A stretch of DNA of 64,000 nucleotides from Halopiger goleimassiliensis. Lineage in GTDB: Archaea > Halobacteriota > Halobacteria > Halobacteriales > Natrialbaceae. The stretch is from NCBI RefSeq assembly GCF_000455345.1, contig NZ_HG315690.1, positions 1,873,360 to 1,937,359 of the forward strand, read 5' to 3'. How positions within the stretch are numbered: position 1 is the stretch's first letter; each line of letters opens with the position of its first letter. Both the position numbers and the translations under genes were made by a program. Below are positions 1-64,000 of the stretch, piece by piece. Below the pieces are notes generated by a model. That model had not been told where the DNA came from, did not search any database, and saw only the letters and a program-made list of their open reading frames with translations.

Positions 1-57
1 GACGACCTGAAGTACCAGACCTTCGTCGGCCGCGAGGAGGAGACCGACGGCCAGTAG
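1..57 (+). CDS. 3' end of an unidentified protein (partial)
   Basis: The first 57 bases are open in frame 1 and end at a TAG stop, giving an 18-residue acidic tail that finishes GREEETDGQ. Codon use matches the neighbouring genes, so this is most likely the C-terminus of a gene that begins left of the window. The tail is too short and too generic to assign a family. Confidence 0.6.
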   Translation, partial: DDLKYQTFVGREEETDGQ

Positions 58-132
58 GCTGACGGATTCGATCCTGCGACGGACCCACACACCTGGCCAA
101 CGGCTATTGTCGTCCGATCGGTATCGAGTCGC

Positions 133-543
133 ATGGACGTTCGACGACTCGAGGACGAGCAGGAGCGCCGTGCCGCCGTGCCGATCCTCCGACAACTCTG
201 GACCGACGCGGATCCGGCGGCGGTACTCGAGTGGACCGGCGCGGACGACTACCACTGCTGCGGCGGATTCGTCGACGGCGACCTCGTCGGGGTCGCTGGG
301 GTCCTCCAGGGTGAGTTCCTCCACCACACCCGCCACGCCTGGCTCTACGACCTCGTGATCGACGACCCGCGTCGCGGGGAGGGGTACGGGACCGAACTCC
401 TCGAGTTCGTCGAACGGTGGGCGGCCGAGCGCGACTGCGAGTACGTCGCGCTCGCCTCGCCGCAGGCCAGGGGCGACGTGCACGACTACTACGAGTCCCG
501 CGGCTACGAGCGGTGGGGGTACGTCATCGAGACCGAACTGTGA
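133..543 (+). CDS. GNAT family N-acetyltransferase
   Basis: A 136-residue single-domain protein with the GNAT layout. A central strand (LYDLVIDDPRR) runs into the acetyl-CoA pyrophosphate loop RRGEGYGTELLEF at about residues 79-91, followed by the late strand CEYVALASPQAR and a terminal DYYESRGYERWG segment, where GNAT enzymes place their conserved Tyr. It should transfer an acetyl group from acetyl-CoA to an amine; the substrate cannot be read from the sequence. It stands alone in front of the glutaredoxin gene. The ATG at 133 fits the length of small GNAT proteins. Confidence 0.85.
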   Translation: MDVRRLEDEQERRAAVPILRQLWTDADPAAVLEWTGADDYHCCGGFVDGDLVGVAGVLQGEFLHHTRHAWLYDLVIDDPRRGEGYGTELLEFVERWAAERDCEYVALASPQARGDVHDYYESRGYERWGYVIETEL

Positions 544-621
544 GGGTGCCGGGTTCCCGTCGGGCCGGTCGAGTCGGCCGCGAGTCCGAACGACGCAAGG
601 TCTATCCCTCCCGACCGGCAT

Positions 622-975
622 ATGACGGATATGGACTTCCCACCGAACGAAGGACTCGAGCAGGAGGAGGTCGACGAACGCGTCGACGAGGCTATCGCGA
701 ACAACGACGTCGTCCTCTTCATGAAGGGGACCGAACTCATGCCCCAGTGTGGCTACTCCCGCCGGGCGCTGGGCCTGATCGACCAGTACCGCGACGAGTA
801 CGAGACGGTCGACGTCCTCGAGTCGCTCGACGAGTACCGCACAGCCCTGGAGCGACACAGCGGCTGGGAGACCATCCCCCAGACGTTCGTCGACGGCGAG
901 TTCGTCGGCGGGTCGGACGTCCTCGCCGAACTCGAGGAGCGGGACGAACTGGCCGAGACGCTCGACGCAGTCTGA
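622..975 (+). CDS. Monothiol glutaredoxin family protein
   Basis: A 117-residue protein of the Grx4/Grx5 monothiol class. The redox motif is C43-G-Y-S46 (the family usually has CGFS), preceded by VVLFMKGT and followed by the cis-proline TIP (P86) and GGSD at 97-100, which bind a glutathione-like thiol. Family members bind or deliver Fe-S clusters. Haloarchaea use gamma-glutamylcysteine instead of glutathione, so that is the expected partner thiol (inference). The N-terminal 25 residues are acidic and probably flexible. It is transcribed alone. Confidence 0.9.
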   Translation: MTDMDFPPNEGLEQEEVDERVDEAIANNDVVLFMKGTELMPQCGYSRRALGLIDQYRDEYETVDVLESLDEYRTALERHSGWETIPQTFVDGEFVGGSDVLAELEERDELAETLDAV

Positions 976-1128
976 CGGTTTCGCGATCTCCGTCTCTTCC
1001 GGAACCGGTTTTTCGATCGCCGGGGCTAAATTTATCCGGACGTATCGGTAACGTAGTTAATAGCAGATCATATAAGTCACGCGCCCGTATTCGGCAGTAG
1101 CGACTCTCGCCGCAATCATCCCCCCACT

Positions 1129-1710
1129 ATGTCAACAGAGGAATCCAGACACGTATATCGGTTGCACTCGACGCTCGAACTGCCCCTCGAAGACCTGCGC
1201 GACCACCTCGAGGAGGCGAAGTTCCCGGACGGCATCGAGGACGTGGAGATCACGCGGCGAAACAACACGCTCATTCTCAAGGCCGTCGCCGAGGACCAGT
1301 CGGTGAGCAAGTACACGCCGACCGCGCAGTTGAAGGCCAGCGTCACCGAAAACCGGGTCTACGAGGAAGAGCCCGACGAGCGGCGCAACTCCTTCCGCTG
1401 GGACGAGGAAGAGGAAGAGGAGATCGAGTCCGAACTCGTCGAGTTCGCGGCGTTCAAGGGCGACCGCGAGACCGTCCTGCAGAACTCGCTGTTGCAGTAC
1501 GAGATGTTCCTCGTCCTCTGTGAGATCGCCGAAGCCGCCGAGAAGGGGACCTTGACTGCCATCTCGGAACGCGACGGCGAACTCGAGGCTACCCGGATCG
1601 TCGAGGGGGAACAGCGGCCCGCCGATATCGAGGTCGTCGAAGGACCGCGCGATCACGGTTCCGGCGAGACGGGCGTCAACTGGCGGGACAACAAGTTCAT
1701 CAGCGACTGA
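1129..1710 (+). CDS. Conserved haloarchaeal hypothetical protein
   Basis: A 193-residue soluble, very acidic protein with no signal peptide or membrane segment. Residues 1-75 look like a compact alpha/beta unit (HVYRLHSTLELPL, VEITRRNNTLILKAV). A run of glutamates sits near 100-106, and the helical stretch ETVLQNSLLQYEMFLVLCEI follows. I recognise the general pattern from haloarchaeal genomes but know no function for it. The ATG at 1129 follows an AT-rich promoter region (about 1030-1080), which supports the start. Confidence 0.8.
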   Translation: MSTEESRHVYRLHSTLELPLEDLRDHLEEAKFPDGIEDVEITRRNNTLILKAVAEDQSVSKYTPTAQLKASVTENRVYEEEPDERRNSFRWDEEEEEEIESELVEFAAFKGDRETVLQNSLLQYEMFLVLCEIAEAAEKGTLTAISERDGELEATRIVEGEQRPADIEVVEGPRDHGSGETGVNWRDNKFISD

Positions 1711-2018
1711 GAGTAGAAGGAGGTTTCGACTCGAACAGTGTTTCGCCGTCGATAGCCCGCAACGTAGCTCTCGCGTTCCTTTCGTACCCCTCGTTACGAA
1801 TCGTTCGTCCGTGGCCACGGATTTTACTCGGGGATGAGTGATTTCATTGGTCCGGGGGATAGCGTTTTCAGGATGCAGCGCTACTGCTGCAGGGGTACCA
1901 ACGTTCTGTTTCACTCGGTTAAAACATCACGAATATCGCATAAATAGTTCATTTTGTCAGTAACTGTCCGCCACCCCGGGAATCCTTTTTGTGGTATTGT
2001 GTGATGGTACCACCCATC
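1711..2018. other. Intergenic promoter region of the Liv binding protein
   Basis: About 300 bases without a credible gene. The right half is AT-rich for this genome. A TATA-like ATAAATAG lies near 1940-1947, followed by a region with the motif shared with the livH promoter (1998-2022). No RNA gene was recognised. Confidence 0.6.
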
Positions 2019-2022
2019 ATGG
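1998..2022 (+). promoter_or_regulatory. Putative operator shared with the livH promoter
   Basis: TGTGT, five variable bases, then TACCACCCATCATGG. The same arrangement recurs at 8470-8494 with a single change (TACCACCCACCATGG). Within this copy, TGATGG (2002-2007) and CCATCA (2014-2019) form a perfect 6-bp inverted repeat around TACCAC. The motif overlaps the likely start codon of the binding-protein gene. A regulator of Liv transport is the obvious inference, but its identity is unknown. Confidence 0.55.
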
Positions 2023-3263
2023 TTGGAGAGTACACTGCAACGAGACGCCAGTACATGAAGATAGCGGGGACAATCGGCGGGATCGGAATCGCGAGTGTTC
2101 AGGGAGCGGCGCGACGCCAAGGTGGAATTCCGATGGGATCGATTCTTCCGATCACAGGCGAATTAGAGGCCTACGGAGCTGGAATGGAAGCGGGCGTGAA
2201 TCTGGCGGTCGAACACGTCAACGACGCCGGCGGACCACTCGGTGCGCCGATCGAGATGAACAACCGCGACAGTGAAACGCGCCCCGAGGCGGGGATCGAT
2301 CGCTACGCGGGCCTGATCGCCCAACAGAACATCGTCGGCTTCGTCGGGGCAGCCTCGAGCGGGGTCTCGGCACCCATTGCCGAGGTCGTCGGCGACGACC
2401 GGGTGATGATGGTTAGTCCGGCGAGTACGAGCCCGATCTTTGCGGACTTGGGGTGGGTGAACGGCCTGAAGTTCTTCGGCCGAACGGCACCCAACGACGC
2501 CCAACAAGGGGTCGTCATGGCCCGGACCCTGGACGATTATCTGGAGGCCGACACCGCCGGATTCCTCTACATCGACAACCCGTACGGAGAAGGTCTCGCC
2601 TCGATCGCCGAGGAGAACTTCGAGGGCGAAACCGTCTCCTCCGTCGGATACGATCCAGAGGCAACCGACTTCACCTCCACGCTGGATGCGCTGTTCGATC
2701 CGGATCCCGATGCGATCGGCTTCATTGGGTATCCTGGCGAGGGTGAGACGATCATGATCCAGTGGGACGAGGGCGGCTACGGGGGTGAGTGGGTCCTCAG
2801 CGAAGGGCTGAACGACCCCGGGTTCATCGGGAGCCTCTCGGACATACTCGAAGGGTTCTACCTGACGACGCCCGATCCGGAGGAGACCATCGGTGCCGAA
2901 ACGTTCGAAGCGGAGTTCCCGCTGGAGGAGGTTACGCTGTTCGCCCCACACTCCTACGACGCGCTCTTTCTCCAGGCCCTGGCGATGCAGGCCGGAGGAG
3001 AACCGACCGGAGAGGCGATCGCGGGGAACATCCTCGAGGTTGCCAACGAACCGGGCGAGGAGGTGACCGTCGGCGAGTTCGACCGAGCGGTCGAACTCCT
3101 CGAAGACGGCGAAGAGATACAGTACATCGGTGCCTCGAGCCCGATCGAAATGACGGAGAACGTGGAGAATCTGAACCAGTTCGCGATCCTGCAGATCACT
3201 GACGGCGATACCGAGTCGCTCGAGACGATCCCGACCGAGGAGTTCGAGGGTCTGATCGAGTAA
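2019..3263 (+). CDS. Liv-type ABC transporter substrate-binding protein
   Basis: A 414-residue periplasmic-binding-protein fold of the LivJ/LivK (Peripla_BP_6) family. It captures a branched-chain amino acid or related ligand outside the cell and hands it to the permease encoded by the facing livH-M-G-F operon. The N-terminus has a twin-arginine signal (TRRQYMKIAG) and then GGIPMGSILPITGELEAYG, the usual first strand and ligand loop. VGFVGAASSGVSAPIAEVV is the conserved serine-rich ligand-binding segment. ATG 2019 was preferred over 1989 because it places the Tat motif about 8 residues in. No lipobox is evident. The ligand is not provable: this family also binds amides, urea and aromatic compounds. 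Confidence 0.9.
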   Translation: MVGEYTATRRQYMKIAGTIGGIGIASVQGAARRQGGIPMGSILPITGELEAYGAGMEAGVNLAVEHVNDAGGPLGAPIEMNNRDSETRPEAGIDRYAGLIAQQNIVGFVGAASSGVSAPIAEVVGDDRVMMVSPASTSPIFADLGWVNGLKFFGRTAPNDAQQGVVMARTLDDYLEADTAGFLYIDNPYGEGLASIAEENFEGETVSSVGYDPEATDFTSTLDALFDPDPDAIGFIGYPGEGETIMIQWDEGGYGGEWVLSEGLNDPGFIGSLSDILEGFYLTTPDPEETIGAETFEAEFPLEEVTLFAPHSYDALFLQALAMQAGGEPTGEAIAGNILEVANEPGEEVTVGEFDRAVELLEDGEEIQYIGASSPIEMTENVENLNQFAILQITDGDTESLETIPTEEFEGLIE

Positions 3264-3462
3264 CTCGTCAGTGTCGTCGATCGGTGGGGGTGGATTGCGA
3301 TCACGAAGGGGAGTGGCACCTCGACTCGGGTTCACCCTCCGTCCGTCGTAGTACCGGGTGCCGATCGAGTGCCGGCTGGCAATTTCGCTGCTTTCGCCAA
3401 GCGAACTCCCTGCGACAGGTCACTGGCGTCACTCCCGAAAGAAACCGCGTAGGCTACTGCCG

Positions 3463-4167
3463 TCACCCACCGAGGTAGAGCTCCTCGACCTGCTCGTTCT
3501 CGAGCAGTTCGTCGCCCGTTCCTTCGAACTGGTTCCGGCCCATCTCGAGGACGTAGCCACGATCGGAGACCTGGAGCGCTTTCCGAGCGTTCTGCTCGAC
3601 GAACAGCACTGCCGTCCCGTCGTCCCTGATTTCGACGATCTTCTCGAACACGTCGTCGACGAGTTCGGGTGCCAGCCCGGCGCTTGGCTCGTCGATGAAC
3701 AGCAGGTCGGGATCGACCATCAGACCACGCCCCATCGCGAGCATTTGACGTTGTCCGCCGCTCAGCGTGCCGGCAACCTGGTTTTTGCGCTCCTCGAGGA
3801 CCGGGAAGCGATCGTAGACGTCGTGCAGCGCCGCCTCGGGAACGTCGTCGAGGATGTACGCCCCCATCCTGAGGTTTTCGTAGACGGTCAAACTGGGGAA
3901 GATGTTGTCGACCTGAGGGACGTAGCAGATCCCTTTCCGGGTAACGCGGTGCGGTTCCAGGTTCGTGATGTCCTCACCGTTGAACACGACCGTCCCGTCC
4001 CAGCACTCGATCATGCCGAACAGCGCCTTGAGGAGGGTAGACTTCCCAGCACCGTTGGGGCCGATCAGCGTCACCAGTTCGTCCGCGTAGACGTCGACGT
4101 CCACGCCATGAATGATCTTCGCGTCCTCGTAACCGGTTTCGACGTCTCGAGCTTCGAGTATCGCCAT
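3463..4167 (-). CDS. livF: Liv ABC transporter ATP-binding protein LivF
   Basis: A 234-residue ATPase of the branched-chain amino acid transporter class. Walker A GPNGAGKST is at 36-44, the Q-loop in CYVPQVDNIF, signature LSGGQ at 135-139, Walker B LLFIDEP at 155-161, and the LivF-typical switch region FVEQNARKAL. It is of normal family length. It pairs with LivG on the inner face of the membrane and hydrolyses ATP. It starts 3 bases after livG stops, as the last gene of the livH-M-G-F operon. The family also contains UrtE-like urea transporters, so the substrate is uncertain. Confidence 0.93.
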   Translation of the reverse strand: MAILEARDVETGYEDAKIIHGVDVDVYADELVTLIGPNGAGKSTLLKALFGMIECWDGTVVFNGEDITNLEPHRVTRKGICYVPQVDNIFPSLTVYENLRMGAYILDDVPEAALHDVYDRFPVLEERKNQVAGTLSGGQRQMLAMGRGLMVDPDLLFIDEPSAGLAPELVDDVFEKIVEIRDDGTAVLFVEQNARKALQVSDRGYVLEMGRNQFEGTGDELLENEQVEELYLGG

Positions 4168-4170
4168 CGG

Positions 4171-5253
4171 TTATCCTCCAAGGTAGGCGTCGATGACGCG
4201 CTCGTCCGTTCGGACGATCTCCGGCGGTCCTTCGACGAGCACGCTCCCCTGGTCCATCACGATCACCCTGTCGCTGATTCGCATGATGACGTCCATGTCG
4301 TGTTCGACGATACAGAACGTGTACCCTTCGTTCCGGAGGGCCTGGATTCGTTCGAGGAGGGTCTCCTGGAGCGTGGGATTGACGCCAGCGACGGGTTCGT
4401 CGAGCAGGATCAGGTCCGGGTCCGTCATGAGCACACGTCCGAGTTCGAGCAGCTTTCGCTGACCGCCGCTCAGGTTCCCCGCGTACTCGTCGGCCAAGTG
4501 GTCGAGCTGGAGCAATTCGAGTAGCTCTCCCGCTCGCTCCTGGATCTGGATCTCTTCCTCGCCCACGGCTCTCGGCCGGAACCACGCGTTGAGCAGTGAC
4601 TCGCCACGCTGGCCGTGCGGGCCGAGCAGCATGTTCTCCATGACTGTCATCCCCTGTAGTTCGCGGGTGATCTGAAACGTCCGGGAGATACCCGCCCGGG
4701 ACACCTGGAACGGGCGGTTGGGACGGTAGTCGAGGTAGTTACGCCGAATCCACTCTTGACCGTAGTACGCGCCAGCCCCGAGAACGCCGCCCGCAGCGGT
4801 TCCGGCGGCGGTCGCACCCGCGAGCTCCGGGGAACTCGCCCCCACCGTCGCAGCCGCGCCGAACGTCAGCGCCCCACCGGTCGCGCCGACTGCGCCTACC
4901 CAGATGCGATTTTCCGCACTGCTCGGGCGCATGATCTCACGCAGATCCCGCCCCTCAAACAGGATCTCACCGCCGTCCGGATCGAAGAATCCGCTGATCA
5001 GGTTGAACGTGGTGGTCTTTCCGGCACCGTTGGGTCCGATCAGGCCGGTGATCCGTCCTCGCTCGAGGTCGAACGACGCCCCGTCGACGGCCACGACCCC
5101 GTCGAAGACCTTCCGGAGGTCGCGGACTTCAAGGATGACGTCACGCTCGGTGTCGGGTTCGTCGCGGGCATCCGTCCGTTCGACGTCGATTTCGGCAGAC
5201 TCGGCATCGACGCGATCGGCAGTCACGTTTTCTTCCGCGTTCGACTCGTTCAT
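4171..5253 (-). CDS. livG: Liv ABC transporter ATP-binding protein LivG with a large insertion
   Basis: A 360-residue LivG-type ATPase; the family is usually about 250-260. Walker A GPNGAGKTT is at 73-81, signature LSGGQ at 261-265, Walker B LILLDEP at 281-287 and H-loop His318. There are two additions. One is an acidic 38-residue N-terminal tail. The other is an insert at about 107-183, between Walker A and the Q-loop segment (GISRTFQ, Q194). The insert holds two glycine/alanine-rich hydrophobic stretches that look like a membrane-type hairpin, and ends in a basic, Tyr-rich stretch. The start is the ATG at 5253, which overlaps the livM stop (ATGA) and indicates translational coupling. Confidence 0.92.
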   Translation of the reverse strand: MNESNAEENVTADRVDAESAEIDVERTDARDEPDTERDVILEVRDLRKVFDGVVAVDGASFDLERGRITGLIGPNGAGKTTTFNLISGFFDPDGGEILFEGRDLREIMRPSSAENRIWVGAVGATGGALTFGAAATVGASSPELAGATAAGTAAGGVLGAGAYYGQEWIRRNYLDYRPNRPFQVSRAGISRTFQITRELQGMTVMENMLLGPHGQRGESLLNAWFRPRAVGEEEIQIQERAGELLELLQLDHLADEYAGNLSGGQRKLLELGRVLMTDPDLILLDEPVAGVNPTLQETLLERIQALRNEGYTFCIVEHDMDVIMRISDRVIVMDQGSVLVEGPPEIVRTDERVIDAYLGG

Positions 5254-6965
5254 TCGCCCTCCACCTCCGAGAGGAACCGCTCTTCGCCCCACAGGCCCGA
5301 CGGACGGTAGTAGAGGATTCCGATCAACAGGAGGCCGATGATCGCGTTTCGAAGGATGGTAATCCGGTCAGCCACACCGGGCGGGAACATATCCGCGAAC
5401 TCGATGGTGAACCGGACGAAGATCCAGTACATCGCCGCCCCGAGGATGACGCCCTTGTTGTTTGCCTTCCCGCCGAGGATCACCATGAGGAAGACGATGA
5501 ACGTGATGATAGGCTGAAACATCTCGTAGTTCAGTGATCGGAGAAAGATGGCGTAGTAGCCACCGGCGAGGCCGGCGACAGCACTGCCGAGTATCATGCT
5601 CTGGACCTTGTAGGAGAACGTGTTCTTTCCGAGCGCGAGTGCGACGTCCTCGTCCTCGCGGATCGACTTGAGTACGCGGCCGAATGGGGACCTCGCGGTC
5701 GCCTCCATGAGAACGTAGACCACGGCGACCGTCGCGACGACGGCGACGAGGAAGAATCGGCTGTAATCGAGATCGTAGCTGACGGGACCGAAGTTGACGA
5801 GCCAGAGCAGGTTCTGCACCGTCGTCGATCGCATCCCCGAGAGGGAGCTACCGGGCAACGAGACGACGAAGTACCTGATGGCAAGCAGCCAGACCGTCGC
5901 GATCCCGACGACGCCGAGGAACGATCCCTCCAACGGCAGCGTCTCCCACCGTCTGTAGCCGAGATAGAGGCCGCTGAGCAACGCCGCGATCAGGCCGAGA
6001 GTCAGTACGGTCGCGGTGGCTGTCACCGCGTCACCGTGGCCCTCCCCGAACTGGCGAGCGGGCACGAGCGTCGCGAGGAAGGCTAGCGCGATTGCCAGCC
6101 CAACGAGCCACTCTCGAGCTGTGTACTCCTCGTAGTGTTCGCGAGCCTCGAGTCCCGCGACGACCCAGGTAGCGATCGACGCCGTTCCGAGCAGACCGAA
6201 CAACGTCCACGTATGATAGCCAGCTATCGAACCGACGGCACCGGCCGTGCCCAACGCGAACGCGGCCGAAAAGAGCGGCCAGTAGTCTCGCGGCCGTGCG
6301 AGCGCGAGGTGACCTCGTTCGAGACCGGAATCGGTCCGCGATCGACGTGAACGGGCCGCGGCGACGTAGCCCACGCCGAGTGTGACGGCTGCGAGCAGAC
6401 CCTGTAGCGAGCGTTCGCCGAGCGTCGAGCGGGCGTCGAGTATCGACAGCTTTGCCACGAAGAACAGGAGTACGGACCAGACGACGAACACGATCCCACC
6501 GAAGACGATCGCCGCGGTGAGGCCCTCCCCTGGTAGTGGAAAGAGATGTCGCAGCGGTTGGTCGAACCCGCGCAGCGAGTCGGGACCGTTCGCCAGCCAC
6601 CCCTCGGTCTGGACGACGCGGACGAGAATGACCGAGACGCCGAGGAGGGCGATAGCGAGGTAGTCGGCGCGCAGCCTGATTGCGGGAAGCGCAACCAGTA
6701 GGCCGAGCAGCGCGGCTGCAAGCGTACCGGCGAGCAAGCCGACACTCCAGGGCATGTTTAGCCCGAACGCGAAGGTCTGAATCGGATACTCCTCGGGCGG
6801 CGGTAGCACGAACAGCGCCGTCACGTAGGCCCCGACCAGAAAGAACGCGACGTGACCGAAGTCGAGCAGGCCGGCGTAACCGAACTTGATGTTCAATCCG
6901 AGCGCGAGCAGGGCGAAGATCGCCACGAACGTGCTGATGTGGATCAGGAGGCCGGATGCTGACAT
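5250..6965 (-). CDS. livM: Liv ABC transporter permease LivM, enlarged
   Basis: A 571-residue membrane permease; LivM is usually about 300-420. The conserved blocks are NIKFGYAGLLDFGHVAFF at the N-terminus, the RLRADYLAIA block at about 97-106, and RSPFGRVLKSIREDE at 425-439, which is the coupling helix that contacts the ATPases. Between about 150 and 375 there is a long extra region with several additional hydrophobic segments and a charged loop (RSRRSRTDSGLERGH). ATG 6965 was chosen because the first membrane helix begins right after it; an upstream extension reads as Arg/Ser-rich shadow sequence. It lies 4 bases from livH. Confidence 0.92.
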   Translation of the reverse strand: MSASGLLIHISTFVAIFALLALGLNIKFGYAGLLDFGHVAFFLVGAYVTALFVLPPPEEYPIQTFAFGLNMPWSVGLLAGTLAAALLGLLVALPAIRLRADYLAIALLGVSVILVRVVQTEGWLANGPDSLRGFDQPLRHLFPLPGEGLTAAIVFGGIVFVVWSVLLFFVAKLSILDARSTLGERSLQGLLAAVTLGVGYVAAARSRRSRTDSGLERGHLALARPRDYWPLFSAAFALGTAGAVGSIAGYHTWTLFGLLGTASIATWVVAGLEAREHYEEYTAREWLVGLAIALAFLATLVPARQFGEGHGDAVTATATVLTLGLIAALLSGLYLGYRRWETLPLEGSFLGVVGIATVWLLAIRYFVVSLPGSSLSGMRSTTVQNLLWLVNFGPVSYDLDYSRFFLVAVVATVAVVYVLMEATARSPFGRVLKSIREDEDVALALGKNTFSYKVQSMILGSAVAGLAGGYYAIFLRSLNYEMFQPIITFIVFLMVILGGKANNKGVILGAAMYWIFVRFTIEFADMFPPGVADRITILRNAIIGLLLIGILYYRPSGLWGEERFLSEVEGE

Positions 6966-6969
6966 GGTA

Positions 6970-8436
6970 TCACCGTCCGATGATCCCCTCCGGTTTGACG
7001 AGCAACACCAGCAAGAGCACGAGGAACGCCATTGACGTACGGTGGACTCCGCTAAAGCCGAACGTCCAGATGCCGACCTCCATCGCGATACCGACCGTGT
7101 ACGCACCGACGATCGCACCGTAGACCGACGCCAGTCCGCCTAAGATGACGGCCGCGAACATCGGCAACAGCAGGAAAAAGCCCATGCTGGGGACGATGTT
7201 GTGAAACAACATTCCAACGGTGACGCCGGCAACGGCGGCGTACGCGCCTGCGATGATCCACGTCGTCATCATGACGCGACCGGTGTCGATTCCGGTCGCC
7301 TTCGCGAGATCGAGGTTGTCCGAGGCCGCCCGCATGGCGGTTCCGAGTTTCGTCTCCTTCAGTAGCGCGTGCAGCGCGATCATAAGCGCTCCTGCTAGTG
7401 CGATCACCGAGAGCCGCATCACGGACGTCCGAATCCGGGTCGCGTAGAAGAATTCATCCGGGCTCCCACCCGGCCGGGCGAGCAGCGCTGCGAGGACGAG
7501 CAGGACGAGGACGCCCGTTAGCGATCCCACTAGCTTCGGGCCGATCGTCTGTGCCGACTCGTGTTCGCCGAGTCCCGATCGCCGCCATCGGTAGGCTGCG
7601 TAGCTCGCGAACGCGGTGATGCCGACGAGGACGACGAACGCGGGCCACCCGTACTCCAGGGACGCGACGATCGGATCCCCCATCACCTCCGCCGTGTCGG
7701 TCACCCGGAACGTGACGCCCCCGTCGCTGACGTAGAAGTCGAAGTACTTCGCCGCCGCGACGTTGATCTCCTGACCGAAGATCGAGCGAACCCGGGGGTA
7801 CTCGTACCGCCTGACGGACCCGCCGTACGCCGCGTGTGCCGTGTACCGGAGGAAAAACGCCAGTCCCATTGCGGCGATCAGCATCACCGCCAGCGAGGCG
7901 TCCGCTTCCCTGAACCGTCTGAAGACGTATTTATCGAAAAGCGGTGCGATTGTGGCGAGCAGTACCGCCGACAGGACGAACGCAGGCAGCATGCTCGGTA
8001 CGCCGGTGGCAACGTAGGCCCCGAGTAGGAGCGCAACGCAGACGTGGACGACGACGGCGACCCACGGATGGACGTCGATCGGCCACCACGCCCCTTTGAA
8101 CGATTGCCAGCCGCCGAGCAGGTAGATGACGCCAAGGGTCCCTACCGCGGTGAGGCCGAACAGGATCACCGCGCCAAGGAGCACCACTCCCTGATCACCG
8201 CCGCTAACGTAGGTCATCACCGGCATTGTCCCCGGCAAATTCACGAGGAGCGCGAAGTAGGCACCCAACATCAATAGCTCGCCGTGGGCGAAGTTGGGTA
8301 CGTCTGCGATGATGTAGACGAGCGAAAGTCCGATCGCCCCCAGCGCGATGAAACTCCCTGTGACGAGTCCGTTCAGGATGGCGTGACTCAACCCAGTGTC
8401 GACCATCCCAATCCCCACGTTCGGTGTCTCGGCCAC
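6970..8436 (-). CDS. livH: Liv ABC transporter permease LivH, enlarged
   Basis: A 488-residue membrane permease; LivH is usually about 290-310. Recognisable family blocks are LNGLVTGSFIALGAIGLSLVYII, PNFAHGELLMLGAY, the coupling helix AMRAASDNLDLAKATGID (about 367-384), and AVILGGLASVYGAIVGAY. Extra material lies at about 75-160 and 205-330, and includes hydrophobic segments and an extracellular-looking loop (GQEINVAAAKYFDFYVSDGG). It is the first gene of the operon. ATG 8436 or the internal ATG at 8406 could be the start. The shared operator motif lies 34-58 bases upstream of 8436. Confidence 0.92.
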   Translation of the reverse strand: MAETPNVGIGMVDTGLSHAILNGLVTGSFIALGAIGLSLVYIIADVPNFAHGELLMLGAYFALLVNLPGTMPVMTYVSGGDQGVVLLGAVILFGLTAVGTLGVIYLLGGWQSFKGAWWPIDVHPWVAVVVHVCVALLLGAYVATGVPSMLPAFVLSAVLLATIAPLFDKYVFRRFREADASLAVMLIAAMGLAFFLRYTAHAAYGGSVRRYEYPRVRSIFGQEINVAAAKYFDFYVSDGGVTFRVTDTAEVMGDPIVASLEYGWPAFVVLVGITAFASYAAYRWRRSGLGEHESAQTIGPKLVGSLTGVLVLLVLAALLARPGGSPDEFFYATRIRTSVMRLSVIALAGALMIALHALLKETKLGTAMRAASDNLDLAKATGIDTGRVMMTTWIIAGAYAAVAGVTVGMLFHNIVPSMGFFLLLPMFAAVILGGLASVYGAIVGAYTVGIAMEVGIWTFGFSGVHRTSMAFLVLLLVLLVKPEGIIGR

Positions 8437-8469
8437 GTGCTTTCGGCCAGGGATTCGCGAATAGTGATC

Positions 8470-8494
8470 TGTGTTACCATACCACCCACCATGG
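8470..8494 (-). promoter_or_regulatory. Putative operator shared with the binding-protein gene
   Basis: On the plus strand it reads TGTGT, five variable bases, then TACCACCCACCATGG. This is the second copy of the motif seen at 1998-2022, in the opposite orientation relative to the gene it precedes. It lies upstream of livH and downstream of an AT-rich stretch (8508-8523) that could hold the TATA element. Confidence 0.55.
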
Positions 8495-8622
8495 AAACAC
8501 CCACTATCCCAATTAGTTAATAGCTATCGGAACCTCCCCCGCAGAATTACAAAATTACGGTTGATATTCGATAGTAACTGTATTTTTCCGGCCCCTATGG
8601 TAAGTCGAATAATCGACTATAC

Positions 8623-8880
8623 ATGATTTTGGTTGGCAGTTTCTGTTGCTCGAGATATCGGTCACAGTATCCGATTACGGCAGGTCGGCTGCTCCGATGG
8701 ACTACTGATTAACGGCGGGTCGAGAACCACAATGGGAAGAAGATCAGGCTTCCGCAGATTCCGAAGGTCTAGACGGCCATCCGCGGCCACTTGATGAGTT
8801 GTATTTTGACCGGCGAGTGCGGGAGCCAGCGTCCGATACCCAAGTACCAGCGGCGATGTTGCTTCAGGTACTCGCTCATC
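8623..8880 (-). pseudogene. Possible decayed gene fragment
   Basis: Reading the minus strand from an ATG at 8880 gives MSEYLKQHRRWYLGIGRW and, after in-frame stops, a hydrophobic stretch (TFGICGSLIFFPLWFS) and more coding-like sequence to about 8623. Two in-frame stops interrupt it. The texture suggests a degraded small membrane protein, but I could not recognise a family, and chance is not excluded. Confidence 0.25.
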
Positions 8881-9002
8881 GTGTGGGCGCTGAGGATGCT
8901 GGTTGTTCGCCTTGTCCATCATAAATCCATCGTCGAACTGCGCGCTATCGCGGTCGACGAGTTGGATTGATGAGTTGAGGGTTCTCCTGTCCGGATGTGA
9001 AG

Positions 9003-10235
9003 ATGCCATCCAAAGACGAGCCCTCCCAATCGTCCCGTCGTTCCTTCCTCCGAGCGGGCCTAGCGACCGCGTCGATGGCGCTGACGACCAGCACATCGGG
9101 ATGTCTCTCCGGGCTCCCGCCACTCGGCACTAAGCCGTCCTACGCGCGAGTCGACGTCCCCGATGCGACCCCTCCGAACTACCGGCGATGGCTCCCAGCG
9201 CAGGGGACATCTCACGACGACTGGGTCATCACCTACGTAGCGCCTGGCCCCTTCGAAGGACCGGTTCCCGAGGAGTTTGTCGCCCGTCGCGGCGCCCTGC
9301 GGACTGAACTGGATTACTTCGGAATCGGATACGAGAACTACGATAACCTCGTGGTGACGAACCTCGCCACCGTGATCGAAGCGGAGTTCTCCACCGCCGC
9401 CGTCAAATCGACGCTTGCGGAAACCGGCTACGAACCGGATGGGACGTACCGCGAATACGACCTGTACGCTCGGTCGGACGTTCCACGGCGTGCGGCGGTG
9501 AGTGACAACGCGATCGTCTGGACGAGCCGCCAAGTCCACGACGAACCGGATCTCGAAGCCACGATCGACGCTGGACACGGCCACGTCGAGCGCTATCACG
9601 AGGCGAACGACGCGTTCGCGGCCATCACCGAGGCTGTCGGTGCGAGCCGGATGCTTTACGTCGGCGGCGACCACCCGGGACTCAGACCGGCGCTGGCCGA
9701 AATCGGTGCCGACGCGTTTCGGACCGACGACGACGCCGCGTATCATCTCCTGACCGAGCGGTATCCGCCCGACATCGAGCCGTCCGTGGACCGAATTCAA
9801 TTAGCCTTGGAGGATGAGCCCTACGAGCTGACCACGGAAGTGGAGACGGCTGACGTCGGCGTCGACGGCAGGTTCGCGACCGTCGAAGCGCGTGTTCCGT
9901 TCGCGCCGAACCGCGGGCGGGACGCGCTCAACGATCCGCCGCAGGTCACCTGGGGCGCGTCGTTCGATGCCGAGGCTCAGTCGGTGACCCTTCACCACGA
10001 GGCGGGCGAGGAGATCGACGCGGACTGGCTGTGGTATGACGTCGACTTCGACGACGATTACAATGAGATTGAGAAGGAGCCCCTCTGGCCCGGCCGGGAC
10101 AGCGTGGGACCGGGAGACAAGGCGGAGGTCGATCTGAGCGACAGCCCTGACGCGACCGGTATCAGCGTTCTATACGGTACTGACGGTGTCGGATCGAGGA
10201 ATCTGTTTACCTATTTGCTGGGGAGTGACGAATGA
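9003..10235 (+). CDS. Tat-exported lipoprotein of unknown function
   Basis: A 410-residue protein with a twin-arginine signal (SRRSFLRAG, residues 11-19), a short hydrophobic core and a lipobox-like TSGC that would make Cys34 the lipidated residue. The mature part is acidic and appears globular. It has two similar-looking halves around AAVKSTLAETGYE and AITEAVGASRMLYVGGDHPG, followed by a strand-rich C-terminal region (about 260-400) ending SRNLFTYLLG. It would sit on the outer face of the membrane. ATG 9003 is preferred; a GTG two codons earlier is possible. The function is unknown. It precedes an HTH regulator. Confidence 0.8.
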   Translation: MPSKDEPSQSSRRSFLRAGLATASMALTTSTSGCLSGLPPLGTKPSYARVDVPDATPPNYRRWLPAQGTSHDDWVITYVAPGPFEGPVPEEFVARRGALRTELDYFGIGYENYDNLVVTNLATVIEAEFSTAAVKSTLAETGYEPDGTYREYDLYARSDVPRRAAVSDNAIVWTSRQVHDEPDLEATIDAGHGHVERYHEANDAFAAITEAVGASRMLYVGGDHPGLRPALAEIGADAFRTDDDAAYHLLTERYPPDIEPSVDRIQLALEDEPYELTTEVETADVGVDGRFATVEARVPFAPNRGRDALNDPPQVTWGASFDAEAQSVTLHHEAGEEIDADWLWYDVDFDDDYNEIEKEPLWPGRDSVGPGDKAEVDLSDSPDATGISVLYGTDGVGSRNLFTYLLGSDE

Positions 10236-10339
10236 GCCGAACCGCGCGTCCCCGTCCGCCTGGACGCCATGGCCCGACAGGCGAGCCGCCGCACCGTCCG
10301 GGGACTCGATCGATTGAGCGCAAATTATTTTTCACTGGT

Positions 10340-10699
10340 ATGACAGACAAGTCTGTGAACGAGGATCTCGACCTGACTGACATCACGGCGCTGTTGGACG
10401 ACGATTACGTCCTGTCGATCATCGTCGCGACGAGCGTGGAACCGCTTTCGGCGAAGGAACTCGGCGAACGGTGCGATCTATCGGTCACGTCGATCTATCG
10501 GCGCGTCGATCGGCTGCGCCGCTTCGATCTCCTCAAGGAGCGGACCAGGCCCCGCTGCGACGGCCATCACGAGACGGTGTATGTTTCCGCACTTGACCGG
10601 TTCGAGCTGACGATCGACGAAGGTGAGCTGGACTGGACGGTTGATCGGACCAGCGACGATGTCGCCGACGAACTCTCGCAGATGTGGGGTGACCTCTGA
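10340..10699 (+). CDS. Winged helix-turn-helix transcriptional regulator
   Basis: A 119-residue ArsR-like DNA-binding protein. Helices span DDDYVLSIIVATSVEPLSAKELGERC, followed by the recognition helix LSVTSIYRRVDRLRRFDLLKE and a wing RPRCDGHHETVYVS. The acidic C-terminal third may mediate dimerisation. ATG 10340 was chosen because the domain starts shortly after it and an AT-rich element (10320-10332) lies just upstream; the frame is open further upstream only as Pro/Arg-rich shadow. It stops 1 base before the small membrane protein gene, so the two are probably co-transcribed and work together. Confidence 0.88.
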   Translation: MTDKSVNEDLDLTDITALLDDDYVLSIIVATSVEPLSAKELGERCDLSVTSIYRRVDRLRRFDLLKERTRPRCDGHHETVYVSALDRFELTIDEGELDWTVDRTSDDVADELSQMWGDL

Positions 10700-10700
10700 G

Positions 10701-11018
10701 ATGGTCGGATTCACCTCGGCCATCGGCCTCGCCGCCGGCGCCGCGGCGACCGGGTCGGCCGCCGTCGGACTCTACATCGGCGTCCACGCCTACCGCGGCC
10801 TCCGACGCAACGACGACCGTTCGATGAAGTACCTTTCGGCCGGGATGATCATCCTTTTCGTCGTAACCTACGTCACCGCTCTGGTCGGCCAAGGTCTCAT
10901 CACCTTTCGGATCGTCCCGGTCCGCTACCAGAATATGTTTCGTCTGATGGTACGGCTCTTCCAACTGACCGGGCTTGTCACCATCGCGTACTCGCTACGC
11001 GTCGCCGCCCGGAACTGA
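10701..11018 (+). CDS. Small three-helix membrane protein
   Basis: A 105-residue protein with three hydrophobic helices at about 3-27, 46-66 and 80-100, joined by short basic loops (YRGLRRNDDR). It is encoded directly behind the winged-HTH regulator (TGA, one base, ATG). Such HTH/small-membrane-protein pairs are common in haloarchaea, and a membrane-anchored signalling or regulator-sequestering role is a reasonable inference. No enzymatic motif is visible. Confidence 0.8.
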   Translation: MVGFTSAIGLAAGAAATGSAAVGLYIGVHAYRGLRRNDDRSMKYLSAGMIILFVVTYVTALVGQGLITFRIVPVRYQNMFRLMVRLFQLTGLVTIAYSLRVAARN

Positions 11019-11286
11019 ACGGTCGTCCGTCATACCTCCCGAAAGATACGTGACGCGCCTATTGAGACTCCTGCATGAGCGACTGGGGTAGTACTTTCGT
11101 TCGCAATTACAAACAGTGGGATGCGGGGATGACGAAACCTCGCCATCCGCCGAGTTGGAAGTTAGGCCTCCGGTGTTTCGTTCCCGTTGCGACGGGGACC
11201 GAACAGGTGGTTACCTCAACGTCGGACCGCCTCGATCGCGAATCCGAATATTCCGATGGGAATTCCTCACAAAGTGGAAGGAACAA
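11019..11286. other. Intergenic region, no gene recognised
   Basis: About 270 bases between the membrane protein and the palindromic element. An 84-codon frame (11075-11329) exists but runs into the palindrome, has an unconvincing composition and no recognisable features. It is not called as a gene. Confidence 0.5.
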
Positions 11287-11550
11287 CAGTTGTTGTAAAT
11301 ACGACTTCTTTATTCAGTCTTCAACGTGATTTTCTCCTGCTGATTTTCCCCATCACACATGAGTTATCTCATCCGGTGACTTTCGCATTTCTCTCCGATT
11401 TCTGGTACTGGTCTGACGAGGTTCGACCAGTACCAGAAATCGGAGTGAAACGGAGAAACAGTGGGGTGGAAAATCCGAACGATGACAGGCGAATCGGCGA
11501 CGAACCATCACGCGGTTTCGTGAATAAAGAAATCGCATTCACAACAACTG
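11287..11550. mobile_element. 264-bp palindromic element (MITE-like)
   Basis: The two ends, 11287-11316 and 11521-11550, are inverted repeats of 30 bp matching at 27 positions. At the centre, 11393-11413 and 11425-11445 are a perfect 21-bp inverted repeat around an 11-base loop. Both pairs share the same centre (about 11419), and the segments between them also show weak inverted similarity. The whole is therefore one long, partly decayed palindrome. It has no transposase and is AT-richer than its surroundings. It could be a non-autonomous transposable element or an inverted duplication. No clear target-site duplication was found. Confidence 0.6.
11393..11445. repeat. Perfect 21-bp inverted repeat (hairpin core)
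   Basis: Left arm 11393-11413 and right arm 11425-11445 are exact reverse complements, separated by TGACGAGGTTC. Allowing one mismatch, the arms extend outward by about five more base pairs. It forms the centre of the larger palindrome. Confidence 0.9.
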
Positions 11551-11873
11551 ATAATGCCCTCTACAGCCTCAAAACCCGTAGTCTCGATGAGGACACAGAT
11601 GACTCTGCTCTCGATGCTACCACAAGTGAGGCAGAGACAAAAGACACCCAAGAGGTTCTCAACTACGAGCAGGCTATCGACGAGGGTATTGAAACACTTG
11701 ACAGCGGCGGTGAGATTTCTGTCGACCTCCTTCACGATCTTCACAAAACGCTGCTCACGGACGTTCCAGAGGACCGGATCGAGACTGACACGATTGGTGC
11801 ATACAAGACCGTTCCAAACCATCTGGGAAAGTTCTACGCAGAACGGTGCTTACGGTATGCGGCCAACGATTAA
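11551..11873 (+). pseudogene. Truncated Fic-family protein remnant
   Basis: The translated frame contains KDTQEVLNYEQAIDEGIE and ISVDLLHDLHKTLLTDVP followed by GAYKTVPNHLG. These match the helical region before the active site of Fic/Doc AMP-transferases. The frame then diverges (FYAERCLRYAAND) and stops before any HPFxxGNG catalytic motif. The N-terminal part is also missing, because the reading frame runs out of the palindromic element. The fragment is AT-richer than neighbouring genes, which is consistent with horizontal origin and decay. It is not expected to be active. Confidence 0.7.
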
Positions 11874-11898
11874 GTGGTGTGGGATGATATCTCACCCC

Positions 11899-12630
11899 AT
11901 GGAGTTCAGCGACAGCCTCGAGTTCGGCCACGACGATCGCAAAGCGATCTACGAGTACGTCGAACGCCACGGCGCGGTCGATCCGGAGGCGGTCCGCGAG
12001 CGCGTCGGGATCGATCCTGGCGGATTCCGCCACCACGTCGCGATCCTGAAACGCGACGGTCGTCTCGAGGAGGTCGACGAGAAACTCCGGGTGACCATCG
12101 AGGCCGGCACCGAGGAGGAGTACGTCTCCGAGGACCTCGAGTTCCACATCCGGCCCGCGAGACAGGAAGACCTCGCCGGCGTCGTCGGTGCGATCCGGCA
12201 GGTCGCCGAGGAACGCACGTACATCGAAGCCGAGAGCGTCGCCGACGAGATCGACCACCAGGATGCGTTGCTCCGGCACAACGACATCGAGTCGCGGATG
12301 TTCTTCGTCGCGACGGTCGAGGGGGAAGTGGTCGGCTGGGTCCACCTCTACGCCCCCGAGATCGAGAAGCTGAGCCACACGGCCGAACTCACGGTCGGAG
12401 TCCTCGAGGAGTATCGCGGCCACGGGATCGGCTCACACCTCCTCTCCCGTGGGCTCGAGTGGGCCGGGTCGAACGGCTACGAGAAGGTCTACCAGAGCGT
12501 TCCCTCCACCAACGAGGAGGCGATCGCGTTCCTCGAGGGGCACGGCTGGGAGACCGAAGCCGTCCGCGAGAACCACTACAAACTCGACGGCGACTACGTC
12601 GACGAGGTGATGATGGCCGTCGATCTCTAA
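11899..12630 (+). CDS. Winged-HTH/GNAT acetyltransferase fusion
   Basis: A 243-residue protein. Residues 1-75 form a winged helix-turn-helix (DRKAIYEYVERHGAVDPEAV, then FRHHVAILKRDGRLEEVDEKL). Residues 80-243 form a GNAT domain starting FHIRPARQEDL, with the acetyl-CoA loop EEYRGHGIGSHLLSRGLEWA and the terminal FLEGHGWETE block. It probably acetylates a protein or small molecule, and the HTH may target it to DNA or serve as a protein-binding module. ATG 11899 (MEFSDSLEFG) was chosen; an upstream ATG at 11884 is possible. It is immediately downstream of the Fic remnant. Confidence 0.85.
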   Translation: MEFSDSLEFGHDDRKAIYEYVERHGAVDPEAVRERVGIDPGGFRHHVAILKRDGRLEEVDEKLRVTIEAGTEEEYVSEDLEFHIRPARQEDLAGVVGAIRQVAEERTYIEAESVADEIDHQDALLRHNDIESRMFFVATVEGEVVGWVHLYAPEIEKLSHTAELTVGVLEEYRGHGIGSHLLSRGLEWAGSNGYEKVYQSVPSTNEEAIAFLEGHGWETEAVRENHYKLDGDYVDEVMMAVDL

Positions 12631-12648
12631 GCGCCACGCGCCGGCCGA

Positions 12649-13419
12649 TCAGTAGACGGCGGCGTCCTCGAACCGCCCGTCGTAAGCGATGTGGTGGGGG
12701 TGCGTGGGTTCGAGTCCCTGCAGGAAGAATCGGTCGGTCTTCTCCCAGGTGTTCTCGTACACGAGGTGGCCGAGTTCGCGGGCCGTCGTCCGAACGCGCT
12801 CGAGGCCGTTGTCGTAGACGATCCGGCGGGCGACGCCGTCCTCGAGCGCGTCTCGCAGGTCTGCCTCGGTCTCGATCGGCACGTCGAAGGCCGTGTGACA
12901 GACGCCGACGGAACGGGGGAGATGCGCGTACGAGGACGTAAACGGTGGATAATCGAGCGACTCGGCGATCGATCGGGCCTCGCGATTGTCCCACGGGAGG
13001 TGTTTCGGGTTGAAGATCTCGACGGCGTCGATCGTCTCCCGGTATCGGTGGAGGTCCGACTCCGCGAGGCTCATCGTGGCGAACTCCGGATGTGGCGCGA
13101 GGACGGTCGCTCCCTGCCGTTCGAACTCCGCCATCGCAGCCTCGAGGGTGATGAAATCCGGCACCGGCTCCTCGAGTCCGATCGCGAGGACGTGTTTCCG
13201 GTCGTGCCAGGGACCGGTAAACACCTCGCGGGCCGGGACGACGAGCAACTCGTCGCTCGAATACGTCTCGGCCTCCTGCTGGATCTCGGGGTAGCGCGTG
13301 AAGTGTGGTGCGTAGACGATCGCGTCGAGTCCGGCACGTTTCGCCCGCTCGACGACCTGGTCGTCGAGCACCTTCACGTGGCAGTCGACGCGAGACCGCG
13401 CTCGTTCGGTCACGGCCAC
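12649..13419 (-). CDS. PHP domain-containing phosphoesterase-like protein
   Basis: A 256-residue protein of the PHP superfamily, metal-dependent hydrolases related to histidinol phosphatase. Visible elements are VDCHVKVLDD near the start, IVYAPHFTRYP, VVPAREVFTG, DRKHVLAIGL and VLAPHPEFAT, which supply the expected metal-binding His/Asp/Glu residues. The first motif reads DCHVK, lacking the usual second His of HxH, so the metal site may be altered. A GTG start at 13419 (or 13413) is inferred because the domain begins there and the longer frame upstream covers the divergent promoter. The substrate is unknown. Confidence 0.85.
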   Translation of the reverse strand: MAVTERARSRVDCHVKVLDDQVVERAKRAGLDAIVYAPHFTRYPEIQQEAETYSSDELLVVPAREVFTGPWHDRKHVLAIGLEEPVPDFITLEAAMAEFERQGATVLAPHPEFATMSLAESDLHRYRETIDAVEIFNPKHLPWDNREARSIAESLDYPPFTSSYAHLPRSVGVCHTAFDVPIETEADLRDALEDGVARRIVYDNGLERVRTTARELGHLVYENTWEKTDRFFLQGLEPTHPHHIAYDGRFEDAAVY

Positions 13420-13521
13420 CTCTTTGCCGAGCGGAGAGTTAGTGATTCTGATTTGCCCCGTTCCCTGTACCTTCGCCGACGACGAAAAACCCATTATGCC
13501 CGCCCGACGATGTGTGGACGA

Positions 13522-13809
13522 ATGGCCTGGGAATGCGGAATCGACGGCTGTGGAGTCGTCTTCGAGGACGTCGAGTCGGCCGTCGTGCATCAGGCGACCG
13601 AGCACGAACGCCGGGAGTGTAAGGTCTGTGGGACTGTCGTTCCCGACGGCTATCTCGCGATCCGCCACGCCTTTACCGAACACAGTCGCGCCGAGTACGT
13701 CCGCGCGTACGGGGCCGACTCCGAGGACGTCCGCGAACGCGAGGAACTCTTAGAGGAGATCGAATCGGAAGCGGACATGGAACGGATCGCGACCGAACTG
13801 AAACGGTAA
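13522..13809 (+). CDS. Small C2H2-like zinc-finger protein
   Basis: A 95-residue protein. Two cysteine/histidine units are visible: C-GIDG-C with a following HQATEH, and C-KV-C with HAFTEH. Together they give a tandem C2H2-like arrangement in the N-terminal 60 residues, and a strongly acidic helical tail follows. ATG 13522 is preferred over 13510 because a TATA-like CATTATGC (13492-13499) then lies about 25 bases upstream, as expected for a leaderless message. It is divergent from the PHP gene. A nucleic-acid or protein-binding role is likely, but the specific function is unknown. Confidence 0.8.
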   Translation: MAWECGIDGCGVVFEDVESAVVHQATEHERRECKVCGTVVPDGYLAIRHAFTEHSRAEYVRAYGADSEDVREREELLEEIESEADMERIATELKR

Positions 13810-14075
13810 CGCACGAGGCCGTCTCGGAGCGACCGGCAGGAACAGCGTCGGCAGTCGTCGATTCGTGTACTCGAGTTACGCCCCCGCAGTGGGGACCCGT
13901 CAGTAGAAATTCGGCCCCTCGTTAGTAGCACTCGAGCGACGCAACTCGTTCCCGATCGGCGAAATCGTTCGTGGAAGTGATCGATCCGCTCGCAGGTGCA
14001 ACCGCTTGTAGAACGGAACTACCGTCCGTTCCGATATTCAGCGTGGCGACGCCCCGCTGATCGCGTACTGATCGC

Positions 14076-14513
14076 CTATCGTTCGTCGCTGTCGAGCACG
14101 CGGATCTGATCCCCACGGACCGTCACTGGAATCGGGACCGTCGCCTCGTACAGTTCGACCGTCACCTGGTCCTTGCCCTCGTCGATGCGCTGGACCTGGG
14201 CCTTCTCGCCCTTGAACGGCCCGGCGATGAGTTCGACGATGTCGCCCTCGGCGATCCCCTCGACGTCCGGCTTGGGCGAGAGGAAGTGCTCGACCTCCGA
14301 GATGTCCGACTCGCCGGGGACGATGCTCCGCGCGTGCGGGATGTCCTCGAGGACGCGCTCAAGGACGGCGTTGCCGTCGGCCTCGACCATCACGTAGGAG
14401 GTCAGCGAGTCGGGCGCGAGCGCGGCGTGGACTTCCTCCTCCTCGCGGTTGATGATCATATCAGCGACGGTCTGTTCCTGGCTCGCGGTGGTCTTGACGG
14501 CGTAGATGCCCAT
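14076..14513 (-). CDS. spt5: Transcription elongation factor Spt5
   Basis: A 145-residue archaeal Spt5 (NusG homologue). The N-terminal NGN domain begins [19 protein letters not shown] and contains [17 protein letters not shown]. The C-terminal KOW domain is [24 protein letters not shown]. It binds the RNA polymerase clamp together with Spt4 and increases processivity. The start codon shares one base with the secE stop (TAATG), so the two genes are translationally coupled, as in most archaea. Confidence 0.97.
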
Positions 14514-14698
14514 TAGAATGCACCACCGGCGTCACCGGTCAGCAAGAGCATGATCCCGCCGATGAGGAAACCGATGAAGCCGACGAGCAGGATACCTGCA
14601 CCGGCAATTTTCGACACCTGAACGAATTCCTCGGTCGTGGGCGTCGTCGCCATCTTCAACACCCGAACGTACGAGGTGAGGTCGTACGGAACGTCCAT
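14513..14698 (-). CDS. secE: Protein translocase subunit SecE (Sec61 gamma)
   Basis: A 61-residue single-span membrane protein. It has an amphipathic N-terminal helix ([21 protein letters not shown]) followed by one transmembrane helix ([20 protein letters not shown]), which is the standard archaeal SecE/Sec61-gamma plan. It clamps SecY in the translocon. It is the first gene of the secE-spt5 pair; ftsZ, which precedes this pair in many haloarchaea, is absent here. Confidence 0.96.
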
Positions 14699-14847
14699 AT
14701 CTACCCGTTCACACTGCGTGGCCTTTTATCTGTCTTTCGTGTCGCCGGGGAAGTCCGGCAACCGAGGAATGTCCGCCCGCAGGACGCGGACGACGTTGCA
14801 CTCGACGGCCCGGTGACCAAACGGCTCCCGGCCCAACCACGCACGTC

Positions 14848-15093
14848 ATGGCCGAAGACAACGTCGACCGAGCCCGTGAACAGGAGGCCGAACGCGAAGC
14901 GGAGATCGAAGAGGAACTCGAGCGCGTCGGTCGCGACCGCGACGAGGTATCCGACGGCAACAGTGACCTCGGCACGCAGAACGCCCCGCGGGAGGAGGTC
15001 GAAGACCTCGAGGACTTGGACGAGGCGGAAGGGGTCGACGACGTCGCGGTCGAGGAGGAAGAAGAAGCGGCGGACGAATCGACCGAGGACTGA
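14848..15093 (+). CDS. Small, highly acidic helical protein
   Basis: An 81-residue protein made almost entirely of Glu, Asp, Ala and Arg. The first 35 residues (DNVDRAREQEAEREAEIEEE) have a heptad-like pattern suggesting a helix or coiled coil, and the rest is an acidic, probably disordered tail ending EEEEEAADESTED. It is divergent from secE. It is likely real, given codon use and the short intergenic distance, but it has no assignable function. Confidence 0.65.
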   Translation: MAEDNVDRAREQEAEREAEIEEELERVGRDRDEVSDGNSDLGTQNAPREEVEDLEDLDEAEGVDDVAVEEEEEAADESTED

Positions 15094-15194
15094 CGTCCGG
15101 GTCCACCCCGAAGCCGCAGGGTCCGTCCCGCAGCCGCAGGTCGTCGGAACCGCCGTCCAGACGACCGCCGATTTCTCCGCCGCCGGATCGATCG

Positions 15195-16151
15195 TCACTC
15201 GATCGCCGGCAGCACCTCGTTCTCGTAGAACTCGACGAACTCGGCCTGGTTCGACCCGATCTGGTGGACGACAACGTGGTCGAAGCCGGCGTCGACGTAC
15301 TCCCGGATCGTCTCGACGTGTTCGTCGGGGTCCGGACCGCAGGTGATGAGCTCCGCGATATCGTCCTCGGAGACCGACTGCGAGGCCTGTTCGAAGTGTG
15401 CGGGGGTGGGAAGCTCCCACAGCAGTTCCCCCGGAATTCCCTCGTGACGCCAGCGTTCGTGGGCGTGCTCGATCGCCGTTCGTTCGTCCTCGTGGTAACA
15501 GACGGCGACTTCGCCGTAGGTGGGGTCGCCCTCGCCGCCGGCGCTCTCGAACGTCTCGACCAGGTCCGCGTCGGGTTCGACCGCGATGAGGCCGTCCCCG
15601 TGTTCGCCCGCCATCCGGGCCGCCTTCGGCCCGTCGGCGGCGATCCGGATCGGCGGCGGATCGTCGGGGATGGTGTACAGCCGGGCGTTCTCGACGGTGA
15701 AATATTCGCCGCGGTAGCTCGTCGTCTCGCCCTCCCAGAGGGTGCGGACGATCTCGAGGGCCTCCTCGAGCATCTCGAGGCGGACGGCGTGTTCGGGCCA
15801 CCGCTGTCCGGTGACGTGTTCGTTCAGGTTCTCGCCGGTCCCGACGCCGAGGAAGAACCGATCGGGAAGCTGGACGCCGGCGGTCGCGGCCGCCTGCGCG
15901 ACGATCGCAGGATGGATGCGGGTCGTCGGGCAGGTGACGCCGGTACCCAGCGGCAGGTCGTCGGTCGCCTCCGCGATGGCACCGATCACGTTCCAGACCA
16001 TCGGGCTCTCGCCCTGACTCGAGAGCCACGGGTGGTAGTGATCGGAGATCATCGCGAAGTCGAACGCCGACTCGTCGGCGAGTCGGGCGTACTCGACGAG
16101 GTCGTTCGGTCCGTGCAGTTCGCAGATGAGCTTGTGGCCGATATCTGTCAT
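15195..16151 (-). CDS. F420-dependent LLM-class oxidoreductase (TIGR03557-like)
   Basis: A 318-residue luciferase-like monooxygenase family protein of the F420-using subgroup related to F420-dependent glucose-6-phosphate dehydrogenase. The features are the FAMISDHYHPW motif near the N-terminus, GTGVTCPTTRIHPAIVAQAAAT, FFLGVGTGENLNEHVTG and PIRIAADGPKAARMAGEHGDG. It transfers hydride between F420 and an unknown alcohol or aldehyde. F420 synthesis is represented in this window by cofD (49251-50243). A second LLM enzyme lies at 32301-33260. It is the last of a run of minus-strand genes. Confidence 0.9.
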   Translation of the reverse strand: MTDIGHKLICELHGPNDLVEYARLADESAFDFAMISDHYHPWLSSQGESPMVWNVIGAIAEATDDLPLGTGVTCPTTRIHPAIVAQAAATAGVQLPDRFFLGVGTGENLNEHVTGQRWPEHAVRLEMLEEALEIVRTLWEGETTSYRGEYFTVENARLYTIPDDPPPIRIAADGPKAARMAGEHGDGLIAVEPDADLVETFESAGGEGDPTYGEVAVCYHEDERTAIEHAHERWRHEGIPGELLWELPTPAHFEQASQSVSEDDIAELITCGPDPDEHVETIREYVDAGFDHVVVHQIGSNQAEFVEFYENEVLPAIE

Positions 16152-16237
16152 GGGTGTGCGTACGTCGATCGTCGGTCGACGTCGATCGGAGTGGGGCGGG
16201 TTCGATCGCGGCCCGTCGGTACCGGTTCGACGGCGCG

Positions 16238-17377
16238 CTACGGAAGGTCGACGGGCGGGCGCTCCTCGAGCGTCAGCACAACGGTCTCACGCTCACCCTC
16301 GCGGACGACCTCGACCTCGATCTCGTCGCCGGGCGAGGTCTCGAGCGCGAGGTACGAGGAGAGCCGATCCTGGTTCGGGATCGGTTCGCCGTCGATCGCG
16401 ACCACCACGTCGCCACCGACAGGGACCGGCGCACCGTCGACGGCCACCAGGTCGGTGGCCGGCTCGAGGACGCCGTCGGCAGGTCCGTTCGGCGTAACCC
16501 GGACGATCATGACGCCGCGTGGCTCCTCGAGGTCGTTCGCCTCGGCGAGTACGGGACCAACCGGCTCTACGCCGACGCCCATGAACGCATGCTGGTACGT
16601 TCCCTCCTCGATCAGCGAAGGGATCACCCGCTCGGCCAACGCGGCCGAGATGGCGAAGCCGATCCCTCGACCGGCACCGGCGAAGACGACGCCGAGGACG
16701 TCGCCCTCGAGGTTCACGAGCGGGCCGCCGCTGTTACCGGGATCGACGGGGGCGTCCGTCTGGATCGCCGCCGGTATCGAGAAGCCGGTGGGACTCGGGA
16801 GCGACCGGCCGACGCCGCTGACGATTCCCCGGGAGACCGAGGCGTCGAACCCGAGCGGGTTGCCAAGCGCCAGCACTTCCTGCCCGATGGCGGCTTGCTC
16901 GTCCGCGAACGCCAGTCCGTCCACCGGGTCGGGGAAGTCCTCGACCTCGAGGACGGCGAGGTCGCTGTACGTGTCCGTCCCGACGACGGTTGCGGTGCGC
17001 CACTGTTCGTCGCTGAACTGGAGTTCGACCTCGGAAGCCCCTTGGACGACGTGATCGTTCGTCACGACGTAGTCGTCCACCACGAACCCCGAGCCGAGAC
17101 CGCCGGGCGTCTCCTCGTCGACGCCAGCGACCGTAACGAGGACGACGTCGTCGATCGTTTCCTCGTAGACGGCCGTATACTGTCCTCCCTCGGAGTCGGT
17201 CCTATCGTCGCTGTCGGAGTCGGTCAGGTCGTCTCCATCGTCCGCTCGTCCGATGCTCGACCCGGTGCCGACGAACCCGAGCGCCGCCGTGCCAGCGCCG
17301 ACGCTCCGAAGTAGCCGCCTGCGACTGAGCGATGTCCGATTCGGCGTCACGCGGAATGACACCCCGACGAACGTCAT
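16238..17377 (-). CDS. HtrA/DegP-like serine protease with PDZ domain, Tat-exported
   Basis: A 379-residue S1C-family protease. There is a twin-arginine signal (SRRRLLRSVG) followed by an Asp/Ser-rich linker (45-65). The trypsin-like domain has His109 (TNDHVV), Asp139 (YSDLAV) and Ser216 (DPGNSGGPL), so the triad is complete. A C-terminal PDZ domain (about 275-375) contains GVMIVRVTPNGPADG and VVVAIDGEPI. It should degrade or chaperone misfolded proteins outside the membrane. ATG 17377 was chosen because it precedes the Tat signal and an AT-rich TTGATTTTATG sits at the start; the open frame upstream is shadow of the dehydratase gene. Confidence 0.93.
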   Translation of the reverse strand: MTFVGVSFRVTPNRTSLSRRRLLRSVGAGTAALGFVGTGSSIGRADDGDDLTDSDSDDRTDSEGGQYTAVYEETIDDVVLVTVAGVDEETPGGLGSGFVVDDYVVTNDHVVQGASEVELQFSDEQWRTATVVGTDTYSDLAVLEVEDFPDPVDGLAFADEQAAIGQEVLALGNPLGFDASVSRGIVSGVGRSLPSPTGFSIPAAIQTDAPVDPGNSGGPLVNLEGDVLGVVFAGAGRGIGFAISAALAERVIPSLIEEGTYQHAFMGVGVEPVGPVLAEANDLEEPRGVMIVRVTPNGPADGVLEPATDLVAVDGAPVPVGGDVVVAIDGEPIPNQDRLSSYLALETSPGDEIEVEVVREGERETVVLTLEERPPVDLP

Positions 17378-17529
17378 AAAATCAACACCAGCACCGCCAA
17401 CCCCTCGACCCCCGGGAAATGCGCCCGACCGTTGCTGGCCGGCCCTTCGCGACGCACGCCGGTGGAAATCGGGTCGAAACGGCGACCGTCGATCGGGGTC
17501 CCGCATTTCACGTATCGACGACTCGAGCC

Positions 17530-18768
17530 CTAGGCCTCGTCGAAGAGTTCCTCCCCCTCGACCATGTGTTCGGCGACGGCGTCCATGTCGAGGGTGACGC
17601 CCAGCCCCGGCTCTTCGGGGATCTCGATGTAGCCGTCCTCGATGACGTCTTCCTCGACGAGGTCCTCCCACCACCCGAGTTCGTAGGAGTGGTACTCGAC
17701 GGCCAACGCGTTCGAGACCGCCGCGCCGACGTGGGCGCTGGCGACCGTCGCGACCGGCGACGCGACGTTGTGCATAGCGACGGGAACGTAGTAGAGGTCC
17801 GCGAGGTCGGCGATCTTGGCCGTCTCGCGCATCCCACCCACTTTGGGCATGTCGGGGGCGATGATGTCGATCGCTTGCTCTTCGATCAGGCGTCGCTGGC
17901 CGTGGTTTCGGTAGACGTTCTCGCCGACGGTGATCGGCGTCGTGGTCGATTGGGTGACCTCCCGCTGGACGTCGTGGTTCTCCGGCGGCACCGGGTCCTC
18001 GAGCCACCAGACGTCGTACTCCTCGAGGCGGTCGGCCAGCCGCTTGGCCGACCCGCCGGAAAAGGACCAGTGACAGTCGAAGGCGACGTCGGCCCGATGG
18101 CCGACGCGTTCGGTGATCGCCTCGACGATCGAGGCCTTGTGTTCGATCTCGACGTCGCGCAGGTGGCGGTTCGCGCGGTCCTTCTCGTGGCCCGAGGGGA
18201 CGTCGAGGTCGAATTTGAGGGCGTCGAAGCCCAGTTCCTCGACGACGCGCTCGGCCTCGTCGGCACAGGCGACGGGGTCGGCCTCCTCCTCCGTGTGACA
18301 GTCGCAGTAGACCCGCATCTCGTCGCGGTACTTCCCGCCCAGCAACTGGTAGGCGGGCACGTCGAGGATCTTCCCCGCCAGATCGTGCAGGGCGACCTCG
18401 ATGCCCGAGATGGCGGTGACGGTGACGCCGCCGATCGATCCCTCGCCGGACATCTTCTGGACGAGGTGCTCGGTGAGCCGATCGATGTCCAGCGGGTTCT
18501 CGCCCTGCAGGAACGGCGTCATGCGCTCGATGAGTTCGGGCGCGCCGGCCCCCCAGTAGGCCTCGCCGGTACCGACGATGCCGGCGTCGGTGTAGATCCG
18601 GACGAGCGTCCAGGGGAAGTTCCCGTCGACCATCGTCGTCTGGACGTCGGTGATCTCGACGTCGCGACCGCCGCCGCGCTCCCGGGTGACGTTCATCGTC
18701 TCCGCCGAGAGGTCCCGCATCGTGTACTCGGCGTTCGGGTCGTGTAGCTGCGTGTAGTCGACACCCAT
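17530..18768 (-). CDS. Gluconate/galactonate dehydratase (enolase superfamily)
   Basis: A 412-residue mandelate-racemase/enolase superfamily enzyme. The N-terminal capping domain has VEITDVQTTMVDGNFPWTLV. The barrel carries KFDLDVPSGHE (Lys-containing strand), FDCHWSFSGG, WLEDPVPPENH and ITVGENVYR, whose acidic residues bind Mg2+. It dehydrates D-gluconate to 2-keto-3-deoxygluconate. Co-location with glucose dehydrogenase and KDPG aldolase supports this substrate over other sugar acids, although family members also take galactonate or xylonate. An inverted repeat sits just upstream (see the regulatory entry). Confidence 0.85.
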   Translation of the reverse strand: MGVDYTQLHDPNAEYTMRDLSAETMNVTRERGGGRDVEITDVQTTMVDGNFPWTLVRIYTDAGIVGTGEAYWGAGAPELIERMTPFLQGENPLDIDRLTEHLVQKMSGEGSIGGVTVTAISGIEVALHDLAGKILDVPAYQLLGGKYRDEMRVYCDCHTEEEADPVACADEAERVVEELGFDALKFDLDVPSGHEKDRANRHLRDVEIEHKASIVEAITERVGHRADVAFDCHWSFSGGSAKRLADRLEEYDVWWLEDPVPPENHDVQREVTQSTTTPITVGENVYRNHGQRRLIEEQAIDIIAPDMPKVGGMRETAKIADLADLYYVPVAMHNVASPVATVASAHVGAAVSNALAVEYHSYELGWWEDLVEEDVIEDGYIEIPEEPGLGVTLDMDAVAEHMVEGEELFDEA

Positions 18769-18785
18769 GTGTAAAAATAATTACT

Positions 18786-18808
18786 TCAAAGATAGTAATA
18801 GTTTGCAT
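18786..18808 (-). promoter_or_regulatory. Promoter/operator candidate of the dehydratase gene
   Basis: Upstream of the ATG at 18768 an AT-rich stretch contains ATTACT and AGTAAT as an inverted pair around eight bases. It lies in the TATA region for a leaderless message, so a sugar-responsive regulator bound here would block or assist TBP/TFB. This is inferred from position and symmetry only. Confidence 0.35.
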
Positions 18809-18866
18809 CTTCCGGCTGCACTAGAGGACCGAGCGACGACCGACGGACGACCATCGAACGGCCGGT

Positions 18867-19934
18867 TCAGATGGTGTCGAACTCGACGGCCGTCTTGATA
18901 ACCTCGTCGCCCGAGTCGAACGCCGCCTCGAACGACTCGAGGCCGTAGACGCCCGTCACGAGGTCCTCGAGGAAGGAGTCGGGCAACTGCGCGAGCGTGT
19001 CGGTCGCGGCTTCGAAGTGACCGCGATTGGAGTTGACGGTCCCCAGCAGGGCCTTGTTGTGGAGGACCAGTTCCCGGTGAAGGCGGCCGCCGTCGACCTC
19101 GAACTCCCAGGGTTCGGGGACGCCCAGCAACACCCCGACGCCGTTGGGCGCGAGCGCGTCGACCGTCTCGAAGGCGTGTTTCGCGTAGCCGGTGGCCTCG
19201 TAGACGAGGTCGACTCCCTCGTGGACCTCGGGAATCTCCGAAACCGGCGTCTCCCGGGAGTCGACGTAGGTCGACCCCAGTTCCTCGATGAGGTCGATCG
19301 AGGGATCGGGGCGGTCGCGCCGACCGAGACAGTAGGTGCGGTCGACATCGTGGACCTTCTCGAACATGGCAAGCGTCAGCAGACCGAGCGAGCCGTTGCC
19401 CAGCACGAGTGCCGACTCGAGGTCCCAGTCGAACGCCGACCGGGAGGCGACGGCGTGTTCTATGGCCTTCTCGGTGATGCTGATCGGTTCGACGAGGAAA
19501 CCGAGGTGGGCGAGGTCCTCGGGGATGGGAACGAGGTACTCCGCGGGGCTCGTGAAGTACTCCGCCATGAAGCCGTGAGCGCCGACGATGCCGCGTTCGA
19601 GGTACGCGCCGCTGGGGGCCATATCCGGTTCGCCGCGCTCGAAGTACTCGTTCGGTCCCTCCGGCGGCCTGCGGACGGTCGGGACGACGATTTGCCCGTC
19701 CTCCAGGTCGGTACCGTTCGGGTCGTCGACGACGCCGACGGCCTCGTGCCCGAGAACGAGACGGTCCGCACCGTCCGGAAGGTCCCCGTGGTGGCCGGCG
19801 ATGACCTCGTGGTCGGTCCCGTCGACGCCCACCCGGAGCGTCCGGACGAGGGCCTCGCCGGGGCCGGGTTCGGGGCGCGGGAGATCGATCAGCGAGGGGT
19901 CGCCGGACCCCGGTTCGACAGCGATCGCTTTCAT
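18867..19934 (-). CDS. gdh: Glucose 1-dehydrogenase, zinc medium-chain type
   Basis: A 355-residue medium-chain dehydrogenase closely matching the haloarchaeal glucose dehydrogenase plan. It starts MKAIAVEPG. The catalytic-zinc ligand set is D38 (GVDGTDHE), H63 with neighbouring E64 (LGHEAVG), and E149 (FLVEP). The NAD(P) loop VLGNGSLGLL is at 177-186. It oxidises glucose to gluconolactone, feeding the dehydratase gene 98 bases downstream. The Asp38 ligand is the feature seen in the Haloferax mediterranei enzyme. A TATA-like AATAAATGA lies about 25 bases upstream of ATG 19934. Confidence 0.93.
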   Translation of the reverse strand: MKAIAVEPGSGDPSLIDLPRPEPGPGEALVRTLRVGVDGTDHEVIAGHHGDLPDGADRLVLGHEAVGVVDDPNGTDLEDGQIVVPTVRRPPEGPNEYFERGEPDMAPSGAYLERGIVGAHGFMAEYFTSPAEYLVPIPEDLAHLGFLVEPISITEKAIEHAVASRSAFDWDLESALVLGNGSLGLLTLAMFEKVHDVDRTYCLGRRDRPDPSIDLIEELGSTYVDSRETPVSEIPEVHEGVDLVYEATGYAKHAFETVDALAPNGVGVLLGVPEPWEFEVDGGRLHRELVLHNKALLGTVNSNRGHFEAATDTLAQLPDSFLEDLVTGVYGLESFEAAFDSGDEVIKTAVEFDTI

Positions 19935-20337
19935 ACCCGTACCCAGCACTCCGGCGAATAAATGATTTACCCATCCTGTAGTAAATGTTTGAACGTCGCT
20001 TCGGGACCGGCAGTACGTTTCCCTCGAGCGGACGGTCCCGTTGTTCCCTCCCTCGTGGACCGCCGAGTCAGGCACTCTCGAAGGTTCTCGAGCGGGGGCT
20101 GTTCTCAGGGACGTGCTCGGCCGCTGAGATCACCGTTCCAAATTCGGACAGTTCGGCTCGAGTCGACCACGTCGTAACCCTGTCAGCGGAAGAGAGCACG
20201 GTCCACGGGACGATCTTGAACGGCGATACGCGAGCACCAGTAACCTTCGGCTGCCCCACGACCTGATCCGGAGAACGCGACCGGCTATCGCTCCGGTTCC
20301 GAACCCGACCGGATCGGGTCCCGAAGCCGAGACCCTA
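19935..20337. other. Intergenic region upstream of glucose dehydrogenase
   Basis: About 400 bases with no convincing gene. The left end holds the gdh promoter (AATAAATGATT near 19956-19966 and further AT-rich sequence to 19990). The right end holds a hairpin overlapping the KDPG aldolase stop. Between them I see only GC-rich spacer with short inverted repeats. Confidence 0.55.
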
Positions 20338-20350
20338 CTAGCGGTCTCGG
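20327..20350 (-). terminator. Hairpin overlapping the KDPG aldolase stop codon
   Basis: CCGAGACC (20327-20334) and GGTCTCGG (20343-20350) form a perfect 8-bp stem around the last codon and TAG stop. It may act in termination or mRNA 3'-end stability. There is no T-run after it, so the assignment is weak. Confidence 0.35.
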
Positions 20351-20991
20351 GCCGTCTCGACCGCATCGACGAACGACGCGGCGGTTTCGCGGACGCGGTC
20401 CATGTCGCCGTCCGCGATGGCCTCGTAGTCGATCAGGGCGCTCCCGGCCCCGACGGCGACGGCACCTGCTTCGAGGTAATCGCCGGCGTTGTTCGCCGTG
20501 ATACCGCCCGTCGGGATCACGTCGACGTCGCCGAGGGGACCCCGAATTGCGCCGATGTGATCGGGGCCGACGGTCGTCGCCGGGAACAGTTTCAGCGCGT
20601 CCGCGCCGGCCTCCAGCGCCGTGATCGCCTCGGTGGGCGTCATCACGCCCGGCATAGCGAGTACGCCGTGGCGATTACACGTGCTGACGACGTCGGGGTC
20701 GATCCCCGGCGAGACGACGAACGTCGCGCCGGCGTCGATCACCGATTGCGCAGTCGGCGCGTCGAGAACCGTTCCGGCACCGACGACCGCCTCGTCGTCC
20801 GCCAGTTCGCGGTCGATGGCGGCGATCTTCGGCCGCGTGTGTGCGTCGTCGGCCGTGACCTCGATCGCTCCGACGCCCGCATCGACCAGTGCCCGTGCGA
20901 CCGGGACGATGTCGTCTTCCTCGAGCCCCCGAAGCACCGCGATGACGCCGTTCTCGACGATGCGATCGAGGACCTGTTGTTCGTTGGACAT
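20338..20991 (-). CDS. kdgA: 2-dehydro-3-deoxyphosphogluconate (KDPG) aldolase
   Basis: A 217-residue class I aldolase of the bacterial Eda type. The Schiff-base lysine is K134 in ALKLFPA, and the catalytic base Glu is E44 in GAIEVT. Other family blocks are VGAGTVLDA, FVVSPGIDP, MPGVMTPTEA and VIPTGGITANN. It splits KDPG into pyruvate and glyceraldehyde-3-phosphate, the last step of the semi-phosphorylative Entner-Doudoroff route. ATG 20991 gives the family start MSNEQQVLDRI. The pathway's KDG kinase is not in this window. Confidence 0.94.
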   Translation of the reverse strand: MSNEQQVLDRIVENGVIAVLRGLEEDDIVPVARALVDAGVGAIEVTADDAHTRPKIAAIDRELADDEAVVGAGTVLDAPTAQSVIDAGATFVVSPGIDPDVVSTCNRHGVLAMPGVMTPTEAITALEAGADALKLFPATTVGPDHIGAIRGPLGDVDVIPTGGITANNAGDYLEAGAVAVGAGSALIDYEAIADGDMDRVRETAASFVDAVETARDR

Positions 20992-21099
20992 CAGTCTACC
21001 ACCGGCTTCGCGCTCCGCCCTCAATACGGTTTCCCAGGAGGGTTCGGTGCCGGAGTACCACCGGGAGAACGACCGTAGAACGGGACGTCGGCCGCGATA

Positions 21100-22425
21100 C
21101 TACTCGAGCGCGTCGCGAACGTCCTCGAGCGAGGCGTCGAAACCGCCACCCTGGGCGATTCGCTCGGAGCCACCCCCGCCGCCGCCGAACGTATCGGCGA
21201 GGTCGTCCACGACGGTCGTCGCGGATCGCTCACCGGGTGCGCCGACGACGACGTAGGTTCCGTCGACGTCCCCGACGGCGACAACCACGTCCGACTCGTC
21301 CTCGTTTCCGGACGTGTCGTCTCCCTCGATCGCGTCGATCCGTTCGCGGACGGCGGCTTTCGCTACCTCCGTGGAAAGATCGCCCGCGTCAGCGACGAAC
21401 AAACGGTCGCCGTCGCTGTCGATCGGTTCGGCCTGCCGAAGCCGCTCAATCGCGAGTTCGCGTTCGCGGTCCTCGAGCCGATCGGCCAGGCGCTCGCGTT
21501 CGTCGACCACTCGCTCGAGATCGTCGGGGACGTCCTCGAGCGACGTGCCGAGTTGGCGCTTCGCGTCGAACGCGGCCCGCTTTTCGTCCGTCCGGTGATC
21601 GATCGCCGGTGGCCCGACGGCGAGTTCGACCCGGGTTACCCCGGCACCGGGGTTCGCCCGTCCGAGAACGGAAATCGGGCCGATCTCGCGGGTGTTCCTG
21701 ACGTGGGTGCCGCCACAGGCGGCGACGTCCCAGACGTCCTCGGCGTCGGCTTCGGTCACCGACTCGCCGCCGTCGCTCGAGACGGCCACGGTCGTCCCGC
21801 TCCCGAATCCGGTCGTCCGGTCGGCCCCGTTCTCGTCGCCCCCGCCGATCGTGACCAGTCGAACGCGGCCCTTCCCGAACGCGCCGTCCTCGGTCGCCTC
21901 GTTGAACGCGACGTCCTCGCGCTCGCGGACCTCCGCGACCGGCACCGACTCCCACGAGACTGACTGGGAGTCCCAGACGACGCGGTTGACCCGCCGCTCG
22001 AGATCGATCAGCGTCTCGTCGTCGATCTCGGAGTCGGTCTCGAGGTCGACTCGAATCCGCTGCTCGTCGATGTCGAACCCGGCGTAGTCGAGATCGTCGA
22101 AGAGCCGACGGCCCGCACCGTAGAGGACGTGACTGGCGGTGTGTGCCCGCATGCAGTACATCCGGAACGACCAGTCGACGGCACAGAGGACGCGATGGCC
22201 GACCGAGAAGGACGGTTCCGCGGCCAGGTAGTGTACCGGTTCTCCATCCTCGAGCTGGACGTCGACGACGTCGACGTCGCCGATCGTACCGCGGTCGGCC
22301 GGCTGGCCGCCGCTCTCGGCGTAGAAGTAGCTGCGATCCAGCCAGACGCGGCGGCCGTCGACCGAGGTGACTTCGGTTTCGAACCGCGTGACGTAGGGCT
22401 CCGCTGCTGCCCGTTGCCCACTCAT
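21100..22425 (-). CDS. Alanyl-tRNA editing protein (AlaX-L type) with DHHA1 domain
   Basis: A 441-residue free-standing homologue of the editing half of alanyl-tRNA synthetase. The N-terminal part has RSYFYAESGGQPADRGTIG, and the editing core has the zinc motif HTASH (95-99) and a distal CGGTH. A coiled region (VDERERLADRLEDRERELAI) leads into a C-terminal DHHA1-like domain with a glycine-rich FGGGGGG. It removes serine or glycine wrongly attached to tRNA-Ala. It is monocistronic and divergent from the FetAB-like operon. Confidence 0.92.
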   Translation of the reverse strand: MSGQRAAAEPYVTRFETEVTSVDGRRVWLDRSYFYAESGGQPADRGTIGDVDVVDVQLEDGEPVHYLAAEPSFSVGHRVLCAVDWSFRMYCMRAHTASHVLYGAGRRLFDDLDYAGFDIDEQRIRVDLETDSEIDDETLIDLERRVNRVVWDSQSVSWESVPVAEVREREDVAFNEATEDGAFGKGRVRLVTIGGGDENGADRTTGFGSGTTVAVSSDGGESVTEADAEDVWDVAACGGTHVRNTREIGPISVLGRANPGAGVTRVELAVGPPAIDHRTDEKRAAFDAKRQLGTSLEDVPDDLERVVDERERLADRLEDRERELAIERLRQAEPIDSDGDRLFVADAGDLSTEVAKAAVRERIDAIEGDDTSGNEDESDVVVAVGDVDGTYVVVGAPGERSATTVVDDLADTFGGGGGGSERIAQGGGFDASLEDVRDALE

Positions 22426-22539
22426 CGGTTGAACTCTGTCGGGAGGTCCTAAAAGTCTGCTCGCCGATTCGACGCCGTGGGGTGGTACTCGACCCGGGGG
22501 ACGATGGACTTTTTTCGATCACGTCATCAGTTCGGTTCG

Positions 22540-23211
22540 ATGGAAGCGAAACTCGAAACGGACGGTCTCTCGCGGGTAATCGACGGCGAGCGAGTCGTCG
22601 ACGACGTCTCCGTCCGCGTCCGACCCTCGACCGTCGTTGCCGTCGTGGGACCGTCCGGTGCGGGCAAATCATCGTTTCTCCGCCTGCTCAACCGGCTCGA
22701 CGAACCCACCGAGGGGACCGTCTTCCTCGACGGGACCGACTATCGGGAGTTCGACCCCCAGCACCTTCGACGACGGGTCGGTTTGATCCCGCAGGATCCA
22801 GCCCTCCACCCGGGTACGGTGGCCGAGAACGTCGCGGCCGGGGCACGCCTCGGAGACGATTCGATCGATCGTGAGCGCGTATCGACGCTCCTCTCGCGAA
22901 TGGGGCTGTCGGGCTACGAGCATCGCGACGTCGCGGACCTCTCGGGTGGAGAGCGCCAGCGCGTGTCTATCGCACGGACGCTCTACGTCGATCCCGAGGT
23001 GCTCCTCCTCGACGAACCGACCGCCCACCTCGACGCTGAGACCGAGGCGCGGATCGAGGACCTCCTCGCGGAGTTGATCCGGGACGACGACCTGACCTGC
23101 GTTCTGGTCACCCACGACACCGCACAGGCGACGCGACTCGGCGACCGCGTCGTCAGATTCGCCGACGGCCGAATCGTCGAAAGCGGGGGTCCGGCGGAGG
23201 TTTTCGCCTGA
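22540..23211 (+). CDS. ABC transporter ATP-binding protein (FetA/YbbL-like)
   Basis: A 223-residue ATPase. Walker A GPSGAGKSS is at 37-45, Q-loop GLIPQDPAL, signature LSGGERQRV, Walker B VLLLDEPT and H-loop VLVTHD. The next gene, one base downstream, encodes a UPF0014/FetB membrane protein. In bacteria that pairing is the FetAB iron exporter, so metal (iron) export is the best inference. ATG 22540 is chosen because the ABC domain starts directly after it. Confidence 0.88.
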   Translation: MEAKLETDGLSRVIDGERVVDDVSVRVRPSTVVAVVGPSGAGKSSFLRLLNRLDEPTEGTVFLDGTDYREFDPQHLRRRVGLIPQDPALHPGTVAENVAAGARLGDDSIDRERVSTLLSRMGLSGYEHRDVADLSGGERQRVSIARTLYVDPEVLLLDEPTAHLDAETEARIEDLLAELIRDDDLTCVLVTHDTAQATRLGDRVVRFADGRIVESGGPAEVFA

Positions 23212-24042
23212 ATGACGACCACCGCAGACGCGCTCGAGAGTTTCTTCGAGCACGCGACCGACCCGGTCGTTCTCCGCGGGTTCGTTCAGATCCTGGCCGC
23301 CGTCTTCCTCGCGTTCCTCGTTTTGGGCGTGATCTACGTCCGGGATCTCGGGTTCGAACGGGAAGTCGTCCGGACGGCCGTGCAGGGACTCGTCCAGATT
23401 ACCGCCGCCGGCGCAGTGATCGGCATGCTGCTGGTCGCACACATCGCGTGGGCCGCCGTGGCATTGTCGGTGATGCTCTGCGTCGCGGCGTGGATCTCCC
23501 ACGAGCGCGGCGCTGCCATTCCGGGCGTCTTCCGCACGTCCGTCGTCTCGATCGGCTTCGGGGCTGGCCTCGTCATCGCGACGATGACGCTGGCGGGCGT
23601 CATCGACGCGACGATGCGGGACATGATCGTCATCGGCGGCATGATCATCGCCAACGCGATGCAGACGAACTCGCTGTTGCTCGACCGGTTCACGGGCGAA
23701 CTCGTGGAGAACCGCTCGCGGATCGAGGCGGCCCTGAGCGTCGGAGCGGCACCGGAACGGGCGATCCGCGAGCACGTCTCGACGAGCATCTACGCGTCGC
23801 TCATCCCGGTGCTCGACAGCATCAGGAGCCTCGGGATCGTCAAGATTCCGGGGCTGATGGCGGGGATGATTATCGCCGGCGAAAATCCGATCTACGCCGC
23901 CCAGTACCAGTTCGCCGTCATGCTGATGCTGTTCGGAGCCAGCGGGCTGACGGTCGTCGCGAACACGATACTCGTCACTCGCAACGTGTTCACCGACGCG
24001 AAACAACTCGACGATGCCGTCCTCGACGCGATCGAGAGCTGA
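23212..24042 (+). CDS. ABC transporter permease, UPF0014/FetB family
   Basis: A 276-residue membrane protein with about seven hydrophobic helices. It carries UPF0014 signatures: FEREVVRTAVQGLVQI, MIVIGGMIIANAMQTNSLLLDRF, RSRIEAALSVGAAPERAI and SIRSLGIVKIPGLMAGMIIAGENP. E. coli FetB is its characterised relative, acting with FetA to export iron and improve oxidative-stress resistance. It directly abuts the ATPase gene (TGA then ATG), so the pair forms one operon. Confidence 0.9.
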   Translation: MTTTADALESFFEHATDPVVLRGFVQILAAVFLAFLVLGVIYVRDLGFEREVVRTAVQGLVQITAAGAVIGMLLVAHIAWAAVALSVMLCVAAWISHERGAAIPGVFRTSVVSIGFGAGLVIATMTLAGVIDATMRDMIVIGGMIIANAMQTNSLLLDRFTGELVENRSRIEAALSVGAAPERAIREHVSTSIYASLIPVLDSIRSLGIVKIPGLMAGMIIAGENPIYAAQYQFAVMLMLFGASGLTVVANTILVTRNVFTDAKQLDDAVLDAIES

Positions 24043-24066
24043 GTGGGATCCGTCTACAGCGATTCG

Positions 24067-24597
24067 TCACTCCGACAGCGTGACGTCGAGATACTCCTCC
24101 AAGGCCTCGATGAGGCCGCCGCCGATCCCGGCCTGAGTCGCCCGGCCCTGCTCGACCGCGAGGATGTCCTGCTCGCGGACGCCCAGTTCCTCGGCGAGCT
24201 CCTCGCGCTGGAGGCCAGCCTCCTGGCGGGCCTCGACCACGACGTCACCGTAGTCGGAGACGAGGTACGGAAGCGGGTCGTCGTCGTAGTTCGTTCCCTC
24301 CTTCTCCCAGTGTTCGGAGTCGCCGTCCCACACGGGGTTCGCTTTGGCGACGTTCTGGGCAGCCTTCTTCTTCCGGTTCGGCTCGTCGTCCTGCCCCGTT
24401 CCGCCGCCGTCCTGCCCGTTGCCCCCACGGCGCTCGCTGCCGCCTTTCCGGCTGTCGTCGTGGGGCGCACAGTCCGGACAGACCTCGAGTTCGGCACCGG
24501 CGACGTTCGCGCGCCTGAGCCTGTCGCTTTCGGCACCGCAGAGTTCGCAGTTCGTCCCTCCGCCGCCGGAGGACGAACCCGTCGAGTACTTGGCCAT
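24067..24597 (-). CDS. MBF1-like zinc-ribbon/HTH transcription factor
   Basis: A 176-residue protein. An N-terminal zinc ribbon (CELC at 17-20 and CPDC at 40-43) is followed by a long hydrophilic Gly/Asp/Lys-rich linker and a C-terminal XRE-type helix-turn-helix (VVVEARQEAGLQREELAEEL, then VREQDILAVEQGRATQ). This is the archaeal multiprotein-bridging-factor layout, thought to link regulators to TBP or to translation. A second copy lies at 56958-57503. It is convergent with the FetB-like gene. Confidence 0.88.
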   Translation of the reverse strand: MAKYSTGSSSGGGGTNCELCGAESDRLRRANVAGAELEVCPDCAPHDDSRKGGSERRGGNGQDGGGTGQDDEPNRKKKAAQNVAKANPVWDGDSEHWEKEGTNYDDDPLPYLVSDYGDVVVEARQEAGLQREELAEELGVREQDILAVEQGRATQAGIGGGLIEALEEYLDVTLSE

Positions 24598-24736
24598 GGT
24601 AGCTTTTGGCAACTGTCGCATTTCAACTCTCCGTTCCGCTCAGTTCCGTGTGACCTCGGCGCAGGCAGCGGGGAAAAAGAAAGGGCTTTTGTAACCCCGA
24701 TGGATACGATTGAGTGCGGACAGAAAGACACGGCGA

Positions 24737-24821
<85 letters not shown>

Positions 24822-24828
24822 TCGCACG

Positions 24829-25079
24829 GGTGGACGCAGTCCACCTAAAAAGCGCGGCCGAAGGCCGCGAAACGCGAGGCGGGCGTGGAACCGTCAGGTC
24901 CCACGGAACGTCGAACGGGCCTTGCCCGTGAGACGGTCTGCCGCCGAGCGACACGATGCAGGTGATTCCCTCGAAGGGACATCACCCACGCACAACTTCC
25001 TTCGGGAACCCACACCGGATAGCGGCGAGTCTCGCGTCTCCCGACGAGCGGCCTCGCCGGCCACCGCCTCGAGTGCGGT
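24829..25079 (+). ncRNA. Candidate structured RNA downstream of tRNA-Leu
   Basis: Nearly all of this interval pairs locally. Stems are 24829-24845 (7 bp), 24854-24868 (6 bp, GAA loop), and an outer GGCGG/CCGCC stem (24878-24882 with 24941-24945). The outer stem encloses two hairpins, 24884-24905 (GTCA loop) and 24909-24935 (tandem G-A internal loop). Then come 24961-24986 (11 bp with one bulged C), 24997-25008 (C-UUCG-G tetraloop), 25023-25059 and 25063-25079. No reading frame fits. The consensus cores of RNase P and SRP RNA were not recognised. It could be a separate RNA, a tRNA trailer or an asnB leader. High GC makes some pairing expected by chance. Confidence 0.4.
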
Positions 25080-25174
25080 CGGTCAGAGACGTCGTCGACG
25101 TGATCCGGCTAGTCCGATCCTACCGTACTGAACGCGGGACGTTACAATGTCCGTGGTAGTGGTGAGGCCGGTGC

Positions 25175-27073
25175 ATGTGCGGTATCGTCGGCGCGTACGG
25201 GTGGGCCGATGAGAGCGTCCTCTCCTCGATGCTCGACTGGGTCGAACACCGGGGACCGGACGAAGAAGGGACGTATCTCGATCGAGACGCCGGGATAATG
25301 ATGGGGGCACGGCGGCTCTCCATCGTCGACCTTTCCGGCGGTTCGCAACCGAAGGTCAACGAAGACGGGACGGTTAGCGTCGTCTTCAACGGAGAGATCT
25401 ACAATCACGCCGCCCTCAGAGAATCGCTCGAACGGGAGGGCCATCGGTTCGAGAGCCGGTCCGATACCGAGGTCCTGGTCCATCTCTGGGAGGAATACGG
25501 CGAGGCGATGGTCGACCACCTCGAGGGGATGTTCGCCTTCTCCATCTGGGATCGGGATGCGGAGACGGTCTTTCTCGCTCGCGACCGACTCGGCATCAAA
25601 CCGCTGTACTACGGACGGGCCGACGGCGGCTACGTGTGGGGGAGCGAACTCCCCGCCTTGCTGATCGGCGGCGTCGATCGCACGCTCGACCCGGCGGCCG
25701 TCTTCAATCACTTTTCGCTCGAGTACGCGCCCGGTTCGCAGACGCTGTTGCGGGACGTGAAAAAGGTACAACCGGGGCAGACGGTGCGGATCGACGCCGA
25801 CGGCGTTCGGGAGCGAACGTACTGGAACCTGCTGGACGTCGAAACCGGCGGGACGACGCTCGACTTCGCGAGCGCGGCCGACCGATTGCGGGAACTGCTG
25901 GAGCGGTCGGTCGAAAAGCGACTCATGGCGGACGTCCCCGTCGGAGCGTTCCTGTCGGGCGGGCTCGACTCGTCGGCCATCGTCGGCATCGCCTCTGAGC
26001 GGACCGAGGACCCGCTCGAGACCTACGCCGTCTCCTTCGAGGACCCGCAGTTCGACGAGAGCGAGGAGGCCCGGCTCGTCGCGGACCACTTCGGAACGAA
26101 CCACCACGAGGTCACCGTCGACCTGTCGTCGATGGAGCTGTTCGACGACCTGATTCGGTACCTCGGCGAGCCCACGGGCCACCTGCAGATGCTCCCGCTC
26201 TTTCTCCTCTCGGAACGCGCCAGCGAAGACGTCAAAGTCGCCCTCGCGGGTGAAGGAGCGGACGAACTGTTCGCGGGCTATCCCCGGTATCGACGGGTGT
26301 CGGAGTACAAACGAGCGGTCGATTTCCTCCCGCAGTTCACTCACACCGTCGCGGGCGCGATGGCCCCGGTGGCACCGGTCGGGGAGAAGTACCTCAGGTA
26401 CTATTCGTGGCTCGAGGACAACGCCGAAGTGACGTTACACCACGCCTGCGGGTTCATGCCGTTTCGACCGGACCCCGAGGAGTTCCTCGACACCGGGGAA
26501 ACCGCCGAAACGGCGGGGCTCCGCGGGTACGTCACCGACGTGACCGGGCGGGTCGACGACCCGGCTCCCGAACAGCACATGTCGGCGTTCGAAACGAGGT
26601 ACACGCTGCCCAACTACCACCTGTTCAAGGCCGATCACACGAGCATGGCGCAGTCCCTGGAGCTTCGAGTCCCGTTTCTGTCGGCCGACATCGCCGAGTT
26701 CGCCCACTCGTTGCCGCTCGAGTACAAGATCACGGACGGGACTGCGAAGCGGGTGCTCAAACGCGCCGTCGGCGACCTGCTCCCCGACGACATCCTCGAA
26801 CGGAAGAAGATGGGGATGCGACCGCCCGTCGAGGACTGGTTCCGGGAGGAGCACGAGGCGATCGAAACGTGGTTCGCCCGGGAGAAACTCGAGAACGCGC
26901 CGTACGTCGACGCCGACGAGGCGATGGCGCTCCGGACCGCCCACCGGCGCGGCGACGAGTCGGCGGGACGAACGCTCTGGCTGATCCTCACGTACGTCGC
27001 GTGGTACCATACGTTCATCGACGAGCGAACGTCGATTATCGACGGCCGGTTACCGGAGCGGAAGGTCCCGTGA
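25175..27073 (+). CDS. asnB: Asparagine synthetase (glutamine-hydrolysing)
   Basis: A 632-residue two-domain enzyme. The glutaminase domain starts MCGIVGAYG, with Cys2 as nucleophile after Met removal, and has LSIVDLSGGSQP, NGEIYNHAALR and RSDTEVLVHLWEEYG. The synthetase domain has the ATP pyrophosphatase loop FLSGGLDSSA (about 257-266), GEGADELFAGYPRY and MAQSLELRVPFL. It converts aspartate to asparagine with ATP and glutamine; related enzymes act on cell-surface glycan precursors. The start is fixed by the catalytic Cys2. It follows the hairpin-rich region after tRNA-Leu and stands alone. Confidence 0.95.
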   Translation: MCGIVGAYGWADESVLSSMLDWVEHRGPDEEGTYLDRDAGIMMGARRLSIVDLSGGSQPKVNEDGTVSVVFNGEIYNHAALRESLEREGHRFESRSDTEVLVHLWEEYGEAMVDHLEGMFAFSIWDRDAETVFLARDRLGIKPLYYGRADGGYVWGSELPALLIGGVDRTLDPAAVFNHFSLEYAPGSQTLLRDVKKVQPGQTVRIDADGVRERTYWNLLDVETGGTTLDFASAADRLRELLERSVEKRLMADVPVGAFLSGGLDSSAIVGIASERTEDPLETYAVSFEDPQFDESEEARLVADHFGTNHHEVTVDLSSMELFDDLIRYLGEPTGHLQMLPLFLLSERASEDVKVALAGEGADELFAGYPRYRRVSEYKRAVDFLPQFTHTVAGAMAPVAPVGEKYLRYYSWLEDNAEVTLHHACGFMPFRPDPEEFLDTGETAETAGLRGYVTDVTGRVDDPAPEQHMSAFETRYTLPNYHLFKADHTSMAQSLELRVPFLSADIAEFAHSLPLEYKITDGTAKRVLKRAVGDLLPDDILERKKMGMRPPVEDWFREEHEAIETWFAREKLENAPYVDADEAMALRTAHRRGDESAGRTLWLILTYVAWYHTFIDERTSIIDGRLPERKVP

Positions 27074-27301
27074 TACACGGAGTAGACGCCAGAATCACCC
27101 GATCCGGCGCTGGCAGGGTGAACCGTCGTGCCGGGGAGAGCCCGCCGACGAGCAGCGGGCCTCGCTCCCTCCCCTCGTCGTACCGCTCGAGGAAGGGACC
27201 TGTTCTCGAGCGCGCGAACACGGCCACGGGGATCGCGGAAGCGACTTCGTCGACGGCGGGGAGACGGTAACGACTTTCCTGCCGCGTCCGAAGGTCGAGA
27301 C

Positions 27302-27871
27302 ATGGACCTGCAGGTCGTCTCTCGAGAGCGCGTCGTCCCCCTGACCGCCGTCCTGAGCGTCGTCTCGCTCGCGGTCGTCTTCGCGGCCGCGGGCAACCGG
27401 ATTCCCAGTTCGGCGGTGCCGATCGCACCGCAGTGGGTCCTCGACCTGATTCCGACGATCAACGCCGTGATCAGCGCGGTCGCCATCGCGACGATCGCAA
27501 TCGGGTGGCGGGCGATCCGTCGCGGCGCGATCGATCGCCACCGGGTCGCGATGGTCGCCTCGTTCGGACTGTTCGCGACGTTTCTCGCCCTCTACCTCTA
27601 TCGGCTCGTCGCGACCGGCGGTCCGGATCCCTTCCCCGGGCCGGAGGCGGTCGCGCTGTACGTCTACTATCCGGTCCTCGCGGTTCACATTCTGCTGGCG
27701 ATCGTCTGCGTGCCGCTGGTCTACTACGCCCTCCTGCTGGCGTTCGCGTACCCGATCGAGGAACTGCGCCGTACCAGTCACGCCCGGTTCGGCCGCGTCG
27801 CGGCGAGCCTGTGGCTGATCTCGTTCTCGCTGGGGATCGTCGTCTACGTGCTGTTGCACGTCGTGTACTGA
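27302..27871 (+). CDS. DUF420 family membrane protein
   Basis: A 189-residue membrane protein with about five helices: SVVSLAVVFAAAGN, LIPTINAVISAVAIATIAIG, VAMVASFGLFATFLALYLY, VYYPVLAVHILLAIVCVPL and SLWLISFSLGIVVYVLL. It shows the family's intramembrane His residues, in HRVAMVAS and AVHILLAIV. DUF420 proteins are related to cytochrome oxidase assembly factors (CtaM-like), so a role in heme-copper oxidase maturation is plausible but not shown. ATG 27302 gives the first helix in the right place; the upstream frame is Arg-rich shadow. Confidence 0.85.
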   Translation: MDLQVVSRERVVPLTAVLSVVSLAVVFAAAGNRIPSSAVPIAPQWVLDLIPTINAVISAVAIATIAIGWRAIRRGAIDRHRVAMVASFGLFATFLALYLYRLVATGGPDPFPGPEAVALYVYYPVLAVHILLAIVCVPLVYYALLLAFAYPIEELRRTSHARFGRVAASLWLISFSLGIVVYVLLHVVY

Positions 27872-27923
27872 TCTCCCCTGACTACCGATCACGTTTTTTA
27901 CCGATCGGGCGAGAACACTGCCC

Positions 27924-28511
27924 GTGCTCTCCGATATCGGTTCCGCGGACGCCGCCACCGCCGCGTTCGTGCTCGTCGTCGGCGTCTGGGTGCTCTCCGA
28001 CTGGTCCATCGCCTATCGCCGCGGGCGTCCGTCCGGGGCGGCGAGCGACCGCGGCTCGAGACACGCCGTCGGCGCGGGGATGATCGGCGGCGTTCTCGGC
28101 GCGGTGGCCGCGTCGGTGTTCGTTCCGTCGCTGGCCCTGCCGACCTCTCGGCTCCTCTTCTGGTGCGGTCTCGCGGTAATCCTCGCCGGCGTCGCCGTCC
28201 GACAGTACGCCGTTTGGACCCTCGGAGCGGCCTTCTCGCTCGAGGTAACGGTCGATGCGAACGACGAGGTGATCGAGAGCGGACCCTACGGATGGGTTCG
28301 CCATCCCTCCTACACGGGCGGGTTGCTGTCGCTCGTCGGGATCGGGATTACGACGGGCAACGCGTTGAGCGTGCTCGTGGCGCTCGCCGCCGGGCTGGCG
28401 GGCTACGGCTATCGAATCCGGGTCGAAGAACGGGCGCTACGCGAGGCGCTCGAGGAGTACGACGCGTACGCGGCGCGGACGCCGTATCGGCTCGTGCCGT
28501 TCGTCTGGTAG
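27924..28511 (+). CDS. Isoprenylcysteine carboxyl methyltransferase family membrane protein
   Basis: A 195-residue polytopic protein. It carries the ICMT/phospholipid-methyltransferase C-terminal signature: LEVTVDANDEVIESGPYGWVRHPSYTGG with the catalytic-cofactor block GPY-x-x-x-RHP-x-Y, then RVEERALREALEEYDAYAARTPYRLVPF. These enzymes methylate small or lipid substrates with S-adenosylmethionine at the membrane. It begins with GTG at 27924. The target is unknown. It follows the DUF420 gene by 52 bases on the same strand. Confidence 0.85.
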   Translation: MLSDIGSADAATAAFVLVVGVWVLSDWSIAYRRGRPSGAASDRGSRHAVGAGMIGGVLGAVAASVFVPSLALPTSRLLFWCGLAVILAGVAVRQYAVWTLGAAFSLEVTVDANDEVIESGPYGWVRHPSYTGGLLSLVGIGITTGNALSVLVALAAGLAGYGYRIRVEERALREALEEYDAYAARTPYRLVPFVW

Positions 28512-28518
28512 TCGACCG

Positions 28519-30030
28519 TCAGTCGTCGGCGTGGAGCGTTCGCTCGCCGACGTCGGGGCGGGTCACGTCGCGGTCGGTCTCCTCGTCCTCGATGTCGTAG
28601 GGGTACTCGCCGGTGACGCAGCCGAGACAGAGGTCGATGCGCTCCTTTCCCAGGACCTCGGCGACGGCGTCGGTCGAGAGATAGGCGAGGCTGTCGGCGT
28701 TGATCGCCTCGCGGATCTCGTCGGTCGACTTGTCCGAGGCGATCAGCTCCTCCCGGGTGGCCATGTCGATGCCCATGTAGCAGGGGGCGACGATCGCCGG
28801 CGCGCCGATGCGGACGTGGACCTCCTCGGCCCCGCAGTCTTTGAGTAACCCGACGAGTTGCGTCGAGGTCGTTCCGCGGACGATCGAGTCGTCGATGACG
28901 GTGACGGTCTTGCCCTCGATCGTCGACTTGATCGGGTTGAGCTTCAGCCGGACCGCGCGCTCGCGCTCGTCCTGGGTCGGCATGATGAACGTGCGACCGA
29001 CGTACCGGTTCTTCATCAGCCCCTCGGCGAACTCGACGCCGTCGTCGTCCGCGTCGCGGGGCTCGCCGTCGGCCGTCGTCTCGCTCGCGGCGTCGGCGTA
29101 GCCGGAGGCGAACGCGCGCCCGGAGTCGGGGACGGGCATCACGACGTCGGTCTCGACGCCGCTTTCCTCCCAGAGCTTTCGGCCCAGGTTCCGGCGGGCC
29201 TCGTAGACCAGCGTCTCGTCGATGACGCTGTCGGGACGGGCGAAGTAGACGTGCTCGAAGAAGCAGTGGGCGGTGTGGTCTTTCTCGATAAGCTGATAGG
29301 AGTCGAAGCCCCGTCCGTCGTCCTGCAGGACGACGAGTTCGCCCGGCCGCACGTCACGGACCAGTTCGCCGTCGAGAGTATCGATCGCGGCCGATTCTGA
29401 GGCCAGCACGTAGCCGTCCTCGAGTTCGCCGATACAGAGCGGGCGGTTGCCCTGCGGATCGCGGACGCCGAGGACGGTCTCGTCGTGGCTGATCGTCAGG
29501 GCGTACGAGCCGTGAATCCGTTCCATCGTGTGTTTGACGGCCCGGACGAGGTCCTCCTCGAGCAGGTTGCGCGCGAGGTCGTGGGCGATGACCTCGGTGT
29601 CGCCGTCGCTGGTGAAGGCGTGGCCGACGGCGGCCAGTTCCTCGCGGATCTCGTCGGCGTTGACGAGGTTCCCGTTGTGGGAGAGACCGAGCGAGCCGCT
29701 CTTGAACGAGACGGAAAACGGCTGGGCACACGAGGTGTCGACCGACCCGGCGGTCGGATAGCGGACGTGGCCGATCCCCGCCGATCCGTTCAACGTCTCG
29801 AGGTCGTCCTCGCCGAAGACGTCGCCGACGAGCCCCATCTCGACGTGGCTGTGTTGCTGGAAGCCGTCGTGGGTGACGATGCCGGCCGACTCCTGCCCGC
29901 GGTGCTGGAGTGCGTAGAGCGCGTAGTACAACGGCCGCGCCGCCGATCGACCGTTCAGTGAGACGCCGACGACGCCGCACTTCTCGGTCATTCCTGTTCG
30001 CCGGGGAGTCTCGCCCCGCCCATCAGTCAT
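28519..30030 (-). CDS. purF: Amidophosphoribosyltransferase
   Basis: A 503-residue enzyme that makes phosphoribosylamine from PRPP and glutamine, the first step of purine synthesis. The glutaminase nucleophile is the Cys in MTEKCGVVGV, exposed by removal of a short propeptide, and ALQHRGQESAGI follows. The phosphoribosyl domain has VMPVPDSGRAFASGYA and the PRPP loop VTVIDDSIVRGTTSTQLV. The C-terminal cysteines (LCLGCVTGEYP) match iron-sulfur-containing PurF forms. ATG 30030 is preferred to ATG 29991 because TTTTTATC (30054-30061) lies 24-31 bases upstream, fitting a leaderless transcript. Confidence 0.95.
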   Translation of the reverse strand: MTDGRGETPRRTGMTEKCGVVGVSLNGRSAARPLYYALYALQHRGQESAGIVTHDGFQQHSHVEMGLVGDVFGEDDLETLNGSAGIGHVRYPTAGSVDTSCAQPFSVSFKSGSLGLSHNGNLVNADEIREELAAVGHAFTSDGDTEVIAHDLARNLLEEDLVRAVKHTMERIHGSYALTISHDETVLGVRDPQGNRPLCIGELEDGYVLASESAAIDTLDGELVRDVRPGELVVLQDDGRGFDSYQLIEKDHTAHCFFEHVYFARPDSVIDETLVYEARRNLGRKLWEESGVETDVVMPVPDSGRAFASGYADAASETTADGEPRDADDDGVEFAEGLMKNRYVGRTFIMPTQDERERAVRLKLNPIKSTIEGKTVTVIDDSIVRGTTSTQLVGLLKDCGAEEVHVRIGAPAIVAPCYMGIDMATREELIASDKSTDEIREAINADSLAYLSTDAVAEVLGKERIDLCLGCVTGEYPYDIEDEETDRDVTRPDVGERTLHADD

Positions 30031-30053
30031 GGGCGTCCGTAGGGGACCGGACC

Positions 30054-30061
30054 GATAAAAA
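30054..30061 (-). promoter_or_regulatory. TATA element of purF
   Basis: On the minus strand TTTTTATC lies 24-31 bases before the ATG at 30030, the spacing expected for a haloarchaeal leaderless transcript. It decides between the two candidate start codons. Confidence 0.6.
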
Positions 30062-30190
30062 TCCCCGTGTTTGTGCTCTCAACAGTTGACATAGTCGGCG
30101 AGGTTATTCACGAACGTGAATATATCGAGGTTGCCCTCGTCGCCGTCGATGGCCGCGCGAACGACGGCAGGAGTGGGACGGTCGCTCGAG

Positions 30191-31141
30191 TCAGTCGACG
30201 GTCGGCACCGGCACCGACTCGAGCACGGACGAGACCACGTCCGCCTTCTCGATCCGGTCGACGGTCGCGTCGGGCGTCAATACGAGTCGGTGGGTCAACA
30301 CGGGGTCGGCGACGCGTTTGACGTCGTCCGGCGTGACGAACTCCTGGCCCGAGATGGCGGCGTATGCGCGGGCGGCCTCGAACAATCGCTGGGTCCCGCG
30401 CGGGGAGACCCCGACCTCCACGCGGGCGTCCGTCCGCGTAGACCGGGCGATTTCGACCATGTACTCGAGCAGATCGGCCTCGACGTGGACCGACTCGGGC
30501 ACCTCGCGCAACCGTTCGACCGTCTCGCGCTCGAGTACGGCGTCGACCGACGGGGTGGTCGTCTCGCGGGCCGCCCGTCGGCGGAGCAGTTCGGTTTCGT
30601 CCGCCTCGTCGGGATAGCCCATCGAGGTCTTCACGAGGAAGCGGTCGACCTGGGCCTCCGGCAGGGGGAAGGTCCCCTCCTGCTCGACGGGGTTCTGGGT
30701 CGCGATGACGAAAAACGGCTCCGGCAGCGCGTGCGTGTCGCCGTCGACGGTGACCTGTCCCTCCTCCATCGCCTCGAGCAGCGCGGACTGGGTCTTCGGC
30801 GGGGCGCGGTTGATCTCGTCGGCCAGCACGACGTTCGCGAAGATCGGTCCCTCGGTGAACTCGAAGGTCCCCTCCTGTTCGTCGAAGACGTGGGTCCCGG
30901 TCACGTCTGCCGGCAGCAAGTCGGGCGTGAACTGGATGCGCGAAAACGAGAGTCCGAGCGCGTCGGCGACGCTGCGGGCCGTCAAGGTCTTGCCGGTCCC
31001 CGGCACGTCCTCGAGCAGGACGTGTCCGCGGCCGACGAAGCCCACCAGAATCGTTTCGAGGAACTCGCGGTCGCAGATGACGGCGTCGCCCACCGCATCG
31101 GCGACGGACTCACACACCTCGCTCGCGCGGCGTACATCCAT
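30191..31141 (-). CDS. MoxR-family AAA+ ATPase
   Basis: A 316-residue MoxR ATPase. Walker A is EDVPGTGKTLTAR, Walker B VLADEINRAPPKTQSALLEAM, sensor 1 FFVIATQNPVEQEGT, arginine-finger region LPEAQVDRFL, and sensor 2 GVSPRGTQRLFEAA. MoxR proteins act as chaperones that activate metalloenzymes or work with VWA-domain partners; no VWA or DUF58 gene is adjacent here. ATG 31141 (MDVRRASEV) is preferred to ATG 31183 because the helical N-terminus starts there. Confidence 0.92.
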   Translation of the reverse strand: MDVRRASEVCESVADAVGDAVICDREFLETILVGFVGRGHVLLEDVPGTGKTLTARSVADALGLSFSRIQFTPDLLPADVTGTHVFDEQEGTFEFTEGPIFANVVLADEINRAPPKTQSALLEAMEEGQVTVDGDTHALPEPFFVIATQNPVEQEGTFPLPEAQVDRFLVKTSMGYPDEADETELLRRRAARETTTPSVDAVLERETVERLREVPESVHVEADLLEYMVEIARSTRTDARVEVGVSPRGTQRLFEAARAYAAISGQEFVTPDDVKRVADPVLTHRLVLTPDATVDRIEKADVVSSVLESVPVPTVD

Positions 31142-31223
31142 GCTCGTTGTCAGGTAACCGCCGCCCAAATCAGTTGCGTTCACCGATGGTGGGGCGAGTG
31201 ACCCATTTCTCGGACGTGGGTCG

Positions 31224-32207
31224 TCAGTCGTGGCCGACGATCGGTACCGGTTCGTACGGTTCGGCGAGGTACTCGAGGTCCGATTCCGAGAGCGAGACGT
31301 CGACGGCTTCGGCGGCTTCCTCGAGTTGCTCGACGCTCGAGACGCCGACGATGGGCGCGGTGACGTGGTCGTTGTGGAGGTGCCAGGCGATCGTCAGCTG
31401 GGCCATCGAGACGCCGCGGTCGGCGGCCAGTTCCGCGACGCGTTCGTTGATCTCTCTGCCGCCGCCGCCCCGGTAGACGGCGTGGCGATCCCCACGCTCG
31501 TCGGCCTCCTCGCTGCCGCGAGCGGTCGTATCGAACTCGTCGTGCGGCCGGGTCAGGTAGCCCCGGGCCAGCGGACTCCAGGGAATGACGCCGATTCCTT
31601 CCGCGTCGCACAGCGGGAGCATCTCTCGCTCCTCCTCCCGATACACGGGGTTGTAGTGGTTCTGCATCGTGACGAACCGCTCGAGGCCGAGGCGGTCGCT
31701 CGTATGAAGCGCGTCGGCGAACTGGTAGGCCCACATCGAGGACGCGCCGAGATACCGCACCTGATTGCGCCGAACCGCATCGTCGAGGGTCCGCAGCGTC
31801 TCCTCGATCGGCGTCTCGTCGTCCCAGCGGTGGATCTGGTAGAGGTCGATCGTCTCGAGGCCGAGTCGCTCGAGCGAGTTCGCCAGTTCCCCCTCGATCG
31901 CCTTGCGCGACAGCCCCTGCGCGTTGGGGTTGTCGTCGTCCATCGAGCCGTAGACTTTCGTCGCGACGACCAGCGAGTCGCGGTCGTGCTCCGCGATCAC
32001 GTCGCCGACGATCGATTCGCTCGCCCCGCCGCGGTAGACGTTTGCCGTATCGATGAAGTTGATCCCGAGATCGATGGCGCGCTCGAGAATCTCCCTGCTT
32101 TCCTCCTCGCCGAGCTTCCACCCCTCGCTCTGGTACCCCAGGTTCATCGTCCCGAGACAGAGCTGGCTGACCGTCGTGCCGGTCGATCCGAGCGTGGTGT
32201 ACTCCAT
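31224..32207 (-). CDS. Aldo/keto reductase
   Basis: A 327-residue TIM-barrel oxidoreductase. It starts MEYTTLGSTGTTVSQLCLGTM. The catalytic tetrad is visible as FIDTANVYRGG (Asp, Tyr), VVATKVYG (Lys) and LYQIHRWD (His). NADPH-binding features are VIPWSPLARGYLTRP and the late VSSVEQLEEAA segment. It reduces an aldehyde or ketone with NADPH; the substrate is unknown. It resembles the YajO/PdxI group of the AKR superfamily. Confidence 0.92.
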   Translation of the reverse strand: MEYTTLGSTGTTVSQLCLGTMNLGYQSEGWKLGEEESREILERAIDLGINFIDTANVYRGGASESIVGDVIAEHDRDSLVVATKVYGSMDDDNPNAQGLSRKAIEGELANSLERLGLETIDLYQIHRWDDETPIEETLRTLDDAVRRNQVRYLGASSMWAYQFADALHTSDRLGLERFVTMQNHYNPVYREEEREMLPLCDAEGIGVIPWSPLARGYLTRPHDEFDTTARGSEEADERGDRHAVYRGGGGREINERVAELAADRGVSMAQLTIAWHLHNDHVTAPIVGVSSVEQLEEAAEAVDVSLSESDLEYLAEPYEPVPIVGHD

Positions 32208-32300
32208 ACCCCCACTCGGGAGGAACGGCCGTATAATACCCCGACCCGCGGCAACCCGCTCGAGCGTACGGCATCCGTCGTCGCCCGAACCCGGGAGCCG

Positions 32301-33260
32301 TCACCCGAACGACGGGAGCACGTCCGCCCCGAACGCGTCGATGAACGCCGGCTGGTTCGTGTTGACGTTGTGAACGAACACCCGATCGACGTCGTGCTCG
32401 AGGTCGGCCTCGAGCCACGCGAGGTGGTCGTCGAGGTCGGCCGAGACGCGGACGTTCTCCTCGACGTCCTCCCTGTCGATTCGCTCGGCGAGTTCGTCGT
32501 AGTCCTCGGGCGTCCGGAGTTCCTGGGTCACCGTTCCCGGCACACAGTTGGTGCGCCACTGGTCGTACGCGCCCTCGAGCGCGCCGTCCTCGTCCTCGGC
32601 GTAGGAGTGCTGGGCCTTCAGGTAGACCGGCTTCTCCGGTGCCTTCTTGTTGAACGACTCGATGCGGTTGGCGTCGTCCTCGTGGTCCGGCGTCCCGATG
32701 GTGATCATGCCGTCGGCCCACTCGGCGAGCCACGCGGCCGTCTCCTCGGATAGCGCCGCGCCGAAAAGCGGCGGCGGGGTCTCTGGCCGCGAGTACAGCG
32801 TCGCCCGTTCGACGTCGATTCGCCCGTGATGGATCACGTCCTCGCCGTCCCAGAGCCGTCGCATGATCTCGGCGCACTCCTCGAGACGGGCGTTTCGCTC
32901 GCGTTTGATCGGCCAGTCGGTGCCCGTGATCCCCTCGTTCAGCAGTTGGCCGCTGCCGACGGCCAGCCAGAACCGCCCGGGGTACATCTCGCGCAGCGTC
33001 GCCGCCCCCTGTGCGACGATGGCGGGATGGTAGCGATAGCCCGGCGCGTTGACCGTCCCGAACGTCATTCCGGTGGCCTCCATCGCCGATCCGAGCCAGG
33101 ACCAGACGAACCCCGACTCGCCCTGTCGCTCACTCCAGGGGTGGAAGTGATCCGAGGCCAGCGCGTGGTCGAACCCCCGCTCGTCCGCGCGCCGGACCCA
33201 CTCGAGGAGGTCGCTCGGCGCGAACTGCTCGTGGGAGACGTGGTAGCCGACGTCGGTCAC
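32301..33260 (-). CDS. LLM-class F420-dependent oxidoreductase (TIGR03885-like)
   Basis: A 319-residue luciferase-like family protein. Recognisable blocks are DHALASDHFHPWSERQGESG, APGYRYHPAIVAQGAATL, RFWLAVGSGQLLNEGITG and PPLFGAALSEETAAWLAEWADG. It is the same fold as the enzyme at 15195-16151 but from a different subgroup, with a shortened central region. The start is taken as GTG 33260 (VTDVGYHVSHEQ) because the barrel begins there; the longer upstream frame reads as low-quality sequence. The substrate is unknown. Confidence 0.87.
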   Translation of the reverse strand: MTDVGYHVSHEQFAPSDLLEWVRRADERGFDHALASDHFHPWSERQGESGFVWSWLGSAMEATGMTFGTVNAPGYRYHPAIVAQGAATLREMYPGRFWLAVGSGQLLNEGITGTDWPIKRERNARLEECAEIMRRLWDGEDVIHHGRIDVERATLYSRPETPPPLFGAALSEETAAWLAEWADGMITIGTPDHEDDANRIESFNKKAPEKPVYLKAQHSYAEDEDGALEGAYDQWRTNCVPGTVTQELRTPEDYDELAERIDREDVEENVRVSADLDDHLAWLEADLEHDVDRVFVHNVNTNQPAFIDAFGADVLPSFG

Positions 33261-33521
33261 GATCCGATCAGCTCCGGTGGCGGCGTCGACGCACCCGTTC
33301 GCTCCTCTCTCCGAACTGATCGAGAATACGACGGGAACACGGGTCCACACACCAGAAAACGGCACTTAGTTCCGCGGCACGCGTATGCATGATGAGCCCG
33401 CTCGAGTGATCGACGTGGGGTTTCAGCATCCGGTTCGCCGCGGCAAACCGCGACCGTCTCCGTGACGATCCCGCCGCGACAGACCGATCCGCCCCCTTTA
33501 TGCTGCATTTGCGAGCAAGGA

Positions 33522-35090
33522 ATGGAGATAATCACGCCTTTGGGAAACACTCGCATATGGTACACGGTGACGGGTTCTCGAGCGAAACTGCGGGGTGGTA
33601 CCGTGGTGGGTGATTCGCTCGCCGATCCGGTCGTGGTGACGATGATCGCGTATTTCGCGCTGACGCTGGCAGTCGGCCTCTGGTACGGTCGCGGGGCGGG
33701 CGAGGGGTACGTGGAGTTTACGCTCGCCGGTCGGAACCTGAGCCTGCCGGTCTACCTGATGACCTACTTCGCGACGTTCACGGGCGGCGGGCTCACGATG
33801 GGGATCGCCCAGCAGGCGTTCGTCGAAGGGATCAGCGCCCAGTGGTACGCGATGACCCAGGGGCTGGCCTGGATGACGATGACGCTGTTCATCGGCTTCA
33901 TCTACTCGTTCGAAGTCGTCAGCGTCCCCGAGTTGCTCGGCCGGGTGTACGGCGACTACACGAAGTACTTCGCCGGGCTGTTCACCGTCGCCGGCCAGGT
34001 CGCGCTCACGGCCGGACAGACGATCGGTATGGCCTCGGTCCTGTCGGTCGTCACCGGGATCGACCTCAACACCGCCTTCTGGGTGAGCGTCGCCGTCTTC
34101 GTCGGTCTCACCGCCTACGGCGGGATGAACACGGTCGCCTACACCGACACGCTCCACGGCGTCGTCATCATCGTCGGCATGATCGTCGCCATCCCGCTGG
34201 CCGTCTCGAGCGTCGGCGGCGTCGGGGCGATCACGGCCGACGTACCGACCGGCCACACGAACTGGCTCGGCGTCGGAATCGTCCAGATCGGCACCTGGTA
34301 CCTGATGTACGTCACGGTCGCTGGCGCGCAACAGCAGATGCTCCAGCGCACGTGGTCCGCCCGGAGCCGCAAGGTCGCGATGTTCGGCACCTTCCTCGCG
34401 GGGACGATCATCGTCGGCTACGGGATCCTCACCGCGGCGGCCGGAATGATCGCCAACGCGCAGGGGGCCGAGATCGAGTCCTCGATGGCCTTCGCCTGGA
34501 CGATCACCAACACGCTTCCCGACGCCTTCGCCGGATTGCTGCTGGCCGCAGCCGTCTCCTCCGTCATTACGGGTGCGGACTCGTTCCTGCTCGCCGGCGC
34601 GACGAGTTTCATCAACGACCTCTATATCCCGCTTCGGGGCGGGCGCGATACCCTCACGGACGCCCACCTCGTCCTCACGACCCGACTCACGATCGTCGGG
34701 TTCGGCGTGGGTGCGGCGCTGATCGCGTTCAGCGGCATCGAGATCATCGTCATCAACACGCTCGGCATGGGTATCATGTCCGTGCTCTTCGCCGGCTTGG
34801 TGATGATGCTCTGGGACGGTACCGTCCGCGAGGCGGGACTTCCGGGCTTCGTCGCCGGGGGGCTCGTCTTCGTGATCTGGGAGTTCGGCCTCGGCTCCCC
34901 CGAGTTCTTCGGGGAGGGGCAAGTCGAACCCGCGGTCCCCGCGACCCTCGCGGCAATCGTAACGATCTGGGCCATCAGCGTCACCTACGACGGTGAACGG
35001 TTCGACAACGACGAGATTCGCGACCACGCGAGCCGCGACATGGACCGGCTGACCGCCGGCGACGTGACCGACGTCGCGGACGACGACTGA
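33522..35090 (+). CDS. Solute:sodium symporter family transporter
   Basis: A membrane protein of about 522 residues of the SSS family with about 13 helices. Signature segments are VEFTLAGRNLSLPVYLMTYFATFTGGG (helices 1-2), VSVPELLGRVYGDYTKYFAG, LLAAAVSSVITGADSFLLAGATSFINDLY (the Na+-site serine region) and a hydrophilic acidic tail. It imports an unknown organic solute with Na+. The start is uncertain. ATG 33522 has a TTTATG element 20-25 bases upstream, but GTG 33603, closer to helix 1, is an alternative. Confidence 0.9.
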   Translation: MEIITPLGNTRIWYTVTGSRAKLRGGTVVGDSLADPVVVTMIAYFALTLAVGLWYGRGAGEGYVEFTLAGRNLSLPVYLMTYFATFTGGGLTMGIAQQAFVEGISAQWYAMTQGLAWMTMTLFIGFIYSFEVVSVPELLGRVYGDYTKYFAGLFTVAGQVALTAGQTIGMASVLSVVTGIDLNTAFWVSVAVFVGLTAYGGMNTVAYTDTLHGVVIIVGMIVAIPLAVSSVGGVGAITADVPTGHTNWLGVGIVQIGTWYLMYVTVAGAQQQMLQRTWSARSRKVAMFGTFLAGTIIVGYGILTAAAGMIANAQGAEIESSMAFAWTITNTLPDAFAGLLLAAAVSSVITGADSFLLAGATSFINDLYIPLRGGRDTLTDAHLVLTTRLTIVGFGVGAALIAFSGIEIIVINTLGMGIMSVLFAGLVMMLWDGTVREAGLPGFVAGGLVFVIWEFGLGSPEFFGEGQVEPAVPATLAAIVTIWAISVTYDGERFDNDEIRDHASRDMDRLTAGDVTDVADDD

Positions 35091-35478
35091 TGCGCGGCAG
35101 TCTCCGGCGGGGTCCCCGAGCGCCGCCGTTTCGACCCGAAACCGGAGAACTCTCCGGGAACTAACCTCCGCCGACCGCTTGCAGGTGTCGGGATGATCCT
35201 TACGCCGCTCATGCTGGACGGTGGAGTAAACCGGTCGCGTGACGGCGACGGCTCTCGAGCCGCGACGCGTCCGACGGGTCCCCGGAGCGATACCGACGAC
35301 GCGTCCGACCTCCGCCGCGGATCGATCCAGCGTGGTCGGCCGTCGATCGATTTTCGAGGCCCCGATCGGAACGTGGCGGCCGCTCGAGGACCGAACGGTG
35401 GGCCGGCCGGTTCGACGCACAGTCTCGGCGCGGGTCGTCGGGCTGTGCGCCGTTCGTGAATCCGACCCGGTACGAATA
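35091..35478. other. Intergenic region before the catalase gene
   Basis: About 390 bases. A perfect 7-bp hairpin, CCGGAGA-AC-TCTCCGG (35142-35157), lies about 50 bases after the symporter stop and may be its terminator. The rest is GC-rich with open frames that read as Arg/Pro-rich shadow. No RNA gene was recognised. Confidence 0.5.
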
Positions 35479-37812
35479 ATGGCACACGACGACTCCACAT
35501 CCGACGGACGAACCGACGAACGATCGACGGGTGACGAGTCCGGTACAACCGACGATCGGTCCAGCAACGAGGGCGACGACGGGACCGCACGAGAGATGAC
35601 CGACGGGAGCGGCACGGACGAATCGCGGTCCGACTCCGATCCCGGGCAGACCGGCACGAGCGACACCCACGAGGACGGGATGGACGAGAACAGCAAACAG
35701 GAGCAACTCGACGAAGTGCGGGAAACTCCGGACGGGGAGACGCTGACGACCGACCACGGCGTCGAGGTCAGCGATACGGACAACTCCCTGAAGGCCGGCG
35801 AGCGCGGGCCGACGATCATGGAGGACTTCCACTTCCGGGAGAAGATGACGCAGTTCGATCACGAGTCGATCCCGGAACGGGTGGTCCACGCCCGCGGCAC
35901 GGGCGTCCACGGCTACTTCCAGCCCTACGAGGATCCCGATCTCGGCGAGTACGACGACCTCGAAGAACTGACGAAGGCGAACGTGCTGACCGATCCCGAC
36001 CAGAAGACGCCGGTCTTCGTCCGCTTCTCTACGGTCGTCGGCTCACGCGGCTCGCCCGACACCGTTCGCGACGTTCGGGGCTTCGCGACGAAGTTCTACA
36101 CTACCGAGGGCAACTGGGACCTCGTCGGGAACAACATCCCGGTCTTCTTCATCCAGGACGCGATGGAGTTCCCGGACCTGGTCCACGCGATCAAACCCGA
36201 ACCCGACGACGGGACGCCCCAGGCGTCGGCTGCTCACGACACCTTCTGGGACTTCGCCTCCCTCAAGCCGGAGATCACGCACATGATCATGTGGGTCCTC
36301 TCGGGTCGCGCGCTCCCGCGCGCGTATCGGATGATGCAGGGCTTCGGCGTCCACACCTTCCGGCTGGTCAACGAGGACGGCGACTCGACGTTCGTCAAGT
36401 TCCACTGGACGCCGAAGTACGACACCAGCCAACTCGTCTGGGACGAGACCCAGAAGATCGCCGGCAAGAACCCCGACTTCAACCGGATGGACCTCTACGA
36501 CGTTCTCGAGGAAGGGTACGAACCCGAGTTCGAACTGGGCGTCCAGATCTTCGACGAAGAACAGGCCGAAGCGTTCGACTTCGACGTCCTCGACCCGACC
36601 AAGATCGTTCCCGAATCGGAGGTCCCCGTGCGGCCGATCGGGAAGATGACCCTGAACGAGACGCCGGACAACTTCTTCGCGGAAGTCGAACAGGTCGCGT
36701 TCCACCCCGGCAACGTCGTCCCCGGCATCGACTTCTCGAACGACCCGCTCCTGCAGGGCCGGCTGTTCTCCTACCAGGACACCCAGCTCAACCGGTTCAA
36801 CAGCGCCAACTGGGACGAGATCCCGATCAACCGGCCGGTCGCCGAACGGCACAACAACCAGCGCGCCGGCTTCATGCGCCAGGAGATCAACGAGGGGAAA
36901 GTCTCGTACAAGCCCAACTCGATCGGCGACGACGATCCGCAGGAAGCCCCCGCAGAAGAAGGGGGCTACGACCACTACGCCGAGAAGATCGACGGCGAGA
37001 AGATCCGCAACCGCTCGGAGAGCTTCCAGAACCACTTCGATCAGGCGCGGCTGTTCTGGAACAGCATGACCGAACCCGAGAAGGGGAACATCGTCGACGC
37101 CGCCCACTTCGAACTCGGGAAGGTCGACCGCACGGAGATCCGCGAGCGAATGGTCTACGACCTGTTCAACAACGTCGACCACGAGTTCGCCAAACGAGTG
37201 GCGGAGGGGATCGGCGTCGAACCGCCCGAGGAACCGGGCGACGAGATGCCGACCCACGACCGCGAGGACTCGCGGCTGAGCATCGAGCAACGACGAGACG
37301 CAGACTCCATCGAGACTCGCAAGATCGCCGTCCTCGTCGACGACGGCTACGACGGCGACCACCTCGAGACGATCCAGTCGACGCTACAGGACGAGGGCGC
37401 GCGCGTCAAGCTCGTCTCGAAGGTGCTGGGCGACAAGGAGGCCGAAAACGGTTCCACGGTCGCGGCCGACAAGAGCCACGTTACGACCGAATCGGTGCTG
37501 TTCGACGCCGTCTACGTCCCCGGCGGCGACCACGTAGACGCCCTCCTCGAGCAGGGCACCGCCAGGCACTTCGTCGCCGAGACGTTCAAACACAAGAAGC
37601 CGATCGCCGCGGTCGGCGACGGTACCGAGTTGCTCGAGGCAGTCGAACTGCCGGGCGTCGACGTGGCGAACGAGCGGGAGGGCGTCGTCTCGGACCAAGG
37701 CGTCGTGATGGATCCCGACGGGGAGGACCTCGAGTCGGCCGCCGAGGCGTTCGTCGACGCCATCGCCCGGCACCGCCACTGGGAGCGCGATCCGACGGAG
37801 GTGCCGGCGTAG
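35479..37812 (+). CDS. katE: Large-subunit catalase (HPII/KatE type)
   Basis: A 777-residue heme catalase of clade 2. There is a long acidic, probably disordered N-terminal tail (1-100). The distal His is H137 in VVHARGTG, with the Asn in the DLVGNNIPVFF block. The proximal heme ligand Tyr432 is in RLFSYQDTQ. A flavodoxin/DJ-1-like C-terminal domain (about 610-760) runs through KIAVLVDDGYDG to VAVGDGTELLEA. It converts hydrogen peroxide to water and oxygen. ATG 35479 was chosen; the frame is open further left but has shadow composition. Confidence 0.93.
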   Translation: MAHDDSTSDGRTDERSTGDESGTTDDRSSNEGDDGTAREMTDGSGTDESRSDSDPGQTGTSDTHEDGMDENSKQEQLDEVRETPDGETLTTDHGVEVSDTDNSLKAGERGPTIMEDFHFREKMTQFDHESIPERVVHARGTGVHGYFQPYEDPDLGEYDDLEELTKANVLTDPDQKTPVFVRFSTVVGSRGSPDTVRDVRGFATKFYTTEGNWDLVGNNIPVFFIQDAMEFPDLVHAIKPEPDDGTPQASAAHDTFWDFASLKPEITHMIMWVLSGRALPRAYRMMQGFGVHTFRLVNEDGDSTFVKFHWTPKYDTSQLVWDETQKIAGKNPDFNRMDLYDVLEEGYEPEFELGVQIFDEEQAEAFDFDVLDPTKIVPESEVPVRPIGKMTLNETPDNFFAEVEQVAFHPGNVVPGIDFSNDPLLQGRLFSYQDTQLNRFNSANWDEIPINRPVAERHNNQRAGFMRQEINEGKVSYKPNSIGDDDPQEAPAEEGGYDHYAEKIDGEKIRNRSESFQNHFDQARLFWNSMTEPEKGNIVDAAHFELGKVDRTEIRERMVYDLFNNVDHEFAKRVAEGIGVEPPEEPGDEMPTHDREDSRLSIEQRRDADSIETRKIAVLVDDGYDGDHLETIQSTLQDEGARVKLVSKVLGDKEAENGSTVAADKSHVTTESVLFDAVYVPGGDHVDALLEQGTARHFVAETFKHKKPIAAVGDGTELLEAVELPGVDVANEREGVVSDQGVVMDPDGEDLESAAEAFVDAIARHRHWERDPTEVPA

Positions 37813-37989
37813 CCGCTCGCCTCGAAGCAGTCCGCTCGGTCTCCGGAGCCCGACCAGGACGCGCTCGAGGCCGTCCATTGCCGCGGGTACGCTTTTCCCG
37901 GGCCGTGTGGAACGACTCCCAGTGTCGATTCGTGCGCGTAGTCCGCGATCGGTATCGATCGACGACGGGCGTCCCGTCTCCGAGCAACG

Positions 37990-40014
37990 ATGACGGCTGA
38001 GAACGTCCTCCCCATCGACGACTACGGTCTCATCGGCAACGACGACCGCGCCGCGCTCGTCGGGCGCAACGGGTCGATCGACTGGTGCTGTTTCCCCCAC
38101 CTCGAGTCCGCGAGCGTGTTCGCCGCGATCCTCGACCCCGACCGCGGCGGCCGGTTCGCCGTCACCCCCGCCGGCGAGTTCGAGGCGAGCCACGCCTACG
38201 TCGACGGGACCAACGTCCTCGAGACGACGTTCGAGACCGGCGACGGGACGGCCACCGTGACCGACTTCATGCCCGTCCGCGAGAGTGAACCGCCCGACGA
38301 GCGCTTCCAGCAGGCGATCTACCGGAAGATCGACGGGCAATCGGGGAGCGTCGACCTCGACGTTCACCTCCAGCCCCGGTTCGACTACGCGCGAGCGGTC
38401 ACGAAACTCGAGCGCACCGACGATGGGGACGTCCTCGCCTCCGAGGCCGAGGTGGACGCGACGACCGACTCGAGCCTCGACGGTGCGCGGCCGGACGTCG
38501 ACCGAGAATCCGACGGCGGATCGGGGGACCGCGAGCGATCTGCTCGCGGAGCCGACGGGCGATCGGACGACGAGCGCGGGCGTCTCTACCTCCACGCCGC
38601 GGACGCGGTCGACCTCGAGGTCGATTCCGAGGACGCCGTCGCGACGGGCTCCGTCACCGTGGACGGGGGCGAGGTCGTCTGGCTCTGTCTGCAGTACGGC
38701 GCGCCCGACTACCGGTCGGCCGACGAGTACGAGCGGATCCTCGAGGGAACGATCGACTACTGGTGCGACTGGCTCGAGGCCTGCGAGGCGTCCGGTCCCG
38801 GGCTGCTGGCGTTCGACTCGGCCTGGCGGGACGTCCTCGTCCGATCCGGGCTCGTCCTCAAACTACTGATCCACGAGGAGACGGGGGCGATACCGGCCGC
38901 GCCGACGACCTCCCTGCCCGAGGAGATCGGCGGCGGACTCAACTGGGACTACCGGTACAACTGGATCCGGGACGCGAAGTTCACCGTCCAGGCGCTCCAC
39001 AGCGTCGGCCAGTCGACCGAAGCCGACCGCTACTTCGAGTGGTTCCGCGAGATCGGCCACGAGAAGCCCGCGGAGATCCAGCCACTCTACGGCCTCCACG
39101 GCGAGACCGACCCCGGAGAAGACGTTCTCGAGCACTTCGCGGGCTATCGGGGTTCGACGCCGGTCAGGGTCGGGAACGCCGCGGCTGACCAGGAACAACT
39201 CGACATCTACGGGACGATGATCCAGGGCATCTACGAGACGATCCGGTACGAGGACGGCCTCTCGGACCAGGACTGGGAGTCGATCCGTGCGTTGGCCGAC
39301 TACGTCTGCGAGCACTGGGACGAGCGCGACCGGAGCATCTGGGAGTTCCGGGACCTCGAGGAACACTTCGTCCACTCGAAACTGCTGTGCTGGGTCGCGC
39401 TCGACCGGGCGATCCGGCTGGCCGACGAGTACGACCGCGAGGGGCCGCTCGAGCGCTGGGATCGCGACCGGGACGCGATCCGCGAGGCGATCGAAACCCG
39501 GGGCTACGACGCGGATCTGGGCAGTTTCGTCCAGTTCTTTGGCGCTGGCGACGCGCTGGACGCGACGGCCCTGCTGATCCCGCTGTACGACTTCCTCCCG
39601 CCGGAGGACGAGCGCGTCCAGGAGACGATCGAGACGATCCAGTCGGAGCTGGCGACCGACGACGGCCTCGTCTTCCGCTTCGCCAACAGCCCAGCGAGGC
39701 CCCGCGAACCCGGCGGCTTCGTCCTCTGTTCGTGCTGGCTGGTCGACGCGCTCGCCCTCTCGGGACGGGTCGAGGAGGCGACCGACCTCTTCGAGCGACT
39801 CCTCGAGCACTGCTCGGACCTCGGACTCCTCTCCGAGATGATCCGCGCCGACGACGGCACGTACCTCGGGAACTTCCCGCAGGCGTTCAGTCACATCGGC
39901 CTGATCAACAGCGCCATCTACCTCGCCAGCGCCCGCGAAGAAGACGAGGGGTTCCCGCCGGAGGCGCTCTCGAGCGGGCAAGCCTCGCCGCTGTTCAGAC
40001 GCCACGGCCCCTAA
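37990..40014 (+). CDS. GH15 family glycoside hydrolase (trehalase/glucoamylase-like)
   Basis: A 674-residue cytosolic protein; no signal peptide. The N-terminal beta-sandwich starts IDDYGLIGNDDRAALVGRNGSIDWCCFPHLES, typical of the GH15 N-domain. The (alpha/alpha)6 barrel includes TTSLPEEIGGGLNWDYRYNWIRDA, the conserved W-x-Y-R-Y-x-W-x-R-D active-site strand. An acidic low-complexity insert occupies about 160-200. GH15 members of this layout include trehalases and glucoamylases; trehalose-6-phosphate synthase two genes downstream makes trehalose turnover a fair inference. The substrate is unproven. Confidence 0.88.
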   Translation: MTAENVLPIDDYGLIGNDDRAALVGRNGSIDWCCFPHLESASVFAAILDPDRGGRFAVTPAGEFEASHAYVDGTNVLETTFETGDGTATVTDFMPVRESEPPDERFQQAIYRKIDGQSGSVDLDVHLQPRFDYARAVTKLERTDDGDVLASEAEVDATTDSSLDGARPDVDRESDGGSGDRERSARGADGRSDDERGRLYLHAADAVDLEVDSEDAVATGSVTVDGGEVVWLCLQYGAPDYRSADEYERILEGTIDYWCDWLEACEASGPGLLAFDSAWRDVLVRSGLVLKLLIHEETGAIPAAPTTSLPEEIGGGLNWDYRYNWIRDAKFTVQALHSVGQSTEADRYFEWFREIGHEKPAEIQPLYGLHGETDPGEDVLEHFAGYRGSTPVRVGNAAADQEQLDIYGTMIQGIYETIRYEDGLSDQDWESIRALADYVCEHWDERDRSIWEFRDLEEHFVHSKLLCWVALDRAIRLADEYDREGPLERWDRDRDAIREAIETRGYDADLGSFVQFFGAGDALDATALLIPLYDFLPPEDERVQETIETIQSELATDDGLVFRFANSPARPREPGGFVLCSCWLVDALALSGRVEEATDLFERLLEHCSDLGLLSEMIRADDGTYLGNFPQAFSHIGLINSAIYLASAREEDEGFPPEALSSGQASPLFRRHGP

Positions 40015-40100
40015 CGGACCTACCGTTGCCGATCTCGAGGGCTCGCGGCGTCGCCTGCCCGCTTCAACGGATATATCTCCATCAGGTCGAACAGGGAACT

Positions 40101-41255
40101 ATGCAAACGGTCGAGATCGGCGATCTATCGATCGGCGACGGCCATCCGCCGAAGATTATGAGCGTCCTGAACATGAGCGACAACTCGGGGTACAAACCGA
40201 GCGTCGAGACCCGAGCCGAGCGGGCGGCGGCGATGGTCGACGAGGAACTCGTGCCCGCGGGTGCGGACATCATCGACGTCGGCCTCCAGTCGGCCAACCC
40301 GAAGTACGAGACCAAACCACCCGAGTATGAACTCGAACGCCTCGAGGAGGCCGCGAACGTGCTCGAGCACGTCGAGAGCGACGTCGTCTTCTCGCTCGAG
40401 ACCCGCTACGCCGAAGTCGCGGAGGCGGGCATCCAGGCGGGCTTCGATATCATCAACGACGTCTGTGGCTTCGCGGACCCGGAGATGAAGCCCACCGTCG
40501 AGGCCTACGACGTCCCGGTCATCAAGATGGCCAGCCCGCCGGACCTCGAGAACCCGGGCGCGCTGAAGACTATCGACGACGTCTTCGAGGCACTGAGCCG
40601 TGACGGCTTCACCGACCGGACGATCATCGACCCGGCGTTCGGCGGCTGGTACGACGGCAAGACCTTCGAGGACAACTGGGAGATGTTCCGCCGGCTCTCG
40701 GAGTTCCGCGCCTTCGGCCGACCGATCCTGACCGCCACGAACCGCGAGGACTTCCTCGGCGACCTCGCCGACCAGCCCGAAACCGAGAACCAGCTGGCGG
40801 TGAGCCTCGCGGCCGCGACGCTCGAGGTCGACCGCGGCGCACACGTCATCCGCACCCACGACACCCGCGAGACCTACGACGTCGTCCAGGTCGCACACGC
40901 CCTCTCCGAGGAGCGCAGCGTCCGCTCCGACGGGGTGACGGTCGCCGAGTACCCCGACGCCTCCCGGCGCGAACTCGAGCGCTACCGGACCCTCAGCGAG
41001 CGAACGGTCGGCGACGCGGACCTGGGATCGGCGACCTCGTTCGTCGTCTCCGACCTCCCGAGCGAGGACGTCGACGTCCTCCTGAACGCCGCCGAGGTCA
41101 CGGACGTCGCCGCCGGGGCGACCGACGGACGCGTCTATCTCTCCGGGACCCGCACCGCGTTCGTCGACTTCTTCGACCGGCTGCCGACGAACACGGACGC
41201 ACTCGAGACGGTCGCTACGAGTCTTCGCGAATCGCTCGCTCGAGCGGACGAGTAA
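40101..41255 (+). CDS. Dihydropteroate synthase family protein
   Basis: A 384-residue pterin-binding TIM-barrel protein. Family blocks are PKIMSVLNMSDNSGYKP (normally MGVLNVTPDSF), GADIIDVGLQSANPKY, FSLETRYAEVAEAGIQAGFDIINDVCG, TIIDPAFGGW and HVIRTHDTRETYDVV (the usual RVHDV). It would join 4-aminobenzoate or an analogue to pterin pyrophosphate in folate or methanopterin-type cofactor synthesis. The C-terminal 110 residues (after about 275) are an addition beyond the usual 270-residue enzyme. ATG 40101 is clear. Confidence 0.88.
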   Translation: MQTVEIGDLSIGDGHPPKIMSVLNMSDNSGYKPSVETRAERAAAMVDEELVPAGADIIDVGLQSANPKYETKPPEYELERLEEAANVLEHVESDVVFSLETRYAEVAEAGIQAGFDIINDVCGFADPEMKPTVEAYDVPVIKMASPPDLENPGALKTIDDVFEALSRDGFTDRTIIDPAFGGWYDGKTFEDNWEMFRRLSEFRAFGRPILTATNREDFLGDLADQPETENQLAVSLAAATLEVDRGAHVIRTHDTRETYDVVQVAHALSEERSVRSDGVTVAEYPDASRRELERYRTLSERTVGDADLGSATSFVVSDLPSEDVDVLLNAAEVTDVAAGATDGRVYLSGTRTAFVDFFDRLPTNTDALETVATSLRESLARADE

Positions 41256-41326
41256 CGGTTTCGACGACTCGTACTCGTGAGCCGTCGATCCGACTCGAGT
41301 AACTGCGGTCGGTCGTCTGCGCGACG

Positions 41327-42109
41327 TCAGTCGGCGGCGATCGAGGGTCGAACGAGGCGCAACGAGCCGTCGATGTCCCGCTTCTCACCGCGGCTTCGCA
41401 GACGGTCCACCTCGCGGATCACGGCCTCGCCGTCGACGTGGTCGGGAACGCCCATCGGAGACGGCACGTCGTCGAACTCGCAGTAATCGAGCGTGTACAG
41501 ATCGCCGTTCCACCGACAGAGGTTCGACGGATCGGCCAGTTCGTCCCCTCGGAGGTCGGGGACGGCCTCGGTGACCGCGGTTCGGATGGCCCGCCGCTGC
41601 TCGTTCGTGATGTCGGATCCCTCGAGGGGAGTGGCCCGCGGGTAGACGGCGAACCCACCCCGGGGATCGCAGTACGACGACGGGAGGACGGGTGCGTCCG
41701 CGGCGGCGGTCGAGACTCGCGCTTCGACGAGGTTGTTCGTCCGTCCCGCGCCGTAGGTTTCGCCCATACCGCAACGACCGATCTTCACCACCAGCGGCTC
41801 GTCCCCCGTCAGCCGCGGGGGTACCCCACACGCGATCCGGCTGGCACCGACGCCCAGCATCTCGAAGCCGTCCTCGAGTAGCGGCTCGAGCGCCGCCCGT
41901 TCCGCGGGGAGCAACTCCGTGAACCCCTCGAAGGAGCCGCCGCTCAGGGCGGGCCAGCAGTAGTAGTCGTCGTCCGGGACGAAGTAGTAGGTGTCCGCGA
42001 CGTAGCCGTCGAATCGCGACCGCAAGAACTCCCGGCGAGCGTCGTACACCCGGTCCGCGACCGACCGGAGCGTCTGCAACCGATCGCGGAGCCCGTCTGG
42101 GAGGCGCAT
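41327..42109 (-). CDS. Haloarchaeal hypothetical protein, weakly kinase-like
   Basis: A 260-residue soluble protein. The segment PLVVKIGRCGMGETYGAG and later WNGDLYTLDYCEFDDVPSP recall the strand with the ATP-binding lysine and the Asp-containing segment of small protein-kinase-like folds. There is no full HRD/DFG set, so this is only a fold suggestion. The N-terminal 60 residues are basic and helical. ATG 42109 was chosen because the upstream extension is shadow sequence. It is convergent with the dihydropteroate synthase gene. Confidence 0.7.
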   Translation of the reverse strand: MRLPDGLRDRLQTLRSVADRVYDARREFLRSRFDGYVADTYYFVPDDDYYCWPALSGGSFEGFTELLPAERAALEPLLEDGFEMLGVGASRIACGVPPRLTGDEPLVVKIGRCGMGETYGAGRTNNLVEARVSTAAADAPVLPSSYCDPRGGFAVYPRATPLEGSDITNEQRRAIRTAVTEAVPDLRGDELADPSNLCRWNGDLYTLDYCEFDDVPSPMGVPDHVDGEAVIREVDRLRSRGEKRDIDGSLRLVRPSIAAD

Positions 42110-42216
42110 TCGAGTAGGCCGTCTCGAGCCCAGCGAACTAACCCTTTCGCTGGCTCCGCCGCGTCGGTGCGCGGGTGACGACAGATTTAATCCCGCGTTG
42201 GCCAAGGTCCGGGTAG

Positions 42217-43701
42217 ATGGACGACCTCACGGCTGGGGCGGACGAGACGGCCGACGGGGCGCTTACGATCGTCTCCAATCGTCAGCCGTACGGCCACCAG
42301 TACACGACGGCGGGCATCGAACCCGTCCGGTCGCACGGCGGCGTCATCACTGCGCTCAACGCGGTGTTGCAGTCGGCCGGCGGCGAGTGGGTCGCCTGGG
42401 GCAGCGAGTCGGCCGACTTCGATCCGGCCGTCGTCTCTGCGGACGGCGAACTCGAGGTCCCCCCGGCGGACCCCAGCTACACGCTCAAGCGGGTCGCGCT
42501 CGAACCCGACCAGGTCGACGACTACTACTACGGCTACAGCAACCAGGTGCTGTGGCCGCTGTTTCACGCCCACCTCGAACGGATCGACGTCCAGCCCTCG
42601 TTCTGGGACGGCTACCGCGAGGTGAACGAGCGGTTCGCCGACGTGCTCGCAGACCGCGACGCGTCGACGGTCTGGTTCCACGACTACCACCTCTTTCTCG
42701 CGCCGCGATACCTCCGGAACCGGCTCGAGGGTGACGTCCGAACGGCCCACTTCGTCCACATCCCCTGGCCACCGGCCGAACTGTTCGAGATCTGTCCACA
42801 GGGGAAGCAGTTGCTCGAAGGGATACTCGCTAACGATCACGTCGGTTTTCACATCGAACGCTATCGGCAGAACTTCCTCGAGAGCGTCGCCGAAACGCTT
42901 CCCGGGGCCGACGTGGATCGCTCGAGCGGCGTCGTCGAGTTCGATGACGGCGACGGGTCGGACGACGGGCGAACGGCGACGTTCGTTCAGCCGGTCGGGA
43001 TCGATCCGGACGCGGTCGCCGCTCGAGCCGACTCCGCGTGCGCAGACGGCCGCTGGGAGGCGATCGCCAACGCCCACGAACTCCCCGAAGACGTCCCGGT
43101 GGCGGTCGGCGTCGACCGACTCGACTACACGAAGGGGATCGACAAGCGCCTCGACGCGCTCGAGTACGTCTGGGAGCGGTATCCCGACGCCCGGGGAACG
43201 TTCGCTTACCTGCAGAAAGGCGTCGAGTCCCGGACCCGCATCCCCGCCTACCGGCGGTATCGCAACCGGATCCGCGAGCGGGTCCACGAGATCAACGAGC
43301 GGTTCGGGACGAACGAGTGGCGGCCGATCACGTACGTCGAATCCGATCTGCCCTACGAGAGCGTACTCGCGCTCTATCGCGACGCCGACGCCGCAATCGT
43401 CAGTTCGACGAAAGACGGGTTCAACCTCGTCGCCCAGGAGTTCGTCGCCGCCTCCCGTGGGACCGGCGGCGCGCTCGTCCTGAGCGAGTTCGCCGGCGTC
43501 GCCGACGCCTTCGAGGACGAGGCGCTCACCGTCAACCCCTTCGACGTCGAAGCCCTCGGCGAGGCCATCCTCGAGGCCGTCTCCATGCCGAACGACGAGC
43601 AGGAACGACGGACGGCGAACCTACGAGCCAGGGTCGAGGCCGCGACCGTCGACGACTGGTGTGCGACGAACCTCGAGCGACTGTTCGCCGACACCGAGTG
43701 A
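42217..43701 (+). CDS. otsA: Trehalose-6-phosphate synthase (GT20)
   Basis: A 494-residue retaining glycosyltransferase. The features are LTIVSNRQPYGHQ with SHGGVITALNAVL (UDP-glucose loop), VWFHDYHLFLAPRYLR, HIPWPPAELFEICP, DHVGFHIERYRQNFL, GVDRLDYTKGIDKRLDALE and STKDGFNLVAQEF. It makes trehalose-6-phosphate from a nucleotide sugar and glucose-6-phosphate. Trehalose is a compatible solute, and some Natrialbales are known to make it. No otsB phosphatase gene is in the window. It is divergent from the kinase-like hypothetical. Confidence 0.95.
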   Translation: MDDLTAGADETADGALTIVSNRQPYGHQYTTAGIEPVRSHGGVITALNAVLQSAGGEWVAWGSESADFDPAVVSADGELEVPPADPSYTLKRVALEPDQVDDYYYGYSNQVLWPLFHAHLERIDVQPSFWDGYREVNERFADVLADRDASTVWFHDYHLFLAPRYLRNRLEGDVRTAHFVHIPWPPAELFEICPQGKQLLEGILANDHVGFHIERYRQNFLESVAETLPGADVDRSSGVVEFDDGDGSDDGRTATFVQPVGIDPDAVAARADSACADGRWEAIANAHELPEDVPVAVGVDRLDYTKGIDKRLDALEYVWERYPDARGTFAYLQKGVESRTRIPAYRRYRNRIRERVHEINERFGTNEWRPITYVESDLPYESVLALYRDADAAIVSSTKDGFNLVAQEFVAASRGTGGALVLSEFAGVADAFEDEALTVNPFDVEALGEAILEAVSMPNDEQERRTANLRARVEAATVDDWCATNLERLFADTE

Positions 43702-43813
43702 TCGGTCCCGACTGCCGTCACCGACGAGTACGTGTAGATGGTTCTGCAACCGGCGACGAGTCGCGTATCAGCCGTGATCGCTTCCCTGCGCTCCAAACCC
43801 TTCTTGGCAAGGG

Positions 43814-43819
43814 TTATAC
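43814..43819 (+). promoter_or_regulatory. TATA element of the DHH/S1 gene
   Basis: TTATAC lies 27-32 bases before ATG 43846 and fixes that start as a leaderless message. In-frame upstream ATGs would put the promoter inside the gene. Confidence 0.6.
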
Positions 43820-43845
43820 GCGCCCGTCCCAAACGCTGGTGCACG

Positions 43846-45750
43846 ATGACACGTGAGTCTGCCGGAGATACCGGCACCGACGACGGGGATTCCGTCGTCT
43901 ACGATCTCGATTCCGATTGTACCGCCGACGATCTCGAACGAGGGACACCGTATCTCGCCGAAATCAACGGCATCGTCGACTACGGCGTGTTCGTCGATCT
44001 CTCCGACTCCGTCTCCGGACTCGTCCACGAATCCGTTCTCGAGGGGACCTTCGCCGTCGGCGACGAACTCGTCGTCGAACTCGAGAGCGTCCGCGACAAC
44101 GGCGACATGGCGTTCGAACCCGTCGACGTCGACGACTACACCGTCGAATCCGTCTCCCACGACTACTCTCTGACCGGCACGGATCGCCTCGAGGCCAACC
44201 TCGGCGACCAGATCCACCTCGAGGGTGAGGTCGTTCAGGTCAAACAGACCGGCGGCCCGACGATCTTCCACGTGGCCGACGAGGACGGCGTCGTCCCCTG
44301 TGCCGCGTTCGAGGAGGCCGGCGTCCGCGCCTACCCGCAGGTCGAGGTCGGCGACGTCGTCCGCGTCACCGGCACGCCGGAACACCGCGAGGAATCGGTC
44401 CAGGTCGAGGTCGACGGCCTCTCGACGCTCGAGGGCGAGGACGCCGAGGCCGCCCGCGAGCGTCTCGAGGAAGCGATCGAGACCCGTTCGGAACCCCTCG
44501 ACGTGGAGCCGCTGATCGACTGGCCCGCCTTCGAGAAGCTTCGCCCGAACCTCCGCGAGGTCGCGCAACTGCTCCGGCGGACCGTCCTCGAGGGGCGGCC
44601 GATCCGGATCCGCCACCACGCCGACGGCGACGGGATGTGTGCGGCCGTCCCCGTCCAGATCGCCCTCGAGCGGTTCATCGGCGAGGTCCACGAGGATCCC
44701 GAGGCCCCGCGACACCTCATCAAGCGGCTGCCCGCGAAGGCACCGTTCTACGAGATGGAAGACGCCACGCGTGACCTCAACTTCGCGCTCGAGGACCGCG
44801 AGAAACACGGCCAGCAGTTGCCCCTGTTGCTCATGCTCGACAACGGCTCGACGGCCGAGGACGTCCCTGCCTACGAGACGCTGGCCCACTACGACATCCC
44901 GATCGCGGTCGTCGACCACCACCACCCCGATCCCGACGCCGTCGAGGAACTGCTCGACGCCCACGTCAATCCGTATCTGCACGACGAGGACTACCGGATC
45001 ACGACGGGGATGCTCTGCGTCGAACTCGCGCGGATGATCGACCCGGATCTCGGCGAGGAACTGCGACACGTCCCCGCCGTCGCCGGCCTCTCGGACCGAT
45101 CGAAGGCCGACGCCATGGAAGATTACCTCGCGCTGGCCGCCGAGGAGGGCTACGACGAGGATCGACTCCAGGACCTCAGCGAGGCGCTGGACTACGCCGC
45201 CTTCTGGCTGCGGTACAACTCCGGCGACCAGCTCGTCCAGGATCTGCTCCAGATCGACTCCGACGACGAACAGCGTCACCGCGAACTCGTCGACTTCTTC
45301 GCCGACCGCGCCCGCGAGGAGGTCGACGAGCAACTCGAGGCGGCGATGCCCCACTTGGAGCACGAGAACCTCGACAACGGCGCGCACCTCTACCGCATCG
45401 ACGTCGAGAACTTCGCCCACCGATTCACGTACCCCGCGCCGGGCAAGACCACCGGCGAGATCCACGACCGGAAGATCGAGGAGACCGGCGATCCCGTCAT
45501 CACCGTAGGCTACGGCCCCGACTTCGCCGTCCTTCGTTCCGACGGGGTCCGCCTGGACATCCCGCAGATGGTCTCGGAACTCGAGGAGGAGGTCCCCGGC
45601 GGCGGCGTCTCCGGCGGCGGTCACCTCGTCGTCGGCTCGATCAAGTTCGTCAAGGGCAAGCGCGAAGAAGTGATCGACGCACTCGTCGAAAAGATGGAAG
45701 ACGCCGAGATCGACGAGGCGCTCTCGAGCGCCGCGCCGATCGACGACTGA
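43846..45750 (+). CDS. RecJ-like DHH phosphoesterase with S1 and OB domains
   Basis: A 634-residue protein. An S1 RNA-binding domain (about 30-85: LAEINGIVDYGVFVDLSDSVSGLVHES) is followed by an OB-fold nucleic-acid-binding domain (about 120-185). Then comes the DHH core, with motif I RIRHHADGDGMCAA, LLMLDNGSTAED, and motif III VVDHHHPDP, and a DHHA1-type C-terminus with GGGVSGGGHLVVG. It is the archaeal RecJ/GAN-like architecture: an Mn2+-dependent 5'-exonuclease or a replication-associated Cdc45/RecJ relative. The catalytic Asp/His residues are present, so it should be active. Confidence 0.9.
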   Translation: MTRESAGDTGTDDGDSVVYDLDSDCTADDLERGTPYLAEINGIVDYGVFVDLSDSVSGLVHESVLEGTFAVGDELVVELESVRDNGDMAFEPVDVDDYTVESVSHDYSLTGTDRLEANLGDQIHLEGEVVQVKQTGGPTIFHVADEDGVVPCAAFEEAGVRAYPQVEVGDVVRVTGTPEHREESVQVEVDGLSTLEGEDAEAARERLEEAIETRSEPLDVEPLIDWPAFEKLRPNLREVAQLLRRTVLEGRPIRIRHHADGDGMCAAVPVQIALERFIGEVHEDPEAPRHLIKRLPAKAPFYEMEDATRDLNFALEDREKHGQQLPLLLMLDNGSTAEDVPAYETLAHYDIPIAVVDHHHPDPDAVEELLDAHVNPYLHDEDYRITTGMLCVELARMIDPDLGEELRHVPAVAGLSDRSKADAMEDYLALAAEEGYDEDRLQDLSEALDYAAFWLRYNSGDQLVQDLLQIDSDDEQRHRELVDFFADRAREEVDEQLEAAMPHLEHENLDNGAHLYRIDVENFAHRFTYPAPGKTTGEIHDRKIEETGDPVITVGYGPDFAVLRSDGVRLDIPQMVSELEEEVPGGGVSGGGHLVVGSIKFVKGKREEVIDALVEKMEDAEIDEALSSAAPIDD

Positions 45751-45899
45751 CGGCCGACCCCATGACCTGACCGTTCGACGACCCGCTGCCGTCGACGCGA
45801 TCCGCCCGGGTCTCGACGACCCGCTGGATCGATATTTTAAATCAGAGTATAAATAGTCGAAAACGATCGTTCATTCGCCGGTTCGTCTACGATGTCCCC

Positions 45900-46028
45900 T
45901 CAGTCGGCACCGTGGCGCGGCGTGTAGCCGCACTCAGTGCACTCGAGGGAGTCGTACGGCGCGTGTAGCTCGCCACCGCACTCCTGACAGCGGTATCCGG
46001 TTTCGGTCGTGGACTGACTGATTGCCAT
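45900..46028 (-). CDS. 42-residue rubrerythrin-like zinc-finger protein
   Basis: An ATG at 46028 opens a 43-codon frame (MAISQSTTETGYRCQECG...) with two CxxC knuckles, CQEC (14-17) and CTEC (31-34). Each is followed by glycine (the second GY), and the frame ends PRHGAD. This is the one-zinc ribbon seen in many haloarchaeal small proteins annotated as rubrerythrin-like. A TATA-like CTTATTATC lies about 25 bases upstream on the minus strand. The reading frame is too short for ordinary ORF cut-offs, but the cysteine spacing and promoter make it convincing. The function is unknown. Confidence 0.85.
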   Translation of the reverse strand: MAISQSTTETGYRCQECGGELHAPYDSLECTECGYTPRHGAD

Positions 46029-46200
46029 GTGCGTACTGGCGAGATGCACGATAATAAGCTCGCCTATTACCAGGATTCGATTGTATATATGCGGTTAAAT
46101 CGATATGGCAGAATCGATCGTTAAGGACCGTCTATAAGGGATAGGGCGACCCCAGATGGGAGCAGGACACGACCCCCAGCGAACCGAACGATCTGGCCCC

Positions 46201-46524
46201 TCAGAACTGGTAGCGGCGCTCGTCGTCCATGCTCGGGTACTGGTCCGCGCCGGTCATCTCGTCGAAGGTCATCCCCGAGAGGTACTCGTCGTAAGTGACG
46301 TCGTACCCCGAGCGCAGGTGGAAATCCAGGTTCCCGCGGTCGACGGTGCTCTGGAAGAGCATGTGGATCGCCCGCCGGACGAGTTCGTCGGTGTCCTCGG
46401 GGTCGAGCGCGGTCTCGAGCAGGGCGAGTTCGTTGCGCGTCTCCCGGTCGAGCGAGACGGTCAGTTCGTCGCCGAAGCCGGCGTAGGACTGTTCGACGTC
46501 CTCGGTGAGGTCCTCGAGGCTCAT
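46201..46524 (-). CDS. Conserved haloarchaeal hypothetical protein
   Basis: A 107-residue soluble acidic protein starting MSLEDLTEDVEQSYAGFGDE. The middle part (LTVSLDRETRNELALLETALD, then TDELVRRAIHMLFQ) reads as a strand followed by two helices, close to a ribbon-helix-helix DNA-binding unit. The C-terminal half (FHLRSGYDVTYDEYLSGMTFDEMTG) is a conserved-looking acidic region. I recall close relatives across haloarchaea without a known function. A DNA-binding regulator is possible. Confidence 0.8.
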   Translation of the reverse strand: MSLEDLTEDVEQSYAGFGDELTVSLDRETRNELALLETALDPEDTDELVRRAIHMLFQSTVDRGNLDFHLRSGYDVTYDEYLSGMTFDEMTGADQYPSMDDERRYQF

Positions 46525-47132
46525 AGCCGAGTGCAGGCGAGCGCGGTGGTTAGGCCTTTCGTGGTCGGTTCGTTGCACGCAACCGAGGTTCGACGGCAAG
46601 ATCGTCGCGAGGAATTCGGCGCGCAATCCGTCGACGACTCGCCGTTCACCTGAGTTTCGTCCGAGGCTACCGCCGTGGGATCGACTCGCGGGAGCACGCT
46701 CGTGCGCTCTCGTCCGTACTCCCGGAGCATCGAACCCTCACGGACCCACTCGAGCACGGTCGGACGCGGGTCGAACCCCGTCTCTCGCGAGCTACTGTCA
46801 CACCTCCGTTACGTTTATCTCGTCGTACTGCGACGGTGAACTGTACCATCGTATGATCCGTCGGCTCGCGTGCCGCTCGGTGTACGATCCGCTCTCGCCC
46901 CCGGCCGCGTGACGGACCGGATAGCTGCAGCATTCTCAGTTCGTTCGTTTCGCTACGGTCCGTAGCCGCAGTGCTCTCAGCACACACGCACGCACATGCC
47001 GACATCCACCGAGTCGCCGGCACCGAGCCGGGACTCACTCGAGCACGTATCGTTCCGTAATCGACAGCCGGATCCGTCGAGGCCCCTGGGGGACGTACCG
47101 GTCGAATCGACGGTTCGACGGGGTGGGCAGTG
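46525..47132. other. Intergenic region, no gene recognised
   Basis: About 600 bases between the hypothetical and the MFS gene. An AT-richer patch near 46795-46860 resembles a promoter (GTTTATCTCG) but no credible frame follows it. Short CA repeats (46980-46998) are present. The open frames here have shadow composition. A small RNA cannot be excluded. Confidence 0.5.
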
Positions 47133-48431
47133 ATGGCCACCCTGCGCACCAGCAGCGAGGGGGCCTCGCTGTGGCACAATCGCTCGTTCCGGCTGTTCTT
47201 CACCGGCCAGTTCGTGACGAACGCCGGAGATAGCCTCTACACCGTCGCGGTCCTCTGGATCGCGCACGAACTCAGCGGCTCGACGGTCGTCACGGGCGCT
47301 CTCAACGCCGTCTTGCTGCTCCCCTGGCTGTTACAGATCTTCGCCGGCCCGCTGGTCGATCGGTACCGGATCGAACCGCTACTGATCGGCTCCCAGTTAG
47401 TACAGGGGGTCGTCGTCCTCGCCTTACCGTTCGCCGCCGTGACGGATCGGCTGAGCGTCGGCGTCCTGTTTACCGTCGTTCCGGTGCTGACGATGGCCCA
47501 GACCGTCATGTCCCCGATGCGAGCGGCGGTTCTCCCCAGGATCGTCGACGAGAACCGACTCTCGAGGGCGAACTCCGCGCTGGCAACGATCACCCTGGGA
47601 CTGGACATGGTGTTCGACGCGCTGGGAGGGGTCTTCATCGCCGTCTTCGGCGCGACAGCCCTCTTCCTGTTCGATTCGGTCACCTTCGCGGTCGCCGCCG
47701 CCCTCTTCGCCGGGATCGCGATTCCGACCGCGGACACCTCGGAACCCACCCCCGAGACGAGCAACGGGTCGGTGATCGGTTCCTACGTCGCCGACCTGCG
47801 GGCGGGCGTCGACGTCCTCCGCGGGACGGTCTTCGTCGAACTGGTAGCGATGACGGCTATCGTCAACTTCGCGACGGGCGTCACGCTGGCAATCCTCCCG
47901 TCGTTCGGCGGTGAACTCGCCGGAGCCGCCGCTTACGGGTTGTTACTCGGGGCACTCGGTATCGGTCGGCTCGTCGGCTCCCTCGCCGCACCGTCCTTCG
48001 AAGGCGTCGGGTTCGGTCGCATCACGTTCGGGAGCTACGCGCTCACCGCGGGCGTCTGGCTCGCGGCCGTACTCGCCCCGTCGACGCCGCTCACGGTCGT
48101 CTGCTTCGGGCTCGCGTGGATCCCCATCGGGGTCACCAGCGTCCTCACGGCGACGCTGAACCAGACCGTCTTCGCCACGGACGTTCTCGGGCGGATCTCC
48201 ACGATCAAGGGGACTGCCTCGGGTGCCACCCTCCCGATCGGCTCGCTGCTCGGCGGTGGGATCGCCGAAGTAGTGGGGACGACGACCACCATGGCGCTCG
48301 CTGCACTCGGCTTCGGAGTCGCAGGAGCCTACGTTCTGTCTCGATCCCACCTCCGACGGCTGCCAGCGGTCGGGAACGCAGATCCGGCCGCGTTCGGCGT
48401 TTCGGATCGGTCGAATCACTCCTCGGAGTAA
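47133..48431 (+). CDS. MFS transporter
   Basis: A 432-residue membrane protein with about twelve helices. The start SLWHNRSFRLFFTGQFVTNAGDSLYTVAVLWIAHELSGS is typical of the MFS_3 (enterobactin-exporter-like) group. A cytoplasmic loop with VDRYRIEPLLIG gives the D-R-x-R-type motif A after helix 2, and LPRIVDENRLSRANSALATI follows helix 5. It probably exports a small hydrophobic compound by proton exchange. ATG 47133 is preferred to the GTG one codon earlier. No regulator is adjacent. Confidence 0.9.
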   Translation: MATLRTSSEGASLWHNRSFRLFFTGQFVTNAGDSLYTVAVLWIAHELSGSTVVTGALNAVLLLPWLLQIFAGPLVDRYRIEPLLIGSQLVQGVVVLALPFAAVTDRLSVGVLFTVVPVLTMAQTVMSPMRAAVLPRIVDENRLSRANSALATITLGLDMVFDALGGVFIAVFGATALFLFDSVTFAVAAALFAGIAIPTADTSEPTPETSNGSVIGSYVADLRAGVDVLRGTVFVELVAMTAIVNFATGVTLAILPSFGGELAGAAAYGLLLGALGIGRLVGSLAAPSFEGVGFGRITFGSYALTAGVWLAAVLAPSTPLTVVCFGLAWIPIGVTSVLTATLNQTVFATDVLGRISTIKGTASGATLPIGSLLGGGIAEVVGTTTTMALAALGFGVAGAYVLSRSHLRRLPAVGNADPAAFGVSDRSNHSSE

Positions 48432-48499
48432 CGGACAGCGACGCTTCTCCCACCGAACCACCCGTTTTTACGAACTGAAAACTCGCCTCGGCTACAACG

Positions 48500-49249
48500 T
48501 CACCCGACCGCCTCGACGGACAGGTGCCGGTCGACTGCCTCACGCACCCGCTCGAGGACGGCCGGATCGTCGCTCGGACGACCGACGCTGACGGCGTCGG
48601 CACCGTAGTCGACGTACTCGCGAACGGTCTCGTCGTCCCGGACGCCGTTGTTGGCCACGACGAACAGGTCCGTCGCGTCCGCGACGTCCCGGATCACCGA
48701 CTCGGAGTCCATCGCGTCCACGTGGACGAAGGACGCTCCCGCGTCCTCGAGCGCGCGAGCGGTCACCACGAGGTCGACGTCGGGGACCTCCGCGCGAACC
48801 TTGACGCCGACGGTCGCGCCGGTGGCGACCGTTCGCTCGACGTACGTTTGGAGGCGCTCGGTGGCCGCCAGGAGCGTCTCCCCGCAGCCGGCGGCACAGA
48901 GTTCGTCCTGGCGACAGTGGGCGTTGATCTCGAGAAGCGCATTTCGGTCGCGACAGACGCTCGCCGCCTCGACCAGCGGACCGGGCGTCGCGCTGCGAAC
49001 GTTGAACGCCGGCTGGATCGGGACCGACTCGAGGGCGGCGAGCTGGCGATCGACGAACGCGAGCGGATCGGGCGGCAGGAACTCGGTGCGGTCGCGGTCG
49101 GCGACCATCTCCCGTGCGGCCGCTCTCGACGCGTCGTCGACCGCGATGCCGCCGAGGAACGCGGCCCCGGCGTAGTCGGCTCCCGCGCTCGCCCAGTCGG
49201 CGTCCGCCTCGCCGCTCAGGCTGGCCAGCGCGAGCCGTGGCGCGAACAT
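48500..49249 (-). CDS. Dihydrouridine-synthase-like TIM-barrel protein
   Basis: A 249-residue flavin-type TIM barrel of the Dus superfamily, without an RNA-binding C-terminal domain. Recognisable are IQPAFNVRSATPGPLVEAASVC, LEINAHCRQDELCAAGCGETLL (the catalytic-Cys region), VGVKVRAEVPDVD, FVHVDAMDSE and FVVANNGVRDDETVREYVDYGADAVSVGRP. It starts 1 base after the cofD stop, so the two genes form an operon. Haloarchaeal relatives are annotated as tRNA-dihydrouridine synthase, but the coupling to cofD suggests a cofactor-linked role as an alternative. Confidence 0.8.
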   Translation of the reverse strand: MFAPRLALASLSGEADADWASAGADYAGAAFLGGIAVDDASRAAAREMVADRDRTEFLPPDPLAFVDRQLAALESVPIQPAFNVRSATPGPLVEAASVCRDRNALLEINAHCRQDELCAAGCGETLLAATERLQTYVERTVATGATVGVKVRAEVPDVDLVVTARALEDAGASFVHVDAMDSESVIRDVADATDLFVVANNGVRDDETVREYVDYGADAVSVGRPSDDPAVLERVREAVDRHLSVEAVG

Positions 49250-49250
49250 C

Positions 49251-50243
49251 TCAGCCCGCGCGCTCGAGCGCGTCCTCGATCGCCTCGACGACGCGGCGGG
49301 CGTCCTCGGGCGACGTGATCTCGATGTCGGTGCGGATCGTCGGCCGGTCGAACTGGGTGTCGTCGCTCTCGTCGATGACGAACGCGTCGGCGAACGGGTA
49401 GGCGGTCGCCAGCCCGGCAGTACTGGGCGTCGCGTTGACCGCCTGCATCAGTTCGCCGGCGGGGCCGGAGAACGCCTCGTCGCCGAGAAACGGCGAGACG
49501 GCGACGACGGTCGTCTGAGCGAGCGCGTCGGCGACGCCCGGCAACGCGAGCATCGGTCCGATACTCGTCACCGGGTTCGACGGCCCGATGACGACCGGGT
49601 CCTCGAGCGCCTCGAGGACGCCCGGTGCGGGTTCGGCGCTCGAGGAGCCGCGGAACTCGACGTTCTCGACGGTCGGTTCGCCGTCGCGGCCGACCCAGTA
49701 CTCCTGGAAGTGCATCATCCCCTCGTCGGTGTGGACGAGGCTCGCGACCGGATCGTCGCTCATCGGCAGGAGGTCGACGGAGAGTCCGAACGCAGTTGCG
49801 AGCCGTTCGGTGACCTCGCTCAGGGTGTAGCCCTGATCGAGCAGGCTCGTCCGCGTGATGTGGACGGCCCGATCCCGGTCGCCGATCGTCATGAACTCGC
49901 CGGCACCGGAAAACCGTCGCCAGTTCGCGATCTCTCGCCCGGCGGTCTGGCGCTCCTCCGAGAGGTACTGTGGCTCGGTGGGTAGATCCGCCGCGGAGGC
50001 CAGATCCATCAGCGCTGCGTTCGTCCGATGCGTATCGCCCTCGATGCCCCACCACGTCTCCCGGTCGAGTACACCGCCGCCCTGAAACAGCAACGTGTCG
50101 ACGTCCGGCGAGACGAACAGCCCGCCGAGTTCGACGTCATCGCCCGTGTTGGCGACGATCGTAGTCTCCTCCGGCGAGAACGCGGTGCCGGCACCGTCGA
50201 GCAGTTTGGGGGTTCCGGTGCCACCGGAGAGGAAGGTAACCAT
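49251..50243 (-). CDS. cofD: 2-phospho-L-lactate transferase (F420 biosynthesis)
   Basis: A 330-residue CofD. The Rossmann start is [17 protein letters not shown], followed by [34 protein letters not shown] and [23 protein letters not shown]. It couples lactyl-2-phospho-GDP (or the phosphoenolpyruvyl analogue) to Fo, giving F420-0. The product supports the F420-dependent LLM oxidoreductases encoded elsewhere in this window. ATG 50243 is supported by a TTAAGTA element (plus-strand TACTTAA, about 50262-50269) 20-26 bases upstream. Confidence 0.95.
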
Positions 50244-50388
50244 ACCCAACAGTGGCGGACCCGGGTACTTAATCACTATCGCTTGGTAGGCGGCGAACGA
50301 GGGCGATCGTGTCGCTTCACGAACGTTTGCGGGATCGAACGGCCACCGTCGTGATCGGTAGCTGACGATTGTTCGACCCTGCTCGCGG

Positions 50389-51939
50389 TCAGTCGCCCAC
50401 CCAGTCGGCGAAACTCCCCTCGAGCAGCGTCTCGCGCTGGCGGGCCACGTACTCCCGTTGCATCGCCTCGAGCGCCGCTTCGACGGACGCGCCGCCCTCG
50501 AGTTCCGCCCGGACCCGGTCGTGTTTCCAGCGGGCCGGCGTCGTCCGCTGTCTGACGCGGCGACGGAGGGGATAGAGGTACTTCGCGGCCTCCTCGTCGC
50601 TCAGGCCCCGGTTGACCAGACCGTCTTCGGCGTGGGCGAGCAGGTCGTCGTACAGCGCCAGCGAGTCGGTCGTCTCCTTGCCGTCGTTCGTGATCCAGTG
50701 TAAATCGGCCTCGAGGCCGTCCTCCATCGCGGCGTAGAAGTTCTCGCGGGCGCGCGCCCAGTCGAGTTCGAGGACGGGATGTTCGAGCCGGGTGAAACTC
50801 TCGAGCACGCCAGCAAACGCCGCGAGGAAGGCCACGGAGTCGCGGACGGTCGGCTGGGCCGGGATCGGTCGAAACTCGATGCGGGCGTTGGCTGCCGACC
50901 GGGTCGGGCCGCCGAAGACCGGCCGCACCCACCGCCAGTAGGTGCCGTGTTTCTGCCGGAAGTACGGGAACTCGTCGTCGAACCGCTCGCCCGGTTCGAT
51001 CGGCATCGGGACGATGGTGTCGTCGGCCACGACGCGGTCGATCGCCTCCTCGACGCTCTCGAGGTCGCGCGGGAACCGCACTTTCCCCTCCCCCGTGGTG
51101 GGATCGTTCAACACGGTCTCGAAGACGCTGATCCGGTGTTCCATCCAGGCGTCCTCGAGGATTCGCTCGGGCGGGACGTCGTCGTAGAGGTCGGCGGGGA
51201 AAAACGGCGAGTTGACGCCGAGCGCGAGCAGCGGGCCGGCCGCGCGGAGCGCGTAGTTGAAGTACAGCGGGAGGTCGATGGCGTGTGGCACCTGGTAGTG
51301 GGGCTGGATGGACGTGATCAGGCTCTCGGGCATCACCGTATCGGCCTCCAACGAGACGTTCGGCGCGCCGACGAACATCCCCGCGGCGTCGGCCTGATCG
51401 GTGTTGGCCATCGCGTGATAGCGCGCGGAGTCGCTCATGTTGGTCGCGATCCGGATCGAGCGCTCGTTGCCCGACTCGTCGACCGCAGTTCGCTCGACGC
51501 TGTCCGTGAGGTAGGTGGCGGCGTCTTCCCCCTCCGGCGGGAGCGTCCAGAGGCCGTCGCTGACCAGTCGCATCCCCTCGGTCTCGGTGACGGTCAGCGC
51601 CGTCTCGAGGCGGGCCTTGATCTCCGATTCCTGGGCGCGCAAGCCGTGGGCGTTCAGCGGCTGGGGGCTCGTCGTCATCTCGGCGTTGTGCAGGCCGAGT
51701 TCCTTCTCGAAGCCGATCAACTCGAGGAGGCGACGGGGAACCCGCCGCAGCGACGCGTCGTCGTCTTTGACCGCGTAGAACTCGTACTCGAAGCCGACGA
51801 TCGCCTGGGGGTTGTCGAAGACGCCCTCCTCCACGCCCTCCGTAATCACCGCCGCATCTTCCTCCGCCCGCTGGCGGAACGTCGCGGCGTCGACGGAGAG
51901 GACGTCGGCGACCCGGGCGGCGAGTTCCTCCTCTGGCAT
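50389..51939 (-). CDS. GCS2-type glutamate-cysteine ligase family protein
   Basis: A 516-residue protein of the glutamate-cysteine ligase 2 superfamily. The ATP-grasp-like core includes [16 protein letters not shown] (the E-x-E metal pair near the N-terminus), [30 protein letters not shown] and a long helical C-terminus. It is larger than, and different from, the 360-residue GshA that makes gamma-glutamylcysteine in haloarchaea, so it may use another amino acid or amine. ATG 51939 begins the conserved helix [19 protein letters not shown]. It is divergent from the DNA ligase gene. Confidence 0.82.
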
Positions 51940-52053
51940 AGTCGGCCCTTGCGGGAGCGACCGACTTGAATGCACGTCCATCGGTCGCGATCCGTCACCG
52001 ACCCGCACGGCGTCTCAGAACCGTTTTACTCCCCACGTGAGTACACCAGCCCG

Positions 52054-53832
52054 ATGGAGTTCGCCACGTTCGCCGATCGCGCCGGAACGATCGAAGCCGA
52101 GCCAGCCGACCTCGAGATCGTCGACCACGTCCGGGCACTGCTCGAGGAGGCGGGCAGCGCAGGCGAGAGCGAGTCCCCGAAGACTGCGAGGGAGCCGGCG
52201 ACCATCGAGATCGTCGCGCGATTCGTCCAGGGGAGAGTGGTCCCGGCCTGGGACTCGACGAAACTCGACATCGGCCCGTCGACCTGTTACGAGGCCATCG
52301 CCCGCGCGGCGGGGACGAACGTCGACGCCGACGACGTCGAGGAACGCCTCGCGGACCTCGGCGAGATCGGCGACGTGGCCGCGAGCTACGACTTCGGCGG
52401 GCAGGCGGGTCTCGGCGCGTTCGCCGGAGGAAGCGGCGCGGGTGCTGACGGGGAAGACCTCACCGTTCGCGAGGTCTACGAGACGCTCGAGGACGTCGCC
52501 GCCGCCGAGGGATCGGGCAGTCAGGACCGGAAGATCGACCTGCTCTTCGGGCTGTTCAACCGCTGCTCGAGCGAGGAGGCCCGCTACCTCGCCCGGCTGG
52601 TCCTCTCAGAGATGCGCATCGGCGTCGGCGAGGGGACCGTCCGCGACGCGATTTCCGAGGCCTTCGACGTGCCCGAGGAGCGCGTCGAGCGCGCGCTGCA
52701 GGTGTCCAACGACTACGGGCAGGTCGCCCGCGTCGCCCGCGACGAGGGCCTCGAGGGGCTCGACGCGATGGACCTCGAGGTCGGCCGCCCCGTTCAGGCG
52801 ATGCTCGCACAGGCCGGGACGGTGACGGACGCGCTCGGGGAGTGGGACGAGGCCGCCGTCGAGTGGAAGTACGACGGCGCGCGCATCCAGTTGCACTACC
52901 ATCCCGCCGCAGGACCCGAGAACGGGGGCGGGGACGCCGAGACCAGCGTCTTCTCGAGAAACATGGAGGAGGTCACCGACGCCCTTCCGGAGATCGTCGA
53001 GTTCGCCGAGGAGACGCTCGAGGGGCCGGCGATTCTGGACGGCGAGGTCGTCGCCATCGACGAGGACGGCGATCCGCTCCCGTTCCAGGAGGTGCTCAAA
53101 CGGTTCCGGCGCAAACACGACGTCGCGAAGGCCCGCGAGGACGTGGCCGTGCGCCCGGTCTTCTTCGACTGCCTCCACGCCGACGGCGAGGACCTGCTCG
53201 AGGAGCCGCTGACGGCGCGCCACGAGCGGCTCGAAGAGGTTCTCACCCCGCCGTCCGCCGACGGAGACGTCGATCCCGAGGACGTCGACGGACTCTCGCT
53301 ACTGTGGCTCACCGACGACCCCGAGGAGATCGAGTCGATCGACGCCGACGCCCTCGAGTCCGGCCACGAGGGGATCATGCTCAAGAACCCCGACTCGACG
53401 TACTCGCCGGGGCGGCGCGGGAAACACTGGCGCAAGCGCAAACCCGACGTGGAGACGCTGGACTGCGTGGTCACCGGCGCGGAGTGGGGCGAGGGCCGGC
53501 GGGCGACGTTCCTCGGCACGTTCGAACTCTCGGTACGGGACGAGTCCACCGGCGAGTTGGAAACCGTGGGCAAGGTCGCGACCGGAATCACCGACGAGAA
53601 ACTGGAAGAACTGACCGAGTTGTTGGAGTCACACATCGCCGCCGAGGAGGGCCAGGCGGTGGACCTCGAGCCGGCGGTCGTCTTCGAGGTCGGCTACGAG
53701 GAGATCCAGACCTCGCCGACCTACTCCGCGGGCTACGCGCTGCGGTTCCCGCGATTCCTCGGCGTTCGATCCGACAAGAACCCCGAGGACGCGGACACGC
53801 TCGAGCGGCTGGAATCGCTTCGGAGCGAGTAA
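52054..53832 (+). CDS. lig: ATP-dependent DNA ligase
   Basis: A 592-residue archaeal replicative-type ligase. The N-terminal DNA-binding domain (1-220) begins MEFATFADRAGTIEAEP. The adenylated lysine is K272 in WKYDGARIQ. Motifs III-V are SRNMEEVTDALPEI, ILDGEVVAID and EGIMLKNPDSTYSPGRRGKHWRKRK, and the OB-fold domain follows. It seals nicks during Okazaki fragment joining and repair, and binds PCNA. A TATA-like TTTTAC at 52024-52029 lies 25-30 bases before ATG 52054. Confidence 0.97.
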   Translation: MEFATFADRAGTIEAEPADLEIVDHVRALLEEAGSAGESESPKTAREPATIEIVARFVQGRVVPAWDSTKLDIGPSTCYEAIARAAGTNVDADDVEERLADLGEIGDVAASYDFGGQAGLGAFAGGSGAGADGEDLTVREVYETLEDVAAAEGSGSQDRKIDLLFGLFNRCSSEEARYLARLVLSEMRIGVGEGTVRDAISEAFDVPEERVERALQVSNDYGQVARVARDEGLEGLDAMDLEVGRPVQAMLAQAGTVTDALGEWDEAAVEWKYDGARIQLHYHPAAGPENGGGDAETSVFSRNMEEVTDALPEIVEFAEETLEGPAILDGEVVAIDEDGDPLPFQEVLKRFRRKHDVAKAREDVAVRPVFFDCLHADGEDLLEEPLTARHERLEEVLTPPSADGDVDPEDVDGLSLLWLTDDPEEIESIDADALESGHEGIMLKNPDSTYSPGRRGKHWRKRKPDVETLDCVVTGAEWGEGRRATFLGTFELSVRDESTGELETVGKVATGITDEKLEELTELLESHIAAEEGQAVDLEPAVVFEVGYEEIQTSPTYSAGYALRFPRFLGVRSDKNPEDADTLERLESLRSE

Positions 53833-53860
53833 TCGTCGCCGAAGAAGACATAAGTGGGTA

Positions 53861-53874
53861 TACGTCCAGACGTA
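53861..53874 (+). promoter_or_regulatory. Palindromic operator candidate of the vapBC operon
   Basis: TACGTC-CA-GACGTA is a perfect inverted repeat 6 bases before the vapB start, just downstream of the TATA-like ACATAAGTG. VapB antitoxins usually repress their own operon by binding such palindromes; binding here is inferred. Confidence 0.5.
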
Positions 53875-53879
53875 CGTGT

Positions 53880-54104
53880 ATGGGGACGAAAAGTCTCACC
53901 ATCACGGAGGAAGCCTACGAGCGGCTGAAAGCACACAAGCGAGAGGACGAGAGTTTCACCGACACGATTCTTCGGCTCACTGGTGACGAGCACGACCCGC
54001 TGAAGGGATTCGGCACGATGGAAGACGTGGACGGATTTCGGGACGCCGTCGAAGCGACCCGTGACGAACTCGACGACGATCTCCGGACGCGAGCAGATCG
54101 ATGA
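53880..54104 (+). CDS. vapB: VapB-type antitoxin
   Basis: A 74-residue protein of the archaeal UPF0330/VapB group. The N-terminal ribbon-helix-helix reads KSLTITEEAYERLKAHKRED and SFTDTILRLTGD; the C-terminal tail (DVDGFRDAVEATRDELDDD) wraps and blocks the toxin. Its stop overlaps the start of the PIN-domain gene by 4 bases (ATGA), the normal toxin-antitoxin arrangement. Confidence 0.9.
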   Translation: MGTKSLTITEEAYERLKAHKREDESFTDTILRLTGDEHDPLKGFGTMEDVDGFRDAVEATRDELDDDLRTRADR

Positions 54105-54484
54105 TCGCCTTCGACACTACGTTTCTTCTGGACTATCTCGACGGAGTCGAAGCCACTGCGGAGTATCTCGAAGCACACGAAGGGAAACCGTTCTGCGTAC
54201 CGACGCTGGCACTCTTCGAAGTGTATCGTGGTGCAGCCCGCGCCGACGGTCGAGACGGCGTCGAACGCGTTGCAACCGGCCTGGACTGGGCCGACCCGCT
54301 TCCGATGACCGAACCGGCCGTTCGGGAAGCCGCGCTCGTCGAAGCGGAACTCCTCGACGCCGGAGAGTCGATCAATCTCGGCGAGACGCTCATCGCTGGA
54401 ATCTGTCGCCACAACGGTGCCCGACTCGTTACGCGAGACAGCGACTTCGAGCGCGTTCCGGAAGTAGCGGTCGACTCGTACTAG
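54101..54484 (+). CDS. vapC: VapC-type PIN-domain toxin
   Basis: A 127-residue PIN-domain ribonuclease. The acidic active-site residues are D5 (AFDTTFLLDYL), E40 (LFEVYRG) and D113/D115 (LVTRDSDF). The third position, usually Asp in the helix before, reads GETLIAG with E95, a conservative change. It cleaves tRNA or rRNA when VapB is lost. It is translationally coupled to vapB. Confidence 0.9.
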   Translation: MIAFDTTFLLDYLDGVEATAEYLEAHEGKPFCVPTLALFEVYRGAARADGRDGVERVATGLDWADPLPMTEPAVREAALVEAELLDAGESINLGETLIAGICRHNGARLVTRDSDFERVPEVAVDSY

Positions 54485-54591
54485 TTGCCGCTCGGGTGAG
54501 CGTTCGAACGACCCCGCCGGGTACCGAACGCGGGATGCAACCGCGGCAACAGGTAAGCACCCTTAAGACCCGCCGCCGACAGGATGCTCGT

Positions 54592-55749
54592 ATGCAACCG
54601 CGCGACCTGTCCGATCACGTCGCCTACGAGGCAGGCCGGGGGATCGAGGAGGTCGCCCGCGAACTCGACCGCGACCCCGACGAGTTCGTCAAACTCGCCT
54701 CGAACGAGAACCCCCACGGCCCCTCGCCGGCAGCGACGGTGGCCATTCGCGAGACCGCCGCGACCGTCAGCTCCTACCCGAAGGCCGCCCACGCCGACCT
54801 GACGGCCGAGTTGGCCGACCGCTGGGACGTCGACGACTCGCAGGTCTGGCTGGCCAACGGCGGCGACGGTGCGATCGACTACCTCCACCGGGCCGCGCTC
54901 GAGTCCGAGGACGGCGTACTCGTTCCCGATCCCGGCTTCGCTTACTACGGGATGAGCGTGCGCTACCACCACGGCACGGTCCGGGAGTACACGCTCTCGA
55001 AGGCCGAAGAGTTCACACAGGACGCCGAGACGGTGCTCGAGACCTACGACGACGAGCGGATGATCTGGCTGACCAGTCCGCACAACCCCACCGGATCGAC
55101 GATGTCGCTCGCCGAGATCGAACGCCTGGCCGACGAGACCGACGAGGAGACGCTGGTCGTGGTCGACGAAGCCTACGGCGAGTTCGCCGACGGCGAGTCC
55201 GCCGTCGCGCTGATCGAAGGCCGGGAGGGCTTCGACGCCCGCGACGACGTCGCCGTCCTCCGGACGTTCTCGAAGGCCTACGGGCTGGCAGGGGTCCGTC
55301 TCGGCTACGCCGTCGTTCCCGAGGCGTGGGGCGAGGCCTACGCTCGCGTCAACACGCCGTTCGCGGCGAGCGAACTCGCCTGTCGCGCCGGACTCGCCGC
55401 GATCGACGACGACGAACACGTCGCACGGACCGTCGAGACGGCACGGACCGCCCGTGAGTACATGCGCGAGTCGATCGACGCTCGCGTCTGGCCGAGCGAG
55501 GGCAACTTCGTCCTCGTCGACGTCGGCGACGCCTCCGTCGTCACCGAGGCGATGAAACGACGCGGCGTCATCGTTCGCGACTGCTCGAGTTTCGGCCTTC
55601 CGGGCTGTATCCGGATCACCTGCGGAACCGAGGAGGAGACCGAACTGGCCGTCGAGACGCTGAACGACGTGCTGGCGGACCGCGAGCGCGAGCGTGACGG
55701 TGACGCTGCCGTCGAGGACGACGGCGAACCGGAGGTGTGCGACACGTGA
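54592..55749 (+). CDS. hisC: Histidinol-phosphate aminotransferase
   Basis: A 385-residue class I/II PLP aminotransferase. It has KLASNENPHGPSPAA near the N-terminus, PDPGFAYYGMSV, TSPHNPTGS, VVVDEAYGEF and the PLP lysine K228 in FSKAYGLAGVRLGYA. It carries out a late step of histidine synthesis (imidazole-acetol phosphate to histidinol phosphate). Its stop overlaps the GTG start of the adenylate-kinase-like gene (GTGA). The acidic 20-residue C-terminal tail is typical of halophiles. Confidence 0.95.
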   Translation: MQPRDLSDHVAYEAGRGIEEVARELDRDPDEFVKLASNENPHGPSPAATVAIRETAATVSSYPKAAHADLTAELADRWDVDDSQVWLANGGDGAIDYLHRAALESEDGVLVPDPGFAYYGMSVRYHHGTVREYTLSKAEEFTQDAETVLETYDDERMIWLTSPHNPTGSTMSLAEIERLADETDEETLVVVDEAYGEFADGESAVALIEGREGFDARDDVAVLRTFSKAYGLAGVRLGYAVVPEAWGEAYARVNTPFAASELACRAGLAAIDDDEHVARTVETARTAREYMRESIDARVWPSEGNFVLVDVGDASVVTEAMKRRGVIVRDCSSFGLPGCIRITCGTEEETELAVETLNDVLADRERERDGDAAVEDDGEPEVCDT

Positions 55750-56282
55750 GGATCGCCGTCACCGGCACGCCGGGAACGGGGAAGACGACCGCCACCGGGT
55801 TGCTCGAGTCCCGTCTCGGCGGCGACTCCGATCTCCCGGATCTCCAGGTGATCCACCTCAACGAAGTCCTGGAACGCGAGGGCTTCTACACCGAGGTCGA
55901 CGCCGAACGCGAGAGCAAGGTGGCCGACCTCGAGGCGTTGGCCGACTGGCTCGACGGTCGCGACGACGTCGTCATCGAGTCCCACCTCGCACACCACTTC
56001 GACGCGGATCGAATCGCCGTGTTGCGCTGTCGGCCCGAGCGACTCGAGCAACGGCTGCTCGAGCGCGGCGAGAGCGAGGCGAAGGCACGGGAAAACGCCG
56101 AGAGCGAGGCGCTGGACGTCCTCCTCGCGGAAGCGGCCGAGGAACACGGCCTCGAGTCCGTCTACGAGATCGACACGACCGACCGCGATCCGGCGGACGT
56201 GGCCGACGCGCTGGCGGCCGTCGTGACCGGCGACCGCGAACCCAGCGCCGGCGAGGTCGAGTTCGTGGGGTATCTCGAATGA
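55746..56282 (+). CDS. Adenylate kinase family protein (AK6/Fap7-like)
   Basis: A 178-residue P-loop NTPase starting with GTG at 55746. The P-loop GTPGTGKTT is at 7-15, followed by VIHLNEVLEREGFYTE, VVIESHLAHHF, VAVLRCRPERLEQRL and a helical lid region. It matches the archaeal/eukaryotic AK6 (Fap7) type, which helps mature the small ribosomal subunit and has adenylate kinase activity. Both ends overlap neighbouring genes by 4 bases, placing it in a tight operon. Confidence 0.92.
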   Translation: MRIAVTGTPGTGKTTATGLLESRLGGDSDLPDLQVIHLNEVLEREGFYTEVDAERESKVADLEALADWLDGRDDVVIESHLAHHFDADRIAVLRCRPERLEQRLLERGESEAKARENAESEALDVLLAEAAEEHGLESVYEIDTTDRDPADVADALAAVVTGDREPSAGEVEFVGYLE

Positions 56283-56890
56283 CGCTCGACAGACTCCGCC
56301 CCTACGCCACGCGGTTTCTGGACCCGTTCGTCAGGGGGTTCGACCGCGTCGGCATGACGCCCAACGGGGTGAGCGTGCTGGCGTTCGGGATGGCCGTCCT
56401 CGCCGCGGTTGCGTTCCTGCTGGGCGGGCGCGCCGATCGGATCTGGTACGTCGTCGCCGCCGCGCTGGTGTTCGTGAACGGCTGGCTCGACGTCGTCGAC
56501 GGCGCGCTCGCCCGCGAACAGGAGGTGGCCTCGGCCGCCGGCGACCTGCTGGATCACGTCCTCGACCGGTACGCCGACATCGTCGTCGTGGCTGGACTCG
56601 CCGCCGGGATCGGCAACTACTACCTGGGCTTTCTCGCGGTCACCGGCGTCGTGATGACCTCCTACCTCGGCACGCAGGCCCAGGCCGTCGGCCTCGAGCG
56701 CGTCTACGGCGGTCTCGTCGGCCGGGCGGACCGGCTGGCGATCATCGGCGCGGTCGGCTTCCTCGCCTATCCGCTCTCGGGAGAGTACGGCGGGTTCACG
56801 ATCGTCGGCTGGCTGCTGATCTTCCTGGCCGCCGTCGGCCACCTGACCGCGCTCCAGCGCTTTTACTACTCCTGGCTCGCGCTCGAGTGA
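56279..56890 (+). CDS. CDP-alcohol phosphatidyltransferase (archaetidylinositol phosphate synthase-like)
   Basis: A 203-residue membrane enzyme with about six helices. The CDP-alcohol motif is complete: D71, D74-G75, A78-R79, G88, D92 and D96 (in DVVDGALARE and LLDHVLDRYAD). It joins CDP-archaeol to an alcohol phosphate, probably inositol phosphate, making archaeal phospholipid head groups. The start ATG overlaps the upstream stop (ATGA). It is the last gene of the hisC-AK6-transferase operon. Confidence 0.9.
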   Translation: MTLDRLRPYATRFLDPFVRGFDRVGMTPNGVSVLAFGMAVLAAVAFLLGGRADRIWYVVAAALVFVNGWLDVVDGALAREQEVASAAGDLLDHVLDRYADIVVVAGLAAGIGNYYLGFLAVTGVVMTSYLGTQAQAVGLERVYGGLVGRADRLAIIGAVGFLAYPLSGEYGGFTIVGWLLIFLAAVGHLTALQRFYYSWLALE

Positions 56891-56957
56891 GACGACGGGG
56901 CTCCGCAAGTGGGAGCGCGCCGCATGGTTTATGGCTCGCCGCGATATAGTTTCGAGC

Positions 56958-57503
56958 ATGGTTCAGTGCGAGATGTGTGGCGCGGAGACGTCGGCCCCGA
57001 AGACCATCAAAGTCGAAGGTGCGAAACTCGACGTGTGTTCGAACTGCACCGATTTCGGCACCGAGGTGAAACAGACCTCGAGCTCTAGCTCGTCGACCAA
57101 GTACTCGACCTCCTCCAGCGGCGGTTCGTCCTCCAGCAGCGGCAAGAGCAGCGGCGGGGGAACGACCAGCAGTAGTTCCGGCGGCTCGAGCCGCCGACAG
57201 ACGGACATGTTCGACGACATGGACGAACTCGCGACCGACTACGACGAGCGCGTCCGTCAGGCCCGCGAGAACAAGGGCCTCAGCCAGTCCGATCTGGCCA
57301 ACGAACTCAACGAGAAGGCGAGCCTCATCCGCAAGATCGAACGCGGCGACACCCTGCCGAGCGACCGCGTCCAGTCCAAACTCGAGCGGTTCCTCGACGT
57401 CGACCTCAGCGCGGAGGGTGGGTCGGCCGAGGATTCGGAGTGGTCGGGCGGCTCTTCCTCGGGCAGCTACACCCTGGGCGACGTCGTCAAACGGAAAGAC
57501 TGA
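56958..57503 (+). CDS. Multiprotein bridging factor 1 (MBF1) homologue
   Basis: A 181-residue protein. The N-terminal zinc ribbon is CEMC (4-7) with CSNC downstream. A very Ser/Gly-rich linker (about 40-85) leads to a C-terminal HTH (RVRQARENKGLSQSDLANEL with ASLIRKIERGDTLPS), closely matching archaeal MBF1. ATG 56958 has a TTTATGG element about 25 bases upstream. The paralogue at 24067-24597 has the same layout but a charged instead of Ser-rich linker. Confidence 0.94.
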   Translation: MVQCEMCGAETSAPKTIKVEGAKLDVCSNCTDFGTEVKQTSSSSSSTKYSTSSSGGSSSSSGKSSGGGTTSSSSGGSSRRQTDMFDDMDELATDYDERVRQARENKGLSQSDLANELNEKASLIRKIERGDTLPSDRVQSKLERFLDVDLSAEGGSAEDSEWSGGSSSGSYTLGDVVKRKD

Positions 57504-57677
57504 CGCCCGGTTCCGGATCGCTCGCCTCGAGCGGCCGCCCGGGTCCCGAACGGTTGCTGCCCCGTCTCGACGCGGTTGCGCACGTCGGGGGCCGGTCGTG
57601 TCCCCCCTGATTCGACCGCCGTCGCCACCCAGCGGCGACACGCAAGCTATTTCTTCCGTGCGGCAGGCGTCTCACGT

Positions 57678-58322
57678 ATGTTCATCCTCGTCAACCTGAA
57701 GACGTACCCCTGTGACCCCGTCGCGGTCGCCGAAGCCGTCCGCGACGTCGACGACCGAACGGACGCCCGCCTCGCTGTCGCCCCGCAAGCGGCTCACATA
57801 GCGCGCGTCGCCGACACCGGCGTCGAGACCTGGTCCCAGCACGTCGATCCGATCGACCACGGCAGCAACACCGGCCACACGCTCGCGGAGTCGGTCGCCG
57901 ACGCGGGCGCGGTCGGCACGCTCGTCAACCACTCCGAGCAGCGGCTGAAACTCGCCGACGTCGACGGCGCGGTCGACGCCGCCCAGCGTGCGGACCTCGA
58001 GACGATCGTCTGTGCGAACAACCCGGAACAGATCGGCGCTGCCGCGGCGCTCGGTCCCGACGCCGTCGCCGTGGAGCCACCGGCGCTGATCGGTACCGGC
58101 ACGCCGGTTAGCCAGGCCGACCCGGACGTCGTCGAGGACGCCGTCGACGCCGCCCGGGCCGTCGACAGCGACGTCTCGGTCCTCTGTGGGGCGGGGATCA
58201 GCACCGGTGAGGACGTCGTCGCGGCGGCCGACCTCGGTGCCGACGGCGTGTTGCTCGCCAGCGGCGTCGCGAAAGCCGACGATCCGGCAGCGGCCCTCGA
58301 GGACCTCGTCGAACCGCTGTAA
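57678..58322 (+). CDS. tpiA: Triosephosphate isomerase
   Basis: A 214-residue archaeal-size TIM. The catalytic set is K8 in LVNLKTY, H85 in LVNHSEQRL and E133 in [12 protein letters not shown]. The phosphate loop is GAGISTGED and [14 protein letters not shown]. It interconverts glyceraldehyde-3-phosphate, the product of the KDPG aldolase in this window, and dihydroxyacetone phosphate. Confidence 0.97.
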
Positions 58323-58419
58323 CGCCGGTACGGCCGTCCTCGACCGATGGGATTTCGTGTCGGAGAGACATTAGTTACATTGATAATATTGCATACGATT
58401 ATTCTGATGAGGGGATGGA

Positions 58420-59031
58420 ATGACGGGGGAGCGCGTTTACGTGTCACACACGCCTGGGGATCTCGAGCTGGTACAGGAACTGTTCGCGACTGTCAAGAAC
58501 TTCCCGATCAACGTCCACGTCGCGCTCGAGGAGGTCGAATCGCGCCAATCGCGGGCGAGACTCGAGGGACGGCTCGCGAACAGTACGGTCGTCGTTCCGG
58601 TGTTGACCGAACGCGCCGCCGGGTCGGCGTGGATCAACCAGGAGATCGGCTACGCGCGGGCCAACGGGCTTCCGATCGTTCCCCTGTACGAATCCGAACG
58701 ACTCCGACGGGGCTTCATCAGCGATCTCGAGGGCGTCTCGCTCGATCGGGAGGACGCCACCGTTACGGTGTTCAACCTGCTCAGTCGGCTACGAAGCGTG
58801 CTCGAACCGCTGGGCGCGCTCTCGGTGCCGAACTGGTACGTCCGGTTCCCGTGTACCGTACCCGAGTGCTCGGCCGACGTCACCCTCGAGATCGAGCGCA
58901 GCCAGACCAAGCTCTGGAAGCTTCACCGGCACGGAAAGCTCCTCAGCACGACCTGTGAGGGCTGTTCGTCGACGTACTACTTCGAGCCGGCGACGATCGG
59001 CTACGTGCGGCGCGAACCCGGCGATCGGTGA
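58420..59031 (+). CDS. TIR-domain protein with C-terminal zinc ribbon
   Basis: A 203-residue protein. Residues 4-90 have TIR features: first strand RVYVSHTPGDLELVQEL, a helix-strand STVVVPVLTERAAGSAW, and W71-x3-E75 followed by IGYARANGLPIVPLY. This matches the W-x3-E block holding the catalytic Glu of NAD-cleaving TIR domains. The middle (95-135) is a linker helix. The C-terminus has paired cysteines C145/C150 and C179/C182, a zinc-ribbon arrangement. There is no signal peptide. The promoter is AT-rich (58365-58410). The role is unknown: NAD hydrolysis/immune signalling is one possibility, nucleotide sensing another. Confidence 0.75.
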   Translation: MTGERVYVSHTPGDLELVQELFATVKNFPINVHVALEEVESRQSRARLEGRLANSTVVVPVLTERAAGSAWINQEIGYARANGLPIVPLYESERLRRGFISDLEGVSLDREDATVTVFNLLSRLRSVLEPLGALSVPNWYVRFPCTVPECSADVTLEIERSQTKLWKLHRHGKLLSTTCEGCSSTYYFEPATIGYVRREPGDR

Positions 59032-59484
59032 TCGCTCCCCCGAATCGCTACCTCCGTCCGTTCCGCCGACCGTCGATCCGTTCTGTCGATCCCGATTCGT
59101 TCTACAGGCTGAGCAGGCCGAGTGCCTCGGGGCTTGACCCCGAGGCGGTTCACTGACCGCGACGGTGCGGCGTAGGTGTTCATTACGCTGTTGGATCGAC
59201 CGAGTGAACGCGGCCAGGGGTTCCGATCGTGACGGGGTGACGACGGACACTCCCGCCCGCTACCCGGTCGTCGGATCGTAGCGTCGTTCGTCCCCGGCCC
59301 GATCGGGGTAGAGAAGGGGCCAGATAACGAAGGGGTGGCGCTACGATACCCCGAATGCGGGGGGGATTCCCTCGCACCGCTCCGTCCGTTGGACGATCCC
59401 CGGCGACCGTTCGTCGCCGGGCTCCGCCTCTCTCCGCCGCGACGAATCGGGACACAAATAGGGCACCGTTCCCGAGACTCCCGT
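59032..59484. other. Intergenic region with IS-end-like hairpin
   Basis: About 450 bases with no credible gene. The main feature is a perfect 9-bp hairpin at 59124-59146 (separate entry). The right end carries the promoter of the DUF3054 gene (ACAAATAGG near 59455). Confidence 0.5.
59124..59146 (+). repeat. Perfect hairpin, possible IS200/IS605-type end
   Basis: GCCTCGGGG-CTTGA-CCCCGAGGC is a perfect 9-bp stem with a 5-base loop, followed by GGTTCACTG. The sequence reminds me of hairpins near the ends of haloarchaeal tnpB-containing (IS1341-like) elements. No transposase or tnpB remnant is next to it, so it may also be a terminator. Confidence 0.4.
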
Positions 59485-59913
59485 ATGGAATCGAGTGCCC
59501 AGTGGGGTCGTGGGTCCGGAGTGACCGACCGTCGCGTGCTGTCGCTCGTCGCGGTCGACCTCGTGGCTATCGTCGTGCTGATCGTCGTCGGACAACTCTC
59601 ACACGGGGACGACCCGTTCGGGAACCCGATCGGCTTGCTCGAGACGGCACTCCCGTTCCTCGTCGGCTGGCTTCTCGTCGCCCCTCTCGCTGGAACGTAC
59701 GCCCGTCGAGTCGCGACGTCCGCCTTCGAGGCCGCACGATTGACCGCCGTCGCCTGGATTGCAGCCGCGAACGTAGGCCTCCTCCTCCGGTCGTTCGAAC
59801 AGGTGCCGGGTACGACCGAATGGCCGTTTCCACTCGTACTGACGACCACGGGTCTCGTCCTGCTGGTCGGTGTCCGGGTCGCCGTCGCCACGCTGGTCTT
59901 CACTCGGGAGTAG
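59485..59913 (+). CDS. DUF3054 family membrane protein
   Basis: A 142-residue protein with four hydrophobic helices: VLSLVAVDLVAIVVLIVVGQ, ALPFLVGWLLVAPLAGTYA, AARLTAVAWIAAANVGLLL and FPLVLTTTGLVLLVGVRVAVA. Between helices 1 and 2 lies SHGDDPFGNPIG, the family's short conserved loop. DUF3054 proteins are widespread in actinobacteria and haloarchaea and have no known function. ATG 59485 lies about 25 bases after a TATA-like AAATAGG. Confidence 0.85.
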   Translation: MESSAQWGRGSGVTDRRVLSLVAVDLVAIVVLIVVGQLSHGDDPFGNPIGLLETALPFLVGWLLVAPLAGTYARRVATSAFEAARLTAVAWIAAANVGLLLRSFEQVPGTTEWPFPLVLTTTGLVLLVGVRVAVATLVFTRE

Positions 59914-60279
59914 TCCCGATCCATCGCCGGGGAACTATCGACACGTTTCTCCGAGTTTATGGAGAATGTGTCAAAATCGACGCCGGAATTCTGGCATCGA
60001 AACCCGTGGTCGACACAGACGCACGTTGATAACTCCGCTTCGGGCTGACATCCACCCCGTCTACGTCTCGTGATTTCTCGATATTACTGCATCGTGAGCT
60101 CGTTTTCTCGTCGTGATAGGTCAGGGGGTGGAAGACGATCCCTTCGCGAGAATATATTTGCATAACTTATGGATTGCATACCAAGAACCAATGTGTTGAA
60201 TATAGATCTTGAATGAATCCAGTATGAGCTAATTATGGGAAACACTTATATGCCTATCTCGCATAGAATTGGATAGATT
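59914..60279. other. AT-rich intergenic region
   Basis: About 365 bases, markedly AT-richer than average from 60060 to 60280. It holds the promoter of the next gene (CTTATATGCC at 60244-60253, about 30 bases before ATG 60280). It also has a segment resembling an IS200/IS605 end (60031-60058) and an 8-bp inverted pair TCCACCCC/GGGGTGGA (60051-60058, 60125-60132). No gene is evident. Confidence 0.55.
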
Positions 60280-60495
60280 ATGACTGGATATTACGACCTC
60301 GTTCTTGGCCTCATCCCAGTCGCACTGCTCGGTACTACCGCTGCCCTGACGGTCGTGGGACTCTCGTTGACGGCAGCAGTACCGGTCGGGGCGCTCGTCG
60401 CGATGGCCATCATCGGTCACGCGATGTTCGTGAACGCGCCCGCCGACGTCTCCGACGAGGCCAAGTCGGCGCGCCCACCGCTCAACGCCGACTAA
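60280..60495 (+). CDS. Small membrane protein of unknown function
   Basis: A 71-residue protein with two hydrophobic helices (LVLGLIPVALLGTTAALTVVGLSL and AAVPVGALVAMAIIGHAMFV) and a short hydrophilic tail (NAPADVSDEAKSARPP). The promoter is strong: CTTATATGCC lies about 30 bases before the ATG. Similar 70-residue proteins occur across haloarchaea; the function is unknown. Confidence 0.8.
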   Translation: MTGYYDLVLGLIPVALLGTTAALTVVGLSLTAAVPVGALVAMAIIGHAMFVNAPADVSDEAKSARPPLNAD

Positions 60496-60549
60496 CTCTC
60501 CGTCTCCGTTTCCCTGCCTTTTATCTCCGTTCCCGGTTCCGTTTTCACC

Positions 60550-61548
60550 ATGACTACGACGCTGTTTTTGACCAGCGACGAGGTCACCGACCTGGCCGAG
60601 CCAGCCGACTACGTCGCCGCCGTTCGCGAGGGCTACCGCCAGCGCGGCGACGGTGCGCCGGCACAGCCCCGGTCGAAGTTCTTCCGCGAGGACCCACAGG
60701 GGATGCTCACCAGCTACGCCGCGATCCTCCCCGAGACGGGGGCGATGGGCGGCTACATGTACTCGGCGGGTTTCGGCGCGACGGACGCCTGGTTTATGAC
60801 GCCGCTGTTCGACGCCGACAGCGGCGAACCCCTGGCCATCCTCGACGGCGCGAGCATGAACCCCCACAAGACCGGCGCTGCGGGTGCCGTCGCCGTCGAC
60901 GAACTCGCCCGCAAGGACAGCGACACGCTCGCCGTCATCGGCAGCGGCTCTCAGGCCCGCGGCCAGTTGCGAGCGACCGCGACGGTGCGTGACTTCACCG
61001 AGGTCAGGGTTTACTCGCCGACTCGGGAAAACCGCGAGGCGTTCGCCGCCGACTTCGATTCCGCACTCGAGGCGGACGTACGAGCGGTCGACTCGAGCAC
61101 GGCGGCCGTCGACGGTGCCGACGTCGTGATTACCGCGACGCAGGCGAGCGAGCCGGTCGTCGACGCCGACGACGTCGCCCCGGGCACGCACGTGACGGCC
61201 ATGGGCCAGTACTCCCCCGACGCGCGGGAGCTCGACACCGCGACGATCGAACGGGCGACCTACGTGCCCGACCTGCGCGAGCGTGCGACGTTCGACTCCG
61301 GCGAGTTCCTGACGGCCCTCGAGGAGGGCGCGGTGACGGAATCCCACGTGCACGCGGAACTCGGCGAGGTCGTCGCCGGCCAGGCCCCCGGCCGAACCGA
61401 CGACGACGAGATCACCGTCTTCGACAGCGGCGGCACGGGGATCGAGACGGTCGCCGCCGCACACATGCTCTACGAACGCGCCGACGCGGCGGGACGGGGC
61501 ACGGAACTCGAGTTCGCCCCTGCGAGCGAGGCGCTGACGGGCGACTAA
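60550..61548 (+). CDS. Ornithine cyclodeaminase / mu-crystallin family protein
   Basis: A 332-residue NAD(P)-binding enzyme. It has LSPADYVAAVREGY-like spacing (LAEPADYVAAVREGYRQ), MGGYMYSAGF, LDGASMNPHKTGAAGAVA (active-site region), the dinucleotide loop VIGSGSQARGQL, VVITATQASEPVVDADDV and DSGGTGIETVAAAH. The family includes ornithine cyclodeaminase, alanine dehydrogenase and ketimine reductases; the sequence alone does not choose between them. It lies 55 bases after the small membrane protein on the same strand. Confidence 0.9.
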   Translation: MTTTLFLTSDEVTDLAEPADYVAAVREGYRQRGDGAPAQPRSKFFREDPQGMLTSYAAILPETGAMGGYMYSAGFGATDAWFMTPLFDADSGEPLAILDGASMNPHKTGAAGAVAVDELARKDSDTLAVIGSGSQARGQLRATATVRDFTEVRVYSPTRENREAFAADFDSALEADVRAVDSSTAAVDGADVVITATQASEPVVDADDVAPGTHVTAMGQYSPDARELDTATIERATYVPDLRERATFDSGEFLTALEEGAVTESHVHAELGEVVAGQAPGRTDDDEITVFDSGGTGIETVAAAHMLYERADAAGRGTELEFAPASEALTGD

Positions 61549-61865
61549 CGGCTGGTTCCGAAGCGTTCGTCCACCGACCCCCCACGAACCTCTTGGGATC
61601 AGAACCACTCGATCTGCGCCGGCCGTAGACTCCGACGCCGTCGCGGCGTGATCACTGGCGAGCCACTGCAAGCAGTGGGTGAATACGGCAGGCCGAGGTA
61701 CGGGGGAGCCACCACGCGAATGCAACGGTCGGAATCGACGACAGTCTCGAGCCTCCGGACGATCGGTCCGTCGCTCGCTCCGAGACTGGCCCGACGAGCA
61801 CCCGGCGAGCGGTCGACTGCTCCTCGATGCGACGGGTCGGAAGCGATCGTGCGGAGCGACGACCG
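61549..61865. other. Intergenic region, no gene recognised
   Basis: About 315 bases of GC-rich sequence before the membrane protein gene. Open frames exist but have shadow composition. I see no RNA gene and only an unclear promoter. Confidence 0.5.
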
Positions 61866-63158
61866 ATGAAACGCCGGCACCTCCTGTTGCTCGGACTCGT
61901 CGTGCTCGCCGGCAGCTATCTGATAGCCGGCGGGATACTCGATCCGACGAGCGATCCGGACGAGCCCGAACGGCTGGATCGGGACCAGCTGGTCCAGCCC
62001 GCCGAGAACGACAGTTACATCTGGCCCTACACCAGCCGCGATCGGTCGACCGACGAACGAACGCTCGCGATCAACCTCCTGATTCACGGGTCCGACGAGC
62101 GGGTCCGTCAGGCGCTCGAGGACCAGGCGGAACTCGAGTGGGAGACGCTCGATTCCGATGACGAAGACGTGCCGGAGGGCTCCGAGCACCCCGAGGACCC
62201 GACCCGGTGGGACGACGCGCACGGCTCCACCCGATACACGTATTTCGACACCGAGCCCCACGGCGGCGAGGGCGTCTGGGTCGCCGAGCGCTACCAACTC
62301 CACGCCGGAACCTACCTCGGGAGTCGCCAGCACGTCCGCGCGTACACGACGGAACACGACGACTGGACGGCGATCCAGGTCCACCAGGAGTACTTCGACT
62401 TCTTCCGGCTGCGTCACTCGGTGACCGACATTCAGGACGCCCGGACCACGCTCGAGGGCGAGTTCCTCGAGGCCCCCTACGTCGAGGCGGTCAGCCGGGA
62501 GTATCACGGCACCCATCGGGGCTGGAACGACGGCTGGCTCTCGGTGATCGAACTGGCGATCCTTGGGCCGCTGGTGACCTCGGGACTCGTTTGGGTACTC
62601 GGATCCATCGGCGGCGAGAAGACGAAAGGGCTCGTCCGCGGAACGCGGCACTTGCTCGGCTGGATCTACCTGAATAGCAGGGGGTTCGTCCTCGCCGGAG
62701 CGCTCGTGGCGATCGTTCTCGGCGTGCGGAGCGCTGGGCTCGCCGTCGAGGCGGCGGTCCCGTGGATTACACCGCAGGCGTTCGTCGTCGTGCTCTACCC
62801 GGTCCTGGCAGTCGGGTTGCCGGTGACGGCGTTCGTTCTCACCCAGCCACTCGAGCGAGCGAGCCGGTTTCTCCGGCTGCAACGGGTCGCGAGCTGGCTC
62901 GGGGAGCCGCTCGAGCCCCAGGCGGCGTTCGGATTCACCGTCGTCGGGCTCACCGTGGGCTTCGTCCTGGATGTCGTCGCCATCGGCATCACGGCGCTGC
63001 CGCTCGAGTTGTTGCTCCACCGGTCCGGACTCATCGTCGCACTCGGCCTGCTCGCGGCGGGGACGGCCCGCAGCGACGCGGAGGGGGCGGTCCTCTCTAC
63101 CATCGGACTCCTCGGATGGGTGGTCGGCCTCGTAATGCCGCTGTTGGGATACCTCTGA
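61866..63158 (+). CDS. Membrane protein with large external domain, unknown function
   Basis: A 430-residue protein. There is one N-terminal signal-anchor helix (HLLLLGLVVLAGSYLIAGGI), then an acidic, soluble domain at about 35-240 (RVRQALEDQAELEWETLD, RYQLHAGTYLGSRQHVRAYT) that should lie outside the cell, then about six helices from 240 to the end. The C-terminal helices (GFTVVGLTVGFVLDVVAIGI) resemble a small membrane bundle. No enzyme motif is seen. It is convergent with the zinc-ribbon fusion gene, 3 bases apart. Confidence 0.78.
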   Translation: MKRRHLLLLGLVVLAGSYLIAGGILDPTSDPDEPERLDRDQLVQPAENDSYIWPYTSRDRSTDERTLAINLLIHGSDERVRQALEDQAELEWETLDSDDEDVPEGSEHPEDPTRWDDAHGSTRYTYFDTEPHGGEGVWVAERYQLHAGTYLGSRQHVRAYTTEHDDWTAIQVHQEYFDFFRLRHSVTDIQDARTTLEGEFLEAPYVEAVSREYHGTHRGWNDGWLSVIELAILGPLVTSGLVWVLGSIGGEKTKGLVRGTRHLLGWIYLNSRGFVLAGALVAIVLGVRSAGLAVEAAVPWITPQAFVVVLYPVLAVGLPVTAFVLTQPLERASRFLRLQRVASWLGEPLEPQAAFGFTVVGLTVGFVLDVVAIGITALPLELLLHRSGLIVALGLLAAGTARSDAEGAVLSTIGLLGWVVGLVMPLLGYL

Positions 63159-63161
63159 GGA

Positions 63162-64000
63162 CTATTCCGTCGGTCGCACCTTGAACCCGTACCGGGTGAC
63201 CCCTTCCTGGGTGTAGATGCGACGGATCGTCGTCTCGATCCGGTCGCCGACGGTGAAGTCGTCGGGCGCTGCGTCGGTACCCATCGCGGCGATGCTTGCG
63301 GTTTCAGCCCCGTCGTCCGCGTCAGCTTCGAGCGCGACGATCGCCGCCGCGTAGTCACCCGATCGGGCCTGCTGTTCGGCGAACTCCGGCGGCGCACCGC
63401 CCTGCGAGATGGTGGTGACCGCTTCGATCGTCCCCTCGCCGGAGAGCGTGACTGGCTCGTACTCGGCGAGCGTCCCACAACTGGAACAGGCACCTTCCGG
63501 CGGGAACTGCAACGCTCCGCAGTCCGGACAGCGGCCGGCCTCGAGCCGGTAGCGCTGAGGGATCGACCGCCGCCACGAGGGAACGCTGACGTACGCGCCG
63601 CCGCCCGCCGGCGGCCCGGTCGTCACGACGCCGCGCTGGCGCAGGTACTCGGCGTAGGAGAGCGCGTCGTCGCCCTCGAGGGCCGTCTCTGTTCGTACCG
63701 CGCCGTCGACCCTGACGAAAAGAGCGTCCGCGCCGGCACCGCCGCCGTGCGAGACCGCGAGGATAGACTCGTAGCCGTCCGCGAGCGCCGACGCCAGCGA
63801 GACGGGGACGCTGGCGGCCCCCAGATCGCCGAGGTCGTGGACCGTCGCCGCGGCCCGGATCTCGTCGGTGCTCACGCCGGCAGCACCGGCCGCCCGATAG
63901 GGGAGTTTGCCGTCGGGTGCCTGGATCGCCGCGGCCTCGGGGTCGGGATCGACCTCGAGACCGTCGACCGCGCCGCCGATCGTCTCGGTGAACGCCGCGC
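63162..64000 (-). CDS. HMG-CoA-synthase-like/zinc-ribbon OB-fold fusion (5' end outside window)
   Basis: The frame stays open to the right edge, so the N-terminus is missing. The visible 279 residues have two parts. First is a thiolase-fold tail (RAAATVHDLGDLGAASVPVS, ILAVSHGGGAGADALFVRV), as in archaeal HMG-CoA synthase/ketoacyl-synthase-like proteins. Second is a DUF35-type module with a CPDC/CSSC zinc ribbon, then an OB fold (GEGTIEAVTTISQGG, VGDRIETTIRRIYTQEG) that binds acyl-CoA. DUF35 proteins normally pair with thiolases as separate subunits; here both are in one chain. The exact reaction is unknown. Confidence 0.8.
   Translation of the reverse strand, partial: AAFTETIGGAVDGLEVDPDPEAAAIQAPDGKLPYRAAGAAGVSTDEIRAAATVHDLGDLGAASVPVSLASALADGYESILAVSHGGGAGADALFVRVDGAVRTETALEGDDALSYAEYLRQRGVVTTGPPAGGGAYVSVPSWRRSIPQRYRLEAGRCPDCGALQFPPEGACSSCGTLAEYEPVTLSGEGTIEAVTTISQGGAPPEFAEQQARSGDYAAAIVALEADADDGAETASIAAMGTDAAPDDFTVGDRIETTIRRIYTQEGVTRYGFKVRPTE

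Follow-up and report, generated by a model that had tools for sequence, protein, structure and literature searches.

HRAMP has been described as a haloarchaeal RAMP module (PMC8730458; figure legend of PMC12669027), and in the available parts of these two papers it is not placed on transposons. Among the small transposase-free elements of haloarchaea, the accessible part of one source gives ISH2, mobilised by ISH8 in Halobacterium, as an example of a MITE (PMC10264941), and palindrome-associated, IS605-related elements (PATEs), which have neither terminal inverted repeats (TIRs) nor target duplications, are described for Haloquadratum in the part of the relevant paper that was consulted (PMC3119063). 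Here we analyse a 264-bp palindromic block at positions 11287–11550 of a 64,000-nucleotide stretch of the Halopiger goleimassiliensis genome (the window). In all likelihood this block is an orphan, chimeric, transposase-free remnant in which the RAMP-side ends of two HRAMP-bearing transposons stand in inverted orientation.

The features of the block and of its relatives are collected in Table 1. The outer arms (30 bp, 90% complementary) and the inner arms (26 bp, 96% complementary, with a perfect 21-bp repeat inside) have a common centre, in agreement with a first-pass annotation of this DNA that had noted both repeats and their concentric arrangement. The same annotation regarded the whole block as a single decaying palindrome, a description that holds for the tips and the core only, since between the arms, with the inner core set aside, 61 of 105 columns (58%) are identical in the two halves. 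Alignment of the left half to the reverse-complemented right half scores 74, and none of 2000 centres drawn at random from the window scores above 42. Because only the 30 and 26 bp pair well, survival of the block is unremarkable, contrary to the suggestion that an unstable long palindrome had persisted here. The block is A+T-rich (46% G+C compared with 66% in the window) and, as had been stated, lacks a transposase: its 264 bp hold gene-end remnants only. A profile search of the 64-kb window found no further degenerate ends.

Table 1. Features of the palindromic block, its surroundings and related transposons (numbers without a locus name are window positions)
Feature	Position or locus	Strand	Detail
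Left terminal inverted repeat, RAMP-end type	11287..11316	+	profile score 49.8; best non-element match in window 0.7
Right terminal inverted repeat, RAMP-end type	11521..11550	-	profile score 49.2
Inner palindrome, left arm	11388..11413		
Inner palindrome, right arm	11425..11450		
Left half, terminal ~140 bp of 'CAA'-subtype HRAMP-transposon RAMP end	11287..11427	+	nearest rows all CAA
Right half, terminal ~126 bp of 'TGA'-subtype RAMP end	11425..11550	-	closest ends 85-88% identical
Last codons of Cas5-like gene (...SSDQYQKSERNAKVTG) and stop	11369..11428	-	cf. ...RSDQHQNSEEKTKVTG in L068
Last codons of second Cas5-like gene copy (...FDQYQKSE) and stop	11410..11448	+	
ACAA at the left flank, no match to the right-hand target copy	11283..11286		
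ATAA, right-hand target copy	11551..11554		same 4 bp in uninterrupted fic of G118
fic gene relic, about 95 codons	11553..11837	+	93% identical to intact G118 Fic
Left flank, unrelated to fic	11019..11286		not matched over its full length in any of 124 other family genomes
Transposase and trio between TIRs, identical 4-bp flanks	L134		GTAA; 11.8 kb
Transposase and trio between TIRs, identical 4-bp flanks	L135		ATAC; 6.6 kb
Transposase and trio between TIRs, identical 4-bp flanks	L136		ATAA; 7.3 kb
Transposase and trio between TIRs, identical 4-bp flanks	L226		GTAA; 6.0 kb
Transposase and trio between TIRs, identical 4-bp flanks	L227		TTAT; 6.3 kb

A degenerate pattern derived from the outer 30 bp is present in 80 of the 125 genomes of the host family (the genome of origin included), whereas a backwards control pattern gave no match in any of the 125. 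The outer 30 bp are the TIR of a large family of haloarchaeal transposons, whose related elements measure about 2–12 kb, end in TIRs of 30 bp and have the same 4 bp (NTAN) on both sides; such ends, which the first-pass annotation had proposed to look for at other sites, recur at numerous loci, where they are accompanied by target duplications of 4 bp. The exact TIR was not found in viral contigs, and the phage records searched gave no match. Two convergent TIR-like matches 99 bp apart (L217 12853–12951) are perhaps the smallest unit of the family.

For both halves of the palindrome, the longer of the matches run on into the end of a Cas5-like gene (PADLOC Cmr3, E 6e-8), upstream of which lie a Csm3/Cas7-like gene (E 2e-4) and the gene for a third protein without a family; an NCBIfam match to TIGR03986 (1.4e-3) was also obtained in this trio. 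Judged from sequence, the composition of the trio fits HRAMP: it comprises diverged Cas5 and Cas7 homologues in haloarchaea, and the two elements checked contain no spaced, CRISPR-like direct repeats and hence no CRISPR array. The composition of HRAMP used for this assignment is in part the one reportedly given in the original 2019 paper. Structures modelled with AlphaFold reach a mean pLDDT of only 38 for the Cas5-like and 45 for the Cas7-like protein and carry no weight, and neither PDB profile searches with these two proteins nor a single-sequence PDB search with the transposase returned a match.

With the Cas5-like protein as the only query, 45 loci were detected in genome contigs, every one in a haloarchaeal or uncultured-archaeal record, and the 32 that looked near full length were kept. 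In 30 of these 32 a TIR lies 74–129 bp beyond the end of the gene match (none was found at L223 and L224), while the TIR profile gave only 18 further matches in 600 kb, both strands counted, with partner ends among these matches. For 29 of the ends (the 30 with a TIR minus L211, where the available sequence stops 355 bp upstream of the gene), the 4 bp beyond the tip read NTAN in 26 cases, and six had a partner end flanked by the identical 4 bp, compared with 0.2 expected with other NTAN words. No partner was found for the remaining 23 within the DNA stretches examined, so that in this data the second boundary is missing for most elements. A transposase match was detected in 7 of the 32 loci.

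Several elements carry a DDE transposase of 600–630 aa. One of them, from Halopiger djelfimassiliensis (G011, L064/L208), is 5.76 kb long, is bounded by a TIR and ATAT on either side, and encodes the trio together with a DDE transposase of 609 residues (PF01609, 6.6e-10); further elements with transposase and trio between TIRs are listed in Table 1. The same kind of ends and flanks, with no intact transposase, was seen in L066, L070, L071/L213, L073, L225 and L228. TIR pairs with matched flanks were recovered in 5 of 10 stretches in a first set and in 3 of 13 in a second, the others having one end, unmatched ends or none. Residues D322, D401 and E515 (numbering of P0001), which we take to be the catalytic ones on the model of the IS4 family, are invariant among five aligned transposases with the PF01609 domain.

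Additional genes were observed in or near such elements. A 1260-aa protein is encoded next to the transposase gene in the 11.8-kb element of G055 (L134 8743–12522, minus strand) and has weak matches to STAND NTPases (3e-5, below cut-off). In Halosimplex pelagicum the RAMP trio is accompanied, at a distance of a few kb and in the opposite orientation, by another one that has diverged from it (L216 16326–19527, minus strand). In G045 a TnpB-like fragment lies immediately upstream of the RAMP trio (L067 9336–9995, minus strand), and L072 6325–6984 seems similar to this fragment, judged by its first residues. A transposase of 619 aa that shares 32% identity with the enzyme of the HRAMP transposons is encoded in G084 (L137 7252–9111), a genome without a listed Cas5-like match; no TIRs of the HRAMP-transposon type were detected near it.

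Comparison of Halobacterium plasmids points to movement of such an element. The joined flanks of the element in Halobacterium salinarum DSM 3754 (L226) were compared with plasmid records and gave 13 matching records, all from Halobacterium: in six, the 500-bp joined query is uninterrupted (97.8%), and in the other seven the best place breaks at the junction. The 6.0-kb HRAMP-like transposon occupies this site in strains NRC-1 (L256 574–6581) and DSM 3754 (L226 4962–10969) and is precisely absent from it in the six other records, with GTAA present once at the empty site and on both sides of the occupied one. In NRC-1 the ends lie on pNRC200 and enclose a gene annotated 'transposase' (VNG_RS11545). 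The NRC-1 copy includes a gene for a Phd/YefM antitoxin as well.

At either tip the palindrome has the end type that adjoins the Cas5-like gene, not the transposase-side type, and the centre of the block encodes Cas5-like C-terminal residues on both strands, GRTSSDQYQKSERNAKVTG followed by a stop leftward and GLTRFDQYQKSE followed by a stop rightward. The two ends have different ancestry. The left half is 79–83% identical to CAA-subtype ends, with 84% for Halosimplex among the sequences used for the tree, and the right half is closest to the G055 end (88%); since the halves are only 79–88% like any known end, their exact parents are unsampled. In a tree of terminal sequences the branch that separates the subtypes is supported at 99/98, and the same branch is recovered at 98.9/99 when all rows and columns are used. 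The inner arms match each other at 23 of 26 positions, compared with 16–19 of 24 for the parents compared, a likeness that suggests homogenisation by fold-back copying or strand switching.

The right end of the block adjoins ATAATGCCCTCTAC..., which continues as a relic of fic. As the first-pass annotation had it, this is a truncated Fic gene, with similarity to intact Fic proteins of ~400 aa. In G118 the fic gene is intact, a 408-codon frame that reads GACTATAATGCTCTCTAC through the site without interruption, and the right end therefore marks a precise insertion at ATAA. No similarity to fic was found in the left flank, which gave two short matches of ~32 bp in the 124 other family genomes. 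Because this flank is not fic, the left half and its flank come from a second event, either a deletion from the tip or the fusion itself. A matched target duplication is absent around the block (ACAA on the left, ATAA on the right), and this copy thus gives no sign that the unit transposed as a whole. An HTH plus DUF7521 gene pair lies just to the left of the palindrome (10232–11018), and such a pair is also the cargo of a 1459-bp TIR-bounded element with CTAG flanks in G025 (L047 1585–2381).

The genome of origin contains no other copy of the block, no other end with the TIR pattern, no Cas5-like gene at E 1e-8, no cognate transposase at E 1e-10 and no ISH3-family match at E 1e-3. With no second copy, HRAMP genes or matching transposase in its host, the block is an orphan, and it has no evident function.

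Could the block nonetheless be a genuine MITE with two ends of the RAMP type, which jumped whole into fic before an adjacent deletion rearranged its left flank? We regard this as possible but doubtful. The right junction is that of a clean NTAN insertion in fic, the left flank adjoins the TIR tip exactly, and other TIR pairs bound transposase-free units of 173–1459 bp. Among 17 such pairs, chosen by eye from convergent TIRs (L053 duplicates L030), 14 have identical 4-bp flanks; the flanks mismatch in L036 and L040 and share 5 bp in L059. Their cargo includes a methyltransferase, a bacterio-opsin-activator-like regulator, the HTH plus DUF7521 pair, and an RHH-type DNA-binding protein beside a small ORF that is RelE-like by eye and has no Pfam hit. 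However, none of these 17 units is palindromic inside (best alignment score 0, against 28 in the window), the complete block was found in no other genome among 125 of the family and 392 of the order, and the two halves are of separate ancestry. The label 'MITE-like' proposed earlier is broadly right for a transposase-free unit with transposon TIRs and its right end in fic, but not in the sense of a many-copy MITE.

A functional structured RNA or regulatory hairpin is very improbable. Fold prediction, one of the checks suggested in the first-pass annotation, did give a very stable RNA structure (-116 kcal/mol), and the strand folds with z -10.4 as RNA and z -10.7 as DNA relative to shuffles. 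A search of Rfam, however, returned no match above threshold and only sub-threshold look-alikes of miRNA hairpins, RNAalifold predicted no pairs and hence no conserved structure in 21 related single ends, and the block is not conserved in place. The reading as a decaying local inverted duplication, which the first-pass annotation had offered, we consider hardly credible: the concentric arms and the strong fold agree with it, but each half derives from a different subtype of the element, and an AU test rejected the tree in which they are sisters (p=2e-5; very divergent rows L221 and L222 dropped and inner-palindrome columns removed). Finally, the chance that the block is a PATE, which it resembles in being haloarchaeal, palindromic and transposase-free, is negligible, since PATEs have IS605-like near-terminal palindromes and lack TIRs and target duplications (PMC3119063, in the part consulted), whereas the block has the TIRs of a DDE transposon.

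The preferred reading, a chimera of two RAMP-side ends, starts from a haloarchaeal parent transposon that has TIRs of 30 bp and an NTAN duplication of 4 bp and carries a DDE transposase at one end and the HRAMP-like Cas5/Cas7 trio at the opposite end. In the block, a TIR, a spacer of ~90 bp and the last Cas5-like codons are retained in each half, the two halves coming from different subtypes. Two such elements, or one mosaic, may have collapsed by deletion or by fold-back strand switching within the gene-end sequence common to both ends, an event that could also have evened out the inner 26-bp arms, and the N-terminal part of fic was probably lost at the left junction. Against this reading, no second copy of the palindrome defines the block as an element, and it has no target duplication of its own. 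Since two transposase recognition ends are kept, the block could in principle move if a cognate transposase arrived.

Taken alone the block is a modest relic, but it is a pointer to transposon-borne HRAMP that deserves follow-up. That HRAMP-like modules travel on transposons is a link that we did not find in the literature; it is likely to be new, although this is not certain because most subscription papers fall outside the coverage of the search. What emerges is an unexplained CRISPR-derived, HRAMP-like module within transposons that have defined ends, a defined target duplication and strain polymorphism in H. salinarum NRC-1, so that a model archaeon is available for direct tests of how it spreads and what it does. 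The end sequence also allows non-autonomous relatives with methyltransferases, regulators or an RHH-type antitoxin-like gene to be recognised across haloarchaea. A far-reaching and rather improbable extension is that HRAMP is not just cargo: an IS4-superfamily transposon would have captured the CRISPR-derived Cas5/Cas7 module and would use it, perhaps with a guide RNA from its own end, to pick targets or suppress rivals as an array-less archaeal counterpart of CAST, the palindrome being a fossil of two colliding elements.

Compared with ISH3, the parent element has a related DDE transposase domain, and some ISH3 TIRs also begin with CAGT. Its transposases nevertheless score 82, 116, 122 and 131 bits against NCBIfam NF033541 (ISH3), short of the cut-off of 225 bits; the TIRs of ISH3 have other sequences (e.g. 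CAGTACCTCACAAAGC), ISH3 duplications are 5 bp instead of 4 bp, and the parent-type TIR was found at none of 30 ISH3 loci. ISH3 insertion sequences were accordingly rejected as the mobiliser because of their TIRs and the length of their duplications. With MITEs such as ISH2 the block shares the absence of a transposase gene and termini in common with an autonomous element; it differs in being single-copy as a whole, where MITEs have several dispersed copies, in lacking a matched target-site duplication and in having halves of two subtypes. CAST elements (PMC8730458, in its available part) are likewise transposons that carry CRISPR-derived effector genes. They have Tn7-like transposition genes and a crRNA array, whereas in the parent element no Tn7-like genes, CRISPR array or evidence of RNA guidance were seen, and its transposase is a DDE enzyme of the IS4 superfamily. 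In gene content the parent trio resembles HRAMP, both being haloarchaeal and array-less with Cas5-like and Cas7-like genes and an uncharacterised third protein. The difference is that the trio described here lies inside transposons bounded by TIRs and target duplications, sometimes next to a DDE transposase gene, and that the palindrome retains only the last codons of the trio.

Follow-up and report, generated by a model that had tools for sequence, protein, structure and literature searches.

The question raised by this locus is what a densely folded, non-coding stretch between a tRNA-Leu gene and the asparagine synthetase gene asnB (positions 24829-25079) represents in Halopiger goleimassiliensis, the window being the whole analysed stretch of 64,000 nucleotides. 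An earlier note, made from the sequence alone, had drawn a series of stems here, had recognised no known RNA core and had offered three readings, i.e. an independent RNA, a processed tRNA trailer or a leader controlling asnB. All of the stems it named are present at or near the places it gave. They comprise the two hairpins at 24829-24845 and 24853-24869, a multibranch whose closing helix is GGCGG/CCGCC (24878-24882/24941-24945) and which has a GA/GA tandem beneath this helix and two sub-hairpins above it, a tandem G-A loop inside the sub-hairpin at 24909-24935, a singly bulged 11-bp hairpin (24961-24986) and a UUCG tetraloop (24997-25008). The 251-nt stretch has a folding energy of -122.2 kcal/mol compared with -102.4 ± 5.1 kcal/mol for shuffled sequence (z = -3.9), which is better than 200 of 200 dinucleotide shuffles. 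Furthermore, a scan with the Rfam 15 covariance models, read up to an E-value of 10, yielded the tRNA at 24737-24821 as its sole match.

While the hairpin-rich region is real, it turned out to be only one part of a larger feature, whose conserved portion starts just before and inside the tRNA (24733) and stops near 25010-25025, conservation being little or none in 25025-25079. Conserved in position are the hairpin at 24829-24845, the helix 24873-24882/24941-24950 and, most of all, the segment 24954-24995. The two inner sub-hairpins occur only in some relatives, and it is their insertion into helix H2b in the Halopiger genome that accounts for the dense hairpins noted before.

When the intergenic stretch served as a DNA query (cut-off E 0.01), 118 of the 125 genomes of the family gave matches, which are centred on 24950-25000 of the window. 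The covariance model R1, which describes the core hairpin and was built on a cleaner subset of the alignment, matches 323 of 391 Halobacteria genomes and 73 of 86 genera, typically once or twice per genome. In a sample of the entire phylum it matches 43 genomes of the same order and none of 242 elsewhere. In the Halopiger genome itself R1 finds one strong site, accompanied by the reverse strand of the same hairpin at E 0.003. The element is not universal, since approximately 17% of the sampled genomes of the class are without a match; in two core-less genomes (loci L030 and L079) the start of a tyrosine-integrase-like frame, judged by eye from the sequence, lies just behind tRNA-Leu(GAG). Carriers include Natrinema, Natrialba, Halorubrum, Haloarcula, Haladaptatus, Halorussus, Halogeometricum and Halobacterium salinarum (L211). 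In about 120 distinct loci that were read, the core lies directly 3' of tRNA-Leu(GAG) regardless of the next gene, and this holds for the loci of all nine families read. Class-wide conservation, covariation (see below) and absence from Rfam strongly support the reading of the region as a structured RNA, specifically the trailer that extends the 3' end of tRNA-Leu(GAG). An RNA wholly independent of the tRNA is less probable, since in the covarying helix that carries most information the core is paired with the 3' end of the tRNA itself. The parts of the element are as follows, all on the forward (+) strand, with N and A denoting the two alternative folds described below.

24733 to 24736, +: leader GCGA, the 5' strand of P0, which in fold N is partnered by trailer UCGC (24822-24825).
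24737 to 24821, +: tRNA-Leu(GAG) (ARAGORN; Rfam tRNA, 44 bits), with acceptor GCGTGGG/CCCACGC and discriminator A at 24821.
24819 to 24824, +: GCA-UCG, the last three tRNA and first three trailer nucleotides, spanning the expected tRNase Z cut; 5' strand of P1 in fold A, 97% of cells paired.
24829 to 24845, +: hairpin H1, GGTGGAC-GCA-GTCCACC, whose stem is kept in most trailers; stems of 5 bp or more occur at this position in 100 of 116 distinct trailers, with 56 different 5' arms.
24853 to 24869, +: hairpin H2a, CGCGGCC-GAA-GGCCGCG, present only in some relatives.
24873 to 24950, +: optional helix H2b, CGC-GA-GGCGG/CCGCC-GA-GCG, whose tandem G-A is replaced by AA/AA in locus L023.
24884 to 24905 and 24909 to 24935, +: the inner sub-hairpins of H2b in the Halopiger genome.
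24954 to 24959, +: CGATGC, the 3' strand of P1, whose UGC alternatively pairs with GCA 24990-24992 (P3, fold N).
24961 to 24986, +: core hairpin P2, GGTGAT TCCCT CGA AGGGA C ATCACC, described by R1, with covarying distal pairs.
24984 to 24991, +: ACCCACGC, which repeats the acceptor 3' strand of the tRNA and is near-invariant across loci and, in constrained folds, the fold A partner of tRNA 5' GCGTGGGT (24737-24744).
24993 to 25000, +: CAA-CTTCC tail, whose conserved form is NAA followed by a pyrimidine tract; possibly a 3' end or termination zone.

The order behind the tRNA is UCGC, H1, the optional H2b and then the core, with the consensus CGAUGC - A - GGUGAU ... AUCACC - CAC - GCA - NAA - pyrimidines. 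In the minimal form, found in a few species, the interval between trailer start and core is absent and P1 alone constitutes a small hairpin, as in GCAUC-GCAA-GAUGC (L121) and GCAUCC-ACUC-GGAUGC (L130). Large structured insertions occupy the distal loop of the core hairpin in L071, L156, L158, L186 and the second copy of L016, the base of the hairpin and its flanks being unchanged. Moreover, tandem second Leu trailer units were observed in L016, L023, L040, L119, L147, L150 and L167; these are preceded by a partial 3' part of tRNA-Leu, whose T-loop holds a structured insert of 60-110 nt.

Since the trailer bases, the core UGC and the acceptor strand each have two possible partners, two mutually exclusive folds can be drawn. 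Fold N comprises the native acceptor, P0 (leader GCGA/trailer UCGC), P2 and P3, while fold A comprises P1 (GCAUCG/CGAUGC), a swapped acceptor and the distal part of P2. P0 and P1 are thereby rivals for the same trailer bases, and the core UGC pairs either with GCA of the tRNA (P1) or with its own GCA (P3). In addition, the core CCCACGC is identical to the 3' acceptor strand of the tRNA and, together with the preceding A, can pair with GCGUGGGU.

Across families, P0, P1 and P2 covary at their variable pairs. In P1, changes in the trailer are matched by changes in the core (TCG/CGA, CTG/CAG, CTC/GAG, TCC/GGA and TCT/GGA), so that 338 of 351 cells are paired, a level reached by none of 2000 shuffles and, when each of the 12 distinct combinations is counted once, by 9 of 5000; the pair types are UA33/CG17, CG33/UA15 and GC34/CG7. 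Counted by genus and trailer type, P1 appears to have changed independently at least four times. P0 takes the form ACGA/UCGU in L071, L136, L137 and L156, and in the TCG group it features 236 Watson-Crick, 3 GU and 5 other cells. In count tests on composite rows with the loops cut out (50 distinct sequences, whose shared ancestry is uncorrected by the shuffles), fold A was 97.5% paired with a score of 0.232 versus 0.090 when shuffled (0 of 500 shuffles), and fold N was 93.8% paired with a score of 0.138 versus 0.061. Slid controls stayed far below both folds.

The swapped acceptor helix rests on near-invariance rather than covariation, because the acceptor of the tRNA is constant in all loci. 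Its 3' strand CACCCACGCA is near-invariant, while the facing 5' loop reads A, G, C, AC, UC, AUAC, GA or is empty, a pattern that a simple hairpin does not explain. Taken together, two mutually exclusive, covarying folds of near-equal predicted energy conform to what is expected of a bistable switch, the alternative acceptor helix itself being invariant. On the other hand, two species of one family (G010, L166; G068, L165) have kept CACCCACGCA behind a CTACG trailer but lost the UGC and P1 together, and such a core without P1 counts against a switch.

With the acceptor forced to be either native or swapped, nearest-neighbour calculations, which take no account of molar salt or of the tertiary structure and modification of the tRNA, predict that folds N and A are nearly isoenergetic, the median difference (swapped minus native) across 117 loci being 1.7 kcal/mol. 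When P1 is broken, this difference moves by +2.9 kcal/mol in favour of the native acceptor, whereas breaking P0 shifts it by -4.2 kcal/mol in favour of the swap. In the window the predicted minimum-energy structure is the swapped fold, by 0.3 kcal/mol. A partial exchange of the acceptor, limited to G1-C2, is unfavourable at a median of 6.5 kcal/mol above native, and full exchange is therefore preferred.

These features lead us to favour, tentatively, the reading that the structured trailer of pre-tRNA-Leu(GAG) acts in cis as a two-state RNA that gates maturation, a function that we infer from sequence and folding models. The tRNA/trailer junction is the site cut by tRNase Z. In fold N, the normal acceptor stem would be extended by P0 and the core closed on itself by P2 and P3. 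Fold A would instead use P1 to join the core to the trailer and to the three terminal tRNA nucleotides, and the core ACCCACGC would take over from the 3' strand of the tRNA as partner of GCGUGGGU. As the tRNA is transcribed first, fold A requires strand displacement, which is a point against the switch. Because P1 covers the tRNase Z junction and the stacking of acceptor and T-stem would be broken, fold A would most likely block tRNA maturation, and the balance between the folds would set the rate at which the leucine tRNA precursor matures. Candidate triggers for shifting this balance are ions, a protein or removal of the leader by RNase P, and without P0 the predicted balance tips towards fold A by approximately 4 kcal/mol. 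If such a switch exists, haloarchaea would control the supply of the CUC-reading tRNA at the maturation step; CUC is the commonest leucine codon (55 of 106) in the three window genes counted.

The element resembles riboswitch-type bistable RNAs in having two folds, while its signal and output are hypothetical. The T-box riboswitch of bacteria, which resides in mRNA leaders and senses tRNA in trans, likewise employs mutually exclusive helices involving the 3' end of a tRNA; in contrast, the haloarchaeal element sits in the precursor of its own tRNA and has no regulated mRNA downstream. 3'ETS-leuZ, a spacer of a bacterial tRNA-Leu precursor for which a function as an RNA sponge was proposed, differs in that it contains neither an acceptor copy nor pairing with its own tRNA and belongs to an unrelated organism. 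We know of no class of regulatory RNA that resides in the trailer of a tRNA and offers a substitute acceptor strand. The openly accessible literature searched contained no description of a haloarchaeal tRNA-trailer RNA or tRNA-linked repeat, although an uncharacterised sRNA at this locus may be listed in one of the Haloferax sRNA surveys.

Two further RNA types known from archaea share single traits with the element. Haloarchaeal H/ACA guides of the HP1/HP2 type carry a conserved A-N-A triplet behind a hairpin (PMC2584109, PMC4652768), and such a triplet is found here as GCA-NAA, with A[CTA]A in most rows. H/ACA guides are, however, defined by a K-turn or K-loop, a guide pocket measuring roughly 5-8 plus 5-6 nt and a lower stem of about 9 bp (PMC4652768). 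The element, by contrast, is tied to the 3' end of a tRNA and lacks the K-turn or K-loop, the pseudouridylation pocket and the 9-bp lower stem: its core, UGC-A-GGUG/CACC-CAC-GCA, contains an internal loop of 1/3 nt and ends in a variable terminal loop. An H/ACA guide was hence rejected, only the triplet fitting the published haloarchaeal anatomy. Bulge-helix-bulge (BHB) motifs, also known from haloarchaea, likewise pair distant sequences on either side of a mature RNA (PMC7714728). This assignment was rejected as well, for inspection by eye revealed a single 3-nt bulge (CAC) beside GGUG/CACC and, in both folds, no 4-bp helix with two 3-nt bulges; none of the seven BHB-flanked circular RNAs reported from Haloferax lies at such a locus (PMC7714728).

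Self-copies downstream of tRNA genes are not confined to tRNA-Leu(GAG). As a control, 29 tRNAs of the Halopiger genome (L260-L289) and 29 of a genome from a distant family (G149, L349-L378) were examined. An exact copy of the acceptor 3' heptamer follows within 250 nt downstream of 16 of the 29 Halopiger tRNAs, Leu(GAG) included, compared with one copy upstream and none in a farther stretch. Copies of the T-arm downstream amount to 16 antisense and 16 sense, with none upstream, and in the distant genome 13 of 29 tRNAs are followed by self-copies. Approximately half of the examined tRNA genes are followed by trailers in which their own 3' end recurs in both antisense and sense orientation. The generic layout of these trailers consists of an antisense T-arm copy, an inner hairpin (e.g. 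AGTCGCAGC...GACCGTCT) and, in sense orientation, a repeat of the T-arm together with the acceptor 3' strand. When eight were folded, the swap ranged from 6.2 kcal/mol more stable to 1.3 kcal/mol less stable than the native form. It is conceivable, if rather doubtful, that these constitute a haloarchaeal class of self-antisense trailers with switchable maturation, in which the antisense copy captures the displaced acceptor 3' strand and the sense copy replaces it, Leu(GAG) being the deeply conserved member.

The main rival to the maturation switch is an origin from mobile DNA: the element may be the domesticated remnant of an integrative mini-element that targeted tRNA genes, with an attachment-site-like acceptor copy, hairpins serving folded-DNA recombination and an incidental effect on the tRNA. 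We consider this unlikely, even though it would accommodate the 16 of 29 and 13 of 29 tRNAs with downstream 3'-end copies (as opposed to none or one upstream), the antisense T-arm copies beside them, the tandem units with partial tRNA-Leu copies in several families and the tyrosine-integrase-like frame behind the tRNA of L030 and L079, itself a reading of the sequence only. Generic elements also vary in their inner hairpin and are gained and lost between genera at tRNA-Val(CAC) and tRNA-Glu(TTC); this quick turnover looks like that of mobile or scar DNA and, being mobile-element-like, argues against the switch. The Leu(GAG) element, on the contrary, is without T-arm copies, stable across the class and confined to one locus, and its repeats in the window enclose no cargo. 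Moreover, G-U is tolerated over A-C (23 versus 10 cells), which is a better fit to an RNA in the sense of the tRNA.

A related comparison concerns the partial tRNA duplications left by integrated elements, where 3'-end copies likewise follow an intact tRNA but lie kilobases apart and flank cargo (PMC3119063, PMC8371274). The direct repeat is present at Leu(GAG), where the CCCACGC copy lies 163 nt downstream of the tRNA; a T-arm copy at this tRNA and cargo between the window repeats were looked for and neither was found. With copies about 30-165 nt away, free of cargo, structured and class-wide, the Leu(GAG) element is, to judge by its sequence, not an ordinary integration scar. If the mobile origin nevertheless applied, it would imply an unrecognised family of tRNA-tracking mini-elements, and under either this or the switch reading the result is a conserved RNA missing from Rfam that is directly testable in Halobacterium salinarum.

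Quite unlikely, in our estimation, is a trailer-derived small RNA acting in trans, for instance on other pre-tRNA-Leu via CGAUGC plus ACCCACGC, or on other targets. The separate conserved fold, the possible pyrimidine-rich 3' end and complementarities that could serve in trans would suit such an RNA; P1, however, is strongest before trailer cleavage, because it uses the last three nucleotides of the tRNA. That the element is a structured signal for the 3' end or for termination of the tRNA transcript, without any switching, appears improbable: the core hairpin is indeed followed by NAA and a pyrimidine tract, and 3'-end hairpins can terminate transcription in Haloferax (PMC7237163), but a terminator needs neither an exact acceptor copy nor pairing between core and tRNA 3' end over a variable spacer.

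Finally, a leader controlling asparagine synthetase, suggested by the start of asnB at 25175, approximately 175 nt downstream of the core, is hardly credible and was rejected on gene order, as conserved linkage to a regulated gene is lacking and asnB lies downstream in 1 of 132 loci, that of the Halopiger genome only. In this count, which took the nearest among three tested downstream genes, DUF420 follows in 49 and MBF1 in 16 of the 132 loci, both names being our presumed assignments from the protein sequences. The gene order in family f1 is MBF1, tRNA plus element, DUF420, and in examples from family f5 it is reversed, with the tRNA and element flipped together between these two genes. A DUF420-like gene directly follows the element in many relatives, and in the window asnB (25175-27073) is apparently an insertion that separates the tRNA element from the DUF420-like gene at 27128-27871.
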